A stretch of DNA of 62,289 nt from positions 1 to 62,289 of IMG/VR virus record IMGVR_UViG_3300046009_002641. One strand, given 5' to 3'. This document shows, piece after piece, positions 1-62,289 of the stretch (positions are counted from its first letter, which is position 1; the number at the start of each line of letters is the position of its first letter). This DNA comes from a virus. Made by a program: the position numbers and the translations under genes. The notes beneath the pieces are model-generated. The model did no database searches. It was not told the origin of the DNA and was given only the letters and a program-made list of their open reading frames with translations.

Positions 1-127
1 TGGCTAAGACCCCAGCTTGGCAGCGCGCCGAAGGCAAGAATCCAAAAGGCGGGCTGAATGAGAAGGGGCGCGCGTCATTGCGGGCTGAGGGGCATGACAT
101 CAAGCGTCCCCAGCCGGAAGGTGGCTC
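1..127. repeat. Terminal direct repeat, left copy (circular overlap)
   Basis: Bases 1-127 are identical to 62159-62285; the last four bases of the window (tctc) then differ from bases 128-131 (aagg). A 127-base exact overlap is the usual sign of a circular assembly made with 127-mers, and the reading frame continues through it. It is therefore more likely an assembly overlap than a true short terminal repeat. Confidence 0.85.
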
Positions 128-3100
128 AAGGCGCGATAGCTTCTGCGCCCGCATGAAGGGCATGAAGAAAAAGCTGACGTTGTCTGAAACTGCCAATGAT
201 CCCGATAGCCGGATCAATAAGTCGCTTCGGGCTTGGAACTGCGCCGATGGTGGTGCGGTTGATTCGTATAATGCAGTTCAAAAAGCCGCTAGAACAGATC
301 CTAGTGCGCCCTATGGCGTTGTGGATATGGGAGATAAGATCATTGTCGGTTCTCCGCACGGAGAACAAATTCCCTTGTCTGATGATTTGAGGGCAAGGAT
401 ACAGGATGTCGCTGGCAAAAGTGGCGCTTGGTATGAGGGATCTGGTGGAGACATTGAAGGAAACAGGAAACTTATTCCTAGCTACAGAGGCTCTTGGGAC
501 GATCAGGTCGCCAGATCAATTGAGGGATATCCTGTCGAATACATGGTCCCCATGTTTAGCAACGTGGAGGTCAATAAGCCGCATGAGATATATGCCAGCC
601 CTGATCGGTCGATATTTGATAGCATCGTGGCTAATCAGGATAAGGCAAAGTATTTCAAGGATCGGCGGTTTGACGCTGATGCGTTGCGTGATTTCTTGAC
701 GCAAGGCAGTGAAAAAGACACTGATCTTGTAAAGATGTCCCAGCTTCCGGCGACGAAGGAAAACCTGAGCAAGTTCTTTTCCACAGGCGAACGTCTTATG
801 TGGCCTGATAACTGGCAGGAATATCCCAACCGTCTTGGTAAGATGGCCAAGCGGTTTGAAGAATCGCGGAACAAGTATCTGCTAAATGCTCCTCCGGGCG
901 TTTATGTCACTGGCGCAGGACACATCCCAGAACTTCGCGGGATGAATAAGGATCTTAAGGTTATTGGTGGCGAAAGAGCCAGTGAAGCGGACGGTGGCCC
1001 TGTTTTTCACAAAGGCCGTGATGAAGCTCATATTAATTTTCAAGTCGCTAAGCCGGGGCCGCATACGACTCAGCTAGGTATTGAGGAGCCATATTTCCGT
1101 CGCTGGCTGTCTGAGAATCAGATCCCGTTTGATCCGAATGAGGCTAAGCCCGACTACGACATGCGTGGCTATTATCGCGCCGCCATGGCTGGAGATCCGC
1201 GCACGGCGACTGAGATCAACGCCAACGATCATCAGCGACATTTCCCGGATGTGTGGAAAACCCCGTCGCATGAAACATTCTCCGCCCAGAGCCAATACGC
1301 CACACCGAATGCCCCCGATTGGAATGAGCAAGATCAGCTAGTCGATAAGGCTGGTCGCGTCTTATATGATGAGCGCATGGGTCGTGACGATGGTGGTGCG
1401 GTTGATTCGTATGCCGCTGTGCAAGAAGCGGCCAAAGGCGGTGAGGTTTGGGATAAGCCCCGCCCCAAGAAGCTGGGCAAGCCTGAGCCGCTGAGCAGCA
1501 AAGAAAAGGCCAGCGCCAAAGCTGCGGCCAAGGCTGCTGGTCGTCCGTATCCTAACCTAATCGACAATATGCGGGCTGCTAGGGCGGATGGTGGCGAGGC
1601 TGATCCGTATGAATCGGTTCAGCAGGCTGCCAATCCAGATTCTGGGATGGAAAGATTTTCCCAAGAGGACATTAACCGCGCGGCCCATGGCGCTACGCCT
1701 GCTGTTCCGCCTTTGACGGTTATTGAGAACGCCGCACCGGCTAGCCCTGTGTCTGATGCTATGCGTGGGGCGTATAATGCTGCGGTTCCTCCAACCGCCA
1801 GATTGTTTGCTGAAAGCGCAATGGGCGCTCATAGCCCGATCACTGAGCGTGATTTTTCCCCATCCGATATTCAAAACATGAAGGATCGACTGGCTGAACA
1901 ACAACAGTTTAATGCCAGAAGAGAAAAAAATCTTCAAACAATCCAAGATACGATGACGCCTGAAGCATACCGTCATTATCAGGCTATGACTGATCAGCCG
2001 ATTGGCAGTGATGAAGATTATCGACGGTATATGGCCCACAACGCTGAGGCCATTAAAACATTTCAGGATACCCGTGGTCAGACAGGCGTTCCATATGGGA
2101 CGACGTTTGGCAAAGAGGATCAGCCTAATCAGCCTCTTAGTGTTTATTCGCCTGAACAGGGCAACCTTCTGACGTCGTTGCAGAGATCATATACTGATCC
2201 GGGCTATCGCACGGGCATGACCCTTGGTCGGTTTAATGTTTATGACACTCCTCAAGGTCGCGTGGCAGTTGATAATTATGATTTTAGAGGTAGGAAACAG
2301 TCGTGGTCAGACGTTGTCAAAGGCTTTCAAGAGCAACCGTTTGTAACTGCTCTTCGTGGATCAATCCCGACGGTATTTCCTAATATTGATCGTCCAGTTG
2401 CGGTCAATTTGGATAAGCCCGGTAACTATACTTACACCGGAAAGGCTATCCTTACCCCCGGTTCTTACTTAGAACCTGAACAAACGCAAACGCCTAAGCG
2501 CGACGATATCGCTGACTACAGAACTAAAACGCCGGGATTCCATCAATTCAATCAGATTGCAATAAACAGCAGGACGCCTGATGTAACGGTTCCTCTTCCC
2601 CCGCGCCGTCCGACGTCCTTTGCCGATGGCGGTGAAGTTATCGGTGATAAAGTCGAAGGCGATGTCCAGTTCGCAGAGGATGATCCCTACGCCAAGGTTC
2701 AGGAAGCTGCCAAGCTTCCCATGATGGCGCAGAACGACTTTGCCATGCGTATGCCGCAGCCAGAAGTCCGCTATGACACTGGCCCGCAGCCGGGTGAGGC
2801 TACCCTTAAAGGGTATGAACCGACGATTCGTGAGCAAATCGCCCAGAAGCTAATGGGTGAGCAGTCCCCGTCTCCTGAACGTCGCCAATTTGTTGAGGGC
2901 CTTATGGGAACCTCCGGTATTGGTGAACGCAGCATGGGTGTTGCCGACTTTATTCCTTTGGCTGGACAGGCGTTGCAAGCTCAGGAGTCGTATCAATATC
3001 GTGATCCTAAAGGATTTTTGCTTGCTACTGTCCCTGTGCCGGGGGCCAATATTGAGGGCAAAATAGCTCAAGGCGCTGCCGCCGCTGCTGAACGTGCTAT

Positions 3101-6011
3101 GGTTGGACAGGCTGCTCAACAGATGACGAAATCACAGTCTCAGGCCGCCATGAAGCAGGCTTGGGAGACTGGGCAAGGTAACGCAGACAAGTATCGTAAT
3201 TGGCAGCACCAATGGAATGTTGAGCAGGGGCCGCAATATACGGTTGCCCAGCCTGCTCCGGCGGCGGTTCCAGCTATGGGGCACAATATGCCGCCTGAAA
3301 CAATCCCGGTTGACTACAATCGTATCGTCAATCCGGCTGGATTCTACAGCCTTGGCCATGAGGTTGCTTCAACGCAACTACCTGATACGGTTCGCACTTG
3401 GCAAGAGATGCAATCCCTTCTCAAAAAGGGCGGCGTCAAAGATGAGGAAATGCAGTTTGCTGGCCTCCTTGGAATGAACCCGGCGACAAAAATCAGCCGC
3501 GATGAAATAGCGCAGGCGTTTGAGCGTAATTTTCCGCAAGTCGAAACGGTGTGGAAACGCAGTTCAGCCCCCGTCCCGGCTGAGAGAATTAATCAGGCTG
3601 TCCAAAATCGGACGCAGGCTCAAAATGATTTGCGTGATGCGAATACTAACCTTTGGAACGCCGCAAATCCTACCCATCAAGAAGATCCGGTTTTGAATAT
3701 ACGCGGGGACGAAACTCCTTGGAGCCTCCCTGATTTAAGAACCGCTTTAATGAATGATCGTGTCAGGTTTGATGATCTTGACGAACATGTTAGAGGCCCT
3801 GCTATGGACTGGCAGGATGCTTGGCGTCGGTATCAAAATGCTGAATCTCAGGTTCGCAATATAGAAGCGCCTACTAGGCCGGAAATGGCTCCGAAATGGG
3901 AGAAATACACGCATTCGGGCGGAACTGATTACTCAGAATCAGTCTTGAGATTGCCGTATAACAACCCGGCTTCGTTTAGGCACATTGCCCCTGAGATTGA
4001 AGTCAAATACTCAGACCAACACGCTGCGTTGAAAGAAAAGCTTTTTAATCTCAAGGAGTCTTATCAAGCTCAAAGATTGAGCGATAATCAGCAGTTTAAT
4101 GCCGCAATGGATGCGTATAAACAACGGTTTTACGATAAATTAATGAATGAAGCGTTGGAATCTGGTTGGTCGCCAGAAGATGCAATGCGTCATGCTAAAA
4201 AGTTTGTCAACGATACCAGTTATAGTGGAATGGCTAATTATCTGGGTGAACCTTATCCACGGGATCTGGATTATATGAGTCCTAGATCTGAGCAGCTAAA
4301 CGAAGAATTATATAAAACCAGAGAAGAAATAGGCGTTCTTACTAATAAAATGCTGGATGAATCGCGCGCTTTGGCTGGGCATCCGTCATATACTGAACAG
4401 GTTTATCGCCACGAAAGCCACCTTGGTAATATAGACAACCCTCTGCTTCACCAGCGTTGGAAAGAGCGCGTTGGGCCGGAGGGCGAGCGCATCTTGTCCA
4501 ATGAGGAGTTCCAAAGCGACCTTGGCCAAGAAGGCGCTGAAAGAGGCTTTAAAGATCCGACTGCCGATAAACGGCGAGTGGAGCTTGAGCGCCAGCGGGA
4601 TGCTTTGCAGAAAGAATGGGATAATGAACAGCGCAAACTGTTGGAAGAAACTAACGCAAAGTCTGCTGCTGTTATGCGCCAAAAGCGCGATGAGATTAAA
4701 CAGGTTACAGATGCTTATAATCAAACAAATCAATTAAGAAGCGCCTTTGACGCATATAATGAACAACTTGCTGCGATTGACGACAAGTATGCGCCTTTGT
4801 TGCAGCCGTTTAAAGATCAGCACAACGCGGCCAGTCAGCAGCTTGCCGCCAAGTATAAGCCAGAGAGCAAACGTCTGAACGACGCGATTGCGGCCATTAA
4901 ACAGCAGGGCGATGTTCCGTTGTTCCCTCATGTCGGCAGCACCGATCAGTGGGTTGAGCTTGGCGCGAAACACGCCCTGCAACACGCCCTTGAGAGTGGT
5001 CACGACAAGATATTTATCATGGGCGGTCAAGAGCAGGCCCGTCGTTGGCAATCTGGGTTGAGGCAGGCAGTTGATAATATTCGATGGGAAGGAGAGGCTA
5101 AACCTTGGAAAGGGTTTGGAACCATCGAAGAACAGGACGCCGCTGAGGAAAGATTTAAAAAGGCTAAAGAAGCACTGTCTAGCACTCTCCACAATGATCG
5201 CAGCTATGATGAGATTGTTAGAGAATTTAATGATGCTCAGGCTGCCATGAGGGACACTGTTCCTGGCTGGGGTCGGAGTGCTTACGATAAGCCTGACCCT
5301 GAAAAAGAGGGATTTAGGACTGTTTACGCAAAACCCTCTAACTATAGCCGTGATGCAAAATTTGTCATTGATAGGAATGGCAATATTATTGACTCATCGC
5401 TATCCAATGTTAAAGGGAAAAAATTAAAAGATGCCGTTGGCGGAGATTTAGCCAAACGTATTATGAGTGAAGAATCCGGCAATATTCCCATGAAAAATTA
5501 TGTTATGGGCGCTGAAGGTTACACTCAACACTATGAGCGAAAAGTCCCGTCTATATACAAAGACATCATCAAAAAATATTTAAAAGTTAATCCCAAAGTT
5601 GAAGCTGGGGCGATTGTGGAGCGCGGAGTGGAGTCAAATGAGATTCCGCCATGGGGTCAGTTAGAACGCCTTGGTTACGGAAAATGGAAAATCAATTTCC
5701 CTGACGGATCATTCCGTGACGATCTATCACGCGAAAAGGCAAACCGGCTTATTGAGCGTGGTAAACAAAACTTTGAGGCCATGGGCCGCACTTGGGAATC
5801 TAAAAACGTCCCGCCGATTGAAGGCCCTCACGGCACCTACATCCACATCACGCCCGAAATGCGGGAAGCTTATCAGCGGATTAAAAAAGAACGCGGGTCC
5901 GTGTTCCCCGGATATGCTGAGGGTGGGGCGGTTGTAAACGGTAGTGATCCGTATGATAATATGCGGTCATTATCTAGGAATTTTCCCCGCGCGCGGCGGG
6001 TTTCTCATTAG
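1..6011 (+). CDS. Giant modular virion-associated protein (5' end lies across the junction)
   Basis: The reading frame is open from base 3; its ATG is at 62158 in the circular genome, giving about 2,000 residues. The N terminus (AWQRAEGKNPKGG, then FCARMKGMKKKL, then INKSLRAWNC) is a short domain I know from other phage genomes, I believe DUF6321. Around nt 1020-1320 a second phage-conserved block has the pattern DYDMRGYYRA...HFPDVWKTPSHETFS. Around nt 4900-5600 a third block (VGSTDQW, later EGYTQHYERKVP) resembles domains of phage polyvalent proteins. Blocks are separated by five copies of a motif like ADGGAVDSYNAVQKAA. It lies directly after the portal gene, so it is probably packaged in or bound to the head. 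No enzyme active site was recognised. The product is inferred from context, not from a full-length match. Confidence 0.75.
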   Translation, partial: AKTPAWQRAEGKNPKGGLNEKGRASLRAEGHDIKRPQPEGGSRRDSFCARMKGMKKKLTLSETANDPDSRINKSLRAWNCADGGAVDSYNAVQKAARTDPSAPYGVVDMGDKIIVGSPHGEQIPLSDDLRARIQDVAGKSGAWYEGSGGDIEGNRKLIPSYRGSWDDQVARSIEGYPVEYMVPMFSNVEVNKPHEIYASPDRSIFDSIVANQDKAKYFKDRRFDADALRDFLTQGSEKDTDLVKMSQLPATKENLSKFFSTGERLMWPDNWQEYPNRLGKMAKRFEESRNKYLLNAPPGVYVTGAGHIPELRGMNKDLKVIGGERASEADGGPVFHKGRDEAHINFQVAKPGPHTTQLGIEEPYFRRWLSENQIPFDPNEAKPDYDMRGYYRAAMAGDPRTATEINANDHQRHFPDVWKTPSHETFSAQSQYATPNAPDWNEQDQLVDKAGRVLYDERMGRDDGGAVDSYAAVQEAAKGGEVWDKPRPKKLGKPEPLSSKEKASAKAAAKAAGRPYPNLIDNMRAARADGGEADPYESVQQAANPDSGMERFSQEDINRAAHGATPAVPPLTVIENAAPASPVSDAMRGAYNAAVPPTARLFAESAMGAHSPITERDFSPSDIQNMKDRLAEQQQFNARREKNLQTIQDTMTPEAYRHYQAMTDQPIGSDEDYRRYMAHNAEAIKTFQDTRGQTGVPYGTTFGKEDQPNQPLSVYSPEQGNLLTSLQRSYTDPGYRTGMTLGRFNVYDTPQGRVAVDNYDFRGRKQSWSDVVKGFQEQPFVTALRGSIPTVFPNIDRPVAVNLDKPGNYTYTGKAILTPGSYLEPEQTQTPKRDDIADYRTKTPGFHQFNQIAINSRTPDVTVPLPPRRPTSFADGGEVIGDKVEGDVQFAEDDPYAKVQEAAKLPMMAQNDFAMRMPQPEVRYDTGPQPGEATLKGYEPTIREQIAQKLMGEQSPSPERRQFVEGLMGTSGIGERSMGVADFIPLAGQALQAQESYQYRDPKGFLLATVPVPGANIEGKIAQGAAAAAERAMVGQAAQQMTKSQSQAAMKQAWETGQGNADKYRNWQHQWNVEQGPQYTVAQPAPAAVPAMGHNMPPETIPVDYNRIVNPAGFYSLGHEVASTQLPDTVRTWQEMQSLLKKGGVKDEEMQFAGLLGMNPATKISRDEIAQAFERNFPQVETVWKRSSAPVPAERINQAVQNRTQAQNDLRDANTNLWNAANPTHQEDPVLNIRGDETPWSLPDLRTALMNDRVRFDDLDEHVRGPAMDWQDAWRRYQNAESQVRNIEAPTRPEMAPKWEKYTHSGGTDYSESVLRLPYNNPASFRHIAPEIEVKYSDQHAALKEKLFNLKESYQAQRLSDNQQFNAAMDAYKQRFYDKLMNEALESGWSPEDAMRHAKKFVNDTSYSGMANYLGEPYPRDLDYMSPRSEQLNEELYKTREEIGVLTNKMLDESRALAGHPSYTEQVYRHESHLGNIDNPLLHQRWKERVGPEGERILSNEEFQSDLGQEGAERGFKDPTADKRRVELERQRDALQKEWDNEQRKLLEETNAKSAAVMRQKRDEIKQVTDAYNQTNQLRSAFDAYNEQLAAIDDKYAPLLQPFKDQHNAASQQLAAKYKPESKRLNDAIAAIKQQGDVPLFPHVGSTDQWVELGAKHALQHALESGHDKIFIMGGQEQARRWQSGLRQAVDNIRWEGEAKPWKGFGTIEEQDAAEERFKKAKEALSSTLHNDRSYDEIVREFNDAQAAMRDTVPGWGRSAYDKPDPEKEGFRTVYAKPSNYSRDAKFVIDRNGNIIDSSLSNVKGKKLKDAVGGDLAKRIMSEESGNIPMKNYVMGAEGYTQHYERKVPSIYKDIIKKYLKVNPKVEAGAIVERGVESNEIPPWGQLERLGYGKWKINFPDGSFRDDLSREKANRLIERGKQNFEAMGRTWESKNVPPIEGPHGTYIHITPEMREAYQRIKKERGSVFPGYAEGGAVVNGSDPYDNMRSLSRNFPRARRVSH
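243..290 (+). repeat. DGGxVDxYxxVQxAA separator motif, copy 1
   Basis: Encodes ADGGAVDSYNAVQKAA just after the N-terminal domain of the giant protein. It shares a 24-base identical core with the copy at 1386. Confidence 0.75.
1386..1433 (+). repeat. DGGxVDxYxxVQxAA separator motif, copy 2
   Basis: Encodes DDGGAVDSYAAVQEAA, followed by a Lys/Ala-rich linker. The first half is identical in DNA to copy 1, which suggests recent duplication or gene conversion. Confidence 0.75.
1584..1631 (+). repeat. DGGxVDxYxxVQxAA separator motif, copy 3
   Basis: Encodes ADGGEADPYESVQQAA, only about 50 codons after copy 2; the two bracket a short basic segment. Confidence 0.75.
2622..2711 (+). repeat. Separator motif, copy 4 (with insertion)
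   Basis: Begins ADGGEV and ends DPYAKVQEAA, with about 14 extra residues between the two halves. Confidence 0.65.
5916..5963 (+). repeat. Separator motif, copy 5 (C-terminal, degenerate)
   Basis: Encodes AEGGAVVNGSDPYDNM within the last 35 residues of the giant protein, so the motif also caps its C terminus. Confidence 0.6.
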
Positions 6012-6052
6012 ACGCGCTGTCTGTAAACTAAACACCTTGCAAGGGTATTAAA

Positions 6053-7051
6053 ATGGCACATCCCCACTCTAAAGAGGCCAAAGAAGGCCACGCCAAGAAA
6101 CTGGCTGGCTACGGCGGCAAATCCAAATCATTTGATGACAAGTCGTCTTGGGACGGCTTGAAGGGCCTGAACAATGATGAGCAGGCTGGCCTGAAGATCA
6201 TCGACAAAGAGCCGACGCTTTCTGAAGAAACTGCCCCCCGCATCATGCGTAAACGTGGCGGCGTGGTGAAGGGCAAGATGGCTGTGAAGCGTCTGGATAA
6301 GGCGTCTCGTGGCAAGAAGCGCGCTAATGGCGGTGAGCTTCCCCCTCCGGAAGAAGGCATGAAGGCTGCGGCCCGCGAAAGCGGCATGAGCTACGAAGAA
6401 GCCCCCAAGGAGGGCGGTATCACTGGCGCTGGTGAGGCTGCTGAGTCCTCTGGCCGTCAGGAAGATCGTCATGGTGGCCGCGTCCATAAGGCGGCTGGCG
6501 GCAAGATGTCTCACGAAGATGAGGCTGAGGATCGTTCGCTGATCAAGAAAATGGTCAAGGGTTCGTCGCTTACCGGAAAGAAAGCTGGCGGCGAAGTCAA
6601 GACCAAGAGCTATACGCCTGAGAACAACGTCACCAAGTCGGCTCGCGTTGGCCGCGCGTCAGGTGGCGCAGCTAAAGGCAAGACAACGGTGAACATCATC
6701 GTTGGTGGTGGCAAGGATCAGGCTCCGATGATGCCTCCGGCTCCGGGCGCTCCGGCTGCTCGCCAGCCGATGCAAGCCCCGCCGATGATGCCTCCGCAGG
6801 GTATGCCGATGGCTCCGGCTATGGCTGCTCCTCCGATGGCTGCTCCGCCGCCGGCCCCGCCGATGGGTGGCGCTCCGGGCATGGGTATGCCTCCGGGTGG
6901 TATGCCGCTGGGCCGCAAGCGTGGTGGTCGTATCCGTGATGCTTCGGACCTTACGGCTGGCGCTGGTTCGGGTGAAGGACGACTGGAAAAGATTGAACTT
7001 CAGGAAGCCAAAGGCTATCCGCCGAAAAGCGCCCGCAAGGGTTTCAAGTAG
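6053..7051 (+). CDS. Basic, Pro/Met-rich virion-module protein
   Basis: 332 residues, not matched to a family. The N-terminal half is very basic and carries several Gly-Gly motifs (KRGGVV, RANGGEL, RHGGRVH, KAGGEV, RASGGA, KRGGRI). The segment at nt 6715-6915 is a low-complexity Pro-Met-Ala-Gly run (PMMPPAPGAP and similar). A piece reading AVKRLDKASR followed by a Gly-Gly is shared with the small protein at 12289. It sits between the giant portal-linked protein and the head genes and has its own start 41 bases downstream. A structural or DNA-binding internal head protein is an inference from composition and position. Confidence 0.7.
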   Translation: MAHPHSKEAKEGHAKKLAGYGGKSKSFDDKSSWDGLKGLNNDEQAGLKIIDKEPTLSEETAPRIMRKRGGVVKGKMAVKRLDKASRGKKRANGGELPPPEEGMKAAARESGMSYEEAPKEGGITGAGEAAESSGRQEDRHGGRVHKAAGGKMSHEDEAEDRSLIKKMVKGSSLTGKKAGGEVKTKSYTPENNVTKSARVGRASGGAAKGKTTVNIIVGGGKDQAPMMPPAPGAPAARQPMQAPPMMPPQGMPMAPAMAAPPMAAPPPAPPMGGAPGMGMPPGGMPLGRKRGGRIRDASDLTAGAGSGEGRLEKIELQEAKGYPPKSARKGFK

Positions 7052-7062
7052 GGGGATCGGCA

Positions 7063-7260
7063 ATGGGCGAACAGTTGCCGGAAAGATTGCCTATGGGTCA
7101 CATGGGCATGAATCCGGCGGCTGCACAGGCAACCATGAGAACGCCTTCGCCCGCTAGGCCCAATCCGCGAGATAGCCGCGCCATGGAGCAAGCTATTCTC
7201 AGCCAGCGAATGGGCATAGGTTCTGTTCCCCCGCGTCGTAATGGCGGAAGGACTAAATGA
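7063..7260 (+). CDS. Small hypothetical head-module protein ending in a GG motif
   Basis: 65 residues preceded by a purine-rich ribosome site (GGGGGA). Met- and Pro-rich, with a basic tail PPRRNGGRTK that carries the same Gly-Gly motif as its neighbours. It overlaps the next gene by an ATGA junction, implying translational coupling. No function can be assigned. Confidence 0.6.
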   Translation: MGEQLPERLPMGHMGMNPAAAQATMRTPSPARPNPRDSRAMEQAILSQRMGIGSVPPRRNGGRTK

Positions 7261-7460
7261 ATTTAGACCTGAGATTGTATCAGGAACTGGAAAAAGTCTT
7301 GTCGGAGATGGCAGAGAAGCTAGGCGCTGAACTGATCACCGGCAAGGCACAGAGCTTTGACGATTATCGCTATCGCGTTGGTCGTTTGAAGGGCCTTCAA
7401 GACGCTCTTGAGGTCGCACAGGAAGTCCAGAAGCGCGTTCTGGGCGGTGAAAGGAAATAG
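7257..7460 (+). CDS. Small alpha-helical head-module protein
   Basis: 67 residues, predicted almost entirely helical (MNLDLRLYQELEKVLSEMAE, then GRLKGLQDALEVAQEV). It starts in an ATGA overlap with the gene before and ends 5 bases before the co-chaperonin. Proteins of this size and character are common just upstream of phage scaffold and capsid genes. The function is unknown. Confidence 0.65.
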   Translation: MNLDLRLYQELEKVLSEMAEKLGAELITGKAQSFDDYRYRVGRLKGLQDALEVAQEVQKRVLGGERK

Positions 7461-7465
7461 CTGAC

Positions 7466-7882
7466 ATGCCGTCAGTCGCAATGTTGCATGAGGTTGACCC
7501 GCGTGAGGCAATCCTTGCTAGAGTTGGCTCCCTTGATGGGATTGAAATGTTTGGTAGCGACCTTTTGATTGCTATCTACAAGCGTCCGACAAAGACAAAG
7601 TCGGGAATTATCCTCACTGACAAGCACTTAGAAGAGGATTTGCATCAGGGTAAGGTGGGTTTGGTCCTTAAAATGGGTCCGACAGCCTATCTTGATGATG
7701 AGGGCAAGTCGTTCCGCGACATTAAAGAGGGTGATTGGGTGGTTTTCCGCCCCTCTGATGGCTGGCGCGTCACGCTGAACACGCTTCGCGGCACTTATTC
7801 CAAGGATGATACGGTCGATTGTCGCATTGTTAGCGACATTTCTGTCCGTTCACGCCTGAACGACCCCGATTCCATCTACTAA
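7466..7882 (+). CDS. GroES-like co-chaperonin
   Basis: 138 residues, longer than bacterial GroES (about 97). The core at residues 25-115 follows the GroES beta-barrel pattern: GSDLLIAIYKRP, then a mobile-loop-like stretch TKTKSGIILTD, then GKVGLVLKMGP and IKEGDWVVFRPSDG. The hydrophobic triplet IIL in the loop matches the IVL that docks GroES into GroEL. T4 gp31 is the known precedent for a phage co-chaperonin that lets host GroEL fold the capsid protein. Its place directly before the scaffold and capsid genes supports the same job here. The extra N- and C-terminal residues have no counterpart in GroES. Confidence 0.82.
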   Translation: MPSVAMLHEVDPREAILARVGSLDGIEMFGSDLLIAIYKRPTKTKSGIILTDKHLEEDLHQGKVGLVLKMGPTAYLDDEGKSFRDIKEGDWVVFRPSDGWRVTLNTLRGTYSKDDTVDCRIVSDISVRSRLNDPDSIY

Positions 7883-7892
7883 GGGCTGAAAA

Positions 7893-8873
7893 ATGGACGA
7901 CATTGAAGAAAAACCCGGCGAATCCGTAGAGATTCCGGCGGAAGAGGCCCAGCAATCGGTCGAAGTCAACTTTGACGATGAGCCGAAGGCTGAAAAACGG
8001 TCTGAACGTCAGGCTGCGCCCGTTGAAACGACTGAAGATGTCGATGATCGTGAGCAGCAGCTTATTGAGATCAAGCGCCAGTATGAGGAGCAGAAGCGCC
8101 GGGCGGAAGCTGAGCGTAATGCCCGTCAGCAGGCAGAGGCATATGCCTATGAGCAGGCCCAAAAAGCGCAATACGCCCAGTATGACGCGGAAGGCAATCG
8201 CCTTCAGACGTATATCAATGCGATTGAAGCGACTGAGCAAGCCGCATCTAATGCAGAACGCGCGTATGCTGACGCCATGGCGTCTGGCGACTATGCTGCG
8301 GCTGGCCGGGCGCAACGGGCAATGGCTTCGGCTGAGGCCCACCTGCTCCGGCTTCAAAATGAAAAGTCTCAGGCAGAGCAGTATATTGAATCTCTGAGGA
8401 CTGAGGGCCGGGTTCAGGCTCCTCCGCGTCAGACTTTCGATCCTATGCCGCAGACCCAAGACCCTATTGAGCAGATGGCTGCCCGCCTGACGCCCAAAAG
8501 CGCAGCTTGGCTTCGCGCGCATCCGGAGGCGGCCAACAAGGTTGAAAAACTGACGGCTGCCCACGCATCGGCTGTTGAGCTTGAGGGCTTGACCCCTGAA
8601 ACGCCGGAATACTTCCGGTATGTTGAGGAGAAGCTTGGCATTTCTCAGCCTCAGAAAGCGCCGGCTAAGAAAATCATGGCTTCTGCTCCCGTCCAATCTT
8701 CATCCAGCATGTCGTCATCCCGTTCTGGCGGGAATGGCAGCACGATGGTCCTCTCTCCTGCTGAGGTCGAACAGGCCGTCTTGAATGAGCCTGAACTGCC
8801 CCGCGACAAGGCCCTTGAGGTCTACGCCCGCAACAAGGCGGCGCTTATCCGCGAAGGCAAGCTCTCAGCATAA
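7893..8873 (+). CDS. Probable capsid scaffold protein
   Basis: 326 residues. An acidic N terminus (MDDIEEKPGE) is followed by a long charged coiled coil at about residues 45-170, rich in Ala, Glu, Gln and Arg (QLIEIKRQYEEQKRRAEAER). After a Pro-rich linker comes a helical C terminus ending NKAALIREGKLSA. This composition, and the position two genes upstream of the major capsid protein, fit a phage scaffold. A Ser-rich stretch (QSSSSMSSSRSG) near residue 270 may be a flexible linker. There is no protease domain, so if the scaffold is removed it is not by self-cleavage recognisable here. Confidence 0.75.
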   Translation: MDDIEEKPGESVEIPAEEAQQSVEVNFDDEPKAEKRSERQAAPVETTEDVDDREQQLIEIKRQYEEQKRRAEAERNARQQAEAYAYEQAQKAQYAQYDAEGNRLQTYINAIEATEQAASNAERAYADAMASGDYAAAGRAQRAMASAEAHLLRLQNEKSQAEQYIESLRTEGRVQAPPRQTFDPMPQTQDPIEQMAARLTPKSAAWLRAHPEAANKVEKLTAAHASAVELEGLTPETPEYFRYVEEKLGISQPQKAPAKKIMASAPVQSSSSMSSSRSGGNGSTMVLSPAEVEQAVLNEPELPRDKALEVYARNKAALIREGKLSA

Positions 8874-8884
8874 GGAATTAAACA

Positions 8885-9424
8885 ATGTCAGACGTTGAAA
8901 CAAAGATTGATGGGCGCTCCAAAGAGGCCCGTATGGCTAAGGCTGGGGACGCTGTTGGCAAAGAATCAACTGCGGATTCCAAGGCCCGCGCCGAAGCCCG
9001 TATCCGCGCCATCCGCGAAAACATGCCCGACGGTGGCGCTGCGCGTGATAAGTTCTACGCTCCGCCCCCGCCCGACGGCTGGGACTACCAGTGGAAAATG
9101 CGGACAGTCATGGGCGAAGAGTTCCATTCCTATCAAGTGGAACTGATGCGTAATGGTTGGGAGCCGGTCCCGCTGAGCCGTCATCCTGAGCTTATGCCGA
9201 ATGGCTGGCAGGGCGAGACGATTGAGGTTGAGGGTCTGGTCCTTATGGAGCGTCCCAAGGTCTTTACAGATGAGGCCCGCGCCGAAGAAGCCCGTTCCGC
9301 CCGCGAGGCGGTCATGGTCAAGGAAGCCCAGCTTCGTGATGGCCGTGGTTCGGATCTTGGCAAGCGCGAGGTTCACCGTTTCAGCAAATCCCGTAGCCCG
9401 ATAGCGATACCGGGAGACGAATAG
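8885..9424 (+). CDS. Conserved phage head-module protein
   Basis: 179 residues. The central part has the pattern DKFYAPPPPDGWDYQWK ... YQVELMRNGWEPVP ... HPELMPNGWQG ... VLMERPK, a block I have seen in unnamed phage proteins next to capsid genes. The N and C termini are charged and probably disordered. It closes the portal-to-scaffold run: a promoter and structured leader follow before the capsid genes. Confidence 0.65.
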   Translation: MSDVETKIDGRSKEARMAKAGDAVGKESTADSKARAEARIRAIRENMPDGGAARDKFYAPPPPDGWDYQWKMRTVMGEEFHSYQVELMRNGWEPVPLSRHPELMPNGWQGETIEVEGLVLMERPKVFTDEARAEEARSAREAVMVKEAQLRDGRGSDLGKREVHRFSKSRSPIAIPGDE

Positions 9425-9430
9425 GGTTTG

Positions 9431-9459
9431 TTGACAGAAATCCAAAGATTTCATAAAAT
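9431..9459 (+). promoter_or_regulatory. Sigma70-type promoter for the capsid genes
   Basis: TTGACA at 9431-9436 and TAAAAT at 9454-9459 with a 17-base spacer, close to the bacterial consensus. An 8-base inverted repeat (ATCCAAAG at 9440-9447, CTTTGGAT at 9463-9470) surrounds the -10 and could be an operator or a stem at the start of the transcript. It would give the decoration and major capsid genes their own strong transcript. Confidence 0.7.
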
Positions 9460-9469
9460 TGACTTTGGA

Positions 9470-9602
9470 TTTTACCCTTTCCCGTTTGAATAGCGGGAAA
9501 CGAATAGGAGCGGGCCGGTAAATCTGGCCCGTCGCCTTTATGAGCCGCCCCGCGCTGGGGTGGATTAACCATCCCGATCTAACGCTAAAAGCGCCTTTTA
9601 GC
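9470..9602 (+). promoter_or_regulatory. Structured leader with four stem-loops before the capsid genes
   Basis: Noncoding. Consecutive stems: TTTCCCG/CGGGAAA (9478-9500), CGGGCC/GGCCCG (9511-9531), CCCC/GGGG (9547-9560) and GCTAAAA/TTTTAGC (9584-9602). None is followed by a good T tract, so they look like leader structures rather than terminators. They could stabilise the capsid mRNA or control its translation; the start codon follows at 9633 after GGAGAG. Confidence 0.55.
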
Positions 9603-9632
9603 TAACGGTCACTCCAATAAAAGGAGAGAGCC

Positions 9633-10253
9633 GTGGCGAATACTTTTGCGCCCTTCGGCTTCCGTCCGATTTCGACCAGCAATGGTCCGATCAATTGGCG
9701 GATTTCTACGCGCCGTGTCGCTTCGTCGGCTGGCGCTATTTACCGTGGCGATGCTGTCGTCCCGGTCACTGGCACTGCTAATGGCTACATCATTCAGGCG
9801 ACCGCTGGTTCGGTTCCGCTGGCGGGTGTGTTCTGGGGTTGTCAGTATCTGTCCACCTCGCAGAAGCGCGTTATCTGGTCGCAGTATTGGCCGGGTTCCG
9901 ACGCGACGGGTGACGTCATCGCTTATGTGATTGACGATCCGAACGCTCGCTTCATCGTCCAGACGTCGGGCGCTTCGTTCCAGATTGGTGGCACGAATAC
10001 GACCTTCACGTCGTCTCCTGTTGGCCAGCTTGCTCAGCTTAACGTCGGCGCGGGTTCGACGACGACGCAGCAGAGCGGCATGTATCTGGACACTGTTGGC
10101 ACGACTGCCACCTATCCGTTCCAGATCGTCGATATGGTTATCGATCCCCCCGGTTCGAACGGTTCCGACGCTACGTCGAACTACAACTATGTCGTCGTTG
10201 GCTTCAACAACGAAATGCTGCGTTCTAACGGCGCAGTGACCGGCATCAGCTAA
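9633..10253 (+). CDS. Probable capsid decoration/cement protein
   Basis: 206 residues, start GTG or ATG after GGAGAGAGCC; I take MANTFAPFGF as the N terminus. The sequence is rich in Ser, Thr, Gly and Ala with alternating hydrophobic residues, as in all-beta structural proteins. Openings such as MANTFAPFGFRPI are common in proteins just upstream of phage major capsid genes. It is 13 bases from the capsid gene and shares its promoter. High-copy head decoration is the best inference. Confidence 0.65.
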   Translation: MANTFAPFGFRPISTSNGPINWRISTRRVASSAGAIYRGDAVVPVTGTANGYIIQATAGSVPLAGVFWGCQYLSTSQKRVIWSQYWPGSDATGDVIAYVIDDPNARFIVQTSGASFQIGGTNTTFTSSPVGQLAQLNVGAGSTTTQQSGMYLDTVGTTATYPFQIVDMVIDPPGSNGSDATSNYNYVVVGFNNEMLRSNGAVTGIS

Positions 10254-10266
10254 GGAGTAGAGACCA

Positions 10267-11181
10267 ATGGCTGTTAATCTTAGCGCCATCCGCGATCTGC
10301 TCCTTCCGGGGCTTCGCGGCGTTGAGGGTAAATACCCTCAGATCCCGTCTCAGTGGGATAAAGTGTTCGAAAAAGCCAAGTCAAACATGGCTTTGGAACG
10401 CACTGCTGAAATGCGTTACCTTGGCCTTGCCGCTATCAAGACTGAAGGCGGCGCGGTCAGCTTCGATAACAACGCGAGTGAGCGTTACGTCTATAACCAA
10501 GAGCACTACGAAATTGGTTTGGGCTACGCGATCACCCGTAAGGCTATCGACGACAATCTGTATAAGACCCAGTTCACGCCCACGAACCTTGGCCTGATCG
10601 AATCTTTCGGTCAGACGAAGGAGATCTACGGCGCGAACATCCTGAACACTGCGACGACGTATAATGCGTCGGTTGGCGGTGACGGCGTTTCGCTGTGTTC
10701 GACGGCCCATCCGATTGATGGTGCGACGATTGCGAACCGTCCGACCGTCGATGCGGATCTGAACGAAGCTTCGCTGCTTAATGCAATGATCGCCATTCGT
10801 TCGAACTTCAAGGACATCGCTGGCCTGAAGATCTTCGCTCGCGGTCGCAAGCTGATTGTTCCGCCGCAGTTGGAGCCGGTTGCTATTCGTCTGACGAAGA
10901 CGGAACTGCGCCCCGGCACGGCGAACAACGACGTCAATGCCATCCTCACGACCGCTGGCGGTCTGCCGGAAGGCTACATGGTCAACGACTTCTTGACGTC
11001 GCAGTATGCTTGGTTCCTGCTCACCAACATCAAAGGTCTGGTGTATATGGAACGTGTTCCCTATGAAATGGACATGCAGGTCGATTTCACAACTGACAAT
11101 CTGTTGGTTAAGGGCTACGAGCGTTACAGCTTCGGCTACTACAACTGGCGTTCGATCTTCGGTTCGTTCCCGACGTCGTAA
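10267..11181 (+). CDS. Major capsid protein (HK97-fold type)
   Basis: 304 residues. It has the alpha/beta make-up of HK97-fold coats: a helical N terminus with an opening typical of this group (VNLSAIRDLLLPGL), then YEIGLGYAITRKAIDD, a run of beta strands, and the C-terminal motif YERYSFGYYNWRSIFGS. The N-terminal delta segment expected to contact a scaffold is short. It is followed at once by an intrinsic terminator and preceded by its own promoter and a structured leader, all expected of the most expressed virion gene. Confidence 0.85.
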   Translation: MAVNLSAIRDLLLPGLRGVEGKYPQIPSQWDKVFEKAKSNMALERTAEMRYLGLAAIKTEGGAVSFDNNASERYVYNQEHYEIGLGYAITRKAIDDNLYKTQFTPTNLGLIESFGQTKEIYGANILNTATTYNASVGGDGVSLCSTAHPIDGATIANRPTVDADLNEASLLNAMIAIRSNFKDIAGLKIFARGRKLIVPPQLEPVAIRLTKTELRPGTANNDVNAILTTAGGLPEGYMVNDFLTSQYAWFLLTNIKGLVYMERVPYEMDMQVDFTTDNLLVKGYERYSFGYYNWRSIFGSFPTS

Positions 11182-11190
11182 TGACAAAAG

Positions 11191-11220
11191 CGGGGAGTCA
11201 ACATGGCTCCCCGTTTTCTC
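11191..11220 (+). terminator. Intrinsic terminator after the major capsid gene
   Basis: Stem CGGGGAG/CTCCCCG (11191-11197 and 11207-11213) with a 9-base loop, followed by TTTTCTCTTTTT. Confidence 0.85.
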
Positions 11221-11241
11221 TTTTTATGAAGGATGGCCGAC

Positions 11242-12273
11242 ATGGCTCTCACTAATTTTCCGAATGGCGTCACTTCCTTTGGCGTCCCGGTTATCGGCGG
11301 CATCAATGGCATTCCGCTGACTGGCACTTGGTATTTCGTTGACCCGGCGACGGGTTCGGATGGTAATGAAGGCACTTCGCCTGAATCACCGTTCGCTACG
11401 ATTTATCAGGCTTACAACAAGACTGTTGCTGGCAATAACGACGTTGTCGTTCTTATTGGTAATGGTTCGACAAGTGGCACTGCTCGCATGTCTACGGCTC
11501 TGGCTCAGTCGATTGTTTCGTCTGCCACGACCGGCACGATTACTTGGGCAAAGAATGCTACGCATCTGATCGGCGTCACGGCTCCGACTGGCGTTTCTAA
11601 CCGCGCCCGCTTTGCCCCGCCGACTGGCACCTATACGGCTGCTACGTTCGGCAATAACGGCAATATGTTCAATGTTACGGCTTCTGGCTGTATCTTCGCT
11701 AACTTTTCAGTGTTTAATGGTTTTTCGACCGGCAACGCTGCTCAGATTGCGTGGATTGATGCTGGCGGTCGCAACTACTATAGCGACGTTCAGTTCGGTG
11801 GTTTTGGCGACACGGCTTCGGCTCAGGGCGTCAATGCTCGCGCTCTGAAGGTCACAAGCGGAGAAAACACGTTTGTTAACTGCACGGTTGGCCTTGATAC
11901 GGTCACGCGCACGGTTGCGAACGCGAACCTTGAGCTTGCTTCGGCTGCTGCCCGTAACAAGTTCATCAATTGCGATTTCCCGATCATGACGTCGTCGGCC
12001 AATTCGGTCGCCATCGTCGGCACGGGCGCGGGCGCGATTGACCGCTGGACGAAGTTCCAGAACTGCATGTTCTACAATGCTGTTGATTCGACTTCGACGA
12101 CGATCAGCGCTGTTGCGAACCTCAATGCTGCCGCTGGCGGTAGCCTTGTGTTTAACAACTGCTCTGCCGTTGGCGCGACGAAGTGGGGCGATGCTGGCGC
12201 GCTGGCTAACTCCTATGTCGATAATGCTCCTCCGACTGCCGCGACTTCTGGTCTGGCTGTTAACCCGTCGTAA
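11242..12273 (+). CDS. Beta-helix virion protein (head fibre or decoration)
   Basis: I chose the ATG at 11242, nine bases after GAAGG, rather than 11233. 343 residues with the repeating pattern of a right-handed parallel beta-helix: short strands ending in Asn/Cys ladders (FVNCTVGLDT, FINCDFPIM, FQNCMFYNA, FNNCSAVGA) after an N-terminal phrase GTWYFVDPATGSDGNEGTSPESPF typical of pectate-lyase-fold proteins. No catalytic residues are evident. Its position after the capsid gene rather than in the fibre cluster suggests a head-bound spike or fibre. Confidence 0.7.
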   Translation: MALTNFPNGVTSFGVPVIGGINGIPLTGTWYFVDPATGSDGNEGTSPESPFATIYQAYNKTVAGNNDVVVLIGNGSTSGTARMSTALAQSIVSSATTGTITWAKNATHLIGVTAPTGVSNRARFAPPTGTYTAATFGNNGNMFNVTASGCIFANFSVFNGFSTGNAAQIAWIDAGGRNYYSDVQFGGFGDTASAQGVNARALKVTSGENTFVNCTVGLDTVTRTVANANLELASAAARNKFINCDFPIMTSSANSVAIVGTGAGAIDRWTKFQNCMFYNAVDSTSTTISAVANLNAAAGGSLVFNNCSAVGATKWGDAGALANSYVDNAPPTAATSGLAVNPS

Positions 12274-12288
12274 TGAAAGGGCTTTGTT

Positions 12289-12582
12289 ATGAAAGCTGCT
12301 AAAAGCAAAGTTGAAAGCCCTAAGAAGGGCGTGGTTGTTGGCGATAAGACCCCAAGCATGACCTATGCCGGTGGCGATTCGAACGTCGTCAAAGAAGCCA
12401 AGGCTCGTAAGAGCGGTGGCATGTGCAAGAAAGAAGGCGGTAAGGCCATGGGTAAAGAGGCGATGAAGCGCCTTGATCGCCCGGCCCGCAAGGCTGGTGG
12501 CAAGGTTGGCGCGAATGAGCGTCCGCTTTCGACGGCTGCCCACACTTCGGATCGTCCCGGCGGCGACGTTCAGGAAGCGTAA
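12289..12582 (+). CDS. Small Lys/Gly-rich protein with GG motifs
   Basis: 97 residues, very basic (KAAKSKVESPKKG, RKSGGMCKKEGGK, AMKRLDRPARKAGGKVG). The piece AMKRLDRPARKAGG closely resembles AVKRLDKASRGKKRANGG in the protein at 6053, so the two share a module. It is followed by a terminator. A packaged DNA-binding or assembly peptide is possible but not shown. Confidence 0.65.
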   Translation: MKAAKSKVESPKKGVVVGDKTPSMTYAGGDSNVVKEAKARKSGGMCKKEGGKAMGKEAMKRLDRPARKAGGKVGANERPLSTAAHTSDRPGGDVQEA

Positions 12583-12590
12583 GAACAGAG

Positions 12591-12615
12591 GGGCCGCCTA
12601 GTGCGGCCCTTTCTC
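12591..12615 (+). terminator. Intrinsic terminator-like hairpin
   Basis: GGGCCGC/GCGGCCC stem (12591-12597 and 12603-12609) with loop CTAGT, followed by TTTCT. The stem is strong but the T tract is short. Confidence 0.65.
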
Positions 12616-12647
12616 CATATGCGGTATTGATGCTTAAGGATTAAATC

Positions 12648-13304
12648 ATGCAGCCGATTTCGGTTACTGTTGGCCCGCTTGACGCGGCTGATGACAATGG
12701 CATTGCTCAGAGCCAGACGACTGCCGGTGCGGCTAACTTAACGCTGAATGGCGCTTTGGTTTCTGGTGGTGTCGCCACGTTTGATACGCCGCGTCAGGTG
12801 GTTATCACCAGCGGCGGCAATGACTCTGGAATTAACTTTACGGTTTACGGGACCACCTATGGCGGAGCTTCGGTCACGGAAGTTGTTGCCGGGACCAGTG
12901 GCAGCACATCGACCACAAAGACAGATTTTGCGACCGTTACTCGCATTGCTACTTCGGGAGCGACAAGCGCTTCCGGCGTTATTGCTGGGACGAACGGAGT
13001 TGCTGGATCGCGCTGGGTTCGGCTGGATAGCTGGGCTTTCCCGCGGACAGCCATTCAGGTGAATGCGACTGGCACGGTTAACTGGACGCTTCAGATCACG
13101 ATGGACGACCCGAACAGTCCCACAAACCCTGTCGCTATACCTAATGTCACTTGGCTGAACACCAATGATTCTGACGCCGTAACTGCGATTGGCGATGTGT
13201 TCACCAACTTTGATTGGACGCCGACTTGGTCGCGCATTCTTCTGAATAGCGGGACTGGCAGCGTTACGGCGACATATGCTCAGTTTAACGTGGTGTCGAA
13301 ATGA
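12648..13304 (+). CDS. Virion structural protein, unassigned
   Basis: 218 residues, Thr/Ser/Gly/Val-rich with no charged clusters, as in all-beta phage structural proteins (VVITSGGNDSGINFTVYGTTYGG). The last bases overlap the start of the next gene (ATGA), so the two are translationally coupled. Similar proteins lie between capsid and adaptor genes in related podoviruses. Confidence 0.6.
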   Translation: MQPISVTVGPLDAADDNGIAQSQTTAGAANLTLNGALVSGGVATFDTPRQVVITSGGNDSGINFTVYGTTYGGASVTEVVAGTSGSTSTTKTDFATVTRIATSGATSASGVIAGTNGVAGSRWVRLDSWAFPRTAIQVNATGTVNWTLQITMDDPNSPTNPVAIPNVTWLNTNDSDAVTAIGDVFTNFDWTPTWSRILLNSGTGSVTATYAQFNVVSK

Positions 13305-13615
13305 CCGGACCTGCATACGTTCCGGGGTCGTCAGTTGCAAGCACGACGCTCCCGCTTACAAACAAGACGGGAACGTATGTTATTGACAATACGGACTGCG
13401 TCATCAACTGCACGAGCAATACCTTCACGGTCACACTGCCGACTGCGGTTGGCCTTGAAGGAAAATATTTTATCATCAAGAACAGAGGATCTGGCGTCAT
13501 TACGGTTGACGCAGATGGGTCCGAAACAATTGATGGTTTGGCGAATAAGCTCTTAGCAATTCAAAATGAATCCATTACGGTTATATCGGATGGATCAAAC
13601 TGGATTATCGTCTGA
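13301..13615 (+). CDS. Small beta-rich virion protein
   Basis: 104 residues. The C terminus (GSETIDGLANKLLAIQNESI, then SDGSNWIIV) is a familiar ending of phage fibre and head-surface proteins that form a compact beta domain. Coupled on both sides by start/stop overlaps. Confidence 0.65.
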   Translation: MTGPAYVPGSSVASTTLPLTNKTGTYVIDNTDCVINCTSNTFTVTLPTAVGLEGKYFIIKNRGSGVITVDADGSETIDGLANKLLAIQNESITVISDGSNWIIV

Positions 13616-14103
13616 TGTCTTATCACGTTGCTCCAGTTCCGTTTGCCACGTTTGCTTCGTCTCTGACGCAATCTGTGGCGTCAGCGCCTTCCGCTCAACC
13701 TATTACCTACAATCAAAATCTTGGTAGTAAGGGTATTTCTCTTATTTCTGGATCGCGCATACAGCTTCCTCAGCCGGGCAACTACTGTTTGACCTTTTCG
13801 GTAATTGGTCACAACAGCGGTTCTGCTTCGGCAAAATGGCTTAATATATTCCTTCGTAGGAACGGCAATATATTAGACAATTCCAGCACTATTGTTGCGA
13901 CGAAGAAAGATGAGCCCGTGACGGTTGTGGCGACGTTTAATGTCGAATGCACGACCTCCGGTGAGTATTATGAATTGATGCTTGCCGGTCAGGATACCGG
14001 ATCTCAGATTTTGGCTACTGCGGCTCAGGCTGCTGTTCCGGGCGTCTCTCCCGCTATGCCTGCTTGCCCGTCAGTTCTTGTTGCAGTTTGGCAGATCGAC
14101 TAA
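13615..14103 (+). CDS. C1q/TNF-like jelly-roll virion protein
   Basis: 162 residues. The central pattern RIQLPQPGNYCLTFSVIGHN ... WLNIFLRRNGNILDNSS ... YELMLAGQDTG matches the strand order of C1q/TNF-like trimeric jelly rolls often found in phage surface proteins. The start overlaps the previous stop by one base. Probably a trimeric surface or fibre component; the receptor is unknown. Confidence 0.65.
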   Translation: MSYHVAPVPFATFASSLTQSVASAPSAQPITYNQNLGSKGISLISGSRIQLPQPGNYCLTFSVIGHNSGSASAKWLNIFLRRNGNILDNSSTIVATKKDEPVTVVATFNVECTTSGEYYELMLAGQDTGSQILATAAQAAVPGVSPAMPACPSVLVAVWQID

Positions 14104-14112
14104 GGATAGCCG

Positions 14113-14790
14113 ATGTCTACCAGTGGGACTTATGCGTTCGCGCCTAATCTGGGCGACTTGGTCATCAATGCTTTTGCAAAATGCGGTGTTCGTCGCACTG
14201 ATTTGACTAATCAGCATATGTCTGACGCGCGTTTTGAAGCTAATCTGATGATGTCGGATTGGGCCGGAGACGGAATCAATCTTTGGCAAGTTCAAAGCGC
14301 AACTATCCCGTTGGCTCAAGGCATATCATCTTACCCAATTCCGTCCGACAGAGTGTTCATTCTTGACGTTTACATAACTCAAAATGGTTTTGATCGGCTG
14401 ATCTTCCCGATTTCGCGTTCTGATTATGCGTCTTTTGCTCAAAAAAACCTTCAGGGCTACCCGACAAGCTTTTGGTTTGACCGCCTAATTGACCCGAATC
14501 TATATGTTTGGCCGGTCCCGGATAGCAGCACAAGCTATATCTTGACGTATTACTACATGCGGCAGGCTATGGACTCAGAATTGACTAACGGAACGCAGCC
14601 TGAAGTGCCGTGGTATTACCTAAACGCCTTTGCGGATGGGTTGGCTGCGCGTCTGGCGTATATCTATGCTCCTGATAAGGTCGCTGTTCTTCAGCCAAAG
14701 GCCGATAAATCGTGGTTTAGAGCGCTTCAGGTTGGCACTGAAAACGTCCCGGTTACGATGAACGTCCAAATGAGGGGCTATTTTAGATGA
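14113..14790 (+). CDS. Head-tail adaptor, P22 gp4-like
   Basis: 225 residues. Helical N terminus with LGDLVINAFAKCGVR and ARFEANLMMSDWAGDGINLWQV, then a beta part (ISSYPIPSDRVFILDVYI ... YLTYYYMRQAMDSEL). This order and length suit the podoviral adaptor that binds under the portal (P22 gp4, T7 gp11). A second adaptor-like protein is encoded at 27316. It overlaps the next start by ATGA. Confidence 0.7.
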   Translation: MSTSGTYAFAPNLGDLVINAFAKCGVRRTDLTNQHMSDARFEANLMMSDWAGDGINLWQVQSATIPLAQGISSYPIPSDRVFILDVYITQNGFDRLIFPISRSDYASFAQKNLQGYPTSFWFDRLIDPNLYVWPVPDSSTSYILTYYYMRQAMDSELTNGTQPEVPWYYLNAFADGLAARLAYIYAPDKVAVLQPKADKSWFRALQVGTENVPVTMNVQMRGYFR

Positions 14791-15491
14791 GCCTGCCTCA
14801 CGGTCGCGCAAAAGTCAGTTCGACAAGCCCTAGAGCTTTTGCGATCTGCGACCGCTGTGGTTTTCTCTACAATCATCGTGATTTGCATTGGCAATATGAC
14901 TTTCGCGGTCGTTCTCTCGCCAATTTGCGTATCTTGGTGTGCGAAACGTGCGAAGATACGCCTCAGAATCAGCTTAAGCCGCGTATTATCCCGCCCGATC
15001 CTGTGCCGATTAGCAATGCTAGGCCGGAACGGTATCAGCAATACGAAACGGATGCCCGGACCACGCAGGGGAACGCGGTCGATTTTTGGACTGGGCTTCC
15101 TGTTGCGGGTGGCGATACCCGTGTCACGCAAACCAATAATACCAGAACCACACAAGCTACCGGTGAGCCGCCTTATGGGCTGGATAACACGCCGGGAACT
15201 AGCTTTCAGGTTCCGGGCAATGACGAATTGGGCGCTACTCAGGGCCTGCCCTACGGATACACGGAAATACCCCAGACTGGGCCGCTTACGCCTTACAGCG
15301 TTATGGGTATCTGGGGGACCATTGATGCCGGGCAGGCAAATTGGTCGAATGCAATTGGCGGGATCGTTAGCTGGACTGATAGAGCCGCTAACCCGATTAC
15401 GACAACTTGGGCAAACAACGCTAACGGCAATATTAATTGGGCAAATTCTGTTAATATGACCGTAAGCTGGAACAACGAAAACTGGGAATGA
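14787..15491 (+). CDS. Virion protein with N-terminal zinc ribbon
   Basis: 234 residues. Two CxxC pairs (CDRCGFLYN at about residue 31 and CETCED at about 52) form a zinc ribbon, followed by KPRIIPPDPVP, a combination I know from unnamed podoviral proteins encoded beside the adaptor. The C-terminal 80 residues are Trp/Asn-rich strands (WSNAIGGIVSW, WANSVNMTVSWNNENW), probably a small beta domain. Likely a tail or head-tail joint component. Confidence 0.65.
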   Translation: MSLPHGRAKVSSTSPRAFAICDRCGFLYNHRDLHWQYDFRGRSLANLRILVCETCEDTPQNQLKPRIIPPDPVPISNARPERYQQYETDARTTQGNAVDFWTGLPVAGGDTRVTQTNNTRTTQATGEPPYGLDNTPGTSFQVPGNDELGATQGLPYGYTEIPQTGPLTPYSVMGIWGTIDAGQANWSNAIGGIVSWTDRAANPITTTWANNANGNINWANSVNMTVSWNNENWE

Positions 15492-15498
15492 GGCGACA

Positions 15499-16512
15499 AT
15501 GGCTGTCCCGTATATCTTCGCAAATGTTTTAGGCGGAACTGCTATCCCGCTTTCTCAGCTTGACGCCAATTTTGATGCGATCTTAAACAATGGCGCGTTT
15601 ACCGGAACGACGTCTTTTGTGAATATCACTGTTAGCGGGACGGCTGTTTTTGCGACCACTCTTTCGGTTGCTGGGCACGTTACGCTTGAGGGCGTGACAT
15701 CTTCTGGCGCTACGGGAACGGGCAATATCGTTTTTGCTACGGCTCCGACACTTTCGTCTCCGACGTTTACGACTCCTGTTCTTGGGACGCCTTCTAGCGG
15801 CACATTGACCAATTGCTCCGGATTGCCGCTTTCTTCCGGAATCTCCGGGTTTGGATCTAACGTCGCTACGGCTCTTGCGGTTGCCGTCGGCTCCGCTGGC
15901 GCTCCGGTTATCAATGGTGGAGTCCTTGGAACGCCTTCGTCTGGCGTTCTGACAAACTGCACTGGCCTACCGATTAGCTCTGGTGTAAGCGGTCTAGGAA
16001 CCGGAATTTCTACTTTCCTTTCCCTTCCCACATCAGCCAATCTTGCTTCCGCTGTTTCGGATGAGACTGGTAGCGGCGCGCTTGTTTTTGCCAATACGCC
16101 TACGCTGGTTACGCCTAACATTGGCGCAGCTACCGGAACAAGCCTTGCGGCTACCGGGCTTATTAGATCGTCAAGTTCTTCGGCTGGTATTGGCTATGCG
16201 ACTGGCGCTGGCAGCACGGTCACGCAGGGAACAAGCCGAACGACTGGCGTTACGATTGATGCTGTTAGCGGAGCGATTACTTTGTTTTCTGCCGCCGGTT
16301 CGGCAACTCCCGCCAGCTTCACTGTGACAAATAGCGCTGTCGCAGCCACTGACGTTATTATAGTTAACCAGAAGTCTGGCACAGACAAATATATAATTGC
16401 AGTTACGGCTGTTGCTGCTGGTAGCTTCCAGATTACTTCTTATACGACTGGCGGAACGACGACTGAGCAGCCTGTATTTAATTTCGCTGTCATTAAAGCC
16501 GTCGCTGCGTAA
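15499..16512 (+). CDS. Tail fibre protein with GTPSSG repeats
   Basis: 337 residues. The N terminus ([23 protein letters not shown]) is a common attachment segment of phage fibres. The middle carries the repeat [21 protein letters not shown] twice (nt 15778-15850 and 15925-15996), a familiar fibre shaft element. The C terminus is a small beta domain ending [11 protein letters not shown]. It opens the fibre cluster. Confidence 0.75.
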
Positions 16513-16523
16513 GGAAAAAGCCC

Positions 16524-19232
16524 GTGGCAAACTCCCAAATACCGAATTTAACTCCGGTAGTATCGCTCTCGCCTAATGCGGAGTTGGAGATTGTTCAGGA
16601 TGGCGTAACCTATCGCACGACTGCGGGCGCTATTGCGAATGTCTCTCCCGGTCCGACAGGTCCGACAGGCGCCGGTCCAACCGGTCCCACCGGCCCCACG
16701 GGAGCCACGGGACAGATCGGCCCCACGGGCGCAGCTTCAACTGTTCAAGGCCCCACGGGCGCGGCGGGGCCTCAGGGCGTCACGGGGCCCGCTGGGCCCA
16801 CCGGAAGCCAAGGAAATATTGGACCCACGGGAGCTTCTATTACAGGCCCCACGGGTCCGACAGGCGCAACTGGAGCAGCTTCAACTGTTCCGGGTCCGAC
16901 AGGACCGACGGGGTTAAGCATTACGGGCCCCACGGGCGCGACTGGCCCCGGTGGCGCGGTTGGGCCTCAAGGTTTGTCGATTACTGGCCCCACGGGTCCG
17001 ACTGGCCCTGCTGGCACGGCTTCTGCGGCTGGATCGGCCTATCAGGTTCAGTTTAACAATGGCGCTGGTCAGCTTGACGCTTCTGCTGGCATTCAGACTG
17101 ATGGCGCTAACCAAATTACGCTTGGCGTTCAACAGACGTCTGCTGGCGCTCTTAATATAGCAAACACTGCGGCGGGAGCTTATCAGTTAACGCTAGCCTC
17201 TTCGTCTAGCGCTACGCAGGGCTGGACACTTGTTTTCCCACCGACTGCCGGCACCAACAACTATTTGCTAACCACAAATGGCTCAGGTGTTACATCTTGG
17301 ACTAATCCCACAGCGTTGGGGATTGATCTTGATATTGGCGGAACGTCCATCACGGGCGGCACAACGACACGTATTTTGTATGACAATGCCGGTGTTTTGG
17401 GTGAATATGCCATAACTGGCACGGGCGACGTTGTGATGAACAACAGCCCGACGTTTGTTGATGACGCTACATTTGGCTCACAGCAGACGACTCAGGGCGC
17501 TCTTATTCTGGCGAATACGGCAGCGGGCGCATATTCGACTACTATCAAATCGTCGAATAGCGCATCTGCGGCTTGGACCCTGACTCTCCCGACGACTTCC
17601 GGCACCAGTAATTATGTCCTGACGACGGACGGATCTGGCGTTACAAGCTGGACAAGCGTTGGCAGCATTGGCGTTTCTTCGTTCAGCGGAAATACGACCG
17701 GACTTACCCCGTCAACCCCGACAGTGGGGGCAATTTCCCTTGGCGGGACACTGAACGTCGGCCATGGCGGCACAGGCCAGACGACGCTTACGGTTCATGG
17801 TCTTTTGATTGGCAATGCGACTAGCGGCATTAACGCTATGTCTGCGGGTTCCGCTGGACAGCTTGTGACTTCTGGTGGGGCGTCTGCTGATCCTGTTTGG
17901 ACGACGGCTACTTATCCTTCGACGGCTACTGGAACTGGCAAGCTTCTTCAGGCTAACGGCACTAACTGGGTTGCGACGACCGCCGCCTATCCCGGAACGG
18001 CGACAAGCTCCGGGACGCTTTTACAAGCCAATGGCACTGATTGGGTTGCGACGACGGCTACCTATCCGGGGACGGCCACAAGCTCAGGCACAATGCTTCG
18101 GGCTAATGGCACAAACTGGGTCGCTTCCACCAATACCTATGTCGATACGGCGGCGGCTGGCACGTTCTTGGTTGCGGCTACGTCTAATACGATTACGGCG
18201 TCTGCCACCCCGACGTTGGGTGTCCAGCAGACTACGCAGGGTAGCCTGACGCTGGCCAATACTGCGGCTGGCTCCTATGCGGTTACGCTGCAATCAAGCA
18301 ATAGTTCGACGGCGGCGGCTACCTATACCCTTCCGACGTCTGCCCCTGCTGGCAATGGCTACGTTTTAGCATCGTCTACCGCTGGCGTTATGTCTTGGAC
18401 GGACCCGGCGACGATTGGCGGCGTAACGTCATTTAGCGCTGGAACAACCGGCCTTACGCCTTCCAGCCCGACGACTGGGGCTATTACCCTTGGCGGCACT
18501 CTTGCCGTTGGGAATGGCGGCACAGGCCAAACTACGCTGACGATCCATGGCGTTCTTATTGGCAATTCAACCAGCGGAATCAACGCCACATCGGCTGGAA
18601 CGCAGTATCAGATCCTTCAGTCCGGCGGCGCTTCGGCTGATCCGACATGGTCTACGGCTACTTATCCGGCTACGGCGACTGGCACTGGGTCGATTCTTCG
18701 CGCTGATGGAACAAACTGGTCGGCTACAACGGCGACGTATCCCAATACGACGACCGCAAATCAGATCCTGTATTCCAGCGCCAATAATACGATTACCGGA
18801 CTCACATCCGGCAATGGTGGATTTTTAAACACCAACAGCAGCGGCGTTCCTTCAATAACGGCTACGCCTACGCTTGGCGTCCAGCAGACGACACAAGGCA
18901 CGTTGACGCTGGCGAATACGGCGGCGGGCGCGTTTCCGGTCACGGTTCAGTCGTCAAATAGCACTAGCGCGGCTTGGACGCTTACGTTGCCGACGACGGC
19001 TGGCACGGCCAACTACTTCCTTCAGACGAATGGCTCTGGCGTCACCACATGGGCGGCGGCTGGCGGGGCTACCGGCGGCGGTTCAGATCAGATATTCTAT
19101 CTCAATGGTCAGACCGTTACGACTAATTATACCATACCCGACAACAACAACGCTGGCACATTTGGACCGGTCACTATAAACAATAGCGTTACGGTCACGG
19201 TTGGCGACGGCGAAAGCTGGACTATAGTCTGA
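16524..19232 (+). CDS. Large collagen-like tail fibre
   Basis: 902 residues, GTG start after AAGGAAAAAG. Residues about 40-165 are collagen-like Gly-X-Y triplets, mostly Gly-Pro-Thr, with short breaks (ASTVQ, LSIT). The shaft then has four copies of a roughly 62-residue unit ([17 protein letters not shown]...GSGVTSW) and two copies of [15 protein letters not shown]. The C-terminal 55 residues ([10 protein letters not shown] ... GESWTIV) are duplicated in the protein at 20360. Length and repeats indicate a trimeric fibre. It ends in an ATGA-type overlap with the HNH gene. Confidence 0.85.
16645..17036 (+). repeat. Collagen-like Gly-Pro-Thr triplet array
   Basis: Roughly forty Gly-X-Y triplets, dominated by GPT and GAT, with three or four interruptions. 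At the DNA level the array is a GC-rich 9-base degenerate repeat (ggccccacg), so its length is likely to vary by recombination. Confidence 0.85.
17122..19060 (+). repeat. Four fibre-shaft repeats of about 62 residues
   Basis: Units begin at about 17122, 17473, 18217 and 18874 with G(V/S)QQT and end with a Trp-containing strand (TSWT, TTWA). Two further units at 17700 and 18446 carry GGTGQTTLT. They are internal duplications of one shaft module. Confidence 0.75.
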
Positions 19233-19735
19233 TGAGTAGCATTAGAATTATCCCGGAAAAAGAGCTTAAGCTTATCAGTGATTCTTGGGCATTATTTGGG
19301 GGTGAGATCTACTGGAAAACCGGAAGGTCAAGGGGAAAGATTGCATGCTCAACTAGTCGCAAGAGCGGCCATGAGAATGTTTATCTTACCGTTGATGGGA
19401 AGCTTCGCGGATATGTAAAGTCAAGAATAATTTGGTTTCTCCGGACAGGGGAGTATCCATATCTTTTGGTGGAGCATAAAGATTGCAACCCTAAAAACAA
19501 CTCAGTCGAAAATCTGAGGCTTGCGACACAATCTCAAAACATGGCGAATATCCAAGTTGGAAGGACCGGCAAGCACAAAAAGGGCGTTTACTTGGACAAA
19601 AGAGTCGGCAAGTATTATGCTCAGGTTCAGAAAGACGGCAGAGTTTTCTCAAAAACTGGGTTTGCCACATTCGATGAAGCATATGCTGTCAGGCAGCAAA
19701 TGGCTGATAAGCTGTTTGGCGAATTTGCAAGGTGA
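19232..19735 (+). CDS. HNH endonuclease with AP2-like DNA-binding domain
   Basis: 167 residues. The HNH motif is at about residues 75-105 (VEHKDCNPKNNSVENLRLA with SQN after it), and the C terminus (KGVYLDKRVGKYYAQVQKDG, then FDEAY) is an AP2-type DNA-binding domain, the usual make-up of phage free-standing homing nucleases. It sits inside the fibre operon, overlapping the stop of one fibre gene and ending 3 bases before the next, as an intronless mobile gene would. It probably spreads itself or neighbouring fibre alleles. Confidence 0.85.
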   Translation: MSSIRIIPEKELKLISDSWALFGGEIYWKTGRSRGKIACSTSRKSGHENVYLTVDGKLRGYVKSRIIWFLRTGEYPYLLVEHKDCNPKNNSVENLRLATQSQNMANIQVGRTGKHKKGVYLDKRVGKYYAQVQKDGRVFSKTGFATFDEAYAVRQQMADKLFGEFAR

Positions 19736-19738
19736 AAA

Positions 19739-20356
19739 ATGGGTGACTTAGTTCTCAAGGGCGCAACGTCCGGTCAAATTACTCTGACGCCGACTGCTAT
19801 TGCAGGGACGAACACGCTTACTGTTCCGGCTGAAACAGGCACTATTATTACGTCTGCGACGTCTACAAGGATCATTTCTGCCGCTGCGGTTCCGGCTGGA
19901 TCTGTGGTTCAAGTGGTCAATTATCAGACCGGCGCGGTTGCGACTGGCTCAACGACAATACCGTTTGACGATACAATACCTCAAAATACTGAGGGAAATG
20001 AATTTATGACTTTGGCTATTACGCCTAAGTCGGCAACAAACAAATTGAGAATTGACGCCATAGGATATTTTGCCGTTCCATCTGGCAGCTATTATTTCAC
20101 GATGGCTTTATTCCAAGATACGACAGCCAATGCTTTGGCTTCAGCAACATTTACTCCTGTTACAAACTTTGGCGGCCTGCCATTTGTTTTGCCATTAACT
20201 TATTATATGACCTCAGGGACTACATCATCTACTACATTTAAAATTAGAGCCGGTTCAAGTTTCTCTCAAACAACCACATTCAATGGCGCTGGCGGCAGTC
20301 GTTATTATGGAGGTTCTTTGTCATCTTGCATTACTATTACTGAGATAGCGGGGTAG
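19739..20356 (+). CDS. Tail fibre / surface protein with conserved beta domain
   Basis: 205 residues. After a short shaft (GATSGQITLTPTAIAGTNTL) comes a block PAGSVVQVVNYQTG ... IPFDDTIPQNTEGNEF ... ITPKSATNKLRI, a domain common to phage fibre tips and probably a jelly roll. The shaft phrase links it to neighbouring fibre genes even though the HNH gene separates them. Confidence 0.7.
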   Translation: MGDLVLKGATSGQITLTPTAIAGTNTLTVPAETGTIITSATSTRIISAAAVPAGSVVQVVNYQTGAVATGSTTIPFDDTIPQNTEGNEFMTLAITPKSATNKLRIDAIGYFAVPSGSYYFTMALFQDTTANALASATFTPVTNFGGLPFVLPLTYYMTSGTTSSTTFKIRAGSSFSQTTTFNGAGGSRYYGGSLSSCITITEIAG

Positions 20357-20359
20357 CAA

Positions 20360-20680
20360 ATGCCCATAACTCTTAACGGTTCTACTGGCGAGATATTCCC
20401 TAGCTGGACCACGGCTGGACGCCCTGCGTCTCCTACGGCTGGACAGACAGGCTATAACTCCACCCTTGGCCAGCTTGAGACTTGGAATGGCACATACTGG
20501 ATACAGGGCGGAGGCGCTACCGGCGCTGGCTCTGATCAGGTGTTCTATCTGAATGGACAATCGGTTAATACGACATATTCTATCCCCTCAGGGAAAAGCG
20601 CAAGCAGCACAGGCCCTATTACTATCGCCAGTGGTGTTGTTGTGACTGTTCCTTCTGGTAGCCGCTGGGTGGTGCTGTAA
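20360..20680 (+). CDS. Small fibre protein sharing the collagen fibre's C-terminal domain
   Basis: 106 residues. The N-terminal half (SWTTAGRPASPTAGQTGYNSTLG then LETWNGTYW) is a common fibre motif. The last 55 residues (GSDQVFYLNGQSVNTTY ... SGSRWVVL) are a duplicate of the end of the collagen-like fibre at 16524. It overlaps the next start by one base. Confidence 0.7.
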   Translation: MPITLNGSTGEIFPSWTTAGRPASPTAGQTGYNSTLGQLETWNGTYWIQGGGATGAGSDQVFYLNGQSVNTTYSIPSGKSASSTGPITIASGVVVTVPSGSRWVVL

Positions 20681-21075
20681 TGCCATACGGAACGATATTA
20701 ACGGATACGATACAGTCCAGCACGGCTGGAACGCCTCCGCAGTTCAACGACGGCAATAGCGTTCAAGTCGGGACGTTGTGCCGCGCTTGGGTTAATTTTA
20801 ATGGAACCGGGACGGTCGCTATACGCGGGTCATTTAATGTTTCAAGCATAACTGATAACGGGACCGGTGATTATACTGTGAATTTTACTAATTCTATTTC
20901 TGATTCTAACTATGCCCCTGTGGTTACATTGGGTGATTATTTTACTGTCGGAGAATCTGGCGGAGGATATTCAAACGCAACTAGACTTACGAGTAGTTTT
21001 AGAGTCAGAACTCTGAATGCCCCGCAGTCTGTAACACAGGATACCGACACTATTTACGTCGCCGTTTTCCGCTGA
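20680..21075 (+). CDS. Fibre-associated beta protein (paralogue A)
   Basis: 131 residues. The block AWVNFNGTGTVAIRGSFNVSS then GDYTVNFTNSISDSNYAPVV is a recurrent phage fibre-tip domain. The neighbour at 21085 has the same plan with diverged sequence, so this is a tandem duplication. Confidence 0.7.
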   Translation: MPYGTILTDTIQSSTAGTPPQFNDGNSVQVGTLCRAWVNFNGTGTVAIRGSFNVSSITDNGTGDYTVNFTNSISDSNYAPVVTLGDYFTVGESGGGYSNATRLTSSFRVRTLNAPQSVTQDTDTIYVAVFR

Positions 21076-21084
21076 GGACATGAC

Positions 21085-21510
21085 ATGGTAGCCACAATCA
21101 ACGCATCTGTATCCTCAGCAGGCATCGTAAGCACTGCCGATGCTTCAGGGATTATAAAAATCCAAAGCAATGGCGTGACGACGAATGCGCTGGCGTGGGT
21201 TAATTTTGTTGGCTCAACCGCTGTAATTAGTTCTAGCTACAATGTCAGCAGTATAACGCGCTTTACATCCGGCGGCTATACAATCAACTTCACTAATCCG
21301 CTAGCAAATACGGCATATTGCCCTGTTGCCTCTTGCTGCTCTTTTAGTGCGACGTATCTCTATGCGTTTATGACACCGTTCAGCAATTTTAGTGGGTATG
21401 CTGCGCCGTCAACGTCGGCATTTTCCATGATTGCGGTAGCATCTAACGGTGGCGCGTCTTGGACTGGCGGCGACCCGGCGGTAGTCAGTGTCGCTGTATT
21501 CGGAAACTAA
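21085..21510 (+). CDS. Fibre-associated beta protein (paralogue B)
   Basis: 141 residues. AWVNFVGSTAVISSSYNVSS then GGYTINFTNPLANTAYCPVA aligns with the gene before. Two tandem tip proteins of different sequence suggest alternative or combined receptor-binding units. Confidence 0.7.
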   Translation: MVATINASVSSAGIVSTADASGIIKIQSNGVTTNALAWVNFVGSTAVISSSYNVSSITRFTSGGYTINFTNPLANTAYCPVASCCSFSATYLYAFMTPFSNFSGYAAPSTSAFSMIAVASNGGASWTGGDPAVVSVAVFGN

Positions 21511-21519
21511 GGAACGTCT

Positions 21520-21930
21520 ATGTCACAGGTCATCATATTCACTAATGAACGCGGTGGAGTTTCGGTGTGTGTGCCTACCGGCGAGCTTTCTGTAGAAGCC
21601 GTCAAGGCCAAGGACTGCCCCGCCAATTCCTACATCGTTGATCAGGCCGATCTTCCCAATGAGGACGGCGACTTTTTCGACTCTTGGGAGCAGTCTGGCG
21701 GCGTCGTGACCGTCAACTTCGCCAAGGCTCAGGAGCAGACCAAGTCCCGCCTCCGGTCTGAACGCGCTCCGTTACTGGCCGCTCAGGACGTCGCTTTCCA
21801 GCGCGCTCAGGAAACTGGTGCTGATACGTCGGCTATTGTGGCTGAGAAACAGCGTCTGCGGGATGTCACCAAGCTTGTCGATAGCGCCACGACGCTGACT
21901 GAACTGCGCGCCCTCAAGGCGGAGGCTTAA
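21520..21930 (+). CDS. Probable fibre-associated chaperone-like protein
   Basis: 136 residues. A beta N terminus (VIIFTNERGGVSVCVP) with VDQADLPNEDGDFFDSWE is followed by a helical, charged C terminus (KSRLRSERAPLLAAQDVAFQ). This N/C arrangement recalls phage tail-fibre assembly proteins. The assignment is by layout only. Confidence 0.5.
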   Translation: MSQVIIFTNERGGVSVCVPTGELSVEAVKAKDCPANSYIVDQADLPNEDGDFFDSWEQSGGVVTVNFAKAQEQTKSRLRSERAPLLAAQDVAFQRAQETGADTSAIVAEKQRLRDVTKLVDSATTLTELRALKAEA

Positions 21931-21933
21931 TCA

Positions 21934-22446
21934 ATGGCTGTCGTTCTTGATGGAAACAATCTGACGACCACGGGCGTCATAAATAGCGCGACTGCGAAAA
22001 ATTCTACATCGGGAACTTCTATTGATTTTACCGGAATACCGGTAGGCACTGAACGCATTACCGTCATTTTCAACGGTGTTTCGACAAGCGGAACATCCAA
22101 TCCTCAGGTCCAAATAGGGTCTGGCAGCGTGACTACATCTGGGTATGTTGCTGCAAGTAGGGAAACAACAGTAACAACGGCCAGTGTCGGAAGCTATACA
22201 AGCGGTTTTGCTATTGCGTCCGCGGCGGCAACAAATTTTCTTTATGGCACTCTTTCGCTAACATTATTATCGGCTAATACATGGGTATCATCTCATAGTA
22301 TTGGTATGATACAAGGGGCCACAGGATATGCGATTGTTGGTGGAGGCACAGTTACTTTATCGGGCGCATTAGATCGCGTTCGCATCACGACAGTTAACGG
22401 CACAGACACCTTTGACGCTGGCTCTATAAACATTCTCTACGAATAA
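21934..22446 (+). CDS. Fibre-cluster beta protein, unassigned
   Basis: 170 residues, Thr/Ser/Gly-rich and almost free of charged clusters. The pattern SIDFTGIPVGTERITVIFNGVS and the ending VRITTVNGTDTFDAGSINILYE are typical of phage surface proteins. No specific fold assigned. Confidence 0.55.
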   Translation: MAVVLDGNNLTTTGVINSATAKNSTSGTSIDFTGIPVGTERITVIFNGVSTSGTSNPQVQIGSGSVTTSGYVAASRETTVTTASVGSYTSGFAIASAAATNFLYGTLSLTLLSANTWVSSHSIGMIQGATGYAIVGGGTVTLSGALDRVRITTVNGTDTFDAGSINILYE

Positions 22447-22456
22447 GGCATAACCG

Positions 22457-22891
22457 ATGGCCGCTACTCTTAAGGTCGATACTATCCAAAACGCTAGTAG
22501 CGCTTTGGCCAATCTGACTCTGAACACAGACGGAACGGTCTCCACGCGCGGCGTTGCGGTTACAGGCCCATCGTCTAATTCTATTTATGCTTTGGGCAAT
22601 CAGTCTGGCACAATTACTATGGATTTTAACAACAGCACCAATCAGTCGATGACTTTGGTTGGCAACTCTACGCTGGCGAATCCTTCTAATATCGTGGCTG
22701 GTATGAGCGGGACGCTGTTCATAACTCAGGATGCTACCGGCAGCCGAACGCTTGCTTATGGGACATACTGGGACTGGCCAAACTCCGGCGTCCCCAGCCT
22801 GACGACGACGGCTAGTGGTGTGGACGTTATTGTCTGGACAGCCCGTTCTACGACGTCGATTGTCGCCCAGATCATCCCCAACATCGGGTAA
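22457..22891 (+). CDS. Fibre-cluster beta protein, unassigned
   Basis: 144 residues starting AATLKVDTIQNASSA, a common N-terminal attachment phrase of phage fibres, and ending in alternating strands (GVDVIVWTARSTTSIVAQII). Probably a short fibre or tip. Confidence 0.6.
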   Translation: MAATLKVDTIQNASSALANLTLNTDGTVSTRGVAVTGPSSNSIYALGNQSGTITMDFNNSTNQSMTLVGNSTLANPSNIVAGMSGTLFITQDATGSRTLAYGTYWDWPNSGVPSLTTTASGVDVIVWTARSTTSIVAQIIPNIG

Positions 22892-22894
22892 AAT

Positions 22895-25318
22895 ATGTCG
22901 CTCCCTACAAACCCAAACCTCATTATGGGTGGAACATCGCCGTATTATTATGTGCAGAGAAGCTTGAGGTTTAGGGCGAGTGCAACTGCGTATCTTAGTA
23001 GAAATTTATCGTCTGCCAACACTACAAAATGGACGGTATCCTATTGGTTTAAGCCTTCTGCGACAGACGCTTTCTATACCTGTTTCCCCAGTTTTTCTGA
23101 GGCTGTCGAAACAACGGGAGCCGCAAGGCAGGTAGGTATCAGTGGATCTAATTCTGGCGGCAGCCAACTGGCAATATGGAAATACGCTCCTAGCACGTAT
23201 TCCTGCCGAAAAATAACGTCAATGGTTTTCCGTGATCCTTCAGCTTGGTATCATGCTGTTATTATATGGGACACGGCTCAATCTGTAGCTGAGGATAGGG
23301 TTAAGCTCTACATAAACGGAAGCAGAGTAACTAATTGGTCAACAAACACCAATCCCGCACAGAACGAAACATGGCTTTGGAGCATGTTTAGTAATGTTTA
23401 TATTGGTGTTCAGAATAGAAATGGTTCTGCTTTGGCCGGGACATTTTATGATGGCTATATGGCCGAAGTAAATTTTCTTGATGGTTACGCATATGATTCT
23501 TCATATTTCGGCTACAGCGACCCGACAACCGGTGTCTGGATGCCGAAGCGCTATACAGGCAGCTATGGAAATTCTGGTTTTTACCTGCCGTTTTCAAATA
23601 CAACAAATACGACAACTCTTGTCGCGGATCAGTCTGGAAATGGCAATAACTGGACGCCAAACAACATCAGCCTGACATCTGGCGTCACCTACGACTCCAT
23701 GATCGACAGCCCGACCAATTACGCAGATGGCGGTAATGGGCGGGGGAATTATTGCGTTGTCAGCCAAGTAGATAAAAACGCATCATTGTCCGTAACTAAC
23801 GGCAACCTTGCATTTTCATATGGATCTGCGGCGTGGATCGCGGCTAGAGGCACTATTGGTATAACGTCAGGAAAGTGGTATTGGGAATTTACGCCGACAT
23901 CAGCTTCTTCTCATTGCAATGGTATTTCGACAAAGGATAGTAATTTAGCTGATGTTTTGGGAAGCAATGCTAGTGGCTGGGGCTATTGGCAGGCAGGATA
24001 TAAATATAATAGTGGATCTCCTGTATTATATGGTGCTACCTATACAACTAATGATGTTATTGGCGTTGCATTTGATGCAGACGCAGGCACTTTAACATTT
24101 TACAAAAATGGCGTCAGTCAAGGAACGGCGTTTAGCGGATTAGCTGCCAATACATATTTCCCTGCTGTTAGTGTTAATGCCGGTTCGTGCGCAATAAATT
24201 TCGGTCAAAGACCATTCTCCTATACGCCCCCATCCGGCTTCGCCGCATTAAACACCCAAAATCTCAGCACGCCGACGATTCTGAACGGTGCGAATTATAT
24301 GGCGGCGACGACGTATACGGGTAATGGATCTACGCTTGCAGTAAGCAATCAAACCAGTAGCGGCAATAATCCGCTTCAGGTTCCGATGCAGCCGGATTTT
24401 GTTTGGATTAAATCAAGATCAAACGCATACAATCATCTTCTCTTTGATGTCGTCCGTGGTGTTGGTAAGGGATTAATATCAAATTCCACAAGCGGCGAAG
24501 GTGGAGACCCCGGAAATTGGCTTGGGTCATTTAATACAAACGGCTTTTCGGTAAATACTACTTTCGGCGGCGGCACAGACCCCAGCACTAATGGTAATGG
24601 AGCCACATTTGTCGGATGGCAATGGCAGGCCGGTAAGGGCTCATCCTCAATCCCGTCAGGCGGCACAATCACGCCGACAGGCGCGAGCATAAATACGACT
24701 GCTGGGTTTAGTGTTATTGCTTATCAAATGCCCACGACTGGCTCGTCTTTTACCATCCCGCATGGGCTAGGCGCTGTCCCTAGCATGATAATTCACAAGG
24801 CTCGCAGCACCACATCTAACTGGCAAGTTTACCATACGTCTCTTGGCGCGACTAATGGTGTATGGATCAACCTTACGAATGCCTCTGGCGCGCAAACTTG
24901 GTGGAATAACACATCTCCAACGTCTACTTTGTTTAGCGTTAATAATTCTCTACAGGGCGCTTCCGCCGTCGACATCGTTGCTTATCTCTGGACCGCCATT
25001 CCCGGTTTTTCGGCGTTTGGCAGTTTTACAGCCAACAATTCCACAGACGGGAATTTTATCTATCTTGGTTTTAGGCCGCGATGGATTATGACGAAACAAA
25101 CAAGCGGGTCTGGCGGTAACTGGTTTATATTAGATACATCAAGAAATACTTATAATGTCATGAATAATATTCTTGATGCCAATCTGGCTGATGCCGAAAG
25201 AACCGCAAATATATGGGACGTAACATCAAATGGCATGAAACTTAGAATAGCTTTGTCAGGTGATTTTGTGTATGCCGCTTTCGCGGAGAACCCATTCAAG
25301 GTAAGTAGGGCCAGATAA
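22895..25318 (+). CDS. LamG/SPRY-type adhesin, probable receptor-binding protein
   Basis: 807 residues. N-terminal LamG-like concanavalin fold (about 20-230: SLRFRASATAYLSR, KWTVSYWFKP, DRVKLYINGSRV, YDGYMAEVNFLDG). Next a SPRY-like part (about 275-450: SGKWYWEFTP, DVIGVAFDADAGTLTFYKNG). Then a C-terminal region (YTGNGSTLAVSNQ, DFVWIKSRSNAYNHLLFDVVRG) of a type I recall as DUF7483. The same architecture is found in large surface proteins of aquatic phages. It likely binds a cell-surface glycan. Start ATG follows the previous stop by 3 bases. Confidence 0.75.
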   Translation: MSLPTNPNLIMGGTSPYYYVQRSLRFRASATAYLSRNLSSANTTKWTVSYWFKPSATDAFYTCFPSFSEAVETTGAARQVGISGSNSGGSQLAIWKYAPSTYSCRKITSMVFRDPSAWYHAVIIWDTAQSVAEDRVKLYINGSRVTNWSTNTNPAQNETWLWSMFSNVYIGVQNRNGSALAGTFYDGYMAEVNFLDGYAYDSSYFGYSDPTTGVWMPKRYTGSYGNSGFYLPFSNTTNTTTLVADQSGNGNNWTPNNISLTSGVTYDSMIDSPTNYADGGNGRGNYCVVSQVDKNASLSVTNGNLAFSYGSAAWIAARGTIGITSGKWYWEFTPTSASSHCNGISTKDSNLADVLGSNASGWGYWQAGYKYNSGSPVLYGATYTTNDVIGVAFDADAGTLTFYKNGVSQGTAFSGLAANTYFPAVSVNAGSCAINFGQRPFSYTPPSGFAALNTQNLSTPTILNGANYMAATTYTGNGSTLAVSNQTSSGNNPLQVPMQPDFVWIKSRSNAYNHLLFDVVRGVGKGLISNSTSGEGGDPGNWLGSFNTNGFSVNTTFGGGTDPSTNGNGATFVGWQWQAGKGSSSIPSGGTITPTGASINTTAGFSVIAYQMPTTGSSFTIPHGLGAVPSMIIHKARSTTSNWQVYHTSLGATNGVWINLTNASGAQTWWNNTSPTSTLFSVNNSLQGASAVDIVAYLWTAIPGFSAFGSFTANNSTDGNFIYLGFRPRWIMTKQTSGSGGNWFILDTSRNTYNVMNNILDANLADAERTANIWDVTSNGMKLRIALSGDFVYAAFAENPFKVSRAR

Positions 25319-25803
25319 TGTTTATCCTAGACGGAAAAGTCCTCCACATCGACGTTGCTTTTGAACATGATGGTGTTCAATATCCTGCCAACTGGCTGCG
25401 CCTTTCTACACAAGAAGAGAGGGACGCCATCGGCATCACTGAGGTTGTTGAGCAGCCTCGCCCGGATGATCGTTTTTACTGGGTTTCTGAAAATCCGGAT
25501 GGAACGTGGCAGGCAATTCCCAAAGATTTGGATAGCCTCAAAGCGGCATGGTCCGATCAGTTTAAGCAGACATCTTATTCTATGCTTCTGACTTCCGATT
25601 GGCTGGTTGTTCGCAAGGCTGAGATTGGAACTGACATTCCTTCTGACTGGTCCACATACCGCGAATCAGTCCGGACGACTTGCGCTCTGGCGATAACCGA
25701 TCTGGAGGCTACCACGGATATTGACGCATTTATTGCGTCTGTTACATCTGTGCAGTGGCCGGCATCACCCGGTCAGCAGCCCGGAGTTTCTAGTGGACAA
25801 TAA
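25318..25803 (+). CDS. Probable tail fibre assembly / small tail protein
   Basis: 161 residues. A beta N terminus (MFILDGKVLHIDVAFEHDGVQYPANWLRLST) is followed by a helical part with DSLKAAWSDQFKQTSYSMLLTSDWLVVRKAE, a pattern seen in fibre assembly proteins with a DUF4376-like C terminus. It directly follows the adhesin, overlapping its stop by one base, as a dedicated chaperone would. Confidence 0.6.
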   Translation: MFILDGKVLHIDVAFEHDGVQYPANWLRLSTQEERDAIGITEVVEQPRPDDRFYWVSENPDGTWQAIPKDLDSLKAAWSDQFKQTSYSMLLTSDWLVVRKAEIGTDIPSDWSTYRESVRTTCALAITDLEATTDIDAFIASVTSVQWPASPGQQPGVSSGQ

Positions 25804-25957
25804 GAACATCACCGTTACGCTGACGGTTGCTGAGTGGAATGTTATCCTAAATGCTTTAGGAAAGCAGCCCTACATCGATGTTGTTAATATCATTCAGGCC
25901 ATGAATGAGCAGGCCAAGGATCAGCTTAATCCTCCGAAAGAGCCTGAATCTGAATGA
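25793..25957 (+). CDS. Small hypothetical protein, GTG start
   Basis: 54 residues from a GTG at 25793, seven bases after GGAG and overlapping the previous stop. The sequence VDNKNITVTLTVAEWNVILNAL begins like small phage tail-module proteins, followed by a helix and a charged tail. It overlaps the glycosyltransferase start by ATGA. Confidence 0.6.
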   Translation: MDNKNITVTLTVAEWNVILNALGKQPYIDVVNIIQAMNEQAKDQLNPPKEPESE

Positions 25958-27015
25958 AGATTTGCGTTTACGCGATAGCCAAGAATGAGGCGCAGTTTGT
26001 TCAGCGCTTTGTTGAAAGCGCTATTGACGCAGATTTGGTCCTGATTTGCGACACGGGTAGCACGGACGGAACCGCGCTCAAGGCTAGACTTCATGGCGCA
26101 ACTGTTCGTTCTATCTGTATCAGTCCTTGGCGTTTTGATCTTGCTCGCAACGCTGCTCTTGCTCTTGTTCCTTCAGATATTGATATCTGTGTCTCTCTTG
26201 ACTTGGATGAGGTTTTGGAGCCCGGATGGCGAGAGGAAATTGAGCGGGTCTGGTGTGAGGGCACTACACGCCTGCGCTATATGTTCGACTGGGGGATGGG
26301 CGTAAGGTTCCAGTATGAGAAGATCCATGCCCGGCATGGCTATCACTGGCACCATCCCTGTCATGAGTATCCAAGGCCCGATGGACGGATCACTGAACAA
26401 TACGCATATACAGACAAGCTTCTGGTGTCCCATCACCCGGACCCATCAAAAAGTCGTGGCCAGTATCTGGATTTACTCAAACTTTCGGTTGCCGAAGATC
26501 CTTTCTGTCCCCGGAATGCGTTCTACTATGCCCGTGAATTGTCATTTCATGGCCGGTGGGATGAGGCAATTAGTGAGTGTCAAAGGTATCTGGCCCTCCC
26601 CAATGCCAACTGGGCTAATGAGCGTTGCTATGCCTACCGTGTAATGGGCAAATGCCATGAGGAGCTTGGACAGCCGGTAGATGCTGAAAAAGTCTACCAC
26701 TTGGCCTGTGCTGAGGCTCCAAATACCCGTGAACCTTGGTGCGAGATAGCCCTTCTTATGTATCGGCAGTCCCGCTGGGCCGAATGTTTGGCCTACTCTT
26801 TAAGAGCGCTCCAGATTGTGGATCGGGAACTGGTCTATACCTGTGATCCGGCTGTCTGGGGTCATTGGGCTGATGACCTCGCTGCCGTTAGCGCTTGGCA
26901 ATTGGGTCTAAAGGAACTGGCCCTTAAGCATTCACAAGCCGCTGTGGAAAAGTCCCCGGATGACGCCCGACTTCAAAGAAATTTGAGGCTGATCCAAGGG
27001 TTGGAAAAAGACTGA
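25954..27015 (+). CDS. Family 2 glycosyltransferase with TPR-like C terminus
   Basis: 353 residues. The GT-A fold shows the nucleotide-sugar motif LICDTGSTDGT at about residue 30 and a metal-binding SLDLDEVL at about 83. The C-terminal half is a set of TPR-like helical pairs (AFYYARELSFHGRWDEAISE, then CHEELGQPVDAEKVYHLA). Acting in the host cytoplasm, it could glycosylate a virion protein, the cell envelope or another substrate. Its place at the end of the fibre cluster, coupled to the gene before, makes fibre glycosylation attractive but unproven. Confidence 0.82.
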   Translation: MKICVYAIAKNEAQFVQRFVESAIDADLVLICDTGSTDGTALKARLHGATVRSICISPWRFDLARNAALALVPSDIDICVSLDLDEVLEPGWREEIERVWCEGTTRLRYMFDWGMGVRFQYEKIHARHGYHWHHPCHEYPRPDGRITEQYAYTDKLLVSHHPDPSKSRGQYLDLLKLSVAEDPFCPRNAFYYARELSFHGRWDEAISECQRYLALPNANWANERCYAYRVMGKCHEELGQPVDAEKVYHLACAEAPNTREPWCEIALLMYRQSRWAECLAYSLRALQIVDRELVYTCDPAVWGHWADDLAAVSAWQLGLKELALKHSQAAVEKSPDDARLQRNLRLIQGLEKD

Positions 27016-27079
27016 TTTTATTGTAAAAATATAGGGGCCGATTTTATGCGCCTCTCCCAACTCGCGGAGCTTTTCCAAA

Positions 27080-27316
27080 ATGGATTCCCAGATGATGATT
27101 AACCTCGCAGCCGGGGCGGTTCTGGCGGGGTTAGGATGGTTTGCGCGCGTCCTATGGGAAGCCGTCAATAAGCTTCAGGAAGATCTACACCAATTAGAGG
27201 TTGAGCTTCCAAGCCATTATCTGCGCCGCGATGAGTTTCATGATACCATGAAAGAAATCAAAGAGATGCTTGGCAAAATCTTTGATCGTCTGGATACTAA
27301 AGCGGACAAGCAATAA
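27080..27316 (+). CDS. Small membrane-anchored coiled-coil protein
   Basis: 78 residues. One transmembrane segment (MINLAAGAVLAGLGWFARVLW) is followed by a charged helix (KLQEDLHQLEVEL ... DTMKEIKEMLGKIFDRLDTKADK). Proteins of this plan are common in phages and annotated variously as holin-like or DUF2730-like. It lies away from the lysis cassette, so a structural or membrane-remodelling role is also open. Confidence 0.6.
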   Translation: MDSQMMINLAAGAVLAGLGWFARVLWEAVNKLQEDLHQLEVELPSHYLRRDEFHDTMKEIKEMLGKIFDRLDTKADKQ

Positions 27317-28029
27317 TGGCGCTTGATTACACCACTTACGTCGCTCAGATCTCCAACATCATGTCGGTAGATCCTGCGACGACGCAGTTTCAGACGATGC
27401 TGCCCGGCATGATTGCCTACGCTGAGCAACGGATTTACCGTGAGCTTGACCTTTTGAACACTGTGGTTAGGAATGATACAGCCACTCTAATTGCTTTTAG
27501 CCGAAACTTCACCCTTCCGACGACGTCAAACGGCAATTTCATTACGCTTCAGGGCATTAATCTGGTCACTCCGGCGGGCGTTGCGACGATTGCCACTGGC
27601 GTTAGAAATCCTCTTCAGCCCGCTACCAGAGACTTTTTGGATTCGGTCTGGAATAGCGCCACGGGGGCGACACTCCCGAAGCTGTTTGCCATGATCGACC
27701 AGTTCAACATTATTGTTGGGCCTTGGCCAGACGCGGCTTATCAGGTTGAAGTGATCGGGACGATTCGCCCGAATCCGCTGACATCGACCAATAGCACGAC
27801 GTTCCTGACGGACTACCTACCGGATCTGTTTATTGCGGCCAGCATGATTTTTGCCTCTGGCTATCAGCGCGACTTTGGCTCTCAGGCTGACAACCCGGCG
27901 CAAGCGGTATCTTGGGAAAGCCAATATGAGAAGCTGTTTGCGTCTGCTAATGCGGAAGAAATGAGAAAGAAGTTTGCTGGCCCCGGCTGGACAAGCCTTT
28001 CTGCCATTGCCAATCCTCCGGTGAGATAA
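27316..28029 (+). CDS. Second head-tail adaptor-like protein
   Basis: 237 residues, start overlapping the previous stop by one base. Helical N terminus (MLPGMIAYAEQRIYRELDL), a central beta part (NRNFTLP-like strands, VEVIGTIRPNPL) and a helical C terminus (ISFASGYQRDFG-like, then WESQYEKLFASANAEEMRKK). Proteins of this plan and position, just before a gp10-like hub, are probable tail adaptor or tail-tube components in podoviruses. Confidence 0.65.
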   Translation: MALDYTTYVAQISNIMSVDPATTQFQTMLPGMIAYAEQRIYRELDLLNTVVRNDTATLIAFSRNFTLPTTSNGNFITLQGINLVTPAGVATIATGVRNPLQPATRDFLDSVWNSATGATLPKLFAMIDQFNIIVGPWPDAAYQVEVIGTIRPNPLTSTNSTTFLTDYLPDLFIAASMIFASGYQRDFGSQADNPAQAVSWESQYEKLFASANAEEMRKKFAGPGWTSLSAIANPPVR

Positions 28030-28030
28030 A

Positions 28031-30070
28031 ATGCCATTTGAAACCCTGCGGATCATCCCCAGCGTTGACGTCGAAAAGACGCTGGCCGATAACGCGCAAG
28101 GCATTTCTGAATCTAATTATATCCGTTGGCGGGATAAGATCCCGGAAAAACGCGGTGGCTGCCAGCTATTCACCAATACCCAATTCAACGGATATATCAC
28201 CGATCTACATGCGTGGCAGGGGCTTGGAACTAAATATCTAGGAATTGGCACAACAACCAATCTATATTATTTCTCCAATAACAACGCCATCGACATTACG
28301 CCAAGATACAAAACAACCAATTTCCCGGTTGACGTATCTTGCACATCAGGGTCCAATCAGTTTGAGATTATTGATGCTGACTTTAGCCCTTCGACGTTTG
28401 ATACGGTTGTAATCAATACGCCCATATCAATCGGTGGCGTCATATTAAGTGGACCATACAAGGTCTATCAGCTTACTGGCGTAGATTCTTACATTATTCT
28501 TGCCGCTCAAAACGCAACGTCTACCGTTAATAATGGCGGTTCTGTCCCGCAATTTGTAACTTTTTTCAACAGTTCACTTGTGACGGTCAACCTGACAGAT
28601 CATCAGTATCTTGAGGGGCAGATCATATCATTTGTTGTCCCAACTACAGTTGGCGGCATAACGATTGAGGGAAACTACATCGTAGATGACGTAGTTCCGT
28701 TAACATCTTTTAAGATAAGGGCGGCAAATACTGCGTCTACGTCTGATACCGCTTTTATGAACGGCGGTATCGCCAATTACACCTATTGGCATACGCTTGC
28801 CCCGCTTCCGACAGGATCTGGATTTGGCCTTGGAGCCTATGGCTTAGGTGGCTACGGAACGGGTTCGGCCCCTCCGGCCCCTGACCTTGGCGACCAGTTA
28901 CAGGTTGTTGATTATTATTTGGATAACTGGGGCGAGACTCTAATTGTAAGCCCTGAATACTATCCAATATTTACATGGTCTCCGCTTCAGGGGTTCCAAA
29001 ACGCATCTGTTATCACGAACAGCCCCATGCAAAATCTTGGCGCATTTGTCGCCATGCCACAGCAGCAGATTATGGCTTGGGGTTCGACATATACTGGAAT
29101 CAGTGACCCGCTTCAGATCCGCTGGTCAGATGTTGGAAATTACAATGACTGGACGCCCTCTGTAACCAATCAGGCCGGCGGCTATCATATTCCGACAGGT
29201 TCGATCATTAGGCGCGGTATTCAGGGGCCGTCCCAGCAATATTGGTGGACAGATATTGATCTATATGTCGCCCAATATACTGGACCGCCTTTTGTTTATG
29301 GCTTTAGCAAAATTGGAACTGGTTGCGGTCTTGTTTCGTCAAAAGCAGTTGCCCAGTTGGGGTCAACTGTCTATTGGATGAGCCAAAAACAGTTCTTCAT
29401 GACTAGCGGGTCAAATGCTCCTCAGCCTATTCCGTGTTCGGTTTGGGACTTTGTTTTCCAGAATCTTGACTGGAATAATGTGGATAATGTTGAGGCCGCG
29501 CCCAACTCTCAGTTTAACGAAATTAGCTGGTTCTTCCCCTCTGTTAATTCACCAGACGGAGAGAATGACGCATATGTCTGCTACAACGTCCTGTATAATG
29601 AATGGGACTATGGTTATCTGTCTCGCACATCTTGGATCGATCAGTCTGTTCTGACGACGTCTGAGGGGCTTTACGGCCCTATTGGGGCTGGCAGCGATGG
29701 GTATATTTATATCCATGAAACTTCCAACGATAACGCTGGTACACCTATTAATGCTTCGTTCAAAACGGGTTATTTCTCACTGACAAATGGCAATGACCTT
29801 GTCTTTGTTGATTGGGTTCTGCCCGATATGAAGTGGGGCCAATATTCTCAGGCGCAGAATGCTGCGGTGAAAATAACATTCAACGTGACTGATTATGCGG
29901 GGCAAGAGCCTACAGCATATGGTCCGTTCACTTTCACCAAGAATACGCCATATATTGAGCCGCGTTTTCGTGGACGATTTGTTCAGATAGTCGTTGAAAG
30001 CACGGATGCGGGAAGCTTCTGGCGTCTTGGCTCCATCCGCTATCGCTATGCAACAAGTGGCCGCAGATAA
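28031..30070 (+). CDS. Tail hub / DNA-stabilisation protein, P22 gp10-like
   Basis: 679 residues, longer than P22 gp10 (472). It opens with ESNYIRWRDKIPEKRGGCQL, the recognisable beginning of this family, continues with many beta strands of a propeller-like fold (WHTLAPLPTGSGFGLGAYG, MAWGSTYTGISDPLQIRWSD), and has the characteristic WSDVGNYNDW phrase. It would plug and extend the tail below the adaptor. Overlaps the next gene by a TAATG junction. Confidence 0.75.
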   Translation: MPFETLRIIPSVDVEKTLADNAQGISESNYIRWRDKIPEKRGGCQLFTNTQFNGYITDLHAWQGLGTKYLGIGTTTNLYYFSNNNAIDITPRYKTTNFPVDVSCTSGSNQFEIIDADFSPSTFDTVVINTPISIGGVILSGPYKVYQLTGVDSYIILAAQNATSTVNNGGSVPQFVTFFNSSLVTVNLTDHQYLEGQIISFVVPTTVGGITIEGNYIVDDVVPLTSFKIRAANTASTSDTAFMNGGIANYTYWHTLAPLPTGSGFGLGAYGLGGYGTGSAPPAPDLGDQLQVVDYYLDNWGETLIVSPEYYPIFTWSPLQGFQNASVITNSPMQNLGAFVAMPQQQIMAWGSTYTGISDPLQIRWSDVGNYNDWTPSVTNQAGGYHIPTGSIIRRGIQGPSQQYWWTDIDLYVAQYTGPPFVYGFSKIGTGCGLVSSKAVAQLGSTVYWMSQKQFFMTSGSNAPQPIPCSVWDFVFQNLDWNNVDNVEAAPNSQFNEISWFFPSVNSPDGENDAYVCYNVLYNEWDYGYLSRTSWIDQSVLTTSEGLYGPIGAGSDGYIYIHETSNDNAGTPINASFKTGYFSLTNGNDLVFVDWVLPDMKWGQYSQAQNAAVKITFNVTDYAGQEPTAYGPFTFTKNTPYIEPRFRGRFVQIVVESTDAGSFWRLGSIRYRYATSGRR

Positions 30071-30429
30071 TGACAGACAATGCTATTATCACAGCAGCGC
30101 AGAATATTGCTGTTGCGATTAACAATTTAGTTAAATCCACTGCTGCTTTAAACGGAACCGCTTCGTCATCTACTTATGCAGGCGCGACCACGATTCAGAT
30201 AACTTTGGGCTCTGGCAGGTTGAATAACGTGACGGTGACTGTGGCCGCTGCTGTAAACATCAGCATTTATAACTCTAAGTCCACTTCGTCCATATCCGCC
30301 GAAAACCTTCTTGCCGTCGTCGATGCAAGCAATGTTGGCACGACGCTCTTGAATAAAAACTACACTGACGGACTTGTTCTTGATGTAGGTGCCGCTGCTG
30401 AAGCGAATATAACTTATTCGCCAGCATAA
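30070..30429 (+). CDS. Small virion protein, unassigned
   Basis: 119 residues; a helical N terminus (ITAAQNIAVAINNLVKSTAAL) then Thr/Val-rich strands (TTIQITLGSGRLNNVTVTVAA). Start overlaps the hub stop. Position suggests a tail accessory or decoration protein. Confidence 0.55.
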   Translation: MTDNAIITAAQNIAVAINNLVKSTAALNGTASSSTYAGATTIQITLGSGRLNNVTVTVAAAVNISIYNSKSTSSISAENLLAVVDASNVGTTLLNKNYTDGLVLDVGAAAEANITYSPA

Positions 30430-30442
30430 ATGGAAAACTGCA

Positions 30443-30976
30443 ATGCCCCTGCTTAAAGGTAAAAGCCAAAAGACCATATCCTCCAATATATCGGAGTTGG
30501 TTCATTCTGGTCGCCCGCAAAAGCAGGCAATCGCTATTGCTCTTGACACAGCCCGTAGAGCTAGGGCGTCGGGCGGAGCGAATAGAAAGATCTTTCATGG
30601 CCCAATTGTTACGCCGATTCCGGGAAGAACTGACCGGCTCCCTATCCACGTTTATTCGGGAAGCTATGTCATTCCTGCGGATATTGTTTCCGGTTTAGGA
30701 GAGGGCAACACTCTTGCCGGTTATGAAGCTATCAAGCGCATGTTTGGACACCACCTTAAGGCTAAATACGGCCTTAGGGGATCTTTTCATGAGGACCGGG
30801 AAGTTGTTCCGGTCATCGTGGCGGGTGGTGAGTATATACTTACTCCCGATGAAGTTGAGGCTGCTGGCGATGGCGACTTGGATTCAGGCCATGCCGCTTT
30901 GGACGCTTTTGTTAAATCTCAGCGCCGTAAGTTGAGGCAAAAGCTGGCTAAGTTGCCGGGTCCGGCTCAAGACTGA
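30443..30976 (+). CDS. Conserved phage protein with DUF6496-like N terminus
   Basis: 177 residues. The N terminus (KTISSNISELVHSGRPQKQ then AIALDTARRAR) matches a widespread phage motif that I believe is DUF6496. The C-terminal part has HVYSGSYVIPADIVSGLGEG and LAGYEAIKRMF, a block seen in podoviral virion-module proteins. The pairing and placement before the ejection proteins suggest a virion role; the molecular function is unknown. Confidence 0.7.
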   Translation: MPLLKGKSQKTISSNISELVHSGRPQKQAIAIALDTARRARASGGANRKIFHGPIVTPIPGRTDRLPIHVYSGSYVIPADIVSGLGEGNTLAGYEAIKRMFGHHLKAKYGLRGSFHEDREVVPVIVAGGEYILTPDEVEAAGDGDLDSGHAALDAFVKSQRRKLRQKLAKLPGPAQD

Positions 30977-30983
30977 GGTAACA

Positions 30984-31448
30984 ATGGAACTGCAAAATTG
31001 CCCTGACGTTCGTTTAGCTGAGCTAGACGATCTACCAGAGCTTATGCGTCTTACAAAAATAGCCTGTTCTGAGGACGCTCAGCACACTTACGATGCTGAA
31101 AAAGTCCTTGGCGTTCTTCGCCTTCATTTTGAAAAACGTGGCGGAGTTGTTGGTGTTGTTGGCGACAAAGGCAAAGAGCTAAAAGCCTACATCATCATGG
31201 TTATTAATGAGGTTTGGTATAGCCGCGATCATCATGTTCAGGAATTAAGCCTGTTTGTGGCCCCTGATCATCGCCGGTCTGACTACGCCAAGCAGCTTAT
31301 GCAGTTTAGTAAGCAGACGTCAGATGTTCTTAATTTAGATCTGACGATTGGCGTTTTGTCGAATGAGAGGACGGCCCCCAAGGTGCGCCTCTATCAGCGT
31401 CAGTTCCCGGCGGCGGGGGCTTTCTTTGTTTATCATCCTAAGAATTAA
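30984..31448 (+). CDS. GNAT-type acetyltransferase
   Basis: 154 residues with the GNAT strand-helix order: VRLAELDDLPELMRLTKIA at the start, ELSLFVAPDHRRSDYAKQLM as acetyl-CoA motif A (the usual R-G-x-G/A is relaxed to RSDYA), and APKVRLYQRQFPAAGAFFVY at the C terminus. Such genes recur next to ejection-protein genes in podoviruses. The target could be a virion or host protein. Confidence 0.78.
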   Translation: MELQNCPDVRLAELDDLPELMRLTKIACSEDAQHTYDAEKVLGVLRLHFEKRGGVVGVVGDKGKELKAYIIMVINEVWYSRDHHVQELSLFVAPDHRRSDYAKQLMQFSKQTSDVLNLDLTIGVLSNERTAPKVRLYQRQFPAAGAFFVYHPKN

Positions 31449-31459
31449 GGGCTAATACT

Positions 31460-34400
31460 ATGGGCAGCAAAGGCAGCGGCGGCGGCTCCAATCAGATGGG
31501 CTTTCAGGCGACAACCTCAACGTATTCGCCTAACCCGGAAGCGATGGCGGCATACCGCAATGCTCTTGGCATGGCTGAGAACGTAGCGCAGATCCCGTAT
31601 GAGCAATATCAGGGTCAAATGACCGCTGGCTTTACGCCGGATCAGTTAGCTGCTTTTCAGGGAACGCGCGAGATGCAAGGCATGGCCCAGCCTTACATCA
31701 ATGCTGCGACATCCGCTGTAAATCAGTCTTTGCAGCTTGCCGATCCGCGTAACTTTACGCCTGCCGCGCTTGATCAGTATTACAACCCTTATCAGCAGAA
31801 CGTCATCAACTCTACTAGAGCAATGATGGCTCAGCAAAATGCCCAGCAGCAAAATGATCTTACTGCCCGCGCCATTCAGCAGGGCGCTTATGGCGGTGAT
31901 CGTTCTGGCGTTGCCCGTGCGGCTTTGATGGGACAGCAGTCTCTTGCCAATCAGCAAATTCTGTCCGGTCTCCAGCAACAGGGTTATCAGCAGGCTGTTG
32001 GCCAATTTAACCAGCAACAGCAGCAGGCGGTTAACGCCGCTCAGCAAGGGGCTTATAGCCTTGGCCAGCTTGGCCTTCAGGGCCAGCAGGCTGCGCTTCA
32101 GGGCATTCAGGCGCTTCTTGGCACAGGCGGTATGCAGCAGAACCTTGCTCAGCAGCAGCTTTCTGCGGCCTACAATCAGTGGCTTCAGGCCCGCGCCTAT
32201 CCTTACCAGCAAGCCAATTTCTATTCTGGCATTGTGTCTGGCATTGCTCCGAATATGGGCGGAACAACCAACACGATGGGCTTTGGCACGGGCCAAACGC
32301 AGCAGCAGCAGGCGTCTGGTGGCGGCGGTGGCGCTGGACTTCTGACGTCGGCTCTTTCGTTCTTGCCGATGCTCATGGGCGCTTCTGATAGAGACGACAA
32401 AACCGATATTCAGTATTTGGGCAAGGACGAATCGGGCGAGAAAATTTATTCATATCGCTACAAGGGCGATCCAAAGTCTTACCCCAAAGTTGTCGGCCCG
32501 ATGGCGCAGGACATTGAAAAGGAAGATCCTGATCGCGTTTATGAAGTTGGTGGCCATAAGATTGTTGAGGGCCTTGGACATCTTGCTCCTAGTCAGCGCG
32601 AAGGCCGCGCCGATGGCGGCGGTATGTATAGCTCCCCGACTGTAGATCCGTATGCTTATCAGCAGTCTCCTTATCAGGCCGATCAGCGTTTTGACCCCGG
32701 ATTTTCCAAGGGTCTTGAGGCGGTCATTGATCCGGCCATGGCTAATAAGATTGCCTCTAGTCGCTGGGTCTCTCAGCCCGCTGATCAGAGCCAAAGCCAG
32801 CAGACGCTTGATGAGCAGATGCAATACCGGAATCCGGAATTTAATCTGTTCCCGTATTTCCAAGACGGTCAACAGTCTCAAAGCCCGTTCGATGGTAATT
32901 CTGAAAAGCATGAAATGTATGCCGATGGCGGTGGCGTTGGCGGTTTAGGCGACTTAATGAAGGCTAAGACCCCGTTTGGCGCTGCTAACCCTTATGTTGA
33001 GGCCATGCCGATTACCCCCGGCAAAGCTCATATTCCTGAACCTCCGAAAATGAACTGGCTGCCCGGCCTTCCGGGCGGTGGCCCGTCCAGCGGAGGCGGT
33101 GGTGGTGGCGGCGGCGGTGGTGGAGGCATGCCAAAGCTTCCTAAGATGGGTGGATCTAAGGCTGCTTCGGCTGGCGCTGCGGCCCCGTCTGAAGCTGCGT
33201 CGGCTGAACACGCTGCGGCTCCTACGGCTGAGGCTTCGGCTCCCGCTCCGGTTGCCGACGCTGGCGCTGCGGCTGCTCCGGCCATGGATGCTGGTCTTGG
33301 TGGCATTGGCGGTGGTCTGGAAAATATCTTTTCCGGACTTGGCGGCATGTTGCCGATGTTCAATCACGGTGGCCGTGTGCATATGGCTGATGGTGGCGCT
33401 GGCGCTGCCGGCGGTATCGGCTCCAGTGGATTTGCTGGCGCTGAGGGCCTTGGCGCTGGCGCGGTGAAGGGAGTGATTGGCGAGTCTGGTTCTGGAACGC
33501 TTGGCTCTTTGGCTCCGGCCATCAAGCTTGCCCCGACTGAAGGCCCGTTTGGCAAAATGTCTTACGGCAACTGGCTTGATCGGGCTATGTCGCTTGATCC
33601 GGGCCGTCAGTTGACGCCGGAAGAACAGGGGCAGCCTTCGCTTCCCAAGCCGGGAACGCAGGGCAACCGTCCTTGGCTTCCGGGTGAGACGCAAAGTCAG
33701 GTCATCGGAAATCAGAATCCGGGCCTTGATCCGTTGATGATGATGATGGCTGGCGGCAAAGGCGCCACAAATCTTGCTCTTGGTGCGCTGATTGGCCAGC
33801 AGAACGCGGCTAATTCTGCCCGTGAACAACAGGCTGCGGCTCAGGCCAAGCGCGCTTCGATTATGTCCAGTCCGCAAACTCCGGCTGGCTATTCCCAGTC
33901 GCTGGCAAGCAATATCGTCAATCCGCGCACGGGCCTGTTCAACGTGAACTACGGCACCTACTACATGCCGCACTATGCGGAAGGTGGTCGCGTTGGAATG
34001 GCTGATGGTGGTGAGCCGTCCCGTTATAATCCGACTGCCCGTGATCTGGATTACTGGGCTAGAACCGTCGCCAAAGAAGCCGCAGATCAAGGTGACAAGG
34101 GCATGGCGGCTGTCGCTTATGCCATCAAGAACCGTCTTGAAAGCGGCAAATATGGCCGTTCAATTGCTGACGTTGTGACGGCCCCAAAGCAGTTTTCGCC
34201 TTGGAATCGTGAAATGCGCGGCACTGCTGCTGATCCGCGTCGTATGGACACCAATAGCCCTACTTATAAAAAGGCTATGGAGATTGTTCAGGGCGTTGCG
34301 TCTGGCAAGATTGCTAATCCGATTGGATCTGCAGTCAACTTTGCTAACCCGGCTCTTTCCAGTGCGCGTTCTTTACGGACTTGGATTAATCCCATGATCC

Positions 34401-36757
34401 GTAGCGGAAACGCTATTCGCATCGGCGAACATGTATTTGGGACGCCGGGCGGCGCTTCTACTGGCGCGCGTCGTTATGCGGTTGGGGCCCCCTACGGCTC
34501 GCCGTTTAGCACTCCGACGACGGTGGCAAAGGTCCATCCGGTGACGGGTGAGCATCCTGTTGTTGCGGCTGATCAGCGTCTGGCTTCGCAGCCTACGCCT
34601 GCCCCTGCTCAGGTAGTCCCGACGGGTAGCGTTTTAAATCGCATTAATCCGGCAGATCCTTCTGGTCCTCTTCTTGGGCAATTTCCGATCCCGCCTTCGG
34701 CTAAGATGCCACAGACCGCTCCGGCTCCGCAAAAACCCGGTTTTAGTCTTGCGAGCCTTAGCCCTGTTGGATCGGCACAAGCTGATGAAGCTGGACCGTC
34801 TATGCCAGAAGGTGTGATCCCGCGAATCCGTCCCGGTTTTGAGTCTATTCAGGGTCCAAGCCAGTTGGCTGGGTTGCAGGCGACGAAGCAGCTTAATCCT
34901 AGCTCCTTGAACGCCGCCATGGGAACGCCCAAGACTGGTATTTCAGGTCTTGATATGGAAAGCTTCACTCCTCCCGGAATGGCCGGTGATCGTGACCTTA
35001 TGGGCGCGCAGCCGCAGGGATTTGGCACATTTGCACCGTCTGATATGGGTCCGCAGGCGTCCCAACCCGACATGCCTTGGGATCGTCCAATTGTTGCTGA
35101 AAGTGAGCCTGAGCGCGCTGCTCCTTCCCCGGCTCCGAAACGTGCTGAGCCTGCCGCTCCGGCTGGTGAGAATGGCAAGTTCTTCGGTGACTACCGCGAC
35201 TATGAACCTTGGGCTAGTGACCCGATTGGCAAGGCTCTTGATGAAATCATGGGTGAGAAGCCCATGTCCTTGCACAAGGGCGCGTCTATGTGGGACGTCG
35301 GCGGCGGCGAAACATCCGGTGGCGGCTTCGACCTTGGCGATATTGGCGATCTGTTTAAGCAATATGGCGGTCGCGTCGGCATGGCTGACGGTGGAGATCC
35401 TCTTGCTAATCTTGATCCTGAAATGCTCAGCGATGAGCCGATGGATGAGGACCAAGCTGGGTTTACGTCAGAAGCCCTTGCCGCCGATGATCAGGTTGAC
35501 CCGAATGACCGTATTGTTGCGACAGACAGACCGGAGCAGCGCGAACAGCCGCAGCAGCCGGGTTTTGGAGGCCTGACTTCTCCGATCACCGGCAAGCCGA
35601 TGACTTGGGGTCCGGCCTCTCAGGCGCTTTTGGCGGCTGGACTTGGCATGATGGCCTCTGATCGTGTGAATCCGCTTCAGGCGATTGGCGAAGGTGGCTT
35701 GCGTGGTCTTGAGTATTATCAGAGCGCCTCTGCCCAAGAACGCGCACAGCAGGCTGCTGAGGCCCGCTTAGCCCGTGAAATGGAGCAGCGCCGCACAACT
35801 GAGCAGCATTGGCAAACCGAAATGCAGCACAAGCGCAATGTTCTTGAGGCTGCGGAACGCGCGCGTCGGACGGGTAAGATCGGCGTTATCGGGACTGATG
35901 AATTTGGCTATCCGATTCGCGGGTGGGTGTCTGGCGAAAACGTCGGCCAGCCGCTTGAGCCGTCGCGTGGATCTACGTCGCGCACGACTCAAACCGGCGC
36001 GGAAGGTCTGCATGGTGAGGAGTTCTTGAATACGCTTCCGGGCGATACTGCGCTTCAGGTTAAATCAATTGCTGAAGGCAGGCAGGCAATTCCTCCGGGC
36101 CGGTATTCTCAGCCCCTCCGTCGTGCTGTTACTCAGTATGATCCTGATTATTCTGAACAGCGTAAGAAGGTTCGTGACTCATTTAATGCGACTGAGCCTA
36201 CTAAGGCGGGCGGTCAAATCATTGCTGGCAACACGGCTATTGGTCATCTTGGCGAATTGTCAGATGCGGCTCATGCCCTTGGCAATACCGGCTTCAAAGC
36301 TTGGAATTGGGCTAAGCAGCACGGCAAGAGCATGACTGTCGGTAATCCAAAACTTGAGGCTTTTGAGGCGACCAAGGATCGTTTCATTGAAGAAGCTACG
36401 AAGTTCTATCGTGGAACTGGCGGAACTGAAGCCGACATTCAGCGCGCGATTGGTCGCATGAGTTCGGCTAATACTCCGCAGGAACTTGATGCGGTTATTG
36501 CTCAGGAAGCCAAATTGTTTGAGAGCAAGGTCAATGCTCTTGAGGATCAGTGGCGCAAGACGATGAAGTCTGACGCCATTGAAGTTGGCGACATCAACTA
36601 TGGTGTTGTCCGTGGTCACGCCAAGGATGCTCTGGAAAAAATTCGCTCTCGCGTCTCTGGTGAATCTGGAAGCATAGAGGCCATGGCCAAGAAATATGGC
36701 ATGACGCCTGAGCAGCTTCGTGCAAAATATGAAGAAATGAAAAAGGGACGGCAATAA
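31460..36757 (+). CDS. Giant ejection protein with cell-wall hydrolase domain
   Basis: 1,765 residues. The first 300 are Gln/Ala-rich helices. At about 308-366 lies SDRDDKTDIQYLG ... YSYRYKGDP ... VVGPMAQDIEK, which resembles the start of an S74 intramolecular chaperone but is internal. Gly/Ala/Pro-rich low-complexity linkers follow. At about 860-980 is a SleB-like hydrolase domain (DLDYWARTVAKEAADQGDKG ... AVAYAIKNRL ... TAPKQFSPWN), expected to cut peptidoglycan during DNA entry. The C terminus is helical. Motifs such as GGRVGMADGG occur at five domain borders. Such size and make-up fit an internal virion protein released at infection. Confidence 0.8.
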   Translation: MGSKGSGGGSNQMGFQATTSTYSPNPEAMAAYRNALGMAENVAQIPYEQYQGQMTAGFTPDQLAAFQGTREMQGMAQPYINAATSAVNQSLQLADPRNFTPAALDQYYNPYQQNVINSTRAMMAQQNAQQQNDLTARAIQQGAYGGDRSGVARAALMGQQSLANQQILSGLQQQGYQQAVGQFNQQQQQAVNAAQQGAYSLGQLGLQGQQAALQGIQALLGTGGMQQNLAQQQLSAAYNQWLQARAYPYQQANFYSGIVSGIAPNMGGTTNTMGFGTGQTQQQQASGGGGGAGLLTSALSFLPMLMGASDRDDKTDIQYLGKDESGEKIYSYRYKGDPKSYPKVVGPMAQDIEKEDPDRVYEVGGHKIVEGLGHLAPSQREGRADGGGMYSSPTVDPYAYQQSPYQADQRFDPGFSKGLEAVIDPAMANKIASSRWVSQPADQSQSQQTLDEQMQYRNPEFNLFPYFQDGQQSQSPFDGNSEKHEMYADGGGVGGLGDLMKAKTPFGAANPYVEAMPITPGKAHIPEPPKMNWLPGLPGGGPSSGGGGGGGGGGGGMPKLPKMGGSKAASAGAAAPSEAASAEHAAAPTAEASAPAPVADAGAAAAPAMDAGLGGIGGGLENIFSGLGGMLPMFNHGGRVHMADGGAGAAGGIGSSGFAGAEGLGAGAVKGVIGESGSGTLGSLAPAIKLAPTEGPFGKMSYGNWLDRAMSLDPGRQLTPEEQGQPSLPKPGTQGNRPWLPGETQSQVIGNQNPGLDPLMMMMAGGKGATNLALGALIGQQNAANSAREQQAAAQAKRASIMSSPQTPAGYSQSLASNIVNPRTGLFNVNYGTYYMPHYAEGGRVGMADGGEPSRYNPTARDLDYWARTVAKEAADQGDKGMAAVAYAIKNRLESGKYGRSIADVVTAPKQFSPWNREMRGTAADPRRMDTNSPTYKKAMEIVQGVASGKIANPIGSAVNFANPALSSARSLRTWINPMIRSGNAIRIGEHVFGTPGGASTGARRYAVGAPYGSPFSTPTTVAKVHPVTGEHPVVAADQRLASQPTPAPAQVVPTGSVLNRINPADPSGPLLGQFPIPPSAKMPQTAPAPQKPGFSLASLSPVGSAQADEAGPSMPEGVIPRIRPGFESIQGPSQLAGLQATKQLNPSSLNAAMGTPKTGISGLDMESFTPPGMAGDRDLMGAQPQGFGTFAPSDMGPQASQPDMPWDRPIVAESEPERAAPSPAPKRAEPAAPAGENGKFFGDYRDYEPWASDPIGKALDEIMGEKPMSLHKGASMWDVGGGETSGGGFDLGDIGDLFKQYGGRVGMADGGDPLANLDPEMLSDEPMDEDQAGFTSEALAADDQVDPNDRIVATDRPEQREQPQQPGFGGLTSPITGKPMTWGPASQALLAAGLGMMASDRVNPLQAIGEGGLRGLEYYQSASAQERAQQAAEARLAREMEQRRTTEQHWQTEMQHKRNVLEAAERARRTGKIGVIGTDEFGYPIRGWVSGENVGQPLEPSRGSTSRTTQTGAEGLHGEEFLNTLPGDTALQVKSIAEGRQAIPPGRYSQPLRRAVTQYDPDYSEQRKKVRDSFNATEPTKAGGQIIAGNTAIGHLGELSDAAHALGNTGFKAWNWAKQHGKSMTVGNPKLEAFEATKDRFIEEATKFYRGTGGTEADIQRAIGRMSSANTPQELDAVIAQEAKLFESKVNALEDQWRKTMKSDAIEVGDINYGVVRGHAKDALEKIRSRVSGESGSIEAMAKKYGMTPEQLRAKYEEMKKGRQ

Positions 36758-38541
36758 TGGCTGGCGAACCTACCTTTGAAGAACTTGACGCCCTTTTTGG
36801 TGGGGGCGCAGGTTCTGGCGCTGGCCCTTCTGAGCAAGCCCAGTCAGGGCCGTCTCAGGAAGAAATGCAGAGGCTTTTTGAAGAAGAAGCCATGCGCCAA
36901 AAGGCTCAGGAAAACGCCAGTTATCTACCGCAGGCTGGCGCTTTTGTAACCGGTGTAGGTTCCACCATTCCATTTGCTAAAGACGTTGCTGCTGGCCTTA
37001 AAACTGGGGCTTCATATCTTTGGGGCAATGAGCTTGAGGGAACTGCCGGAGAGCGGTTTGAGCAGGCTAAGCGTCGTCAGGAACAAGCTCAGCAGATATT
37101 AGGTGAGGAATATCCCCTCACCCAAACGGCGGGCATGGCGACGGGTATTGGCGCTCAGATCATGGCCCCCGGCACTAGGGCTTTGGCCGCTGGTGAGCGG
37201 GCTGCGGCTGAAATGGCTGGTGAAGCGGTTCCCAAGATGCTGGCTCCGGCTGCCCGTGGTGCGGTTCATGTCGGCGCAGGTGCTGGGGTTGGTGCGGCCT
37301 ATGGCGCTGGTGAAGGCGTTACACTTGAGGAACGCGCACAAAATGCGCTTATCGGCGCTGGGGTTGGCGCGGCTGGCGCTGCCGCTGCTCCCATCGTTGG
37401 GACCATAGCTAGGCCGATTGGTCAGAAACTTGGATTTATTAAGCCGACGCCCGGTGTAATGTCCAAAGATGAATTGTTCGATGCTGCCCGTGATGCTTAT
37501 AAAGCTTCAGAAAGCCAAGGCATTATGGTCCAGCCTAGTGAAATTAAGAACGCTTACGACCGAATCAGAAGCAACCTCACAGACCTTGGCTACCATCAAA
37601 AAAATCAGCCTGAGGTTCAAGTTGCTTTAGATGAGCTTTATAAGCTTAGTATGCCTACGATGCAGGGTCGCCCTAATTACACGACGCTAAAAGGCATTGA
37701 TATCATCAATCAAATAGCCCGTAACGCTTCTTCCAGTCCTAATGCTCAAACACGGCTTATGGGCAAAGCATTCCATGAAGGCATAGATGACCTTTTGGAT
37801 AGGTTAAGTCCTCAGAACGTGATTGGCGGCAACGCTCCTGAAGCTGTTAAGTCTTTGCAGGAAGCCCGAAACTATTGGAAGCTTGCGCGTAAGACCCAAA
37901 AAGTTGAGGATATTATTGATAACGCTATCCTTGAAACGGCATCTACTGGTTCTGGTGGCAACATCAATAATAAACTTAAGCAAGCCATCACTAAAATTAT
38001 AAAAGAAAATAAACGCAAGCCCGGCGGATGGACGCCCGATGAGCTTGCCGCAATGCGCGCTGTTGTTGAGCCGTCTGCTGGACGTGATCTCGCCCGTTTG
38101 TTTGGTAAGATTGCTCCGGGCGGCAACGGACTTCACGCGCTTCTTGAGCTTGGAGCGGTTGCACACAATCCGAAATTTGCTCCGTTGATTGCTGGTGGCC
38201 AGTTGTCGAAAGCATATGCTGATCGTGCAACTGCGGCGGCGGTTGATGATCTTCTTGAGCTTATCCGCGTTGGTGGACTGAGGAAGAACATGCCCAGAAA
38301 GAATCCTACATCCGCTGTTAAGGCAAAAAATGTCGGCATAGGCGCTACCCTTTCCGGTATGCAGCCTTGGGAGCGTGAAGAGCGCAAGTCTGGCGGTAAG
38401 GTTTACCCTGCCAAGCGCCTTACCCTTTTAGAAAGGGCTGCCCGCAAAGCTCATGCTGAATTGGCCGAAGGCTCAAAGCCTCTAATGAATATGTCGGATG
38501 AACATATCGCTGCTGGCCTGAATAACGCTAAAGAAGGATAA
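36757..38541 (+). CDS. Internal virion / ejection protein
   Basis: 594 residues. The N terminus is acidic and Gly-rich; residues about 50-230 contain Ala/Gly-rich amphipathic and membrane-active stretches (GAGAGVGAAYGAGEG, LIGAGVGAAGAAAAPIVGTI). The rest is helical. Near the C terminus RKSGGKVYPAKR carries the Gly-Gly motif seen in neighbouring proteins, followed by a helix ending LMNMSDEHIAAGL. This resembles the pore-forming ejection proteins of podoviruses. It overlaps the stop of the giant protein by one base. Confidence 0.7.
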   Translation: MAGEPTFEELDALFGGGAGSGAGPSEQAQSGPSQEEMQRLFEEEAMRQKAQENASYLPQAGAFVTGVGSTIPFAKDVAAGLKTGASYLWGNELEGTAGERFEQAKRRQEQAQQILGEEYPLTQTAGMATGIGAQIMAPGTRALAAGERAAAEMAGEAVPKMLAPAARGAVHVGAGAGVGAAYGAGEGVTLEERAQNALIGAGVGAAGAAAAPIVGTIARPIGQKLGFIKPTPGVMSKDELFDAARDAYKASESQGIMVQPSEIKNAYDRIRSNLTDLGYHQKNQPEVQVALDELYKLSMPTMQGRPNYTTLKGIDIINQIARNASSSPNAQTRLMGKAFHEGIDDLLDRLSPQNVIGGNAPEAVKSLQEARNYWKLARKTQKVEDIIDNAILETASTGSGGNINNKLKQAITKIIKENKRKPGGWTPDELAAMRAVVEPSAGRDLARLFGKIAPGGNGLHALLELGAVAHNPKFAPLIAGGQLSKAYADRATAAAVDDLLELIRVGGLRKNMPRKNPTSAVKAKNVGIGATLSGMQPWEREERKSGGKVYPAKRLTLLERAARKAHAELAEGSKPLMNMSDEHIAAGLNNAKEG

Positions 38542-38546
38542 GAACG

Positions 38547-39167
38547 GTGCCTGATACATATACATCCGGTAAGCTTGGGCTTATCGAACCTTCTCGCGGC
38601 GCTTATGTCGATACATGGGATGAGCCGCTATACGCCAACTGGCAGACGCTTGAGGCGGCTATTTCGGGAACGACAACCCTGAGCTTGTCAAATTCCAACG
38701 TCATCCTTACTGTCCCGACTTTCCCTTCTTACACAGACCCGCCAACTGTTTCCACTTCGGCTCAGAACTTACGCTTATATCTAACTGGAACATTGCTGGC
38801 CAATCTCACGATCTTTATTCCGTCAACCATTGGCGGATTCTGGATTATTGATGACGCAACTTCCGGATCATTTACTGTAACAATTAAGACGACTGCTGTT
38901 GGCTCCGTTGGTGTCAATTCTGTTCAGGGTAAAACCCTCACAGTTTTTAGTAACGGAACAAACATCCGACTTGCCGATAGTGGTAATATTCCTGCCGTTG
39001 CCACAAATGCGGTCGCGGGTCTTGTCACTCAGGGTCTCTTGACTGGAAACTGCGTTAACTTGGATGCTAACGCCAAAATCCCCTATCAGGCAGACAAGTA
39101 TATTATTTCTTCTAGCGACCCTGATCCCGCTCAAGGTTCACAGAACTGGCTCTGGATGAAAGTCTAA
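38547..39167 (+). CDS. Short tail fibre protein
   Basis: 206 residues from a GTG start. The N terminus (GKLGLIEPSRGAYVDTWDEPLYANW) is a common podoviral fibre opening. The middle is beta-rich, and the end PYQADKYIISSSDPDPAQGSQNWLW is a typical fibre tip phrase. It lies immediately after the ejection genes. Confidence 0.7.
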   Translation: MPDTYTSGKLGLIEPSRGAYVDTWDEPLYANWQTLEAAISGTTTLSLSNSNVILTVPTFPSYTDPPTVSTSAQNLRLYLTGTLLANLTIFIPSTIGGFWIIDDATSGSFTVTIKTTAVGSVGVNSVQGKTLTVFSNGTNIRLADSGNIPAVATNAVAGLVTQGLLTGNCVNLDANAKIPYQADKYIISSSDPDPAQGSQNWLWMKV

Positions 39168-39170
39168 CCT

Positions 39171-39857
39171 ATGCCTTTATGGGTTAAAAACTCTGGGTCT
39201 TGGACTCAGCCTTCCGCCTTATATGTAAAAGATAGCGGATCGTGGAAAAGAGTGTTTGTCCTTTGGGTAAAAGATTCTGGGTCGTGGAAAAAGGTTTTCC
39301 CGGTTGCTGGGTCTATCACCTATACCGGTAGCAACACTTTTACCGTCCCGGCCTATGAGTATTTAACAGTTACCTGTTATGGCTCAGGCGGAGGCGGTGG
39401 TGGTGGCGGCTCTAACGACGGCTTTTCGTCTGGTGCTTATGGTGGCGACGGCGGCACGGGTGGCAGTGTATATTTTTCATCGTCTACTACTGTCATCGCA
39501 AACGGCGGCGGCGGTGGTTATGGTGGCGGCGACTTCTTTGCTGGGTTCCCTCGCAATCCCGGACAACCCGGATTTGCTGGCGGCGGATCAGGTGGAACTG
39601 TTGTTTCAGGTGGCGGCGTTGGCGGCGGTGGCGGCGGTGGCGGTAACGGTGGTTACAATGGCGGCTCCGGTGGCTCTGGTGGCCGCACTACCAAAACTTG
39701 GTATGTTTCAGATGCTGGCGCTCCCGCAATTGGCGGCTCCATCAGTGTAGTTGTTAATGGTGGTGGTGGTGGTGGTGCCGGCGGCAACGACGCAGGAACC
39801 AGAGGCGGCAACGGCGGAACAGGTTCGACCGGCTATGTAGTGGTCAACTGGACATGA
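39171..39857 (+). CDS. Glycine-rich tail fibre tip protein
   Basis: 228 residues. Three short N-terminal repeats (WVKNSGSW, YVKDSGSWK, WVKDSGSWKK) precede a beta strand and then about 150 residues of poly-Gly with strands (GSGGGGGGGGS, GGGVGGGGGGGGNGG). Glycine-rich fibre tips of this type bind surface receptors in other phages. The stop overlaps the start of a tiny membrane protein. Confidence 0.75.
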   Translation: MPLWVKNSGSWTQPSALYVKDSGSWKRVFVLWVKDSGSWKKVFPVAGSITYTGSNTFTVPAYEYLTVTCYGSGGGGGGGGSNDGFSSGAYGGDGGTGGSVYFSSSTTVIANGGGGGYGGGDFFAGFPRNPGQPGFAGGGSGGTVVSGGGVGGGGGGGGNGGYNGGSGGSGGRTTKTWYVSDAGAPAIGGSISVVVNGGGGGGAGGNDAGTRGGNGGTGSTGYVVVNWT

Positions 39858-39979
39858 TGCACCCAGACCATTACGATTTTCTTATGCGCTTATGTAAGTG
39901 CGTGGCGGTCGTTTGGTTGTGCATACTTTGCTACAAGCTTGGACAGGGCATATACCACGAATTAAGGACCATACAATGA
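39854..39979 (+). CDS. Tiny membrane protein of the lysis cassette
   Basis: 41 residues (MMHPDHYDFLMRLCK, then CVAVVWLCILCY, then a short tail), too short for routine ORF calls. It overlaps the previous stop (ATGA) and, by ATGA again, the start of the endolysin, so it is tightly coupled. It has one hydrophobic span of about 12-15 residues with several Cys. A pinholin, antiholin or endolysin partner is possible. The overlap arrangement is the main evidence that it is real. Confidence 0.5.
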   Translation: MMHPDHYDFLMRLCKCVAVVWLCILCYKLGQGIYHELRTIQ

Positions 39980-40518
39980 ATATGGATTATTTCTTCGACC
40001 GCATCCGACGTGCTGTTTTTGGCGGTAAGCTTAACCAAAAGCAGGTTGACGGAATCAATCGCATCGTCGCTTATCGTGATGCAAACTGGCCAAAAATGTC
40101 TGATGCGGAATTGGCTTATCTTTTGGCCACGGTTACTCACGAAACTGCTTTTACGATGCAGCCGATCAAGGAGATGGGCTCTCCGGCTTATTTTAAAACA
40201 AAGCGCTATGCCCCTGACTGGATCGGGCGTGGATTGATTCAAATCACTTGGAAATATAATTACGTCAAATTCGGAATTGCAAACAATCCTGATTCGGCCC
40301 TTTCTTGGCCGGTGTCTTTGGATATTGCGTTCCGTGGCATGATCTTTGGTATGTTCACTGGCAAAAAGCTGGCTGATTATATCAAGCCGGGCAAGACGCC
40401 TGACTTTGTTGGCGCTCGCCGCATCATTAATGGGACAGATAGGGCAAAGCTGATTGCTGGCTATGCTCAGTCTTACCTTGACGCACTAACCCAAGCCAAA
40501 CAAGGACCGGGAAAATGA
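39976..40518 (+). CDS. Endolysin, GH19-like (chitinase/lysozyme family)
   Basis: I chose the ATG at 39976, giving 180 residues. The pattern QVDGINRIVAYRD ... ELAYLLATVTHETAFTMQPI places the catalytic Glu in HET. It continues with DWIGRGLIQITWKYNY and ends FVGARRIINGTDRAKLIAGYAQ, as in phage GH19-like lysins that cleave peptidoglycan glycan strands. No signal peptide, so it should need a holin. Its neighbours on both sides overlap by ATGA, forming the lysis cassette. Confidence 0.8.
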   Translation: MNMDYFFDRIRRAVFGGKLNQKQVDGINRIVAYRDANWPKMSDAELAYLLATVTHETAFTMQPIKEMGSPAYFKTKRYAPDWIGRGLIQITWKYNYVKFGIANNPDSALSWPVSLDIAFRGMIFGMFTGKKLADYIKPGKTPDFVGARRIINGTDRAKLIAGYAQSYLDALTQAKQGPGK

Positions 40519-40655
40519 AAGAAACTTTCGCATATCTGCTGATGGCAGCCATGTATTCTGTCATGTTATTGAGCGTAAGTATGTTGGCAGGTTGCGAAAG
40601 CGCCAAGTTCTATGAGTGTTTGGCTAGGGATCGAACATCAAACCCCTGCAATTAG
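40515..40655 (+). CDS. Small lipoprotein in the lysis cassette
   Basis: 46 residues from an ATGA overlap with the endolysin stop. A signal sequence ends in a lipobox (LLSVSMLAGC) and is followed by a 21-residue mature part with two more Cys. No ORF caller with a usual length cutoff would report it. A second outer-membrane lipoprotein, besides the o-spanin at 41040, is unusual in one cassette; it might be a superinfection-exclusion or lysis accessory peptide. Confidence 0.6.
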   Translation: MKETFAYLLMAAMYSVMLLSVSMLAGCESAKFYECLARDRTSNPCN

Positions 40656-40664
40656 GAGATTAAA

Positions 40665-40868
40665 ATGAACAAGCTTTTAGTGAACTGGAAAACGACGGTT
40701 TCTGGCCTCATCCCGTTAGCTGCGTATGCTCTCAACTACGCTGGCCTGTGGCCGTCTGTGATTCCGCTTCCGCCGTTTGATCAGGTTTGGCCTTTCGTTA
40801 TGGCGATTGTCGGCGTTGGTGGCGCTGCTAAAGATAGCAACGTCACGGGCGGATCGGTTCAGCAGTGA
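40665..40868 (+). CDS. Probable holin
   Basis: 67 residues after AGGAGATTAAA. MNKLLVNWKTTVSGLIPLAAYAL starts a first hydrophobic segment, and VWPFVMAIVGVGGAAKDSNVTGG a second, giving two transmembrane helices and the C-terminal phrase KDSNVTGG common among small phage holins. It would form the membrane holes that release the endolysin. Confidence 0.72.
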   Translation: MNKLLVNWKTTVSGLIPLAAYALNYAGLWPSVIPLPPFDQVWPFVMAIVGVGGAAKDSNVTGGSVQQ

Positions 40869-41080
40869 GTATCCTCATCTCCGTCCTCATTGGCGTTCTG
40901 ATATTGGTTTATCTGCTTGTGCGGGTAGCCATGGCTGTATCTGAGGAAATGGGGAAGCTTGAGGAGCAGAAGGACCGTCTAAAAAAAGACAAGGAGCTAG
41001 CCGACAAACGCGCTGCGGAAATGCTCAAGGAGAAAACCCGTGGCGAGGTTGTTGACGATCTTCGTAATGGCAAGTTCTAG
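40865..41080 (+). CDS. Inner-membrane spanin (i-spanin)
   Basis: 71 residues from a GTG that overlaps the holin stop. One N-terminal transmembrane helix (ILISVLIGVLILVYLLVRVAM) is followed by a charged coiled coil (EEQKDRLKKDKELADKRAA). Its 3' part overlaps the start of a lipoprotein in another frame, the classic Rz/Rz1 arrangement, so it should bridge the periplasm to that partner. Confidence 0.72.
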   Translation: MSILISVLIGVLILVYLLVRVAMAVSEEMGKLEEQKDRLKKDKELADKRAAEMLKEKTRGEVVDDLRNGKF

Positions 41081-41261
41081 CTTGGCCGGTTGTTCTACGC
41101 AGCTTAACACGGGGAGCGGCTGCCCCCCGTTAGTTCAATATAGCGCCCAGACACAGCGCCGGGCCGCTGATGAGCTTGAACGGCTTCCTAAAGATTCCGC
41201 TGTTGCTCAGATGATAGTGGACTACAAAAAGACCCGTGACGCCTGCCGCATTACGATGTGA
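41040..41261 (+). CDS. Outer-membrane lipoprotein spanin (o-spanin)
   Basis: 73 residues from a GTG at 41040 inside the i-spanin gene. This start gives a proper signal peptide (MARLLTIFVMASSSLAGC) with lipobox; the ATG at 41067 would leave too short a signal. The mature part is a short helix (QRRAADELERL, then MIVDYKKTRDAC). Embedded start, lipobox and gene order support the spanin pair. Its 3' end overlaps the convergent gene by 11 bases. Confidence 0.72.
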   Translation: MARLLTIFVMASSSLAGCSTQLNTGSGCPPLVQYSAQTQRRAADELERLPKDSAVAQMIVDYKKTRDACRITM

Positions 41262-41874
41262 GAGCGTTAACAGTAGAAACCACAGCATCCATGCGGGCAG
41301 TCTGAATCAAAGGCTTTCCGTAAGGGTCTTTAGGGTCTTGGGCCAACCATTGAACCGCTACAGGCCCAACCCCTTCAGCCATCCAATAACGCGCCCCAGC
41401 GCCCGGCTTGCCATCCCATGATTGGAGATAGGTAAACTGTATCACATTCTGATACATCTCCCCTGTTTGAACGCGGAACTTGCTAAGCAAGTTTTCCATA
41501 TGGACGATCTGGATACCCTTAGCCAAGGCTGGGGGCCAAGACTGAAACGGGTCCATTTTGGGGTAGGTCACTAAATCCTGCCCTATGTCGTAGTATTCGC
41601 CCCATGCAATCGGCGGCTTCATCACGACCTTTTTGCCCGGATAATCATCCCGCCATTCGTTGATTCCGCTACCGACGTTGTAGCGGTAATACCAAGTGTC
41701 TTTCCATGTCAGGTGAGCGTCATAGTCGATATAGAGCATCGAATCAGTGCCCTTGTCGTATGAAAAGACAGCGGTGATCGGAGGCATACTGTCATCGACT
41801 GCCGTATAATCAAACCGGCGAAGCTCTGCTGTTTTGAACAAAGGCCAATAGGCTGGCATGAATATCTTGGACAT
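41251..41874 (-). CDS. Hypothetical early protein, aromatic-rich
   Basis: 207 residues from the second ATG (41874), eight bases after GGGG. Rich in Trp and Tyr (WKDTWYYRYNVGSG, WGEYYDIGQ), with an acidic beta-type middle (YDKGTDSMLYIDYDAHL). I do not recognise the family. It is the last gene of the leftward early operon and runs into the lysis genes tail-to-tail with no terminator visible between them. Confidence 0.65.
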   Translation of the reverse strand: MSKIFMPAYWPLFKTAELRRFDYTAVDDSMPPITAVFSYDKGTDSMLYIDYDAHLTWKDTWYYRYNVGSGINEWRDDYPGKKVVMKPPIAWGEYYDIGQDLVTYPKMDPFQSWPPALAKGIQIVHMENLLSKFRVQTGEMYQNVIQFTYLQSWDGKPGAGARYWMAEGVGPVAVQWLAQDPKDPYGKPLIQTARMDAVVSTVNALTS

Positions 41875-41931
41875 GGTCATTTCCCCATAATTGTTGTCCT
41901 ATCAAATACCCTTTCAAAATGCGCCATTTCA

Positions 41932-42606
41932 TCATCTCCATTCTTTCTCTGTGTTATAATCTTCTTCCCGCTCAAGATCCTTTCGGCACGGCGGAATCCA
42001 GACAAATTTAGTGCGTGTGCCAATATTCCCATCGGCTTTTGATCCCCAAACAAGCCAGCAATAAGCCGTTGCTGTTGAGGCATTTTTGTCAACGCGCGCT
42101 TTGACCATGGGAACGCGCTCACTAAACTGTCCAATGATGTCCGGGGGGCTGACACCATAGAGTTGATTAAAGCGTCGAACTCCTTCCAAGAAGCTGGTTC
42201 GAACAAGAACTGCAACAGACTTTCTGGTTCTGCGGCTGTGGTTAATAAAATCATGCGCTCTTTTGAATGGTGGGTTTGTAATGACCCATTCAATATTAGC
42301 TGGCTCAAACTTTCCGGATGTATAATCGCAAGATCCGTGTTGTCCGTTCCAACCATAATCTGCGATGTCTGTTGACAGAACGGATTTGAAATATTCACTA
42401 AGTGGACGGGACATAAATCCTCTGCCACATGCTGGTTCCCATACACTAGAGCGCTGGATTCCATGGCCAAACTCACTTGGTTTAATGACATGCTCCATCA
42501 GAGCGCGCGTGGCCCATGGAGGGGTTGGGAAATCATCTAAGCTGTTTTGAGGCTCATGCCGTCTGGCGACGACCGCGTGAGACATGCCGGGCCCTAAATC
42601 AACCAT
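41932..42606 (-). CDS. N6-adenine DNA methyltransferase (gamma-type order)
   Basis: 224 residues from the ATG at 42606, eight bases after GGAGGT. SAM-binding motif I is WEPACGRGFMS; the catalytic motif IV is WVITNPPF. Motif I before IV places it in the gamma group, unlike CcrM (beta). The N terminus reads EPQNSLDDFPTPPWATRALME, a phrase common in small phage methyltransferases without a separate target-recognition domain. It may protect phage DNA or mark promoters. No partner nuclease of a restriction pair is adjacent. Confidence 0.8.
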   Translation of the reverse strand: MVDLGPGMSHAVVARRHEPQNSLDDFPTPPWATRALMEHVIKPSEFGHGIQRSSVWEPACGRGFMSRPLSEYFKSVLSTDIADYGWNGQHGSCDYTSGKFEPANIEWVITNPPFKRAHDFINHSRRTRKSVAVLVRTSFLEGVRRFNQLYGVSPPDIIGQFSERVPMVKARVDKNASTATAYCWLVWGSKADGNIGTRTKFVWIPPCRKDLEREEDYNTEKEWR

Positions 42607-42805
42607 TGCCGGCGACCTCCGGGCCATCAGGGATAACGACGTTTTCAACGTCCAGCTTTTCCCATTCGTCCGTTCCGCGCTGAACCTGAAGCTCCCAGCC
42701 GGCAAGCACATAACTGTCCATGCCGTTCTGATCCGGCTGAATCTTCCATTGCTGAAGAACGCGAATGTCCGTTAGTGCCGGAATTTTGGTTTTACGGGTT
42801 GCCAT
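42599..42805 (-). CDS. Small hypothetical early protein
   Basis: 68 residues: a basic N terminus (MATRKTKIPALTD), then a beta part (SYVLAGWELQVQRGTDEWEKL). It overlaps the methyltransferase start by 8 bases and the ClpP-like gene by 14, so it is in one coupled operon with both. Confidence 0.6.
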   Translation of the reverse strand: MATRKTKIPALTDIRVLQQWKIQPDQNGMDSYVLAGWELQVQRGTDEWEKLDVENVVIPDGPEVAGNG

Positions 42806-43286
42806 AGAACTTGCTCCTGATTGATGCGATCAAAGATGAGATTGGATTATTGACTGCAAGCGGATGGCTTACAGGTTTGGTTTTGACAACCCGGTAGCCG
42901 TCGCAGGGCTTGATCCCCAGACTAACAAGGTCGGAATAATGCAGGGTGGTTCTTGCATTATAGGTAGTCTGGATATTGGGCTCCAGACGCTGACGGACTT
43001 TGTCAGGCAGGCTATTCATCATAACGGCTGTGATGTCGGGTCTACGGACGCCGGTATCCGCCTCATAAGCTTGATGGGCTTTGACCACGGCATTGGGGCC
43101 AACGCAGACGTTGGGAACCGACAGGGCCAGAACACAAGCTGACCGGCAGGAGCCAAGGATCTTAACCTTGCGGCCCTCTAGCCGATATTGCATGGCCATC
43201 TGCTGGTATTTAGTTACCAGACCGCCGCCATCCTCATAGATGGCTACCGGGGCATTGTTTGGTGGGGGTGTAGTAAAATCGCCCAT
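42792..43286 (-). CDS. ClpP/crotonase-like serine protease homologue
   Basis: Start at 43286, five bases after GGAGG, gives 164 residues. YEDGGGLVTKYQQMAMQYRLEG then GSCRSACVLALSV matches ClpP-class proteins, with Ser of SACVLAL in the nucleophile position and KAHQAY supplying the His. Related bacterial proteins are often periplasmic, but no signal peptide is seen here, so it may act in the cytoplasm. The operator-promoter at 43307-43334 lies immediately upstream. Confidence 0.68.
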   Translation of the reverse strand: MGDFTTPPPNNAPVAIYEDGGGLVTKYQQMAMQYRLEGRKVKILGSCRSACVLALSVPNVCVGPNAVVKAHQAYEADTGVRRPDITAVMMNSLPDKVRQRLEPNIQTTYNARTTLHYSDLVSLGIKPCDGYRVVKTKPVSHPLAVNNPISSLIASIRSKFYGNP

Positions 43287-43306
43287 GATGTCCTCCATTC
43301 CCCACC

Positions 43307-43334
43307 AATGTAATCTTATCTGACAAAATGTCAA
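43307..43334 (-). promoter_or_regulatory. Early promoter with operator motif
   Basis: On the minus strand TTGACA (43334-43329), ttt, TGTCAGATAAGAT, and a -10 TACATT (43312-43307) with a 16-base spacer. TGACA-N3-TGTCA is a perfect inverted repeat. It reads into the ClpP-like gene. Confidence 0.7.
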
Positions 43335-43335
43335 A

Positions 43336-43689
43336 TTACTTCTTAGGGCTAGCCCCGCTGGGTTGCGTGGCGGCGACGGTTGTGGCGATTTCGGCCTCCA
43401 GACCCTTTTCCAGAATGTCGTTGATCCGTGACATTGTGGGATTGTGGGGCTGGGTGGCTGACACTAAAGGGGCGTGGTCTCCTCCTTCAGAGTAGTCATT
43501 AACCGCCAAGGCAAGCGCCTTTTCAATGATCCGCTCACGGCGCACCTCATCATCCGTATAGGGCGCATCAGCGCGACCATGGGCCTCACGAGAAGCCTGA
43601 ACCGCATTGCGGGCGATCGACCGGCAACGGGTTTCAAGATCAACGCTAGACCCCGTCACAACGGACAAGCGCGCAACATCAAGACTCAT
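43336..43689 (-). CDS. Hypothetical early protein
   Basis: 117 residues, mostly helical and charged (SIARNAVQASREAHGR, DDEVRRERIIEKALALAV), with an Ala/Thr/Pro-rich C terminus. Its start overlaps the end of the small membrane protein upstream. No family recognised. Confidence 0.62.
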   Translation of the reverse strand: MSLDVARLSVVTGSSVDLETRCRSIARNAVQASREAHGRADAPYTDDEVRRERIIEKALALAVNDYSEGGDHAPLVSATQPHNPTMSRINDILEKGLEAEIATTVAATQPSGASPKK

Positions 43690-43852
43690 TTTCGTTCTCC
43701 TTTTGCACTTGGATAATAGTGTTTACTTTTGGACCAGTGCGCTGCCCAAAAGGATTTCTACGGATTCTCTGTCTAAGAACGCTAAATACGCCGGACGCAG
43801 ACAAAGCCATGAATAGGCCGGTGAGACCCATCCCAATGTAGACCAAACTCAT
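43679..43852 (-). CDS. Small single-span membrane protein
   Basis: 57 residues: one transmembrane helix (LVYIGMGLTGLFMALSASGVF) and a basic tail (SVLRQRIRRNPFGQR). It starts in an ATGA overlap with the secreted protein upstream and overlaps the next gene downstream, so it is a coupled member of that operon. It is short and easily missed. Confidence 0.6.
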   Translation of the reverse strand: MSLVYIGMGLTGLFMALSASGVFSVLRQRIRRNPFGQRTGPKVNTIIQVQKENENES

Positions 43853-44163
43853 TCGTAGGCTTCCAGCCCATAACCCAGATCATCGCTGGAGCTAAGGTAA
43901 GGATCGGCCTCATCAAACGGGCCGCCATAGACGCGGGGGGCATCTACAGAAAATTCATTCAACCCGCTGTAGGGGCTGAAACGGTTTCCATAGGGTCCAA
44001 AGCGGTTGCAGGGGCTGTCCGGGTAAAAGCAATTGTTCCACTTTGACCACGGGTTACGAACGCCGTCCGGGGCAAACTGGTTGCGAGATAAGCTTCCAAT
44101 GTAATCGTCGGCCATGGCGGTAGTAGACGCCAATAAGGTGACGGCCAGAATCAATTTACGCAT
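43849..44163 (-). CDS. Secreted early protein with Tyr/Pro/Gly-rich mature part
   Basis: Start at 44163 after AATGGAGGATGAC gives 104 residues. A signal peptide (MRKLILAVTLLASTTAMA) is followed by a mature chain with repeats of Asn-Arg-Phe-x-Pro-Tyr type (NPWSKWNNCFYP, RFGPYGNRFSPYSG). Exported phage early proteins can change the cell surface, for example to block later infection; that role is inference. It is the first gene after the operator-promoter at 44192. Confidence 0.65.
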   Translation of the reverse strand: MRKLILAVTLLASTTAMADDYIGSLSRNQFAPDGVRNPWSKWNNCFYPDSPCNRFGPYGNRFSPYSGLNEFSVDAPRVYGGPFDEADPYLSSSDDLGYGLEAYE

Positions 44164-44191
44164 GTCATCCTCCATTCTGCTAGTGTTTGCT

Positions 44192-44219
44192 AGCATACTC
44201 ATATCTTACAGGATGTCAA
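44192..44219 (-). promoter_or_regulatory. Early promoter with operator motif
   Basis: Minus strand TTGACA (44219-44214), tcc, TGTAAGATA, then TATGCT (44197-44192) with 16 bases between -35 and -10. It drives the secreted protein and the small membrane protein. Confidence 0.7.
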
Positions 44220-44576
44220 TTATTCAAATATCCCACGCCGGGGAGGCAAGGGAATTTTCTCTTTTTTTTCCCGTTTTGGGAAACCACGCGACTGAATCTT
44301 TTGCTTAGGGATTTTGGCCCCAAGGTGCTTGGCTTCCACCCGCTTGGCTTTTGCTATACGGGCGACATCATCTTTGGTTTTTTCCGCGTGACACGGAACG
44401 CAAAGCAACCGGCTATTTTCAAACGTAGGTTCACCCAAAAGACCATCGGGGCGGATATGGTCAATCTCAAACTTGACGCATAACGCCCCGCAGCTTTCGC
44501 AAAACACCTGACCGTTTACTGTCGCAGCTTTGATGCGCTGCACCATAACGGCTTTGGTAAAATTGCGCCTAGCCAT
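44220..44576 (-). CDS. HNH endonuclease
   Basis: 118 residues. CESCGALC ... FEIDHIRPDGLLG ... FENSRLLCVPCHAEKT gives the two CxxC zinc knuckles, the DH catalytic pair and the N and second H of an HNH nuclease. The C terminus is very basic (KREKKEKIPLPPRR). In many phages such a gene lies by the terminase and aids packaging, but here it is in the early operon, so a recombination or host-DNA role is as likely. The start overlaps the previous gene by 8 bases. Confidence 0.82.
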   Translation of the reverse strand: MARRNFTKAVMVQRIKAATVNGQVFCESCGALCVKFEIDHIRPDGLLGEPTFENSRLLCVPCHAEKTKDDVARIAKAKRVEAKHLGAKIPKQKIQSRGFPKREKKEKIPLPPRRGIFE

Positions 44577-44772
44577 TGTTCATTTCCAAAGTCTGGCAAA
44601 TCGCATGTTCGACCAGCCAAGACTGTGACCGGCCAGTTTTACGGGAAAGTTGGCGCAGACGCTTAAGCAGTGAGGCAGTGATCCGCACGTTGAGTTGAGC
44701 CTTTACAACTTGCGTTCTGCTCTCTCTGTTGCCTCGCGGCTTTGCTGTTCGCTGAACCTCATCTTTATCCAT
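44569..44772 (-). CDS. Ribbon-helix-helix DNA-binding protein
   Basis: 67 residues. VVKAQLNVRITASLLKRLRQ then LSRKTGRSQSWLVEHAICQTL is an Arc/CopG-type ribbon-helix-helix: a basic beta strand followed by two helices. It may act as a repressor of early genes and is one of the three small DNA-binding candidates for the TTGACA-N3-TGT operators. Its start lies inside the preceding gene by 70 bases. Confidence 0.7.
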   Translation of the reverse strand: MDKDEVQRTAKPRGNRESRTQVVKAQLNVRITASLLKRLRQLSRKTGRSQSWLVEHAICQTLEMNNG

Positions 44773-45014
44773 TCCATTTCCACTTTCTTGAGGTTAGCAG
44801 ATGTCCTAGCGTCCACCATGCTCTTTACAAATTTGTGCCAATCGTCAGAGGCTTTAACCTGCAACTCAGCACGGCTAACCGGCATATCGCCAAGAACGGC
44901 CATCATCTGGGACAGAACGGCTGACTTTGTTTCCTCCATCAGCCGCGCTGCATGATCCAGTTCGACCCATTCCTTAGCTACTAGCCTGTAGCGTTCGGAT
45001 ATGGGAGTAGACAT
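44703..45014 (-). CDS. Hypothetical helical early protein
   Basis: 103 residues, nearly all helical and charged (RYRLVAKEWVELDHAARLMEE, FSEQQSREATERAERKL). It follows the DUF736-like gene by a one-base overlap. Proteins of this type are common beside phage ERF/exonuclease genes, but the function is not known. Confidence 0.6.
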   Translation of the reverse strand: MSTPISERYRLVAKEWVELDHAARLMEETKSAVLSQMMAVLGDMPVSRAELQVKASDDWHKFVKSMVDARTSANLKKVEMEWIKMRFSEQQSREATERAERKL

Positions 45015-45238
45015 TAAAAATCATCACCTGAGTTGGATTTAGACTTATTGTAAGGTTCTTGGAGCGTCAGGCTAATGGAAGCGACTTTCCCGTCATCGCC
45101 CATGTTTACCCAACCGGAAATCTGAATCTCCTCACCCTTCCATTTAGCAGAACCGCCAAAATTAGGGTGTTTATCAGACTTGCGCTCCAGATTTTTAAAA
45201 ATACGTCCTTTGCCTTCAGCGTGTTCATATTTAGCCAT
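45014..45238 (-). CDS. DUF736-like small protein beside ERF
   Basis: Start at 45238, six bases after GGAG, gives 74 residues. The pattern GRIFKNLERKSDKHPNFGGSA then GEEIQISGWVNMG with SISLTLQEP matches small beta proteins similar to DUF736. These lie next to recombination genes in other phages, where they may bind single-stranded DNA. Its start overlaps the ERF stop. Confidence 0.6.
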   Translation of the reverse strand: MAKYEHAEGKGRIFKNLERKSDKHPNFGGSAKWKGEEIQISGWVNMGDDGKVASISLTLQEPYNKSKSNSGDDF

Positions 45239-45857
45239 TATCTTCTCCTGTAGCGACATCGTTAATATATTTCTCAACCGCCTTATATTCACGGACAATC
45301 ACAGCCTGATCAGACAGTGTAAGCTTATTTTTATTAGGCTTATTGGACACAGTCCATATGGTCAGATCATCGGATGATTTACATTTACGCAAATCTTCCA
45401 TCATAACCGCAAGCAATTTGGTAGATTCAACATCATCTTTGCCCGTAGATATAATGGTTGCTTTGTTGGCTGTGTTCCCATCATCATCTTCGCCAGCAAT
45501 ACCAACCGCCGCAAACAAAGCTCCGCGACGGGCGTAGGTAAGAGCGGCAAGTCCATCCTGCGGTTTATACGGGACCGCAATGACCGGGTAATGGCTAGCT
45601 AACCATTCTCCACTGGCATGGCCAAGGACGGTTTCCATCATCAACAAGGTATCGGTGAGATATGTGCGCTGAAACACGCATATACCGACAGCCGACAAAG
45701 CCTCACGAACGACGTTTAAACCTTCGTCCAGCGTCGTGTATGTGTTTTTAAAGTGTGAGTTTTTAGCGTTCTTGGTAGGATTTTGGATCGTCTTTTGGGC
45801 TTCGGCAAGAGCGCCAAAGACCGCACCAACTGTCTCACTCTGAAAGGGACTAGACAT
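45231..45857 (-). CDS. ERF-family single-strand annealing protein
   Basis: 208 residues. The N terminus (VFGALAEAQKTIQNPTKNAK, then HFKNTYTTLDEGLNVVREAL) and PQDGLAALTYARRGALFAAVGIAGEDDDG match the conserved core of ERF proteins, which anneal complementary single strands during phage recombination. The exonuclease is directly upstream and overlaps by 8 bases, forming a two-component recombination pair like lambda exo/beta. Confidence 0.85.
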   Translation of the reverse strand: MSSPFQSETVGAVFGALAEAQKTIQNPTKNAKNSHFKNTYTTLDEGLNVVREALSAVGICVFQRTYLTDTLLMMETVLGHASGEWLASHYPVIAVPYKPQDGLAALTYARRGALFAAVGIAGEDDDGNTANKATIISTGKDDVESTKLLAVMMEDLRKCKSSDDLTIWTVSNKPNKNKLTLSDQAVIVREYKAVEKYINDVATGEDNG

Positions 45858-46494
45858 TCTGCTTCTCCTTTATCTTAGCTTTAATTTGATGAACGTCGTC
45901 ATTCAGTTCTTTGATAAACGTCTGAATCATCTCCCTCATGGTTGATATGAACATTTCATCCCGCTCTACGCGCTGGACGTAAAGCTGTGCGCCTTCAGGC
46001 ATACGGGGGTCATAACAGACAAAATCACACCATTTACGGCCAGTGCAGTCAAGTTGCATCTGGATCTGTGTTTGCCACTTTTGAGGAATAATATCGCTCA
46101 AAAGAATCTCAAGGTATGTTGCGGTATTGGGGCACTTAATTTCAATAATCCCGTCATCTCCAACAAGACCGTCAGGAGAGCAACCAGCGCCCAGAATGTC
46201 AGGATGGTCAACAAAGCCGACTTCAGTGACTGTATCGAAGATCGTTGCCGCATATGCTGCACGGGCGTTAGGCTCCTGTTCCGTTCCCCATTTCATTGCC
46301 TCTGAAACAAACCCAACAGCAGTTGTCCCGGTGAGGATTTCAAGCACCAGTTCAGCCTTGTAATTTGTCCGGCTAGCGGCAAAACCTGATTTAGTCCTAG
46401 CCATCAAATCCGCAACGCGGGAGGCAGTAACTTTGCCCCTCCGCGCCGCAAACCATTCTGGCGTTCCCTGAACAATGACGTTCGGGTTATTCAT
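45850..46494 (-). CDS. YqaJ-type recombination exonuclease
   Basis: About 214 residues from the ATG at 46494 (46500 is possible). GTPEWFAARRGKVTASRV is the hallmark opening of YqaJ/lambda-exo-type nucleases. Acidic residues in GCSPDGLVGDDGIIEIKCPN form the PD-(D/E)XK site (D, E and K of EIKC), and KWQTQIQMQLDCTGRKWCDF follows. It should degrade one strand from DNA ends and hand over to the ERF protein. Confidence 0.88.
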   Translation of the reverse strand: MNNPNVIVQGTPEWFAARRGKVTASRVADLMARTKSGFAASRTNYKAELVLEILTGTTAVGFVSEAMKWGTEQEPNARAAYAATIFDTVTEVGFVDHPDILGAGCSPDGLVGDDGIIEIKCPNTATYLEILLSDIIPQKWQTQIQMQLDCTGRKWCDFVCYDPRMPEGAQLYVQRVERDEMFISTMREMIQTFIKELNDDVHQIKAKIKEKQNV

Positions 46495-46729
46495 GTTCAT
46501 TTTCCTTATTGATTTCAGATTCGACGGTTTTCCAAGCTTCGTTAAACGCAAGCACGGCTATAGACAGATGCTTGGCGTATTTAGGATCGACAAATATACC
46601 CACCTTATCGGTAGCCAAAGTGTCGGTATTGTTATCGCCAATTTCCAAAGCCAGATGCTTGCCGTTTTTATACACGAAAGCTTTAAGCGGGCCATTTGCA
46701 AAATATGACACGTTTCTAGACGTCCTCAT
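46487..46729 (-). CDS. Small hypothetical early protein
   Basis: 80 residues from 46729 after AATGGAGAACTAAC. Pattern SYFANGPLKAFVYKNGKHLA, then FVDPKYAKHLSIAVLAFNEAW; no family recognised. It overlaps the exonuclease start by 8 bases. Confidence 0.62.
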   Translation of the reverse strand: MRTSRNVSYFANGPLKAFVYKNGKHLALEIGDNNTDTLATDKVGIFVDPKYAKHLSIAVLAFNEAWKTVESEINKENEHE

Positions 46730-46742
46730 GTTAGTTCTCCAT

Positions 46743-46949
46743 TCAAGCTGCAAGACGGATGATATCCCGGCTCACTTTAGTTTTTTGTAACCGGATTGCC
46801 TCCCGACCTCTGGCTGCTTCCCAAGCGCGTGAAATGCACTTGCCCCAAGTCCAGCCAAGGCCAAGCCTCTGAGATTGCCGCCACTGACGATGAGCATCGC
46901 GCATGACGGCTTTCCTGTCATATTTGGGTTTAGTCGTAATCTTCTTCAT
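46743..46949 (-). CDS. Small basic early protein
   Basis: 68 residues, strongly basic with several Trp (MKKITTKPKYDRKAVMRDAH, QSQRLGLGWTWGKC). It may be DNA-binding. Its start overlaps the previous gene by 20 bases. Confidence 0.6.
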   Translation of the reverse strand: MKKITTKPKYDRKAVMRDAHRQWRQSQRLGLGWTWGKCISRAWEAARGREAIRLQKTKVSRDIIRLAA

Positions 46950-47244
46950 AGTCCCTATCCTGAGCTTTGTAGTTTACGGAATCGTTAACAGCATCGTAAA
47001 TTTTTACGTTGTCTGCCAACGACTGGAACAGTTTTCCGGTAACAACAAAATCCGGCCCTAAGTCACCTTCACGATCTTCATGCAGGGTAATGGCCTCTAT
47101 GTCCCATTCAGGCCCCCAACCGGGATCGCCACCGTAATTGTAGTCAATCAGAGCGGGAGCGCCCCAATCGGATACGGTGTATTCAATCATGGCCACAAAA
47201 TCGCGGCCCATGAAATTAAGGTAGGTTTCGGTTTCGTATGTCAT
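46930..47244 (-). CDS. Hypothetical acidic early protein
   Basis: 104 residues from 47244 after GGAATGGAGATCCGCT. Strongly acidic (DYNYGGDPGWGPEWDIEAIT, ending DRDYEEDYD). First gene of the leftward early operon. Acidic early proteins sometimes mimic DNA, but no specific match is seen. Confidence 0.62.
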   Translation of the reverse strand: MTYETETYLNFMGRDFVAMIEYTVSDWGAPALIDYNYGGDPGWGPEWDIEAITLHEDREGDLGPDFVVTGKLFQSLADNVKIYDAVNDSVNYKAQDRDYEEDYD

Positions 47245-47267
47245 AGCGGATCTCCATTCCGACAATA

Positions 47268-47297
47268 CCAATACGCTAGCATTTTATAGCATGTCAA
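47268..47297 (-). promoter_or_regulatory. Leftward early promoter (divergent pair, weaker motif)
   Basis: Minus strand TTGACA (47297-47292), tgc, TATAAAAT, then TATTGG (47273-47268) as a weak -10 with an 18-base spacer. The operator half is degenerate compared with the other sites. It starts the exonuclease/ERF operon. Confidence 0.6.
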
Positions 47298-47305
47298 GGG
47301 TGGAG

Positions 47306-47335
47306 TTGACAAATTGTAAGATTGTTCTGTAGGAA
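47306..47335 (+). promoter_or_regulatory. Rightward early promoter with operator motif
   Basis: TTGACA (47306-47311), aat, TGTAAGAT, with a weak -10 (TAGGAA at 47330) 18 bases downstream. It drives the Cro-like gene and lies back to back with the leftward promoter, as in a lambda-type control region. Confidence 0.65.
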
Positions 47336-47342
47336 TGTGTGT

Positions 47343-47531
47343 ATGACTAAAAAAGCCTTACCCAACCCCAAAACTACCCCCGCAATTGAACAGGTCGCCA
47401 AAGACCTTGGCGCAACTATAGGGGCGATATACCAATGGCGCAGACGCGGTGTTTCCGCTGCGTGGCGTATTAAGATTGTTCAGGCGTCCAACAATAAGAT
47501 AAAATTGACGGATTTCCCGGAGGCCATATGA
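47343..47531 (+). CDS. Cro-like helix-turn-helix regulator
   Basis: 62 residues from the ATG at 47343, eight bases after AGGA. AIEQVAKDLGATIGAIYQWR then RRGVSAAWRIKIVQ is a Cro-type helix-turn-helix with a short dimer strand at the C terminus (NNKIKLTDFPEAI). First gene of the rightward early operon, immediately beside two operator-promoters, hence the leading candidate for the repressor. No CI-like partner is seen. It overlaps the next gene by ATGA. Confidence 0.78.
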   Translation: MTKKALPNPKTTPAIEQVAKDLGATIGAIYQWRRRGVSAAWRIKIVQASNNKIKLTDFPEAI

Positions 47532-47761
47532 CCGACGACCTCACAGACCATGCGTCGAACTATAGCAGCCTTTCCTATTCAAAGGCTGACTGGCGCACCA
47601 AAATGCTCCGGTGTTTGCCAGAAGATATACCAATGTATCAGGTCAAAAGGTTCGAATGCTACAAGGAAGCTGGTATTCCTGAACAGGTTTATACCGATCT
47701 GGATGCTCAGGTTCTTCACCTTGCGCTTCGCGCCCGCTTTCCGGGGTTTAATCAGTGGTAA
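47528..47761 (+). CDS. Small hypothetical early protein
   Basis: 77 residues (SYSKADWRTKMLRCLPEDIP, then QVYTDLDAQVLHLALRARFP). No family recognised. It is coupled by overlaps to the Cro-like gene and to the nuclease gene that follows. Confidence 0.6.
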   Translation: MTDDLTDHASNYSSLSYSKADWRTKMLRCLPEDIPMYQVKRFECYKEAGIPEQVYTDLDAQVLHLALRARFPGFNQW

Positions 47762-48153
47762 TCAAGCGCAGGCAGATAGAATCCGGTATTCAGCGCGGGA
47801 TCGTGCAATACATCCGTTCAGTCCTTCCAAGGGCTGTATTGATGGCGATTCCCAACGGTTCGCAGCGCACTGCATCTGGTCGCCCTGCCAACGCTGTGCC
47901 GGGTTTCCTGCCGGGCGCTCCTGATTTGATTCTTGCTTTGCCTAACCGTGAAGTGATTTGGATAGAGGTTAAGTCACCTATTGGCCGGTTGAGCGACAAC
48001 CAAAAACACGTTCACGCCATGCTTGATACGATAGGCCACAAGATTATTCTGGCGCGTTCGATTGACGATATTCGTGAAGCTTTTGCGTATTACGGCATAA
48101 AAACTAAGGATACATGGAATGGAGAACCTAGAGATGGCGAAGGAAGCAATTAA
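47755..48153 (+). CDS. VRR-NUC nuclease
   Basis: 132 residues from a GTG overlapping the previous stop. ALMAIPNGSQR-type opening, GFLPGAPDLILALPNREVIWIE-VK gives the D, E and K of the VRR-NUC PD-(D/E)XK site, then GRLSDNQKHVHAML. These small phage enzymes cut branched or junction DNA during replication and recombination. The next gene begins inside its last codons. Confidence 0.85.
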   Translation: MVIKRRQIESGIQRGIVQYIRSVLPRAVLMAIPNGSQRTASGRPANAVPGFLPGAPDLILALPNREVIWIEVKSPIGRLSDNQKHVHAMLDTIGHKIILARSIDDIREAFAYYGIKTKDTWNGEPRDGEGSN

Positions 48154-48727
48154 GTGGCAACATGAGTGGGTTGAGCACGCGAAAAAGATATTGGCTGCTG
48201 GCGGATCTATGGGCGAGGCAGCTAATGGCGTAAACCACAAATTTGGTGTTCGCGTAACCCGAAACTCCATGATTGGGAAAATCCATCGTTTAAAGGCTGA
48301 TGGCGATTTTAATTTGCCCGAACCTGAGCAATGGAAAAATAAATCCATGGAGACCTTTGTTAGCTATTGGCATAGCGGAATCTCCAGCACTGACATTGGG
48401 CATTACTTTGGGGTTGAGAGCAGCACAATCCGCGACAAAGCGTATAAATATGGATTGACCCCTAGAGGGACTGAAACTGGTTGGCGGGCGCTTAAAAAGC
48501 CTGTTCCTAAAACGGTGAAAGTCGCATCTGACGGTATTAGTAAGCGCACGACGTTTCCTAATCCTAAAGCCAAAGCTGTGCTGTTTGAAAATTTAACTAG
48601 CCGGATGTGCCGCTTCGTTATAGGGGATAAGCCTTTCTACTTTTGCGGCGCTGATGTCGAACTTGGTTCGCCTGTCCCTTACTGCACACATTGCAGGAAG
48701 GTGATGTATACGCCCTCTAATCGCTAG
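48134..48727 (+). CDS. GcrA-type cell-cycle regulator homologue
   Basis: I prefer the ATG at 48134 nine bases after GGAG (48119 is also in frame). 197 residues. The N terminus (VRVTRNSMIGKIHRLKADG) carries the GcrA DNA-binding signature, and the C terminus has CRFVIGDKPFYFCG with a later PYCTHC, matching the GcrA region that contacts sigma70. A second helix-turn-helix-like part (STDIGHYFGVESSTIRDKA) is inserted in between. GcrA activates methylation-dependent host promoters in Alphaproteobacteria, so this protein could redirect host RNA polymerase. Confidence 0.75.
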   Translation: MAKEAIKWQHEWVEHAKKILAAGGSMGEAANGVNHKFGVRVTRNSMIGKIHRLKADGDFNLPEPEQWKNKSMETFVSYWHSGISSTDIGHYFGVESSTIRDKAYKYGLTPRGTETGWRALKKPVPKTVKVASDGISKRTTFPNPKAKAVLFENLTSRMCRFVIGDKPFYFCGADVELGSPVPYCTHCRKVMYTPSNR

Positions 48728-48737
48728 GGAGGAAAAA

Positions 48738-49292
48738 GTGGCGACAGATAAAAATTTTGTAGACTCTAACGATATTGTTCACTTGTTAGAGAAACAATAC
48801 GAAACCACAGGTTTGAAGGTTTTGCGTATTGCCGCTTCTGAGTTGCGCCGGTTGTATAAACTTCTTGATCAGGAAGTTTTGAAAATTGAAAATGGAGAAC
48901 CTGAAAACCTTACGATTCGTATGAGCGTTGTTCTTAAAATGGCGCATCGGTATTTTGGCATGTCTATTGATGACATTATATCGCACAAGCGTTCGCTGAA
49001 ATACATGGCTCCCCGTCAGGTGACGATATATGTCGCCCGCAAACTTACGGACCTTTCAACGCCGCAAGTTGGAAAATGGTTTGGCGGTCGTGATCACACC
49101 ACCGTTATCCATGCCTGCAAAAAGGTCGATGAAGAAATAAAAAAGAACAATAAGCAATGGATCAAATACGTCGATGAACTTTCTGCGCTGTGCAAGAAAG
49201 AAGCTGCTATTGAGCATGAGAGAATAGAGGAAGCTAAAAGATGTCAGAGGATACAGAATCTTTCGCTGAGACGTCCCGCGTTGACGCCGTGA
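48738..49292 (+). CDS. DnaA domain IV-like DNA-binding protein
   Basis: 184 residues, GTG start after AGGGAGG. Residues about 62-134 match DnaA domain IV: MSVVLKMAHRYFGMSIDDII, then PRQVTIYVARKLTDLSTPQV and the DnaA signature GGRDHTTVIHACKK. The AAA+ ATPase domain is absent. It could bind DnaA boxes on the phage origin or compete with host DnaA. The phage has no polymerase of its own, so control of host initiation would be useful. Coupled to a 52-base overlap with the next gene. Confidence 0.82.
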   Translation: MATDKNFVDSNDIVHLLEKQYETTGLKVLRIAASELRRLYKLLDQEVLKIENGEPENLTIRMSVVLKMAHRYFGMSIDDIISHKRSLKYMAPRQVTIYVARKLTDLSTPQVGKWFGGRDHTTVIHACKKVDEEIKKNNKQWIKYVDELSALCKKEAAIEHERIEEAKRCQRIQNLSLRRPALTP

Positions 49293-49561
49293 CACTTGAG
49301 GTCGTGGATACTTGCATGAGCGTCGTTGATGAGTATTGCAAAGCCAATAACTTCGATGCGACAGCAATGATCTTCATGTCTGTTCATGTCGCGGCTCATC
49401 TGATGGCGCGCGGCTTGTTCTTTGCCGATGGGCCGGAAGGTCGTGACCGTCTGCGGAATAAGATGATGGACAATGCTGCGGAGATACTTGATTCGGCCCG
49501 TCAGCATATTGACCAGTCTGAACGTGAGCTTAACCAGAGCAAGATAATTAGGCCGAATTAA
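49241..49561 (+). CDS. Hypothetical early protein
   Basis: 106 residues. Helical (ATAMIFMSVHVAAHLMARGL, then GRDRLRNKMMDNAAEILDSA). It starts inside the DnaA-like gene by 52 bases. No family recognised. Confidence 0.6.
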   Translation: MSEDTESFAETSRVDAVTLEVVDTCMSVVDEYCKANNFDATAMIFMSVHVAAHLMARGLFFADGPEGRDRLRNKMMDNAAEILDSARQHIDQSERELNQSKIIRPN

Positions 49562-49576
49562 TAGGCCCGGAATGAC

Positions 49577-49640
49577 GACGGCGGCTTGACTTGGAGCCAG
49601 CCGCCGTCATACTCTGGGAATGGTTCGGGGCTGCAACCCC
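49577..49640 (+). other. Intergenic hairpins before the small gene at 49679
   Basis: A 10-bp stem (GACGGCGGCT/AGCCGCCGTC, 49577-49586 and 49599-49608) with a 12-base loop, then GGGG/CCCC at 49627-49640. Neither has a T tract, so they are not clear terminators. They may be part of a longer structured transcript with the noncoding region at 49940. Confidence 0.5.
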
Positions 49641-49678
49641 TGACCGGATGACACTGGAGACAACCGGAGTAAACGGCT

Positions 49679-49939
49679 ATGCCATCGGCTAGCAAGATAA
49701 ATACGCCCAAGCTTACCCAAAATCAACCCGGACAATCGCATACAAAGGCGAACAGTCAAAAGATGACTGACGCCATGGAGCTTTATGCTCTTTTGGGGCA
49801 GCTTGCTGATTTGGCCGATCATGCCCGCCGGGGGATCGACCTTGCCGGAATCACCATCGCGGAAAGCACAGTTCAAGAAATGCTTGGCTATGCCCGTGAG
49901 GTTTCCCGTTTAATGAAAAAAATAGGGGAGCATAAATAG
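49679..49939 (+). CDS. Small hypothetical protein
   Basis: 86 residues: a polar, probably disordered N terminus (KINTPKLTQNQPGQSHTKAN) and a helical part (MELYALLGQLADLADHARRG). It is flanked by structured noncoding DNA on both sides. Function unknown. Confidence 0.55.
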   Translation: MPSASKINTPKLTQNQPGQSHTKANSQKMTDAMELYALLGQLADLADHARRGIDLAGITIAESTVQEMLGYAREVSRLMKKIGEHK

Positions 49940-49949
49940 CCTTTGGCTT

Positions 49950-50305
49950 AGCTTCCCTAATCAGCCGCCAGCTTAGGCGAGCCGCCCGGATCTTGGCATC
50001 CGATTGAGCGGGGACAAAATCGGGAAATACCAGAAAATGGGGGCTGTCCCGGCCCGGTGGGAAATCTTGCGGAAAGATCCACCATACCTGACGATGCAGA
50101 CGATACCACAAGTCCTCATGGAGAGGCCGGAGCGGCAAGGGGATGCCGTTAGGGTGAACAGCCCATCCTAGTCAGGGAATACCAGAACCGCTGTCTAACC
50201 CGTCCGTATGGTCCCCAATGGCACAGCTTAAGCCGCCGGGGGCGTCCATCCCAGCCAATAGGCTCCAAGGGGTGGTATCGGAGCATACGGGAGAGGGAGC
50301 TATGC
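49950..50305 (+). ncRNA. Candidate structured noncoding RNA or leader
   Basis: About 360 bases without a convincing gene on either strand but dense in stem-loops. Stems seen: CGGAT/ATCCG (49987-50002), GGGACA/TGTCCC (50011-50050), GGTGG with ATCTT/AAGAT and CCACC (50056-50083), CGGCA/TGCCG (50133-50148), GCTCC/GGAGC (50262-50285) and GCATA/TATGC (50283-50305). The phrase GGGAA(A)TACCAGAA occurs twice (50022 and 50175). The strand is inferred from the flanking genes. No known riboswitch, RNase P, tmRNA or intron core was recognised. Confidence 0.45.
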
Positions 50306-50327
50306 CTAAATGGCAGGGAATGTAGAC

Positions 50328-50879
50328 ATGGATGACTATGACTGGGGATTACCGGAGCCGAAAAAAACCAAGTCGATTGCTGACGTCCTGAAGGATAGCA
50401 GCAAGAGAGACTATCTGAACGATGAGTTCAAAAGACGGGCTGAGAGAGGTAGGCAGGCTGAGGAGGCTGTCGCCCGTTACCTTGAACGCTGCGGTTTTGA
50501 GGTTCGATTGCCTGAGAAGATAATACGGGAAAACATAGAAGATCGTAAGAAATTTAGCGATAACGGAGACCTATTCTATAAAAAAGACGACGTCTGGTAT
50601 GAGGTTGATGTTAAAAGCCACGACTACAAAACCAAACCATTTATCAGCGTTGAGGAATTCCCCTACCCAAATGTTTTGTTAGCCCGCGAGCATAGGATGA
50701 ACTTTCGCAGAACCTATAAATGGGTTACTGTATCAAGTGATTTCAGATATGGTATCGTTACGCCGTTGGAGAGCGTGATATACTGGTTCAAAGAAACAAG
50801 AACTAAGAAAAATTATGGAACGGTAGAGACTGATTGGTATGTGCCTAAGGAGCATGCCAAAGTTGTAAAACTGGTTTGA
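50328..50879 (+). CDS. PD-(D/E)XK-type nuclease
   Basis: 183 residues from 50328, eight bases after AGGGA (50310 is in frame). The region AEEAVARYLERCGFEVRL ... SDNGDLFYKKDDVWYEVDVKS has the D and E-x-K of a restriction-endonuclease-like fold, followed by aromatic strands (RRTYKWVTVSSDFRYG). It is 12 bases upstream of a helicase gene, so the pair may work together on DNA ends or branched DNA. Confidence 0.68.
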   Translation: MDDYDWGLPEPKKTKSIADVLKDSSKRDYLNDEFKRRAERGRQAEEAVARYLERCGFEVRLPEKIIRENIEDRKKFSDNGDLFYKKDDVWYEVDVKSHDYKTKPFISVEEFPYPNVLLAREHRMNFRRTYKWVTVSSDFRYGIVTPLESVIYWFKETRTKKNYGTVETDWYVPKEHAKVVKLV

Positions 50880-50891
50880 TAGGGGAATAGA

Positions 50892-52391
50892 ATGGAGCTT
50901 CGTGACTATCAGCAAACAGCCATAGATTCCGTCCGGACGGAGATAATTTCTGGTCATAAACCAGTTTTGTCTGCGCCGACTGGATCTGGAAAGACTCTGA
51001 TCGCATCTGAGATATTTGCGCTTGCCCGTGAGAAAAACAAGCGCGTTGTGTTTGTTGTTCCATTTCTAAGTTTAATTAATCAAACTTGGCGGGCATTTGA
51101 ACGCGCTGGCATGGACGCCAGAGATATGAGCATCATACAAGGTGATCACCAACTTACCAACTACTCCAAGCCAATACAGATTGCATCGGCGCAAACTTTG
51201 GAGCGTCGTCCTAAGCTACCAGAAGCTGATATGGTTATTTTTGATGAGTGCCATATTAATCGTAAGATATATCAGCGTTGGATGAATGAAGCGCCGCACA
51301 TAACATTCATAGGTCTGTCAGCCACGCCTTGGGCCAATGGCATGGGAGACCTTTGGTCCAAGATGATTGTAGTTTCTACGCTTGCGGAGTTGATTGAACA
51401 AAAGCATCTGTCGCCTTTTAAATATTACGCCCCCGCACAGCCTGATCTTTCCAAGGCTAGGGTTAGAATGGGCGACTACGTCGAATCAGATTTAGAAAAG
51501 ATCATGGTCGATGCAACTCTTATAGCTGACATTGTGAATACATGGCGTGAAAAAGCTAATGGGCGTCCGACGTTTTGTTTCTGTGTAAACCGCAAACATG
51601 CTCAAGAGGTTCAGGCTCAATTTTTACGGGCTGGCATACCGGCTGGATATGTTGATGCTTACACAAAAGTTGAGGAACGTGAAAATCTTGTGGCTCAGTT
51701 AAAAACTGGGCATTTAAGCGTCATATGCAACATTGGCACCATGACAACTGGCGTTGATGCGCCGTTTGTATCTTGCATCATCATGGCCCGTCCTACCAAA
51801 TCTGAGATGTTGTTCATTCAGATTGTCGGTCGTGGGCTTCGCCAAGATCCTGAGAGTGGCAAGACTGATTGCCTCATACTGGATCATAGCAATACAGCGC
51901 TCAACCTTGGCCGACCTGATGAAATCCACTACGATGGTTTTGCATCAGCCAAGGCTGCCACGGCTGCGGAAAAGCGCAAGCAAGAAAAGAATAAAAAGAA
52001 ACCGCGACTTTGCCCGTGCTGTCAATTTGTTCTTTTGCCAAAAGAATCTGATTGCCCTTCATGCGGATATCAGTTTCCGCCTCCTGTCAGTAACGTCGCT
52101 GTTCATGAGGGAGCGCTTGCTGAGTTGGGGCGCAAGGGTAAAGTCGGCAAATATGAGCGCGACGACAAGCAGGCTTGGTATTCTGGGCTTCTTTGGATTG
52201 CCAAAGATCGGGGATATAACAAAGGCTGGGTGGCTCACAAATACAAAGAGGCTTTTGGAGTCTGGCCAAAGGGTTTAGACGAAAGGCCGGAGTTCCCGGA
52301 CGCCACTATTTTTAATTGGGTCAAATCCAGAAATATAGCTTGGGCAAAAGTTCAGAATAAAATCCGTCAATCTGGAGGTCTTAATGGCTAG
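50892..52391 (+). CDS. Superfamily 2 helicase with C-terminal zinc ribbon
   Basis: 499 residues. Walker A SAPTGSGKTLIAS (about 28-40), motif II DECH in MVIFDECHINRK, motif III SATPWANG, and motif VI VGRGLRQDPESG show an SF2 DEAD-like helicase. A C-terminal CPCC ... CPSCGYQF zinc ribbon and a Trp/Lys-rich tail follow. It resembles the phage helicases used in replication or recombination. No primase or polymerase accompanies it, so host replisome recruitment is implied. Confidence 0.87.
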   Translation: MELRDYQQTAIDSVRTEIISGHKPVLSAPTGSGKTLIASEIFALAREKNKRVVFVVPFLSLINQTWRAFERAGMDARDMSIIQGDHQLTNYSKPIQIASAQTLERRPKLPEADMVIFDECHINRKIYQRWMNEAPHITFIGLSATPWANGMGDLWSKMIVVSTLAELIEQKHLSPFKYYAPAQPDLSKARVRMGDYVESDLEKIMVDATLIADIVNTWREKANGRPTFCFCVNRKHAQEVQAQFLRAGIPAGYVDAYTKVEERENLVAQLKTGHLSVICNIGTMTTGVDAPFVSCIIMARPTKSEMLFIQIVGRGLRQDPESGKTDCLILDHSNTALNLGRPDEIHYDGFASAKAATAAEKRKQEKNKKKPRLCPCCQFVLLPKESDCPSCGYQFPPPVSNVAVHEGALAELGRKGKVGKYERDDKQAWYSGLLWIAKDRGYNKGWVAHKYKEAFGVWPKGLDERPEFPDATIFNWVKSRNIAWAKVQNKIRQSGGLNG

Positions 52392-52914
52392 GGCTGGTCG
52401 CAAGCGCAAAGAAGGTGATCGTTACCCTGCTGGCCAGATCCGTCCGGCTGAGGAAGGACCGTCTCCGGCTGCCATAAAACGTCTCCGCAGTGCGGCTATA
52501 CTTGGCATGGCTGATCCCCAATGGGGCAGCGTGGCCGGGCTTTGTTATCTCCAGAAGATGATCGACGATATTGAGTATGAAGCCGCCAAGCGGTTTGGGG
52601 ATCTCCACGCTCAGTATATCGGGGTGATTGGTGGTCCCCGTGCCCCAAAGACATCCACCGGAGAGCGCCCAACAAGGGCTGCTGAAATTGATGTAGATAC
52701 TGAGCAGGGTGATCGTGAGGCTAAGCGGCACATCACTGTCATGACACGCTACAATGACGCCCACACGGCTTTGCTGATGGTAAGCCCGGCGACTGAGGCC
52801 GATCTGATTCGGTTTTGCGCTATGCCGGGAGAATCGCCCACCGGGTATGAGGGAATGGTCCGTGTTCGCTCTGGGCTTCGGACGCTGGCTGCCCTGTGGA
52901 AAATATCGAAATAA
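52384..52914 (+). CDS. Hypothetical phage protein, basic N terminus
   Basis: 176 residues. GRKRKEGDRYPAGQIRPAEE opens a basic, Pro-rich N terminus; the rest is mixed. It overlaps the helicase by 8 bases. The phrase is known to me from unnamed phage proteins, with no function. Last gene of the rightward early operon. Confidence 0.6.
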   Translation: MARAGRKRKEGDRYPAGQIRPAEEGPSPAAIKRLRSAAILGMADPQWGSVAGLCYLQKMIDDIEYEAAKRFGDLHAQYIGVIGGPRAPKTSTGERPTRAAEIDVDTEQGDREAKRHITVMTRYNDAHTALLMVSPATEADLIRFCAMPGESPTGYEGMVRVRSGLRTLAALWKISK

Positions 52915-52937
52915 AAAAAGCCCCGCCGAAACGGGGC
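52913..52937 (-). terminator. Intrinsic terminator for the leftward operon
   Basis: Read on the minus strand: GCCCCG/CGGGGC stem with a 6-base loop followed by seven T. It ends transcripts coming from the small genes at 53122-53735. Confidence 0.8.
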
Positions 52938-52990
52938 AAATACCAAGGGAGGAAAACTCATCTTCTCATGGTATTTACGCTCAGTCAAAT

Positions 52991-53017
52991 TTGACTAGCT
53001 GTCAGATAGAATATAAA
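52991..53017 (+). promoter_or_regulatory. Operator-type promoter with no gene downstream
   Basis: TTGACT (52991-52996), agc, TGTCAGATA, and TATAAA at 53012-53017 (15-base spacer). A perfect palindrome GTCAAATTTGAC (52984-52995) overlaps the -35. It points at the terminator about 100 bases away. Confidence 0.6.
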
Positions 53018-53023
53018 TAAAAA

Positions 53024-53123
53024 ACAGAACCATCTGGTTCTCCTTTCTAACTTATTCGCCGGTCCCTATCCCGGTGATATGCCCCGCCAGCGTCATCTCC
53101 ATTCCGCTGGTGGGGCTTTTTTT
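53024..53123 (+). ncRNA. Candidate small regulatory RNA
   Basis: Between the promoter at 52991 and a strong terminator lies about 100 bases with three hairpins: AGAACC-ATCT-GGTTCT (53026-53041), CCGG-8-CCGG (59-74 of 53000) and the terminator stem. The 12-base terminator loop TCATCTCCATTC (53093-53104) is complementary to the conserved leader GAATGGAGA of many early genes, and TTCTCC at 53038 also fits GGAGAA. This suggests a trans-acting RNA that blocks early ribosome sites. An alternative is two mini-ORFs on the opposite strand. Confidence 0.5.
53081..53123 (+). terminator. Strong intrinsic terminator (12-bp stem)
   Basis: GCCCCGCCAGCG/CGCTGGTGGGGC (53081-53092 and 53105-53116) with one G-U pair, then seven T. 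It ends the rightward early operon and the candidate small RNA. Confidence 0.88.
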
Positions 53124-53325
53124 ATTTACGATACTTTTCGTATGTGGCTTTGGCCTTGGCAAAGTGACCGTTGGTTTCTGATTCAATTTCAGCTTCCGCA
53201 AACGGCTTGATTGCCTCCATAAGCTCATCGACCTTTAACTCTAACTTAGCCATTTCCCAGCGAAGTTGGGCTTCGCCAGATTTATGGGTTCGGATCGTGG
53301 TGACGTCAAAGATCGTGCGTTTCAT
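53122..53325 (-). CDS. Small coiled-coil early protein
   Basis: 67 residues, charged helix (MAKLELKVDELMEAIKPFAE). Last of three overlapping leftward genes; its stop is within the T tract of the opposite terminator. Function unknown. Confidence 0.6.
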   Translation of the reverse strand: MKRTIFDVTTIRTHKSGEAQLRWEMAKLELKVDELMEAIKPFAEAEIESETNGHFAKAKATYEKYRK

Positions 53326-53539
53326 ATTTCGATAATCTTCTGGCTAGTTCTTCGTTCTTCTGTTTCGCCCGATCAAGTTTACGATCCAGAGTTCCAATTT
53401 TATCGTATTGCTGCTGGAGGCCCATTGCGGCCCCCAACATGATTGCCTGCGCCAATTCCAGCTTTTGCTCCTGATCTACCCGGAACGTCTCAAGCTGCTT
53501 GATCAGGGGCAGGATTTCAATTTTCGGTTTGTTTGTCAT
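53306..53539 (-). CDS. Small coiled-coil early protein
   Basis: 77 residues from 53539 (MTNKPKIEILPLIKQLETFR). Coiled coil throughout (DKIGTLDRKLDRAKQKNEEL). Overlaps its neighbours on both sides, so the three small genes form one coupled operon. Confidence 0.6.
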   Translation of the reverse strand: MTNKPKIEILPLIKQLETFRVDQEQKLELAQAIMLGAAMGLQQQYDKIGTLDRKLDRAKQKNEELARRLSKYETHDL

Positions 53540-53735
53540 TTTTAGAAGCTTTAATTTTATCGCAATGTTCTTCAAATGACGCCATCAACCGTTCAGTATA
53601 TTCATCATCTGTCTCAAAACCGTTAGCTTGAGCATATAAGTTGCGTAAGCCAGTAAGTTCGTCGCGGACAAACATAAGTTCTTCAGCCATTTCACGAAAA
53701 ACGGCCAACAGGGCCTCAAACTGTGCGTCATTCAT
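53517..53735 (-). CDS. Small helical early protein
   Basis: 72 residues from 53735 after AATGGAGACAGAAA. Acidic helix (FEALLAVFREMAEELMFVRD). First gene of the leftward mini-operon under the divergent promoter at 53850-53867. Confidence 0.6.
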   Translation of the reverse strand: MNDAQFEALLAVFREMAEELMFVRDELTGLRNLYAQANGFETDDEYTERLMASFEEHCDKIKASKNDKQTEN

Positions 53736-53843
53736 TTTCTGTCTCCATTCTTCCAGTCTCCCCGGCGCTACGCTACCCGCGCTGTCGGCATTCCGGCTGT
53801 TGGCCCGCGCGAACCGTGACCTTCTCAGGGAGTGAGCGACAAT

Positions 53844-53867
53844 CACTTTTTTCTGAAATTTTGTCAA
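53844..53867 (-). promoter_or_regulatory. Leftward promoter with degenerate operator
   Basis: Minus strand TTGACA (53867-53862), aaa, TTTCAGAAA. The -10 (GATTGT, ending near 53839) is weak. It pairs back-to-back with the site at 53887, repeating the layout at 47.3 kb. The 53736-53843 stretch between it and the gene holds nothing else recognisable. Confidence 0.5.
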
Positions 53868-53886
53868 ATTACCTGTTGCATCTTAT

Positions 53887-53914
53887 CTGACAATATGTAA
53901 GATAACTGTATCAG
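53887..53914 (+). promoter_or_regulatory. Rightward promoter with operator motif
   Basis: CTGACA (53887-53892), ata, TGTAAGATAA, then TATCAG at 53909 as a -10 with a 16-base spacer. Leads into the gene at 53930. Confidence 0.65.
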
Positions 53915-53929
53915 CAATGGAGAACTAAA

Positions 53930-54271
53930 ATGGCTAACGTCAAGAACGCCCCTGAAGGTATCTATTTTACGGAGCATGGATATAGCGAATGCTATCCGTG
54001 GATTGTTAAAAAGGTCAGCCCGTCAGGCAAGACAATTACGCTGGCGCGGGTTGAGACAAAAAATGACCCGGAGTGGAAGCCGAATTTTATCTCCGGCGGT
54101 TTCTGCGCTCATTGCGATAACCAGCATCAGCAGACATGGCTTTTCGATAGCATCTGTCCGATGAGAACAAGGACGATCCGTCTGAATAAAAAAGGCCAGT
54201 GGGTCCACAAAGATGTCATTTTTACAGAAGCGCCAAAAGGCCCATATTACTTCTACGATTACAATTTTTAG
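53930..54271 (+). CDS. Hypothetical early protein
   Basis: 113 residues after AATGGAGAACTAAA. Pattern EGIYFTEHGYSECYPWIVKK then FCAHCDNQHQQTWLFDS; the CxxC could bind metal. Ends YYFYDYNF. No family recognised. Confidence 0.6.
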   Translation: MANVKNAPEGIYFTEHGYSECYPWIVKKVSPSGKTITLARVETKNDPEWKPNFISGGFCAHCDNQHQQTWLFDSICPMRTRTIRLNKKGQWVHKDVIFTEAPKGPYYFYDYNF

Positions 54272-54301
54272 GAATTAGGGGCTTCGGCCCATTTTTCTCG
54301 C

Positions 54302-54329
54302 TTGACTGTTATCTTACAATCTGTATAAT
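54302..54329 (+). promoter_or_regulatory. Sigma70-type promoter with inverted operator
   Basis: TTGACT (54302-54307), 16-base spacer, perfect TATAAT (54324-54329). The spacer contains TTATCTTACA, the operator core in reverse orientation, so a repressor would sit between -35 and -10. Confidence 0.75.
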
Positions 54330-54358
54330 CAAATCATCAAAGTGAATGGAGAATCACG

Positions 54359-54625
54359 ATGAAATCTGAACTTGCTGATCGTTACGCCGCCCTGAAGATC
54401 GAACTGGAAGCCGCTCAGGCTGCTCTGGATGCGGTTAAAGCGGAGATCCTTGCCACCGGATGCGATATTCTGGAAGGCGATGATTTCCGGGTTAACGTGG
54501 GCCTTCAGGAGCGCACGACCATTTCCGCCAAGGAAGCTGAGAAGGTTTTGCCCCCGGATCTGTATGGCGTTCTGGCCAAGACCACCATGTTCCCGGCTGT
54601 CCGTTACAAAGCCATCCGGGCCTAA
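54359..54625 (+). CDS. Small helical phage protein
   Basis: 88 residues after AATGGAGAATCACG. A helical N terminus (YAALKIELEAAQAALDAVKA) is followed by a beta part (DDFRVNVGLQERTTISAKEA, VRYKAIRA). Proteins of this plan occur in phage early regions; role unknown. Confidence 0.62.
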   Translation: MKSELADRYAALKIELEAAQAALDAVKAEILATGCDILEGDDFRVNVGLQERTTISAKEAEKVLPPDLYGVLAKTTMFPAVRYKAIRA

Positions 54626-54626
54626 T

Positions 54627-54815
54627 ATGCAGACACAGCGGCGCAGAAAAGAGCCGTGTCATTCAGACCGTCATTCCCGACTGACAAAAGCTGAGGCGGA
54701 TACGTTTCAGTTGATGCAAAAGGGGATGGCGGTCGATGACATTTGCAAGACCCTTAACATAACCCCCGGAACAGCGCGCATCCGGATCAGGGTTATCAAG
54801 GAGAAAACGCAGTGA
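54627..54815 (+). CDS. Helix-turn-helix protein
   Basis: 62 residues from 54627. SRLTKAEADTFQLMQKGMAV then DDICKTLNITPGTARIRIR is a LuxR/sigma-region-4-like helix-turn-helix with a basic end. A further candidate for the early operators or for host promoter control. The following gene overlaps it by a GTGA junction. Confidence 0.68.
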   Translation: MQTQRRRKEPCHSDRHSRLTKAEADTFQLMQKGMAVDDICKTLNITPGTARIRIRVIKEKTQ

Positions 54816-55111
54816 GGTCATCGTCCATCCCGTTTGCCATGCTTGGTTTTGGCATTATCATAGGCGCTGGCCTGATGCTTGCGGCAACCCCAACCCCTGT
54901 ATGGAATGTAAAGTGCCAAACATACGGTGTCTCACATAAAGTGGCCACGTCATATGTCCTCAGGTCTCCGCCGGCTGAGGTCGTCTACAAGGCTTGCCCG
55001 CAAGTAACAGAAAAGGCCGAACCTGTTAGTGAGCCGGAAATAGCTAAGGTGGATGAGATCAAGCCGCGTCACCATCGGCGCCACCATAGAGTGCGGAGGT
55101 ATTGGCGATGA
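54812..55111 (+). CDS. Membrane-anchored small protein
   Basis: 99 residues from a GTG. One transmembrane segment (MLGFGIIIGAGLMLAATPTP) and a periplasmic-type Cys-containing part, ending in a His/Arg-rich tail (KPRHHRRHHRVRRYWR). Function unknown. Confidence 0.58.
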   Translation: MRSSSIPFAMLGFGIIIGAGLMLAATPTPVWNVKCQTYGVSHKVATSYVLRSPPAEVVYKACPQVTEKAEPVSEPEIAKVDEIKPRHHRRHHRVRRYWR

Positions 55112-55368
55112 CTGACTACACCGACCTAATCGCACGGCTGCGTGCTCGCGTCCCGTCCATCTATGACTGCAAAGACGCCGCCGATGCCCTTGCGGCGCAA
55201 GCCGCCCGCATCGCGGAACTTGAAGCGGCGCTGTGTCCGTTTGCTGACGTAGACGTTTCTGACTGCGCTGATGGCCACGTTTGCTATTTCTGGGGATTTG
55301 GCGAGAACGCTGGAAAGGTTAGCGCAGCCGAAGTCCGCGCCGCCCGCGCCGCTTTGGAGAAGAAGTGA
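55108..55368 (+). CDS. Small protein of a start-stop cassette series (1)
   Basis: 86 residues from 55108 in an ATGA overlap. MTDYTDLIARLRARVP, a coiled middle (AARIAELEAALCPFADV), a Cys-rich piece and AARAALEKK at the end. The middle and the ending recur in the next two genes, indicating tandem duplication. Confidence 0.6.
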   Translation: MTDYTDLIARLRARVPSIYDCKDAADALAAQAARIAELEAALCPFADVDVSDCADGHVCYFWGFGENAGKVSAAEVRAARAALEKK

Positions 55369-55703
55369 TGACTGACTACACCAACACCTACCCCGACCTT
55401 GTGAACGTCGAAGATTGGCTGAACGCCAAGGGCTACACGGGCGAGGCTGGCGCTTGTCATCAGGCTATGAGCCTGATCCGCAAGCAAGAGACGCGGATTG
55501 CGGAGTTGGAAAAAATGCTCGCCGTGCATCGTCTGGCGGTTGACGTTGACGCCTTAAAAGCCCGCATCGCGGAACTTACTGCGGCGCTGCGAGAGTTCAA
55601 CTTCTATCTGATTTTGGATAGCGACAAGGACACTGACACTTTGCCTGTGTTGATTGGACATATCCGCGCCGCGCGCGCCTCTTATCTGGGAGAGAAGGAA
55701 TGA
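55368..55703 (+). CDS. Small protein of a start-stop cassette series (2)
   Basis: 111 residues from 55368, again ATGA. Begins MTDYTNTYPDLVNVEDWL and repeats RIAELTAALREF as in the gene before, ending RAARASYLGEKE. Confidence 0.6.
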   Translation: MTDYTNTYPDLVNVEDWLNAKGYTGEAGACHQAMSLIRKQETRIAELEKMLAVHRLAVDVDALKARIAELTAALREFNFYLILDSDKDTDTLPVLIGHIRAARASYLGEKE

Positions 55704-55867
55704 CTGACGAACAATTCAACGCGCTTATGGCGCTTATTGACGCGATGATTGATGACAAAATCATCGGAGACAATCACACCTCTTACCGCAAGATGCTTTT
55801 GGAAAAAGACGCAAGGGCGTTGTTCGTTGAAGCCGCCCGCGCCGCTTTGGAGGATAAGAATGACTGA
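55700..55867 (+). CDS. Small protein of a start-stop cassette series (3)
   Basis: 55 residues from an ATGA overlap. MTDEQFNALMALIDAMIDD then FVEAARAALEDKND, the same ending as the first of the series. Too short for most callers. It overlaps the next gene by 8 bases. Confidence 0.55.
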   Translation: MTDEQFNALMALIDAMIDDKIIGDNHTSYRKMLLEKDARALFVEAARAALEDKND

Positions 55868-56075
55868 ATCGTCTGATAAGCGTAAGCTAAGGCATGAAAA
55901 GTGGAAGGCCAAAAAGGCATCTGATCCTGAATTTGCCGCCAAGCAAAGGGAGTTGAGCCGTGCCGCCAAGAAGCGCTATGAGGCAAAGAAGAAACTAACC
56001 CGGCAATCATCTGGTCCTGTAGGTTCTGGAAAGCCGGGTAGGATTGTCGCCCTGTGTGGGTGGAGTGGCTGGTGA
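55860..56075 (+). CDS. Small basic protein
   Basis: 71 residues from 55860 (MTESSDKRKLRHEKWKAKKA). Strongly basic helix, then a Gly/Ser tail. Probably DNA- or RNA-binding by composition. Stop overlaps the next start by one base. Confidence 0.58.
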   Translation: MTESSDKRKLRHEKWKAKKASDPEFAAKQRELSRAAKKRYEAKKKLTRQSSGPVGSGKPGRIVALCGWSGW

Positions 56076-56602
56076 TGTTGATCGCTGAAAGTAAATTCTC
56101 CCCGTCACCGGAGCAGGAAGGATTCTTTGATCTTGTCCGGGGAGATAGCTTTCCTTGGTATTCTCTTCGAACATTAGACGATAATCATTCCCCATATCAA
56201 TTTTGTCATGCTTTGATGAAACGCTCCTTGTCAGGTGAGCCGGAAGAAGGTATAGTCAATTCAGGATATTACGAATATTCCAAGAACCTTTTTCTGGATG
56301 TTTGCGCTTCCGTTGGCATGGAAGTCAGCGACATTTATCGAATAGCTTTTAACAATACCTCCTATTCACCCCAGAAATGGGTAGATCCCCATAAGGATCA
56401 TGAGTTCGATCACAAGGTATTGATTTTGTATATAAACGACTTTGACAAGGGCCAGACATTCTTAATGGATGAGGACAAGAACGTGGTCCATATCATAGAG
56501 CCTGAGAAGTATAAGGTGGTTGTTTTCGACAACTGTTATCACACGCATACCTTCTGTTTGCCTGATCAGCTTCGTATTGTTCTGGTAGCCACGTTTAACT
56601 AG
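56075..56602 (+). CDS. 2-oxoglutarate/Fe(II) oxygenase
   Basis: 175 residues from 56075 (56054 also open). The HxD pair is HKD in PHKDHEFDHKVLILYIND, and the distal His and Arg appear in YHTHTFCLPDQLRIVL, giving the metal triad and the 2OG-binding Arg of prolyl-4-hydroxylase-type enzymes. The substrate could be DNA, protein (for example the collagen-like fibre) or a small molecule. The neighbours do not decide this. Confidence 0.75.
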   Translation: MLIAESKFSPSPEQEGFFDLVRGDSFPWYSLRTLDDNHSPYQFCHALMKRSLSGEPEEGIVNSGYYEYSKNLFLDVCASVGMEVSDIYRIAFNNTSYSPQKWVDPHKDHEFDHKVLILYINDFDKGQTFLMDEDKNVVHIIEPEKYKVVVFDNCYHTHTFCLPDQLRIVLVATFN

Positions 56603-56619
56603 AACTTAGGGATAGGGAA

Positions 56620-56883
56620 ATGTCCGACATCAAGAGCATTCTGATTGAGCGGGGAAAGACCCACGGCGACTACGCCCGCCATGCTGGAACAACCCAGTGC
56701 CTGAAATCTGTCATGCGCCACACCCAAAACTGGGGTGAGCTTGGCCCATCCCAAACGGAAGCCCTTGAGATGATCGCCCACAAGATTGGTCGCATCTTGA
56801 ATGGTGATCCCGATCATGAGGATCACTGGGACGATATAGCCGGATACGCCACACTGGTCGCTGATCAGCTTAGGAAGCGGTAA
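56620..56883 (+). CDS. DUF6378-like protein
   Basis: 87 residues. ILIERGKTHGDYARHAGTTQ then EALEMIAHKIGRILNGDPDH and EDHWDDIAGYATLVADQL match a compact phage family I believe is DUF6378, whose helices resemble MazG-like nucleotide pyrophosphohydrolases. A nucleotide-cleaning role is possible but not shown. Confidence 0.75.
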   Translation: MSDIKSILIERGKTHGDYARHAGTTQCLKSVMRHTQNWGELGPSQTEALEMIAHKIGRILNGDPDHEDHWDDIAGYATLVADQLRKR

Positions 56884-56945
56884 CTGAATAGCTAAAGCTT
56901 AACCGCAATCGTTGACAAAAGATCAAAATGGTATTTGGATACCTC

Positions 56946-57320
56946 ATGCCTAAAGGTAAGACCAACAATCCAAAGGGCCGAACAGTCGGCATTCCAAATC
57001 CTACAACCCGTGTTGGGTATGTGGGTGTCATGGATGTCCGCATGCTTGCTAAGGCATGGACAACTGATTCCATTGAGACCCTAGCTGAGATAATGAAGGA
57101 CAAGGCCGCTCCCCCGGCTAGTCGGGTTGCTGCTTCCGTGGCGCTTCTTGATCGTGGCTGGGGCAAGCCTGCCCAGACTGTCGATACGACCGTCCATAAC
57201 AAGTTTGATGATAGGTCGGACGATGAACTTAGACGCCTTATCACGGGAACAGTTATTAGCACTGGCCCCAATCGCGGCAGAATTGAACTTGAGGGAGAGT
57301 CGGAGGAATTGTCAGAGTGA
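56946..57320 (+). CDS. Small terminase subunit-like protein
   Basis: 124 residues from 56946 (56928 is an alternative; neither has a strong ribosome site). The basic start PKGKTNNPKGRTVGIPNPTT and the helical middle (LAKAWTTDSIETLAEIMKD) resemble phage packaging-site binding proteins with a disordered basic arm. It lies in front of and overlaps the large terminase by 98 bases. A possible promoter (TTGACA at 56913) is just upstream. Confidence 0.6.
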   Translation: MPKGKTNNPKGRTVGIPNPTTRVGYVGVMDVRMLAKAWTTDSIETLAEIMKDKAAPPASRVAASVALLDRGWGKPAQTVDTTVHNKFDDRSDDELRRLITGTVISTGPNRGRIELEGESEELSE

Positions 57321-58932
57321 TCTGGCTACCTTCGTCCATGAAGCTTGGAAAGTCGTAGAGCCGGGAAACCCCCTGATCTGGGGATGGCACATGCAGGCCA
57401 TCTGCGATCATTTGGAGGCTGTGGCCAATGGGGAGATCAACCGGCTCCTGATTAACGTCCCGCCGGGCTTTTCCAAGTCGCTCCTGACGTCTGTGTTCTT
57501 TCCTAGCTTCGTTTGGGCCAATGATCCGCATATGCGGTTCCTGTGCGCCTCGCATAGCCAGAACCTTGCTATACGCGATTCGACCAAGATGCGCCGGCTG
57601 ATCCAGTCTGAATGGTATCAGACCCGATGGGGCAAAGAGGTCGTCCTGACGGGGGACCAGAACGCCAAGACCAAGTTCGAAAACACAAAGGCAGGGTTTC
57701 GTGAGGCAGTTGCCGCTGGAAGCATTACGGGTAGCCGTGGCGATATTGTCATTATCGACGATCCTCACTCTGTTGAGTCTGCGTCGTCTGAGGCGATGCG
57801 GGCGACGACTTCGGAATGGTTCCTTGAGGCGGTTCCTACCCGTCTGAACAACCCCGCCGAATCAGCCATCATCGTGATTATGCAGAGGCTGCATGAGGAG
57901 GATGTCTCCGGGATCATCCTAGACAAGCAGCTTGGCTATGAGCATCTGATGCTGCCCATGCGGTTTGAGCCTGACCGCAAGTGCTACACGTCTATCGGGT
58001 TCGAAGATCCCCGTGAGGAGGAGGGTGAGCTTCTGTTCCCTGAGCGCTTCCCGGCTGAGGTCGTAGAGCGTGATGAGCGGGTCATGGGGCCGTATGCGAC
58101 GGCTGGCCAGTTCCAGCAGCGACCGACTGTCAGGGGCGGCGCTATCATCCGCAGGCAGGACTGGATGCTCTGGGATGAGGCTGAGGCAAAGGCCCATGGC
58201 ATCAAGGACGGATCGTCCTACCCGCCGATGGACACGATCATCGCCAGCTTGGATACGGCCTACACTGAGAAGCAAGAGAACGACGCCAGCTATCTGACGA
58301 TCTGGGGCGTCTGGCAGCGCTCAGCCGCCGTTGCTCTGGCCCACACAAGCCGGGAAGGCAGTCGCCTTGAGCATCTTGAAGAACGTGACACGATCCCCGC
58401 CGTCATGCTCATGTATGCCAAGGAGATGCGCCTTGCGATTCATGGCGAAGATCTTGAGCGTGAGCCGGGTGAGACAGACAGCGCCTTCCTGATTCGCCAG
58501 CGTAACGCATGGGGCCTGTGCGAGTGGGTGACTCACCATTGCAACCAGTTCAAGGTCGATAAGCTTCTGATCGAAGCTAAGGCAAACGGCATCACAGTGG
58601 GGCAGGAACTGAAGCGCCTGAACCGGGTGAACCGCTGGAGCGTGGAACTGGTCAATCCGGGAGCGCTGGACAAGGTCGCCCGCGCCTATGGCGTCCAATC
58701 GACATTCACCAACGGTCAGGTGTATGCTCCGGATCGGGATTGGGCGGAGAAAGTGATTGCCCAAGCGGAGGCGTTTCCGAAGGGCAAGCATGACGATGCG
58801 GTCGATTCCACGACACAAGCGTTACGCTATTTACGCGAGCGTGGCCTGCTTGATCGTCAGGAAGATATTGCTGCCCGCGCTGCTTGGGAGGCGGGGCAAC
58901 CGATCAAGAAGAAGATAATCTATGACGTCTGA
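57223..58932 (+). CDS. Large terminase subunit
   Basis: 569 residues from the ATG at 57223 inside the preceding gene. Walker A NVPPGFSKSLL (about 78-88), Walker B GDIVIIDDPHS (about 173-183) and a C-terminal RNase H-like nuclease starting SLDTAYTEKQENDAS (Asp at about 344). This is the motor that cuts concatemers and pumps DNA into the portal. Length and motifs fit a headful (pac) type enzyme. The next gene starts 10 bases before its stop. Confidence 0.92.
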   Translation: MNLDALSREQLLALAPIAAELNLRESRRNCQSDLATFVHEAWKVVEPGNPLIWGWHMQAICDHLEAVANGEINRLLINVPPGFSKSLLTSVFFPSFVWANDPHMRFLCASHSQNLAIRDSTKMRRLIQSEWYQTRWGKEVVLTGDQNAKTKFENTKAGFREAVAAGSITGSRGDIVIIDDPHSVESASSEAMRATTSEWFLEAVPTRLNNPAESAIIVIMQRLHEEDVSGIILDKQLGYEHLMLPMRFEPDRKCYTSIGFEDPREEEGELLFPERFPAEVVERDERVMGPYATAGQFQQRPTVRGGAIIRRQDWMLWDEAEAKAHGIKDGSSYPPMDTIIASLDTAYTEKQENDASYLTIWGVWQRSAAVALAHTSREGSRLEHLEERDTIPAVMLMYAKEMRLAIHGEDLEREPGETDSAFLIRQRNAWGLCEWVTHHCNQFKVDKLLIEAKANGITVGQELKRLNRVNRWSVELVNPGALDKVARAYGVQSTFTNGQVYAPDRDWAEKVIAQAEAFPKGKHDDAVDSTTQALRYLRERGLLDRQEDIAARAAWEAGQPIKKKIIYDV

Positions 58933-59167
58933 GACTGGAGTTCCCGACTTCCCCGCCCTTGTCGAACTGGCCAGCAGGCTGAAAGGCAAGGATCGCAAGA
59001 CATGCGAACTGGCGCTCTACACGTTGAAGAAGCAGGATAAGCGGCTGGCTAAGCGTGACGCCCGGATTGCTGAGCTTGAGGCTTTCCGCCGGGATGCCTT
59101 CAAGGAAGTGGCCGAACTGGCCAGAGAATGTGGTGGGCTCAGGGCGCAATTGCCCCACCCGAAATGA
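58922..59167 (+). CDS. Small coiled-coil protein between terminase and portal
   Basis: 81 residues: VPDFPALVELASRLKGKDRK, then a coiled coil (LKKQDKRLAKRDARIAELEA). It starts inside the terminase stop region. Function unknown; a packaging accessory is possible from place. Confidence 0.58.
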   Translation: MTSETGVPDFPALVELASRLKGKDRKTCELALYTLKKQDKRLAKRDARIAELEAFRRDAFKEVAELARECGGLRAQLPHPK

Positions 59168-59192
59168 CCCAAACGGATAGGGAAAGTATGGG

Positions 59193-59429
59193 ATGAAGAA
59201 GCGCGGCGGGATCTATCACTACGTCAATGACGTAGACGCGGCCCAGTGGGAGGCCCATGGCTGGGTTCGTGCTGAGGACTTCCTTATGCCGAAGCGGGCG
59301 GATCATGCGGTCTATCGCTGGGCTGGCCCCGGACCTGTGTCGATCCCTTATCTGGACGCTGAGCGAAATAAGCAGCTTGAGAATCTGGATTGCATCTGGC
59401 CTGATCCGGTTGGCGGCGACGGCGAATAG
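59193..59429 (+). CDS. Small hypothetical protein
   Basis: 78 residues (MKKRGGIYHYVNDVDAAQWE, then EDFLMPKRADHAVYRWAG). GIYHYVNDVDAAQWEAHGW suggests a compact alpha/beta domain. No known family. Followed by a 70-base A/T-rich gap that may hold a promoter for the portal operon. Confidence 0.58.
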   Translation: MKKRGGIYHYVNDVDAAQWEAHGWVRAEDFLMPKRADHAVYRWAGPGPVSIPYLDAERNKQLENLDCIWPDPVGGDGE

Positions 59430-59499
59430 ATTGCTAATTTCCCAGAAATCAATTAAAAAAATATACATCCCATACTTTGTCCGCGCCCCGGAGGCTGCC

Positions 59500-59718
59500 T
59501 TGTTTACAATGGCTGAAGCTGAAGCCAAGCATGAGCAGTTGAAGCAGGAGATGCGCCGCATCCGCAGGGCCATCCGGACGAATGAGGATATTGAGGGGCT
59601 GGAAGAAGCTTTGAGAACTGTCAGGGCTCAGGCGACTGCCTTGGCCAAGGCTCTTGAACGCCAGCGGGAACTAACGGCTTACCTGATGATGTGCGATTGC
59701 TTCGGTGGCCCGCAATGA
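59500..59718 (+). CDS. Small coiled-coil protein upstream of portal
   Basis: 72 residues from a TTG at 59500, five bases after GGAGG (59509 ATG is the alternative, with 14 bases). Coiled coil KHEQLKQEMRRIRRAIRTNE then EEALRTVRAQATALAKALER. Ends in an ATGA overlap with the next gene. Confidence 0.55.
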   Translation: MFTMAEAEAKHEQLKQEMRRIRRAIRTNEDIEGLEEALRTVRAQATALAKALERQRELTAYLMMCDCFGGPQ

Positions 59719-59918
59719 GCAGACCGACGCCTCTCAACCCGATGACTCCTCCGCCCGCAGAGGGACAGGTTATCTGGCTGACTGTCCGACTTAGTCCCGG
59801 CCCCATAAATCTTTATCGCGTTCAGTCGATCTATCAGGATGGCAGTTATTACGCTGTTCAGGATATGAGCGCTGGACCTATCCCCGGCGCATATGTCGGC
59901 TGGCTGCCTAGCACTTAG
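59715..59918 (+). CDS. Small hypothetical protein before portal
   Basis: 67 residues from 59715 (MSRPTPLNPMTPPPAEGQVI). Pro-rich start, then a small beta part (WLTVRLSPGPINLYRVQSIY). No family. Confidence 0.55.
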   Translation: MSRPTPLNPMTPPPAEGQVIWLTVRLSPGPINLYRVQSIYQDGSYYAVQDMSAGPIPGAYVGWLPST

Positions 59919-59926
59919 GATTCTCC

Positions 59927-62152
59927 ATGGAACATTATAATCTTCGTCAGTCCGGTCCCGGCCAAGCGTCGTTGCCGGATGAGGAAACCGTTAACCTTGG
60001 CGGTCTTGAGGAAGCGGTCAAAGACGCCAGCATTCTTCAGGTTGAACTGTCTGACGGTTCGGTGAGCATTAACTTTGCGCCTCATGTCAAAGCTGGTGCG
60101 GGCGACGATACGGACCATGATGAGAACCTTGCCCTGCATGTCGATAGCGGCGAGCTTGCTAATGTGGCCGACAATCTGCTGCGCCATATCCGCGAGGACA
60201 TCACCCGACAGGAACAGCGCCTTCAGGACGTTGTGAAGGGCATAGATCTACTGGGCATTAAGCTGGAGGAACCGCGTGGCGAACCGAACGATGAGGGCAT
60301 ATCGGTTGTGCGTCATCCCTTACTCCTTGAAGCCGTCCTGCGGTTCCAAGCGAACGCGCGTGGTGAAATGCTTCCGGCTGACGGACCTGTCAAAGTTGCG
60401 AATGATGGGGATCAGACGGTTGAGCTAGACGCCGTCGCCAATGCTCTTGAGCAGGACATGAACCACTATCTGACGGTGGGCGCTCCTGAGTATTACCCTG
60501 ACACGGATCGTATGTTCTTCACGCTTGGCCATGGCGGCGAGGCGTATAAGAAGGTTTATTTCCATCCGATCAAGCGTCGTCCTGTCTCTGAGACGGTGGA
60601 CCGCAAGGATCTGATTCTTTCCGATGGCGCGGTGAGCCTTGAGGCTTGTAGCCGTGTCACGCATCGCTCCAAAATGCGCCCGTCAGAGATCAAGCGTATG
60701 CAGCTTGCTGGCGTCTGGCGTGAAGCCCCGCTTGGACCACCGGCCATGTCTACGATGGCGACCAACACGGTTGATGTGGCGCTTCAGAATATCTCTGGCT
60801 TTGATCCCAAATCGACGGTTGAGCCCGAAGAAGTCGATAGAGAGATTTACGAATGTTATTGCGAGATTGACCTACGCGGTTATGAGCACAGTGAGGACGG
60901 CGAGGCTACTGGTCTTGCGTTGCCCTACCGTGTGACGATTGACAAGGATTCTAAGCAGATCCTTGAGATCCGCCGCTGGTGGGAGGAAGGCGATGATACC
61001 TACACCCGCAAAGAAGTTTTCGTGGAATACGTTTTTGTCCCAGCATTTCCCGGTGTTAACTTGGGTCTGCTGCATATCTTGGGAAATGCCACTCGCGCTC
61101 TTACTGCTGCTTGGCGTATTGCTCTGGACAATGGAATGCTGGCTAACTTCCCCGGCGGCATCATGGCGCGCAGCACCGGTAAGCAGCAGACGACGTCCAT
61201 CCGGGTTGGACCCGGACAGGTAGCGCCGATGGATGCTGATGGCGTTCCGCTCAAGGAAGCCTTCATGCCGCTGCCTTACCGCGATGTGACAGGCGGCTTT
61301 GTCCAGATCATCCAGAACGTAGAGCAGACATCTCAGAGGCTGGGCGGCACTGCTGAAACGGCTGTTGGCGAAGGCCGTAGCGATGCTCCGGTTGGCACCA
61401 CGATTGCCCTGATTGATCAAGCGACGAAGGTTCTGAGCGCGGTCCATAAGCGGATGCACACTGCCCAGCAGAAAGAGTTCGCTCTGCTGAAGGATCTGTT
61501 CAAGAAAGACCCGGAAGCTTTGTGGCGTTCAAACCGAAACCCGGCTTTTGAGCGTGATGTTGCCCGTCTTGAGGAAGCTCTGGCGAACAAGGACATTGTC
61601 CCCAAGGCCGATCCGAACACGGCTAGCCAGACGCTGCGTATCCAGAAGGCCATCGCCATTTACCAGATGGCTAAAGAAAATCCGGCGATGTTTAACCAGA
61701 AAGAGGTTTACACCCGGATCATGGGCATGGTCGGCATTGAAGATGCTGAGAGCCTGTTCAACAACTCTCCCGGCGGCCCGCCGCCGATTGACCCGATCAA
61801 GCAGATGGAAGCCAACGCCAAGCTTGCCGGTGTGCAGGCCAAGGTCGCTGAGATGTCCAGCCGCCAGCAGATCGCCGCTAGCCAAGAGCAGACCAAGATC
61901 GCCATGGCCCAAGCCAAGATGGCTGAGACGAAGGTGCGTGAAAAGGAGGTCGCTATCGATGCGGCTAATCACGCTGCGGATCGTCGGTCGAAGGAAGCTC
62001 TGGCTCAAGCAGATTTGCAGCAGTCCATGCTGGTTCACTCCGACAAGCTTCTGAAGGATCGTGCATCCATGCAGGCTGATGATGAGTATCGTCGTCAAGA
62101 AGCTGAGTTCAAGCGCCAACAGGCGATGCAGAAACCCCCGTTTGAGAGCTAA
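59927..62152 (+). CDS. Portal protein, P22 type
   Basis: 741 residues, matching the size of P22 gp1 (725). The mostly alpha core shows RKVYFHPIKR-like and SRVTHRSKMRPSEIKRM stretches, IDKDSKQILEIRRWW, and the FVPAFPGVNLGLLHILGNATRALTA phrase of the wing/crown transition. The last 120 residues are a long Gln/Ala-rich helix (SRQQIAASQEQTKIAMAQAK) like the P22 portal barrel. As a dodecamer it forms the DNA port. It ends six bases before the giant virion protein begins. Confidence 0.85.
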   Translation: MEHYNLRQSGPGQASLPDEETVNLGGLEEAVKDASILQVELSDGSVSINFAPHVKAGAGDDTDHDENLALHVDSGELANVADNLLRHIREDITRQEQRLQDVVKGIDLLGIKLEEPRGEPNDEGISVVRHPLLLEAVLRFQANARGEMLPADGPVKVANDGDQTVELDAVANALEQDMNHYLTVGAPEYYPDTDRMFFTLGHGGEAYKKVYFHPIKRRPVSETVDRKDLILSDGAVSLEACSRVTHRSKMRPSEIKRMQLAGVWREAPLGPPAMSTMATNTVDVALQNISGFDPKSTVEPEEVDREIYECYCEIDLRGYEHSEDGEATGLALPYRVTIDKDSKQILEIRRWWEEGDDTYTRKEVFVEYVFVPAFPGVNLGLLHILGNATRALTAAWRIALDNGMLANFPGGIMARSTGKQQTTSIRVGPGQVAPMDADGVPLKEAFMPLPYRDVTGGFVQIIQNVEQTSQRLGGTAETAVGEGRSDAPVGTTIALIDQATKVLSAVHKRMHTAQQKEFALLKDLFKKDPEALWRSNRNPAFERDVARLEEALANKDIVPKADPNTASQTLRIQKAIAIYQMAKENPAMFNQKEVYTRIMGMVGIEDAESLFNNSPGGPPPIDPIKQMEANAKLAGVQAKVAEMSSRQQIAASQEQTKIAMAQAKMAETKVREKEVAIDAANHAADRRSKEALAQADLQQSMLVHSDKLLKDRASMQADDEYRRQEAEFKRQQAMQKPPFES

Positions 62153-62157
62153 GACAA

Positions 62158-62289
62158 ATGGCTAAGACCCCAGCTTGGCAGCGCGCCGAAGGCAAGAATC
62201 CAAAAGGCGGGCTGAATGAGAAGGGGCGCGCGTCATTGCGGGCTGAGGGGCATGACATCAAGCGTCCCCAGCCGGAAGGTGGCTCTCTC
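62158..62289 (+). CDS. 5' end of the giant virion protein (continues at base 1)
   Basis: ATG at 62158 begins MAKTPAWQRAEGKN and stays in the frame that continues from base 3. The last four bases of the window do not match bases 128-131, so the true sequence should be taken from the left copy. No strong ribosome site is seen; the portal stop is only six bases upstream, so re-initiation is likely. Confidence 0.85.
   Translation, partial: MAKTPAWQRAEGKNPKGGLNEKGRASLRAEGHDIKRPQPEGGSL
62159..62285. repeat. Terminal direct repeat, right copy
   Basis: Exact copy of 1-127, then four differing bases. Confidence 0.85.

What the first reader, a model, noticed from the sequence alone, without database searches (positions are those of the whole stretch)
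52984..53123. Candidate phage small RNA whose terminator loop is antisense to the conserved early-gene leader
An operator-type promoter (TTGACT-agc-TGTCAGATA, TATAAA) at 52991-53017 has no gene in front of it; about 100 bases on is a 12-bp terminator. The 12-base loop TCATCTCCATTC is complementary to GAATGGAGA, the ribosome-site leader found before at least seven early genes (43303, 44175, 46735, 47255, 53750, 53912, 54348). A second anti-ribosome-site run (TTCTCC) lies between hairpins 1 and 2. An RNA like this could shut off early genes as the repressor clears. The fit of nine or more bases is well beyond chance for one loop. Opposite strand mini-ORFs (14 and 11 codons) are an alternative explanation.
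Basis: partly seen in the sequence, partly recalled or inferred. Interest (0 to 1): 0.85.

Follow-up and report, generated by a model that had tools for sequence, protein, structure and literature searches.

The report
Phage small RNA matching early-gene leaders
A phage of alphaproteobacteria and three relatives carry a conserved ~100-base RNA gene whose end-hairpin loop is the exact complement of an eight-base tag in front of about eight of their early genes, so one small RNA probably controls translation of a whole set of phage genes.

Summary
A 12-bp terminator hairpin with loop UCAUCUCCAUUC follows a promoter that is one of only three exact copies of this phage's early-promoter motif. Three related contigs keep the unit in synteny with the same three-hairpin layout. 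Its body is more conserved than the next gene in one informative comparison (L004, 97% v 81%), not in the most distant one (L006, 75% v 76%). The opposite-strand mini-ORFs are not conserved, and the first has the wrong start spacing.

GAATGGAG, the complement of the loop core, is the commonest 8-mer before ATG codons in all four genomes. It fronts seven window genes exactly, an eighth with one mismatch, and a ninth (a relic gene) over all 12 loop bases. Its flanks differ from gene to gene. Among 93 terminator loops in 127 sources, only the four orthologues match more than two ATG leaders. Relatives without the sRNA show no such leaders, though most are fragments.

Best reading: a trans-acting, probably repressive sRNA that reads a shared leader address with its terminator loop, as RepG and LhrC do. 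Transcription, pairing and direction are inferred. Main rivals: a plain terminator with a coincidental anti-Shine-Dalgarno loop, or an OOP-like antisense RNA against the leftward operon.

The parts
52991..53017 (+). early-type promoter: TTGACT, operator half-site TGTCAGATA, TATAAA
   Evidence: exact match to TTGACN4TGTMAGATA, 1 of 3 in the window; 11 sites at up to 2 mismatches v 0.44 expected. -35/-10 kept in L005; operator kept with one change in L004
53024..53123 (+). predicted small RNA of about 100 nt; 5' end inferred from the promoter, 3' end from the terminator
   Evidence: syntenic orthologues in L004, L005, L006; covariance model finds one full-length plus-strand copy per genome and no other convincing match in 64 sources; fold z -7.6
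53026..53041 (+). hairpin 1, AGAACC-AUCU-GGUUCU
   Evidence: 6 pairs invariant in four sequences; loop differs in L006
53042..53055 (+). unpaired C/U-rich linker CCUUUCUAACUUAU, a possible second anti-Shine-Dalgarno site
   Evidence: unpaired in the window fold; identical in L004 and L005, partly changed in L006
53056..53077 (+). hairpin 2
   Evidence: folds in all four; L006 uses a partly rewritten sequence that still makes a hairpin
53081..53116 (+). 12-bp terminator hairpin with 12-nt loop
   Evidence: stem invariant in all four, including a G-U pair that would be A-C on the minus strand
53093..53104 (+). loop UCAUCUCCAUUC, the proposed seed
   Evidence: complement GAATGGAG is the top 8-mer before ATG in four genomes; 4 of 93 terminator loops, all orthologues, match more than two ATG leaders
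53117..53124 (+). U-rich tail of the terminator; overlaps the stop codon of the leftward gene 53325-53122
   Evidence: sequence
43293..43300 (-). target leader GAATGGAG(G), gene 43286-42792, early promoter upstream
44170..44177 (-). target leader GAATGGAG(G), gene 44163-43849, early promoter upstream
46737..46744 (-). target leader GAATGGAG(A), 80-codon ORF starting at 46729
47252..47259 (-). target leader GAATGGAG(A), gene 47244-46930
48117..48124 (+). target leader GAATGGAG(A), GcrA-like gene 48134-48727
53743..53750 (-). target leader GAATGGAG(A), first gene of the leftward operon 53735-53122
53915..53923 (+). target leader CAATGGAGA, gene 53930-54271
54344..54351 (+). target leader GAATGGAG(A), gene 54359-54625
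41932..41943 (-). leader GAATGGAGATGA, complementary to all 12 loop bases; the ORF is a 16-codon relic here and 240 codons in the L005 contig
52915..52937 (-). terminator of the leftward operon, so leftward transcription probably crosses the sRNA gene
   Evidence: conserved in all four

Best explanation
The unit at about 53024-53123 (+) encodes a phage small RNA transcribed from its own early-type, operator-bearing promoter and ended by its own terminator. Its 12-nt terminator loop pairs in trans with the 8-9-base address GAAUGGAG(A/G) that overlaps the ribosome site of about eight early-region genes and lowers their translation together: a negative feedback or early-gene switch acting at RNA level. 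Shown: promoter motif, conserved fold, conserved loop, multi-gene address, exact complementarity. Inferred: transcription, pairing in vivo, repression rather than activation, timing.
For: Promoter is one of three exact early-promoter motifs. The RNA body is 90/93 identical to L004 against 165/204 for the adjacent gene, Fisher p 7e-5. Three hairpins in all four genomes; the G-U pair in the stem points to the plus strand. In L005 a leftward gene with its own promoter is inserted just upstream of the sRNA promoter and leaves the unit whole. GAATGGAG is the commonest 8-mer before ATG in all four genomes, with unrelated flanks, so the motif looks selected rather than copied with a promoter cassette. 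Only the four orthologous loops among 93 match more than two ATG leaders. The variable 9th leader base in the window is A or G, both able to pair with loop U. Predicted net energies are -5.5 to -15.9 kcal/mol, with 0.25 kcal/mol to open the loop. Phages without the sRNA show no such leaders: none in 49 kb of MW202675.1, and at most one doubtful site in the fragments L083/L099 and L084.
Against: No transcript data. Only four orthologues, three of them identical in the loop, so covariation cannot be tested: no compensatory pair change. In the most distant member, L006, the RNA body is no better conserved than the adjacent gene (71/95 v 155/204), and its promoter is weak. Given a CUCC loop, matching the remaining four bases has a chance of about 1/256. 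Energy-based target enrichment is only marginal. Presence and absence of sRNA and leaders is one evolutionary event, on partial contigs.
Confidence: 0.55

Rival explanations
1. The hairpin is only the terminator of the rightward helicase operon (genes up to 52914), one of two facing terminators of converging operons. Its anti-Shine-Dalgarno-like loop is a coincidence and the promoter is weak or irrelevant.
For: The rightward operon has no other convincing terminator before 53117; the leftward one ends at 52920. Both terminators sit right against the stop codon of the opposing gene and share tail sequence.
Against: Does not explain the exact early-promoter motif, the conserved hairpin 1 and linker, or a loop that equals the complement of the top leader motif.
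Confidence: 0.2
2. An OOP-like cis-antisense RNA: it pairs over its whole length with the 3' untranslated region of the leftward operon (53735-53122), which probably runs on to the terminator at 52920, and triggers RNase III decay of that mRNA.
For: Complete overlap on the opposite strand; a leftward terminator beyond it is conserved in all four genomes.
Against: Antisense complementarity is automatic and needs no conserved loop or fold; it does not explain the shared leader motif. It could act alongside the trans role.
Confidence: 0.15
3. The feature is on the minus strand: ribosome sites and starts of two mini-ORFs (14 and 12 codons).
For: Minus strand reads GAATGGAGATG and AAAGGAGAACCAGATG; an ATG with AAAGGAG upstream is kept for ORF 2 in all four.
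Against: ORF 1: its ATG starts 8 nt from the start of GAATGGAG, other leaders have 14-17; start codon lost in L006. ORF 2: reads MGSVS in L004 after a frameshift, other peptides unlike after the hairpin (sequences).
Confidence: 0.05
4. GAATGGAG is the site of an RNA-binding protein (a CsrA- or RegA-like repressor), and the minus-strand copy in a hairpin loop is a decoy or another site for it.
For: AUGGA fits the ANGGA pattern of CsrA sites (own knowledge); GAAU is not needed to pair with 16S rRNA.
Against: The minus-strand stem carries an A-C mismatch; no such protein was sought or found in the window; the promoter points the other way.
Confidence: 0.05

Closest known systems
RepG of Helicobacter pylori (PMC8295292)
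   Same: A C/U-rich terminator loop base-pairs with a G-rich stretch of an mRNA leader.
   Different: RepG is a chromosomal sRNA acting on a homopolymeric G-repeat of one operon; here the loop reads a defined 8-mer in front of about eight phage genes. No sequence relation was tested beyond the Rfam scan (no match).
LhrC of Listeria monocytogenes (PMC4132741)
   Same: [quoted passage not shown] covers a Shine-Dalgarno sequence.
   Different: Host sRNA in several copies with UCCC motifs; here a single phage copy with CUCCAUUC.
OOP RNA of phage lambda (PMC5869508, PMC12197685)
   Same: Short phage RNA (77 nt) from its own promoter, ending at a terminator, antisense to the end of an opposing transcript.
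   Different: OOP acts in cis on cII; this RNA has a loop fitting many unlinked leaders.
sar RNA of P22 and C4 RNA of P1/P7 (PMC12197685)
   Same: Small phage RNAs that pair with a phage mRNA and lower its translation.
   Different: One target each (ant), not a shared leader address.
C/U-rich anti-Shine-Dalgarno sRNAs of alphaproteobacteria (AbcR; 'cuckoo' RNAs, from memory)
   Same: Host group is probably alphaproteobacterial; anti-Shine-Dalgarno seeds.
   Different: Chromosomal, with generic C/U-rich seeds; here the seed extends into a phage-specific tag. No match in Rfam.

Membership tests
trans-acting bacterial or phage small regulatory RNA | independent promoter and intrinsic terminator, no conserved ORF | tested here: met
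   early-promoter motif, terminator, ORFs not conserved on either strand
trans-acting bacterial or phage small regulatory RNA | expressed as a discrete RNA | not testable with these tools
   no transcript data
trans-acting bacterial or phage small regulatory RNA | conserved unpaired seed complementary to unlinked mRNAs | tested here: met
   CUCCAUUC conserved in four genomes; complement is the top leader 8-mer
trans-acting bacterial or phage small regulatory RNA | pairing shown by compensatory change of seed and target | tested here: inconclusive
   loop and leader core do not vary among the four; L006 has loop G and GAATGGAGC before at least two genes, a weak hint
OOP-like cis-antisense RNA | overlaps an opposing transcript | tested here: inconclusive
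   lies between gene 53325-53122 and the conserved leftward terminator at 52920; leftward read-through itself not shown
OOP-like cis-antisense RNA | RNase III-dependent decay of the opposing mRNA | not testable with these tools
   needs an experiment
any known Rfam family | match above the gathering score | tested here: not met
   no match in the window
small protein gene on the minus strand | start codon at the usual spacing and conserved reading frame | tested here: not met
   spacing 8 v 14-17 nt; ATG lost in L006; frameshift in L004

The most novel reading that the evidence does not exclude
This phage lineage runs an RNA-level regulon: many genes of its early region have acquired, independently, the same 8-base address at the ribosome site, and one phage sRNA reads the address with its terminator loop to switch the whole set at once.
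Probability: 0.45. Interest if true: 0.78.

Novelty: new variant of a known kind. Interest (0 to 1): 0.66.

Why it matters
The phage sRNAs listed in a 2025 review (PMC12197685) act on one or a few targets, mostly in phages of enteric bacteria. An sRNA with a dedicated address shared by about eight unlinked genes would be a compact way to coordinate early-gene translation. It gives a directly testable prediction (swap the loop, swap the address) and offers a search rule: compare terminator loops with the commonest leader k-mer of a phage.

Tried and rejected
Rfam: no match. Nucleotide search of the phage collection: no match; tblastn with three neighbouring proteins: none. Pattern scan of viral contigs for the hairpin: 15 hits, of which only three are orthologues; the rest look like chance sites in other contexts. 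Gene A relatives L083 and L084 have other genes where the sRNA would be. Gene A search of bacterial genomes: none. The minus-strand covariance-model hits at 52908-53047 and counterparts are read as a mirror effect of the palindromic hairpin 1 plus the facing terminator, not as a second sRNA. Hybridisation energies with shuffled loops: weak separation. Covariation: no power with four sequences. Replication origin: no TTATNCACA box near the unit. The first covariance model (R1) took a helix specific to L004 and was replaced. A plus-strand ORF from ATG 53079 has no conserved start (L005 and L006 lack it) and was dropped.

Full report
Setting. The window is an IMG/VR virus record. It has a large terminase gene, a portal gene, ERF and YqaJ recombination genes and a GcrA-like gene, a DnaA-C-domain protein and a Cro-like protein. 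GcrA and the nearest terminases in Bosea, Neorhizobium and Rhizobium records point to an alphaproteobacterial host; the host itself was not identified. The feature lies between two converging operons: rightward genes ending at 52914 and leftward genes 53735-53122.

The observation. The promoter is not just any hexamer pair: TTGACN4TGTMAGATA occurs exactly three times in the window, the other two being the promoters of the early genes at 43.3 and 44.2 kb. At up to two mismatches there are 11 sites against 0.44 in shuffles. The generic sigma-70 scan does not list this site, as the TTGACT-TATAAA spacer is 15, below that scan's minimum. The RNA folds at -44 kcal/mol against -21.5 for shuffles.

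Relatives. Three contigs keep the locus in synteny: L004, L005 and L006. In all four the RNA has hairpin 1, a C/U-rich linker, hairpin 2 and the terminator. Against L004 the body is 90/93 identical while the adjacent gene is 165/204 (Fisher p 7e-5). Against L005 both are nearly identical, so nothing is learned. Against L006 the body (71/95) is no better conserved than the gene (155/204), but its parts differ: the terminator stem is 24/24, the loop 10/12 and hairpin 1 14/16, while hairpin 2 is partly rewritten yet still folds. The stem has one G-U pair in all four, which would be an A-C mismatch on the minus strand. In L005 a leftward gene with its own promoter and a GAATGGAGA leader has been inserted just upstream of the sRNA promoter, leaving the sRNA unit whole; this speaks for an independent unit.

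Mini-ORFs. The first minus-strand ORF has its ATG 8 nt from the start of GAATGGAG, whereas the other leaders have the start 14-17 nt away, and L006 has no ATG there (GAATGGAGCTACG). The second ORF keeps AAAGGAG and ATG, but after the hairpin the peptides are unlike (MVLFFIYILSDS, MVLPLIYSLLGI, MVLHLFTFT) and L004 is frameshifted to MGSVS (read). Selection for these peptides is unlikely.

The leader address. GAATGGAG is the most frequent 8-mer within 20 nt upstream of ATG codons opening ORFs of at least 40 codons in each of the four genomes. It occurs ten times in the window against 2.4 expected, with 0 of 100 shuffles reaching that. One of the ten is the sRNA locus itself and one overlaps the helicase start codon. 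The bases on either side differ from gene to gene, and some sites lie at the end of an upstream gene without a promoter in view (48117, 46744), so the motif was not simply copied with a promoter. The GAAU part is not needed for pairing with 16S rRNA (own knowledge), which suggests another reader. In the window the base after GAATGGAG is A or G at the leaders, and loop U can pair with either; L006 has G in its loop at that place, and at least two of its leaders have C there. That is suggestive only, because several other L006 leaders keep A or G.

Specificity of the match. Shuffled loops match as many ATG sites in 6, 0, 2 and 1 of 2000 trials in the four genomes; with CTCC kept, in 36, 7, 15 and 29. 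These site counts include alternative ATGs after one leader, so they exceed the number of genes. As an empirical control, among 93 terminator hairpins with 8-14-base loops in 127 sources, the four orthologous loops match 8-12 ATG sites and no other loop more than 2. The control sources are shorter on average than the phage genomes, which favours low counts. Energy-based comparison is less decisive. With accessibility, nine window leaders give net energies of -5.5 to -15.9 kcal/mol. The leader at 41943 is complementary to all 12 loop bases; its gene is intact in the L005 contig and a 16-codon relic in the window. L006's genome shows no alignment over this stretch in the synteny comparison, and its loop lacks the matching bases.

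Phages without the sRNA. MW202675.1 (49 kb examined), L084, L101 and L102 have no GAATGGAG; L083/L099 has one, not at the usual distance from an ATG; L007-L010 have none at a gene start. This agrees with co-occurrence but is one event on partial contigs.

Mechanism. The best-supported account is a trans-acting sRNA that covers the ribosome site of early-region genes with its terminator loop. A loop-to-leader contact is established for RepG (PMC8295292) and LhrC (PMC4132741). Whether it represses, when it acts and whether a chaperone helps are not known. A cis-antisense effect on the leftward operon (compare OOP, PMC5869508) is compatible and may coexist. A plain terminator for the rightward operon remains the main dull alternative, and the hairpin may serve as such even if the sRNA account is right.

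Status of each step. Shown by sequence: promoter motif, terminator, conserved fold, conserved loop, multi-gene leader, complementarity. Inferred: transcription, pairing in vivo, effect and timing. The operator half is intact in the window and near-intact in L004 only, so control by the phage repressor cannot be a general feature of the family. That the target genes are 'early' is itself an inference from their promoters and position in the replication/recombination region.

Noticed in passing
52938-52960 (minus strand), and the same place in L004, L005, L006: The leftward transcript carries a conserved UUUCCUCCCU just before its terminator (52937-52920), an anti-Shine-Dalgarno run that could make a 3'UTR-derived sRNA of the opposite operon.
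   Followed up: partly
41943-41880 (minus strand): A 16-codon ORF that begins and ends like a 240-codon gene of the L005 contig: an internal deletion here or an insertion there; its leader is complementary to all 12 loop bases.
   Followed up: partly
52900-52927 and 53109-53137: The two facing terminators share their tail and the gene ends next to it (90% over 28 nt, inverted): each gene's stop codon overlaps or abuts the A-run of the opposing terminator.
   Followed up: no
52983-52996: Perfect 14-base palindrome AGTCAAATTTGACT at the -35 region in the window, also present in L004.
   Followed up: no
L005 12145-12480: Leftward gene with its own promoter and GAATGGAGA leader inserted between the leftward terminator and the sRNA promoter.
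   Followed up: partly
48134-48727: Phage-borne GcrA-like cell-cycle regulator gene with the GAATGGAGA leader.
   Followed up: no
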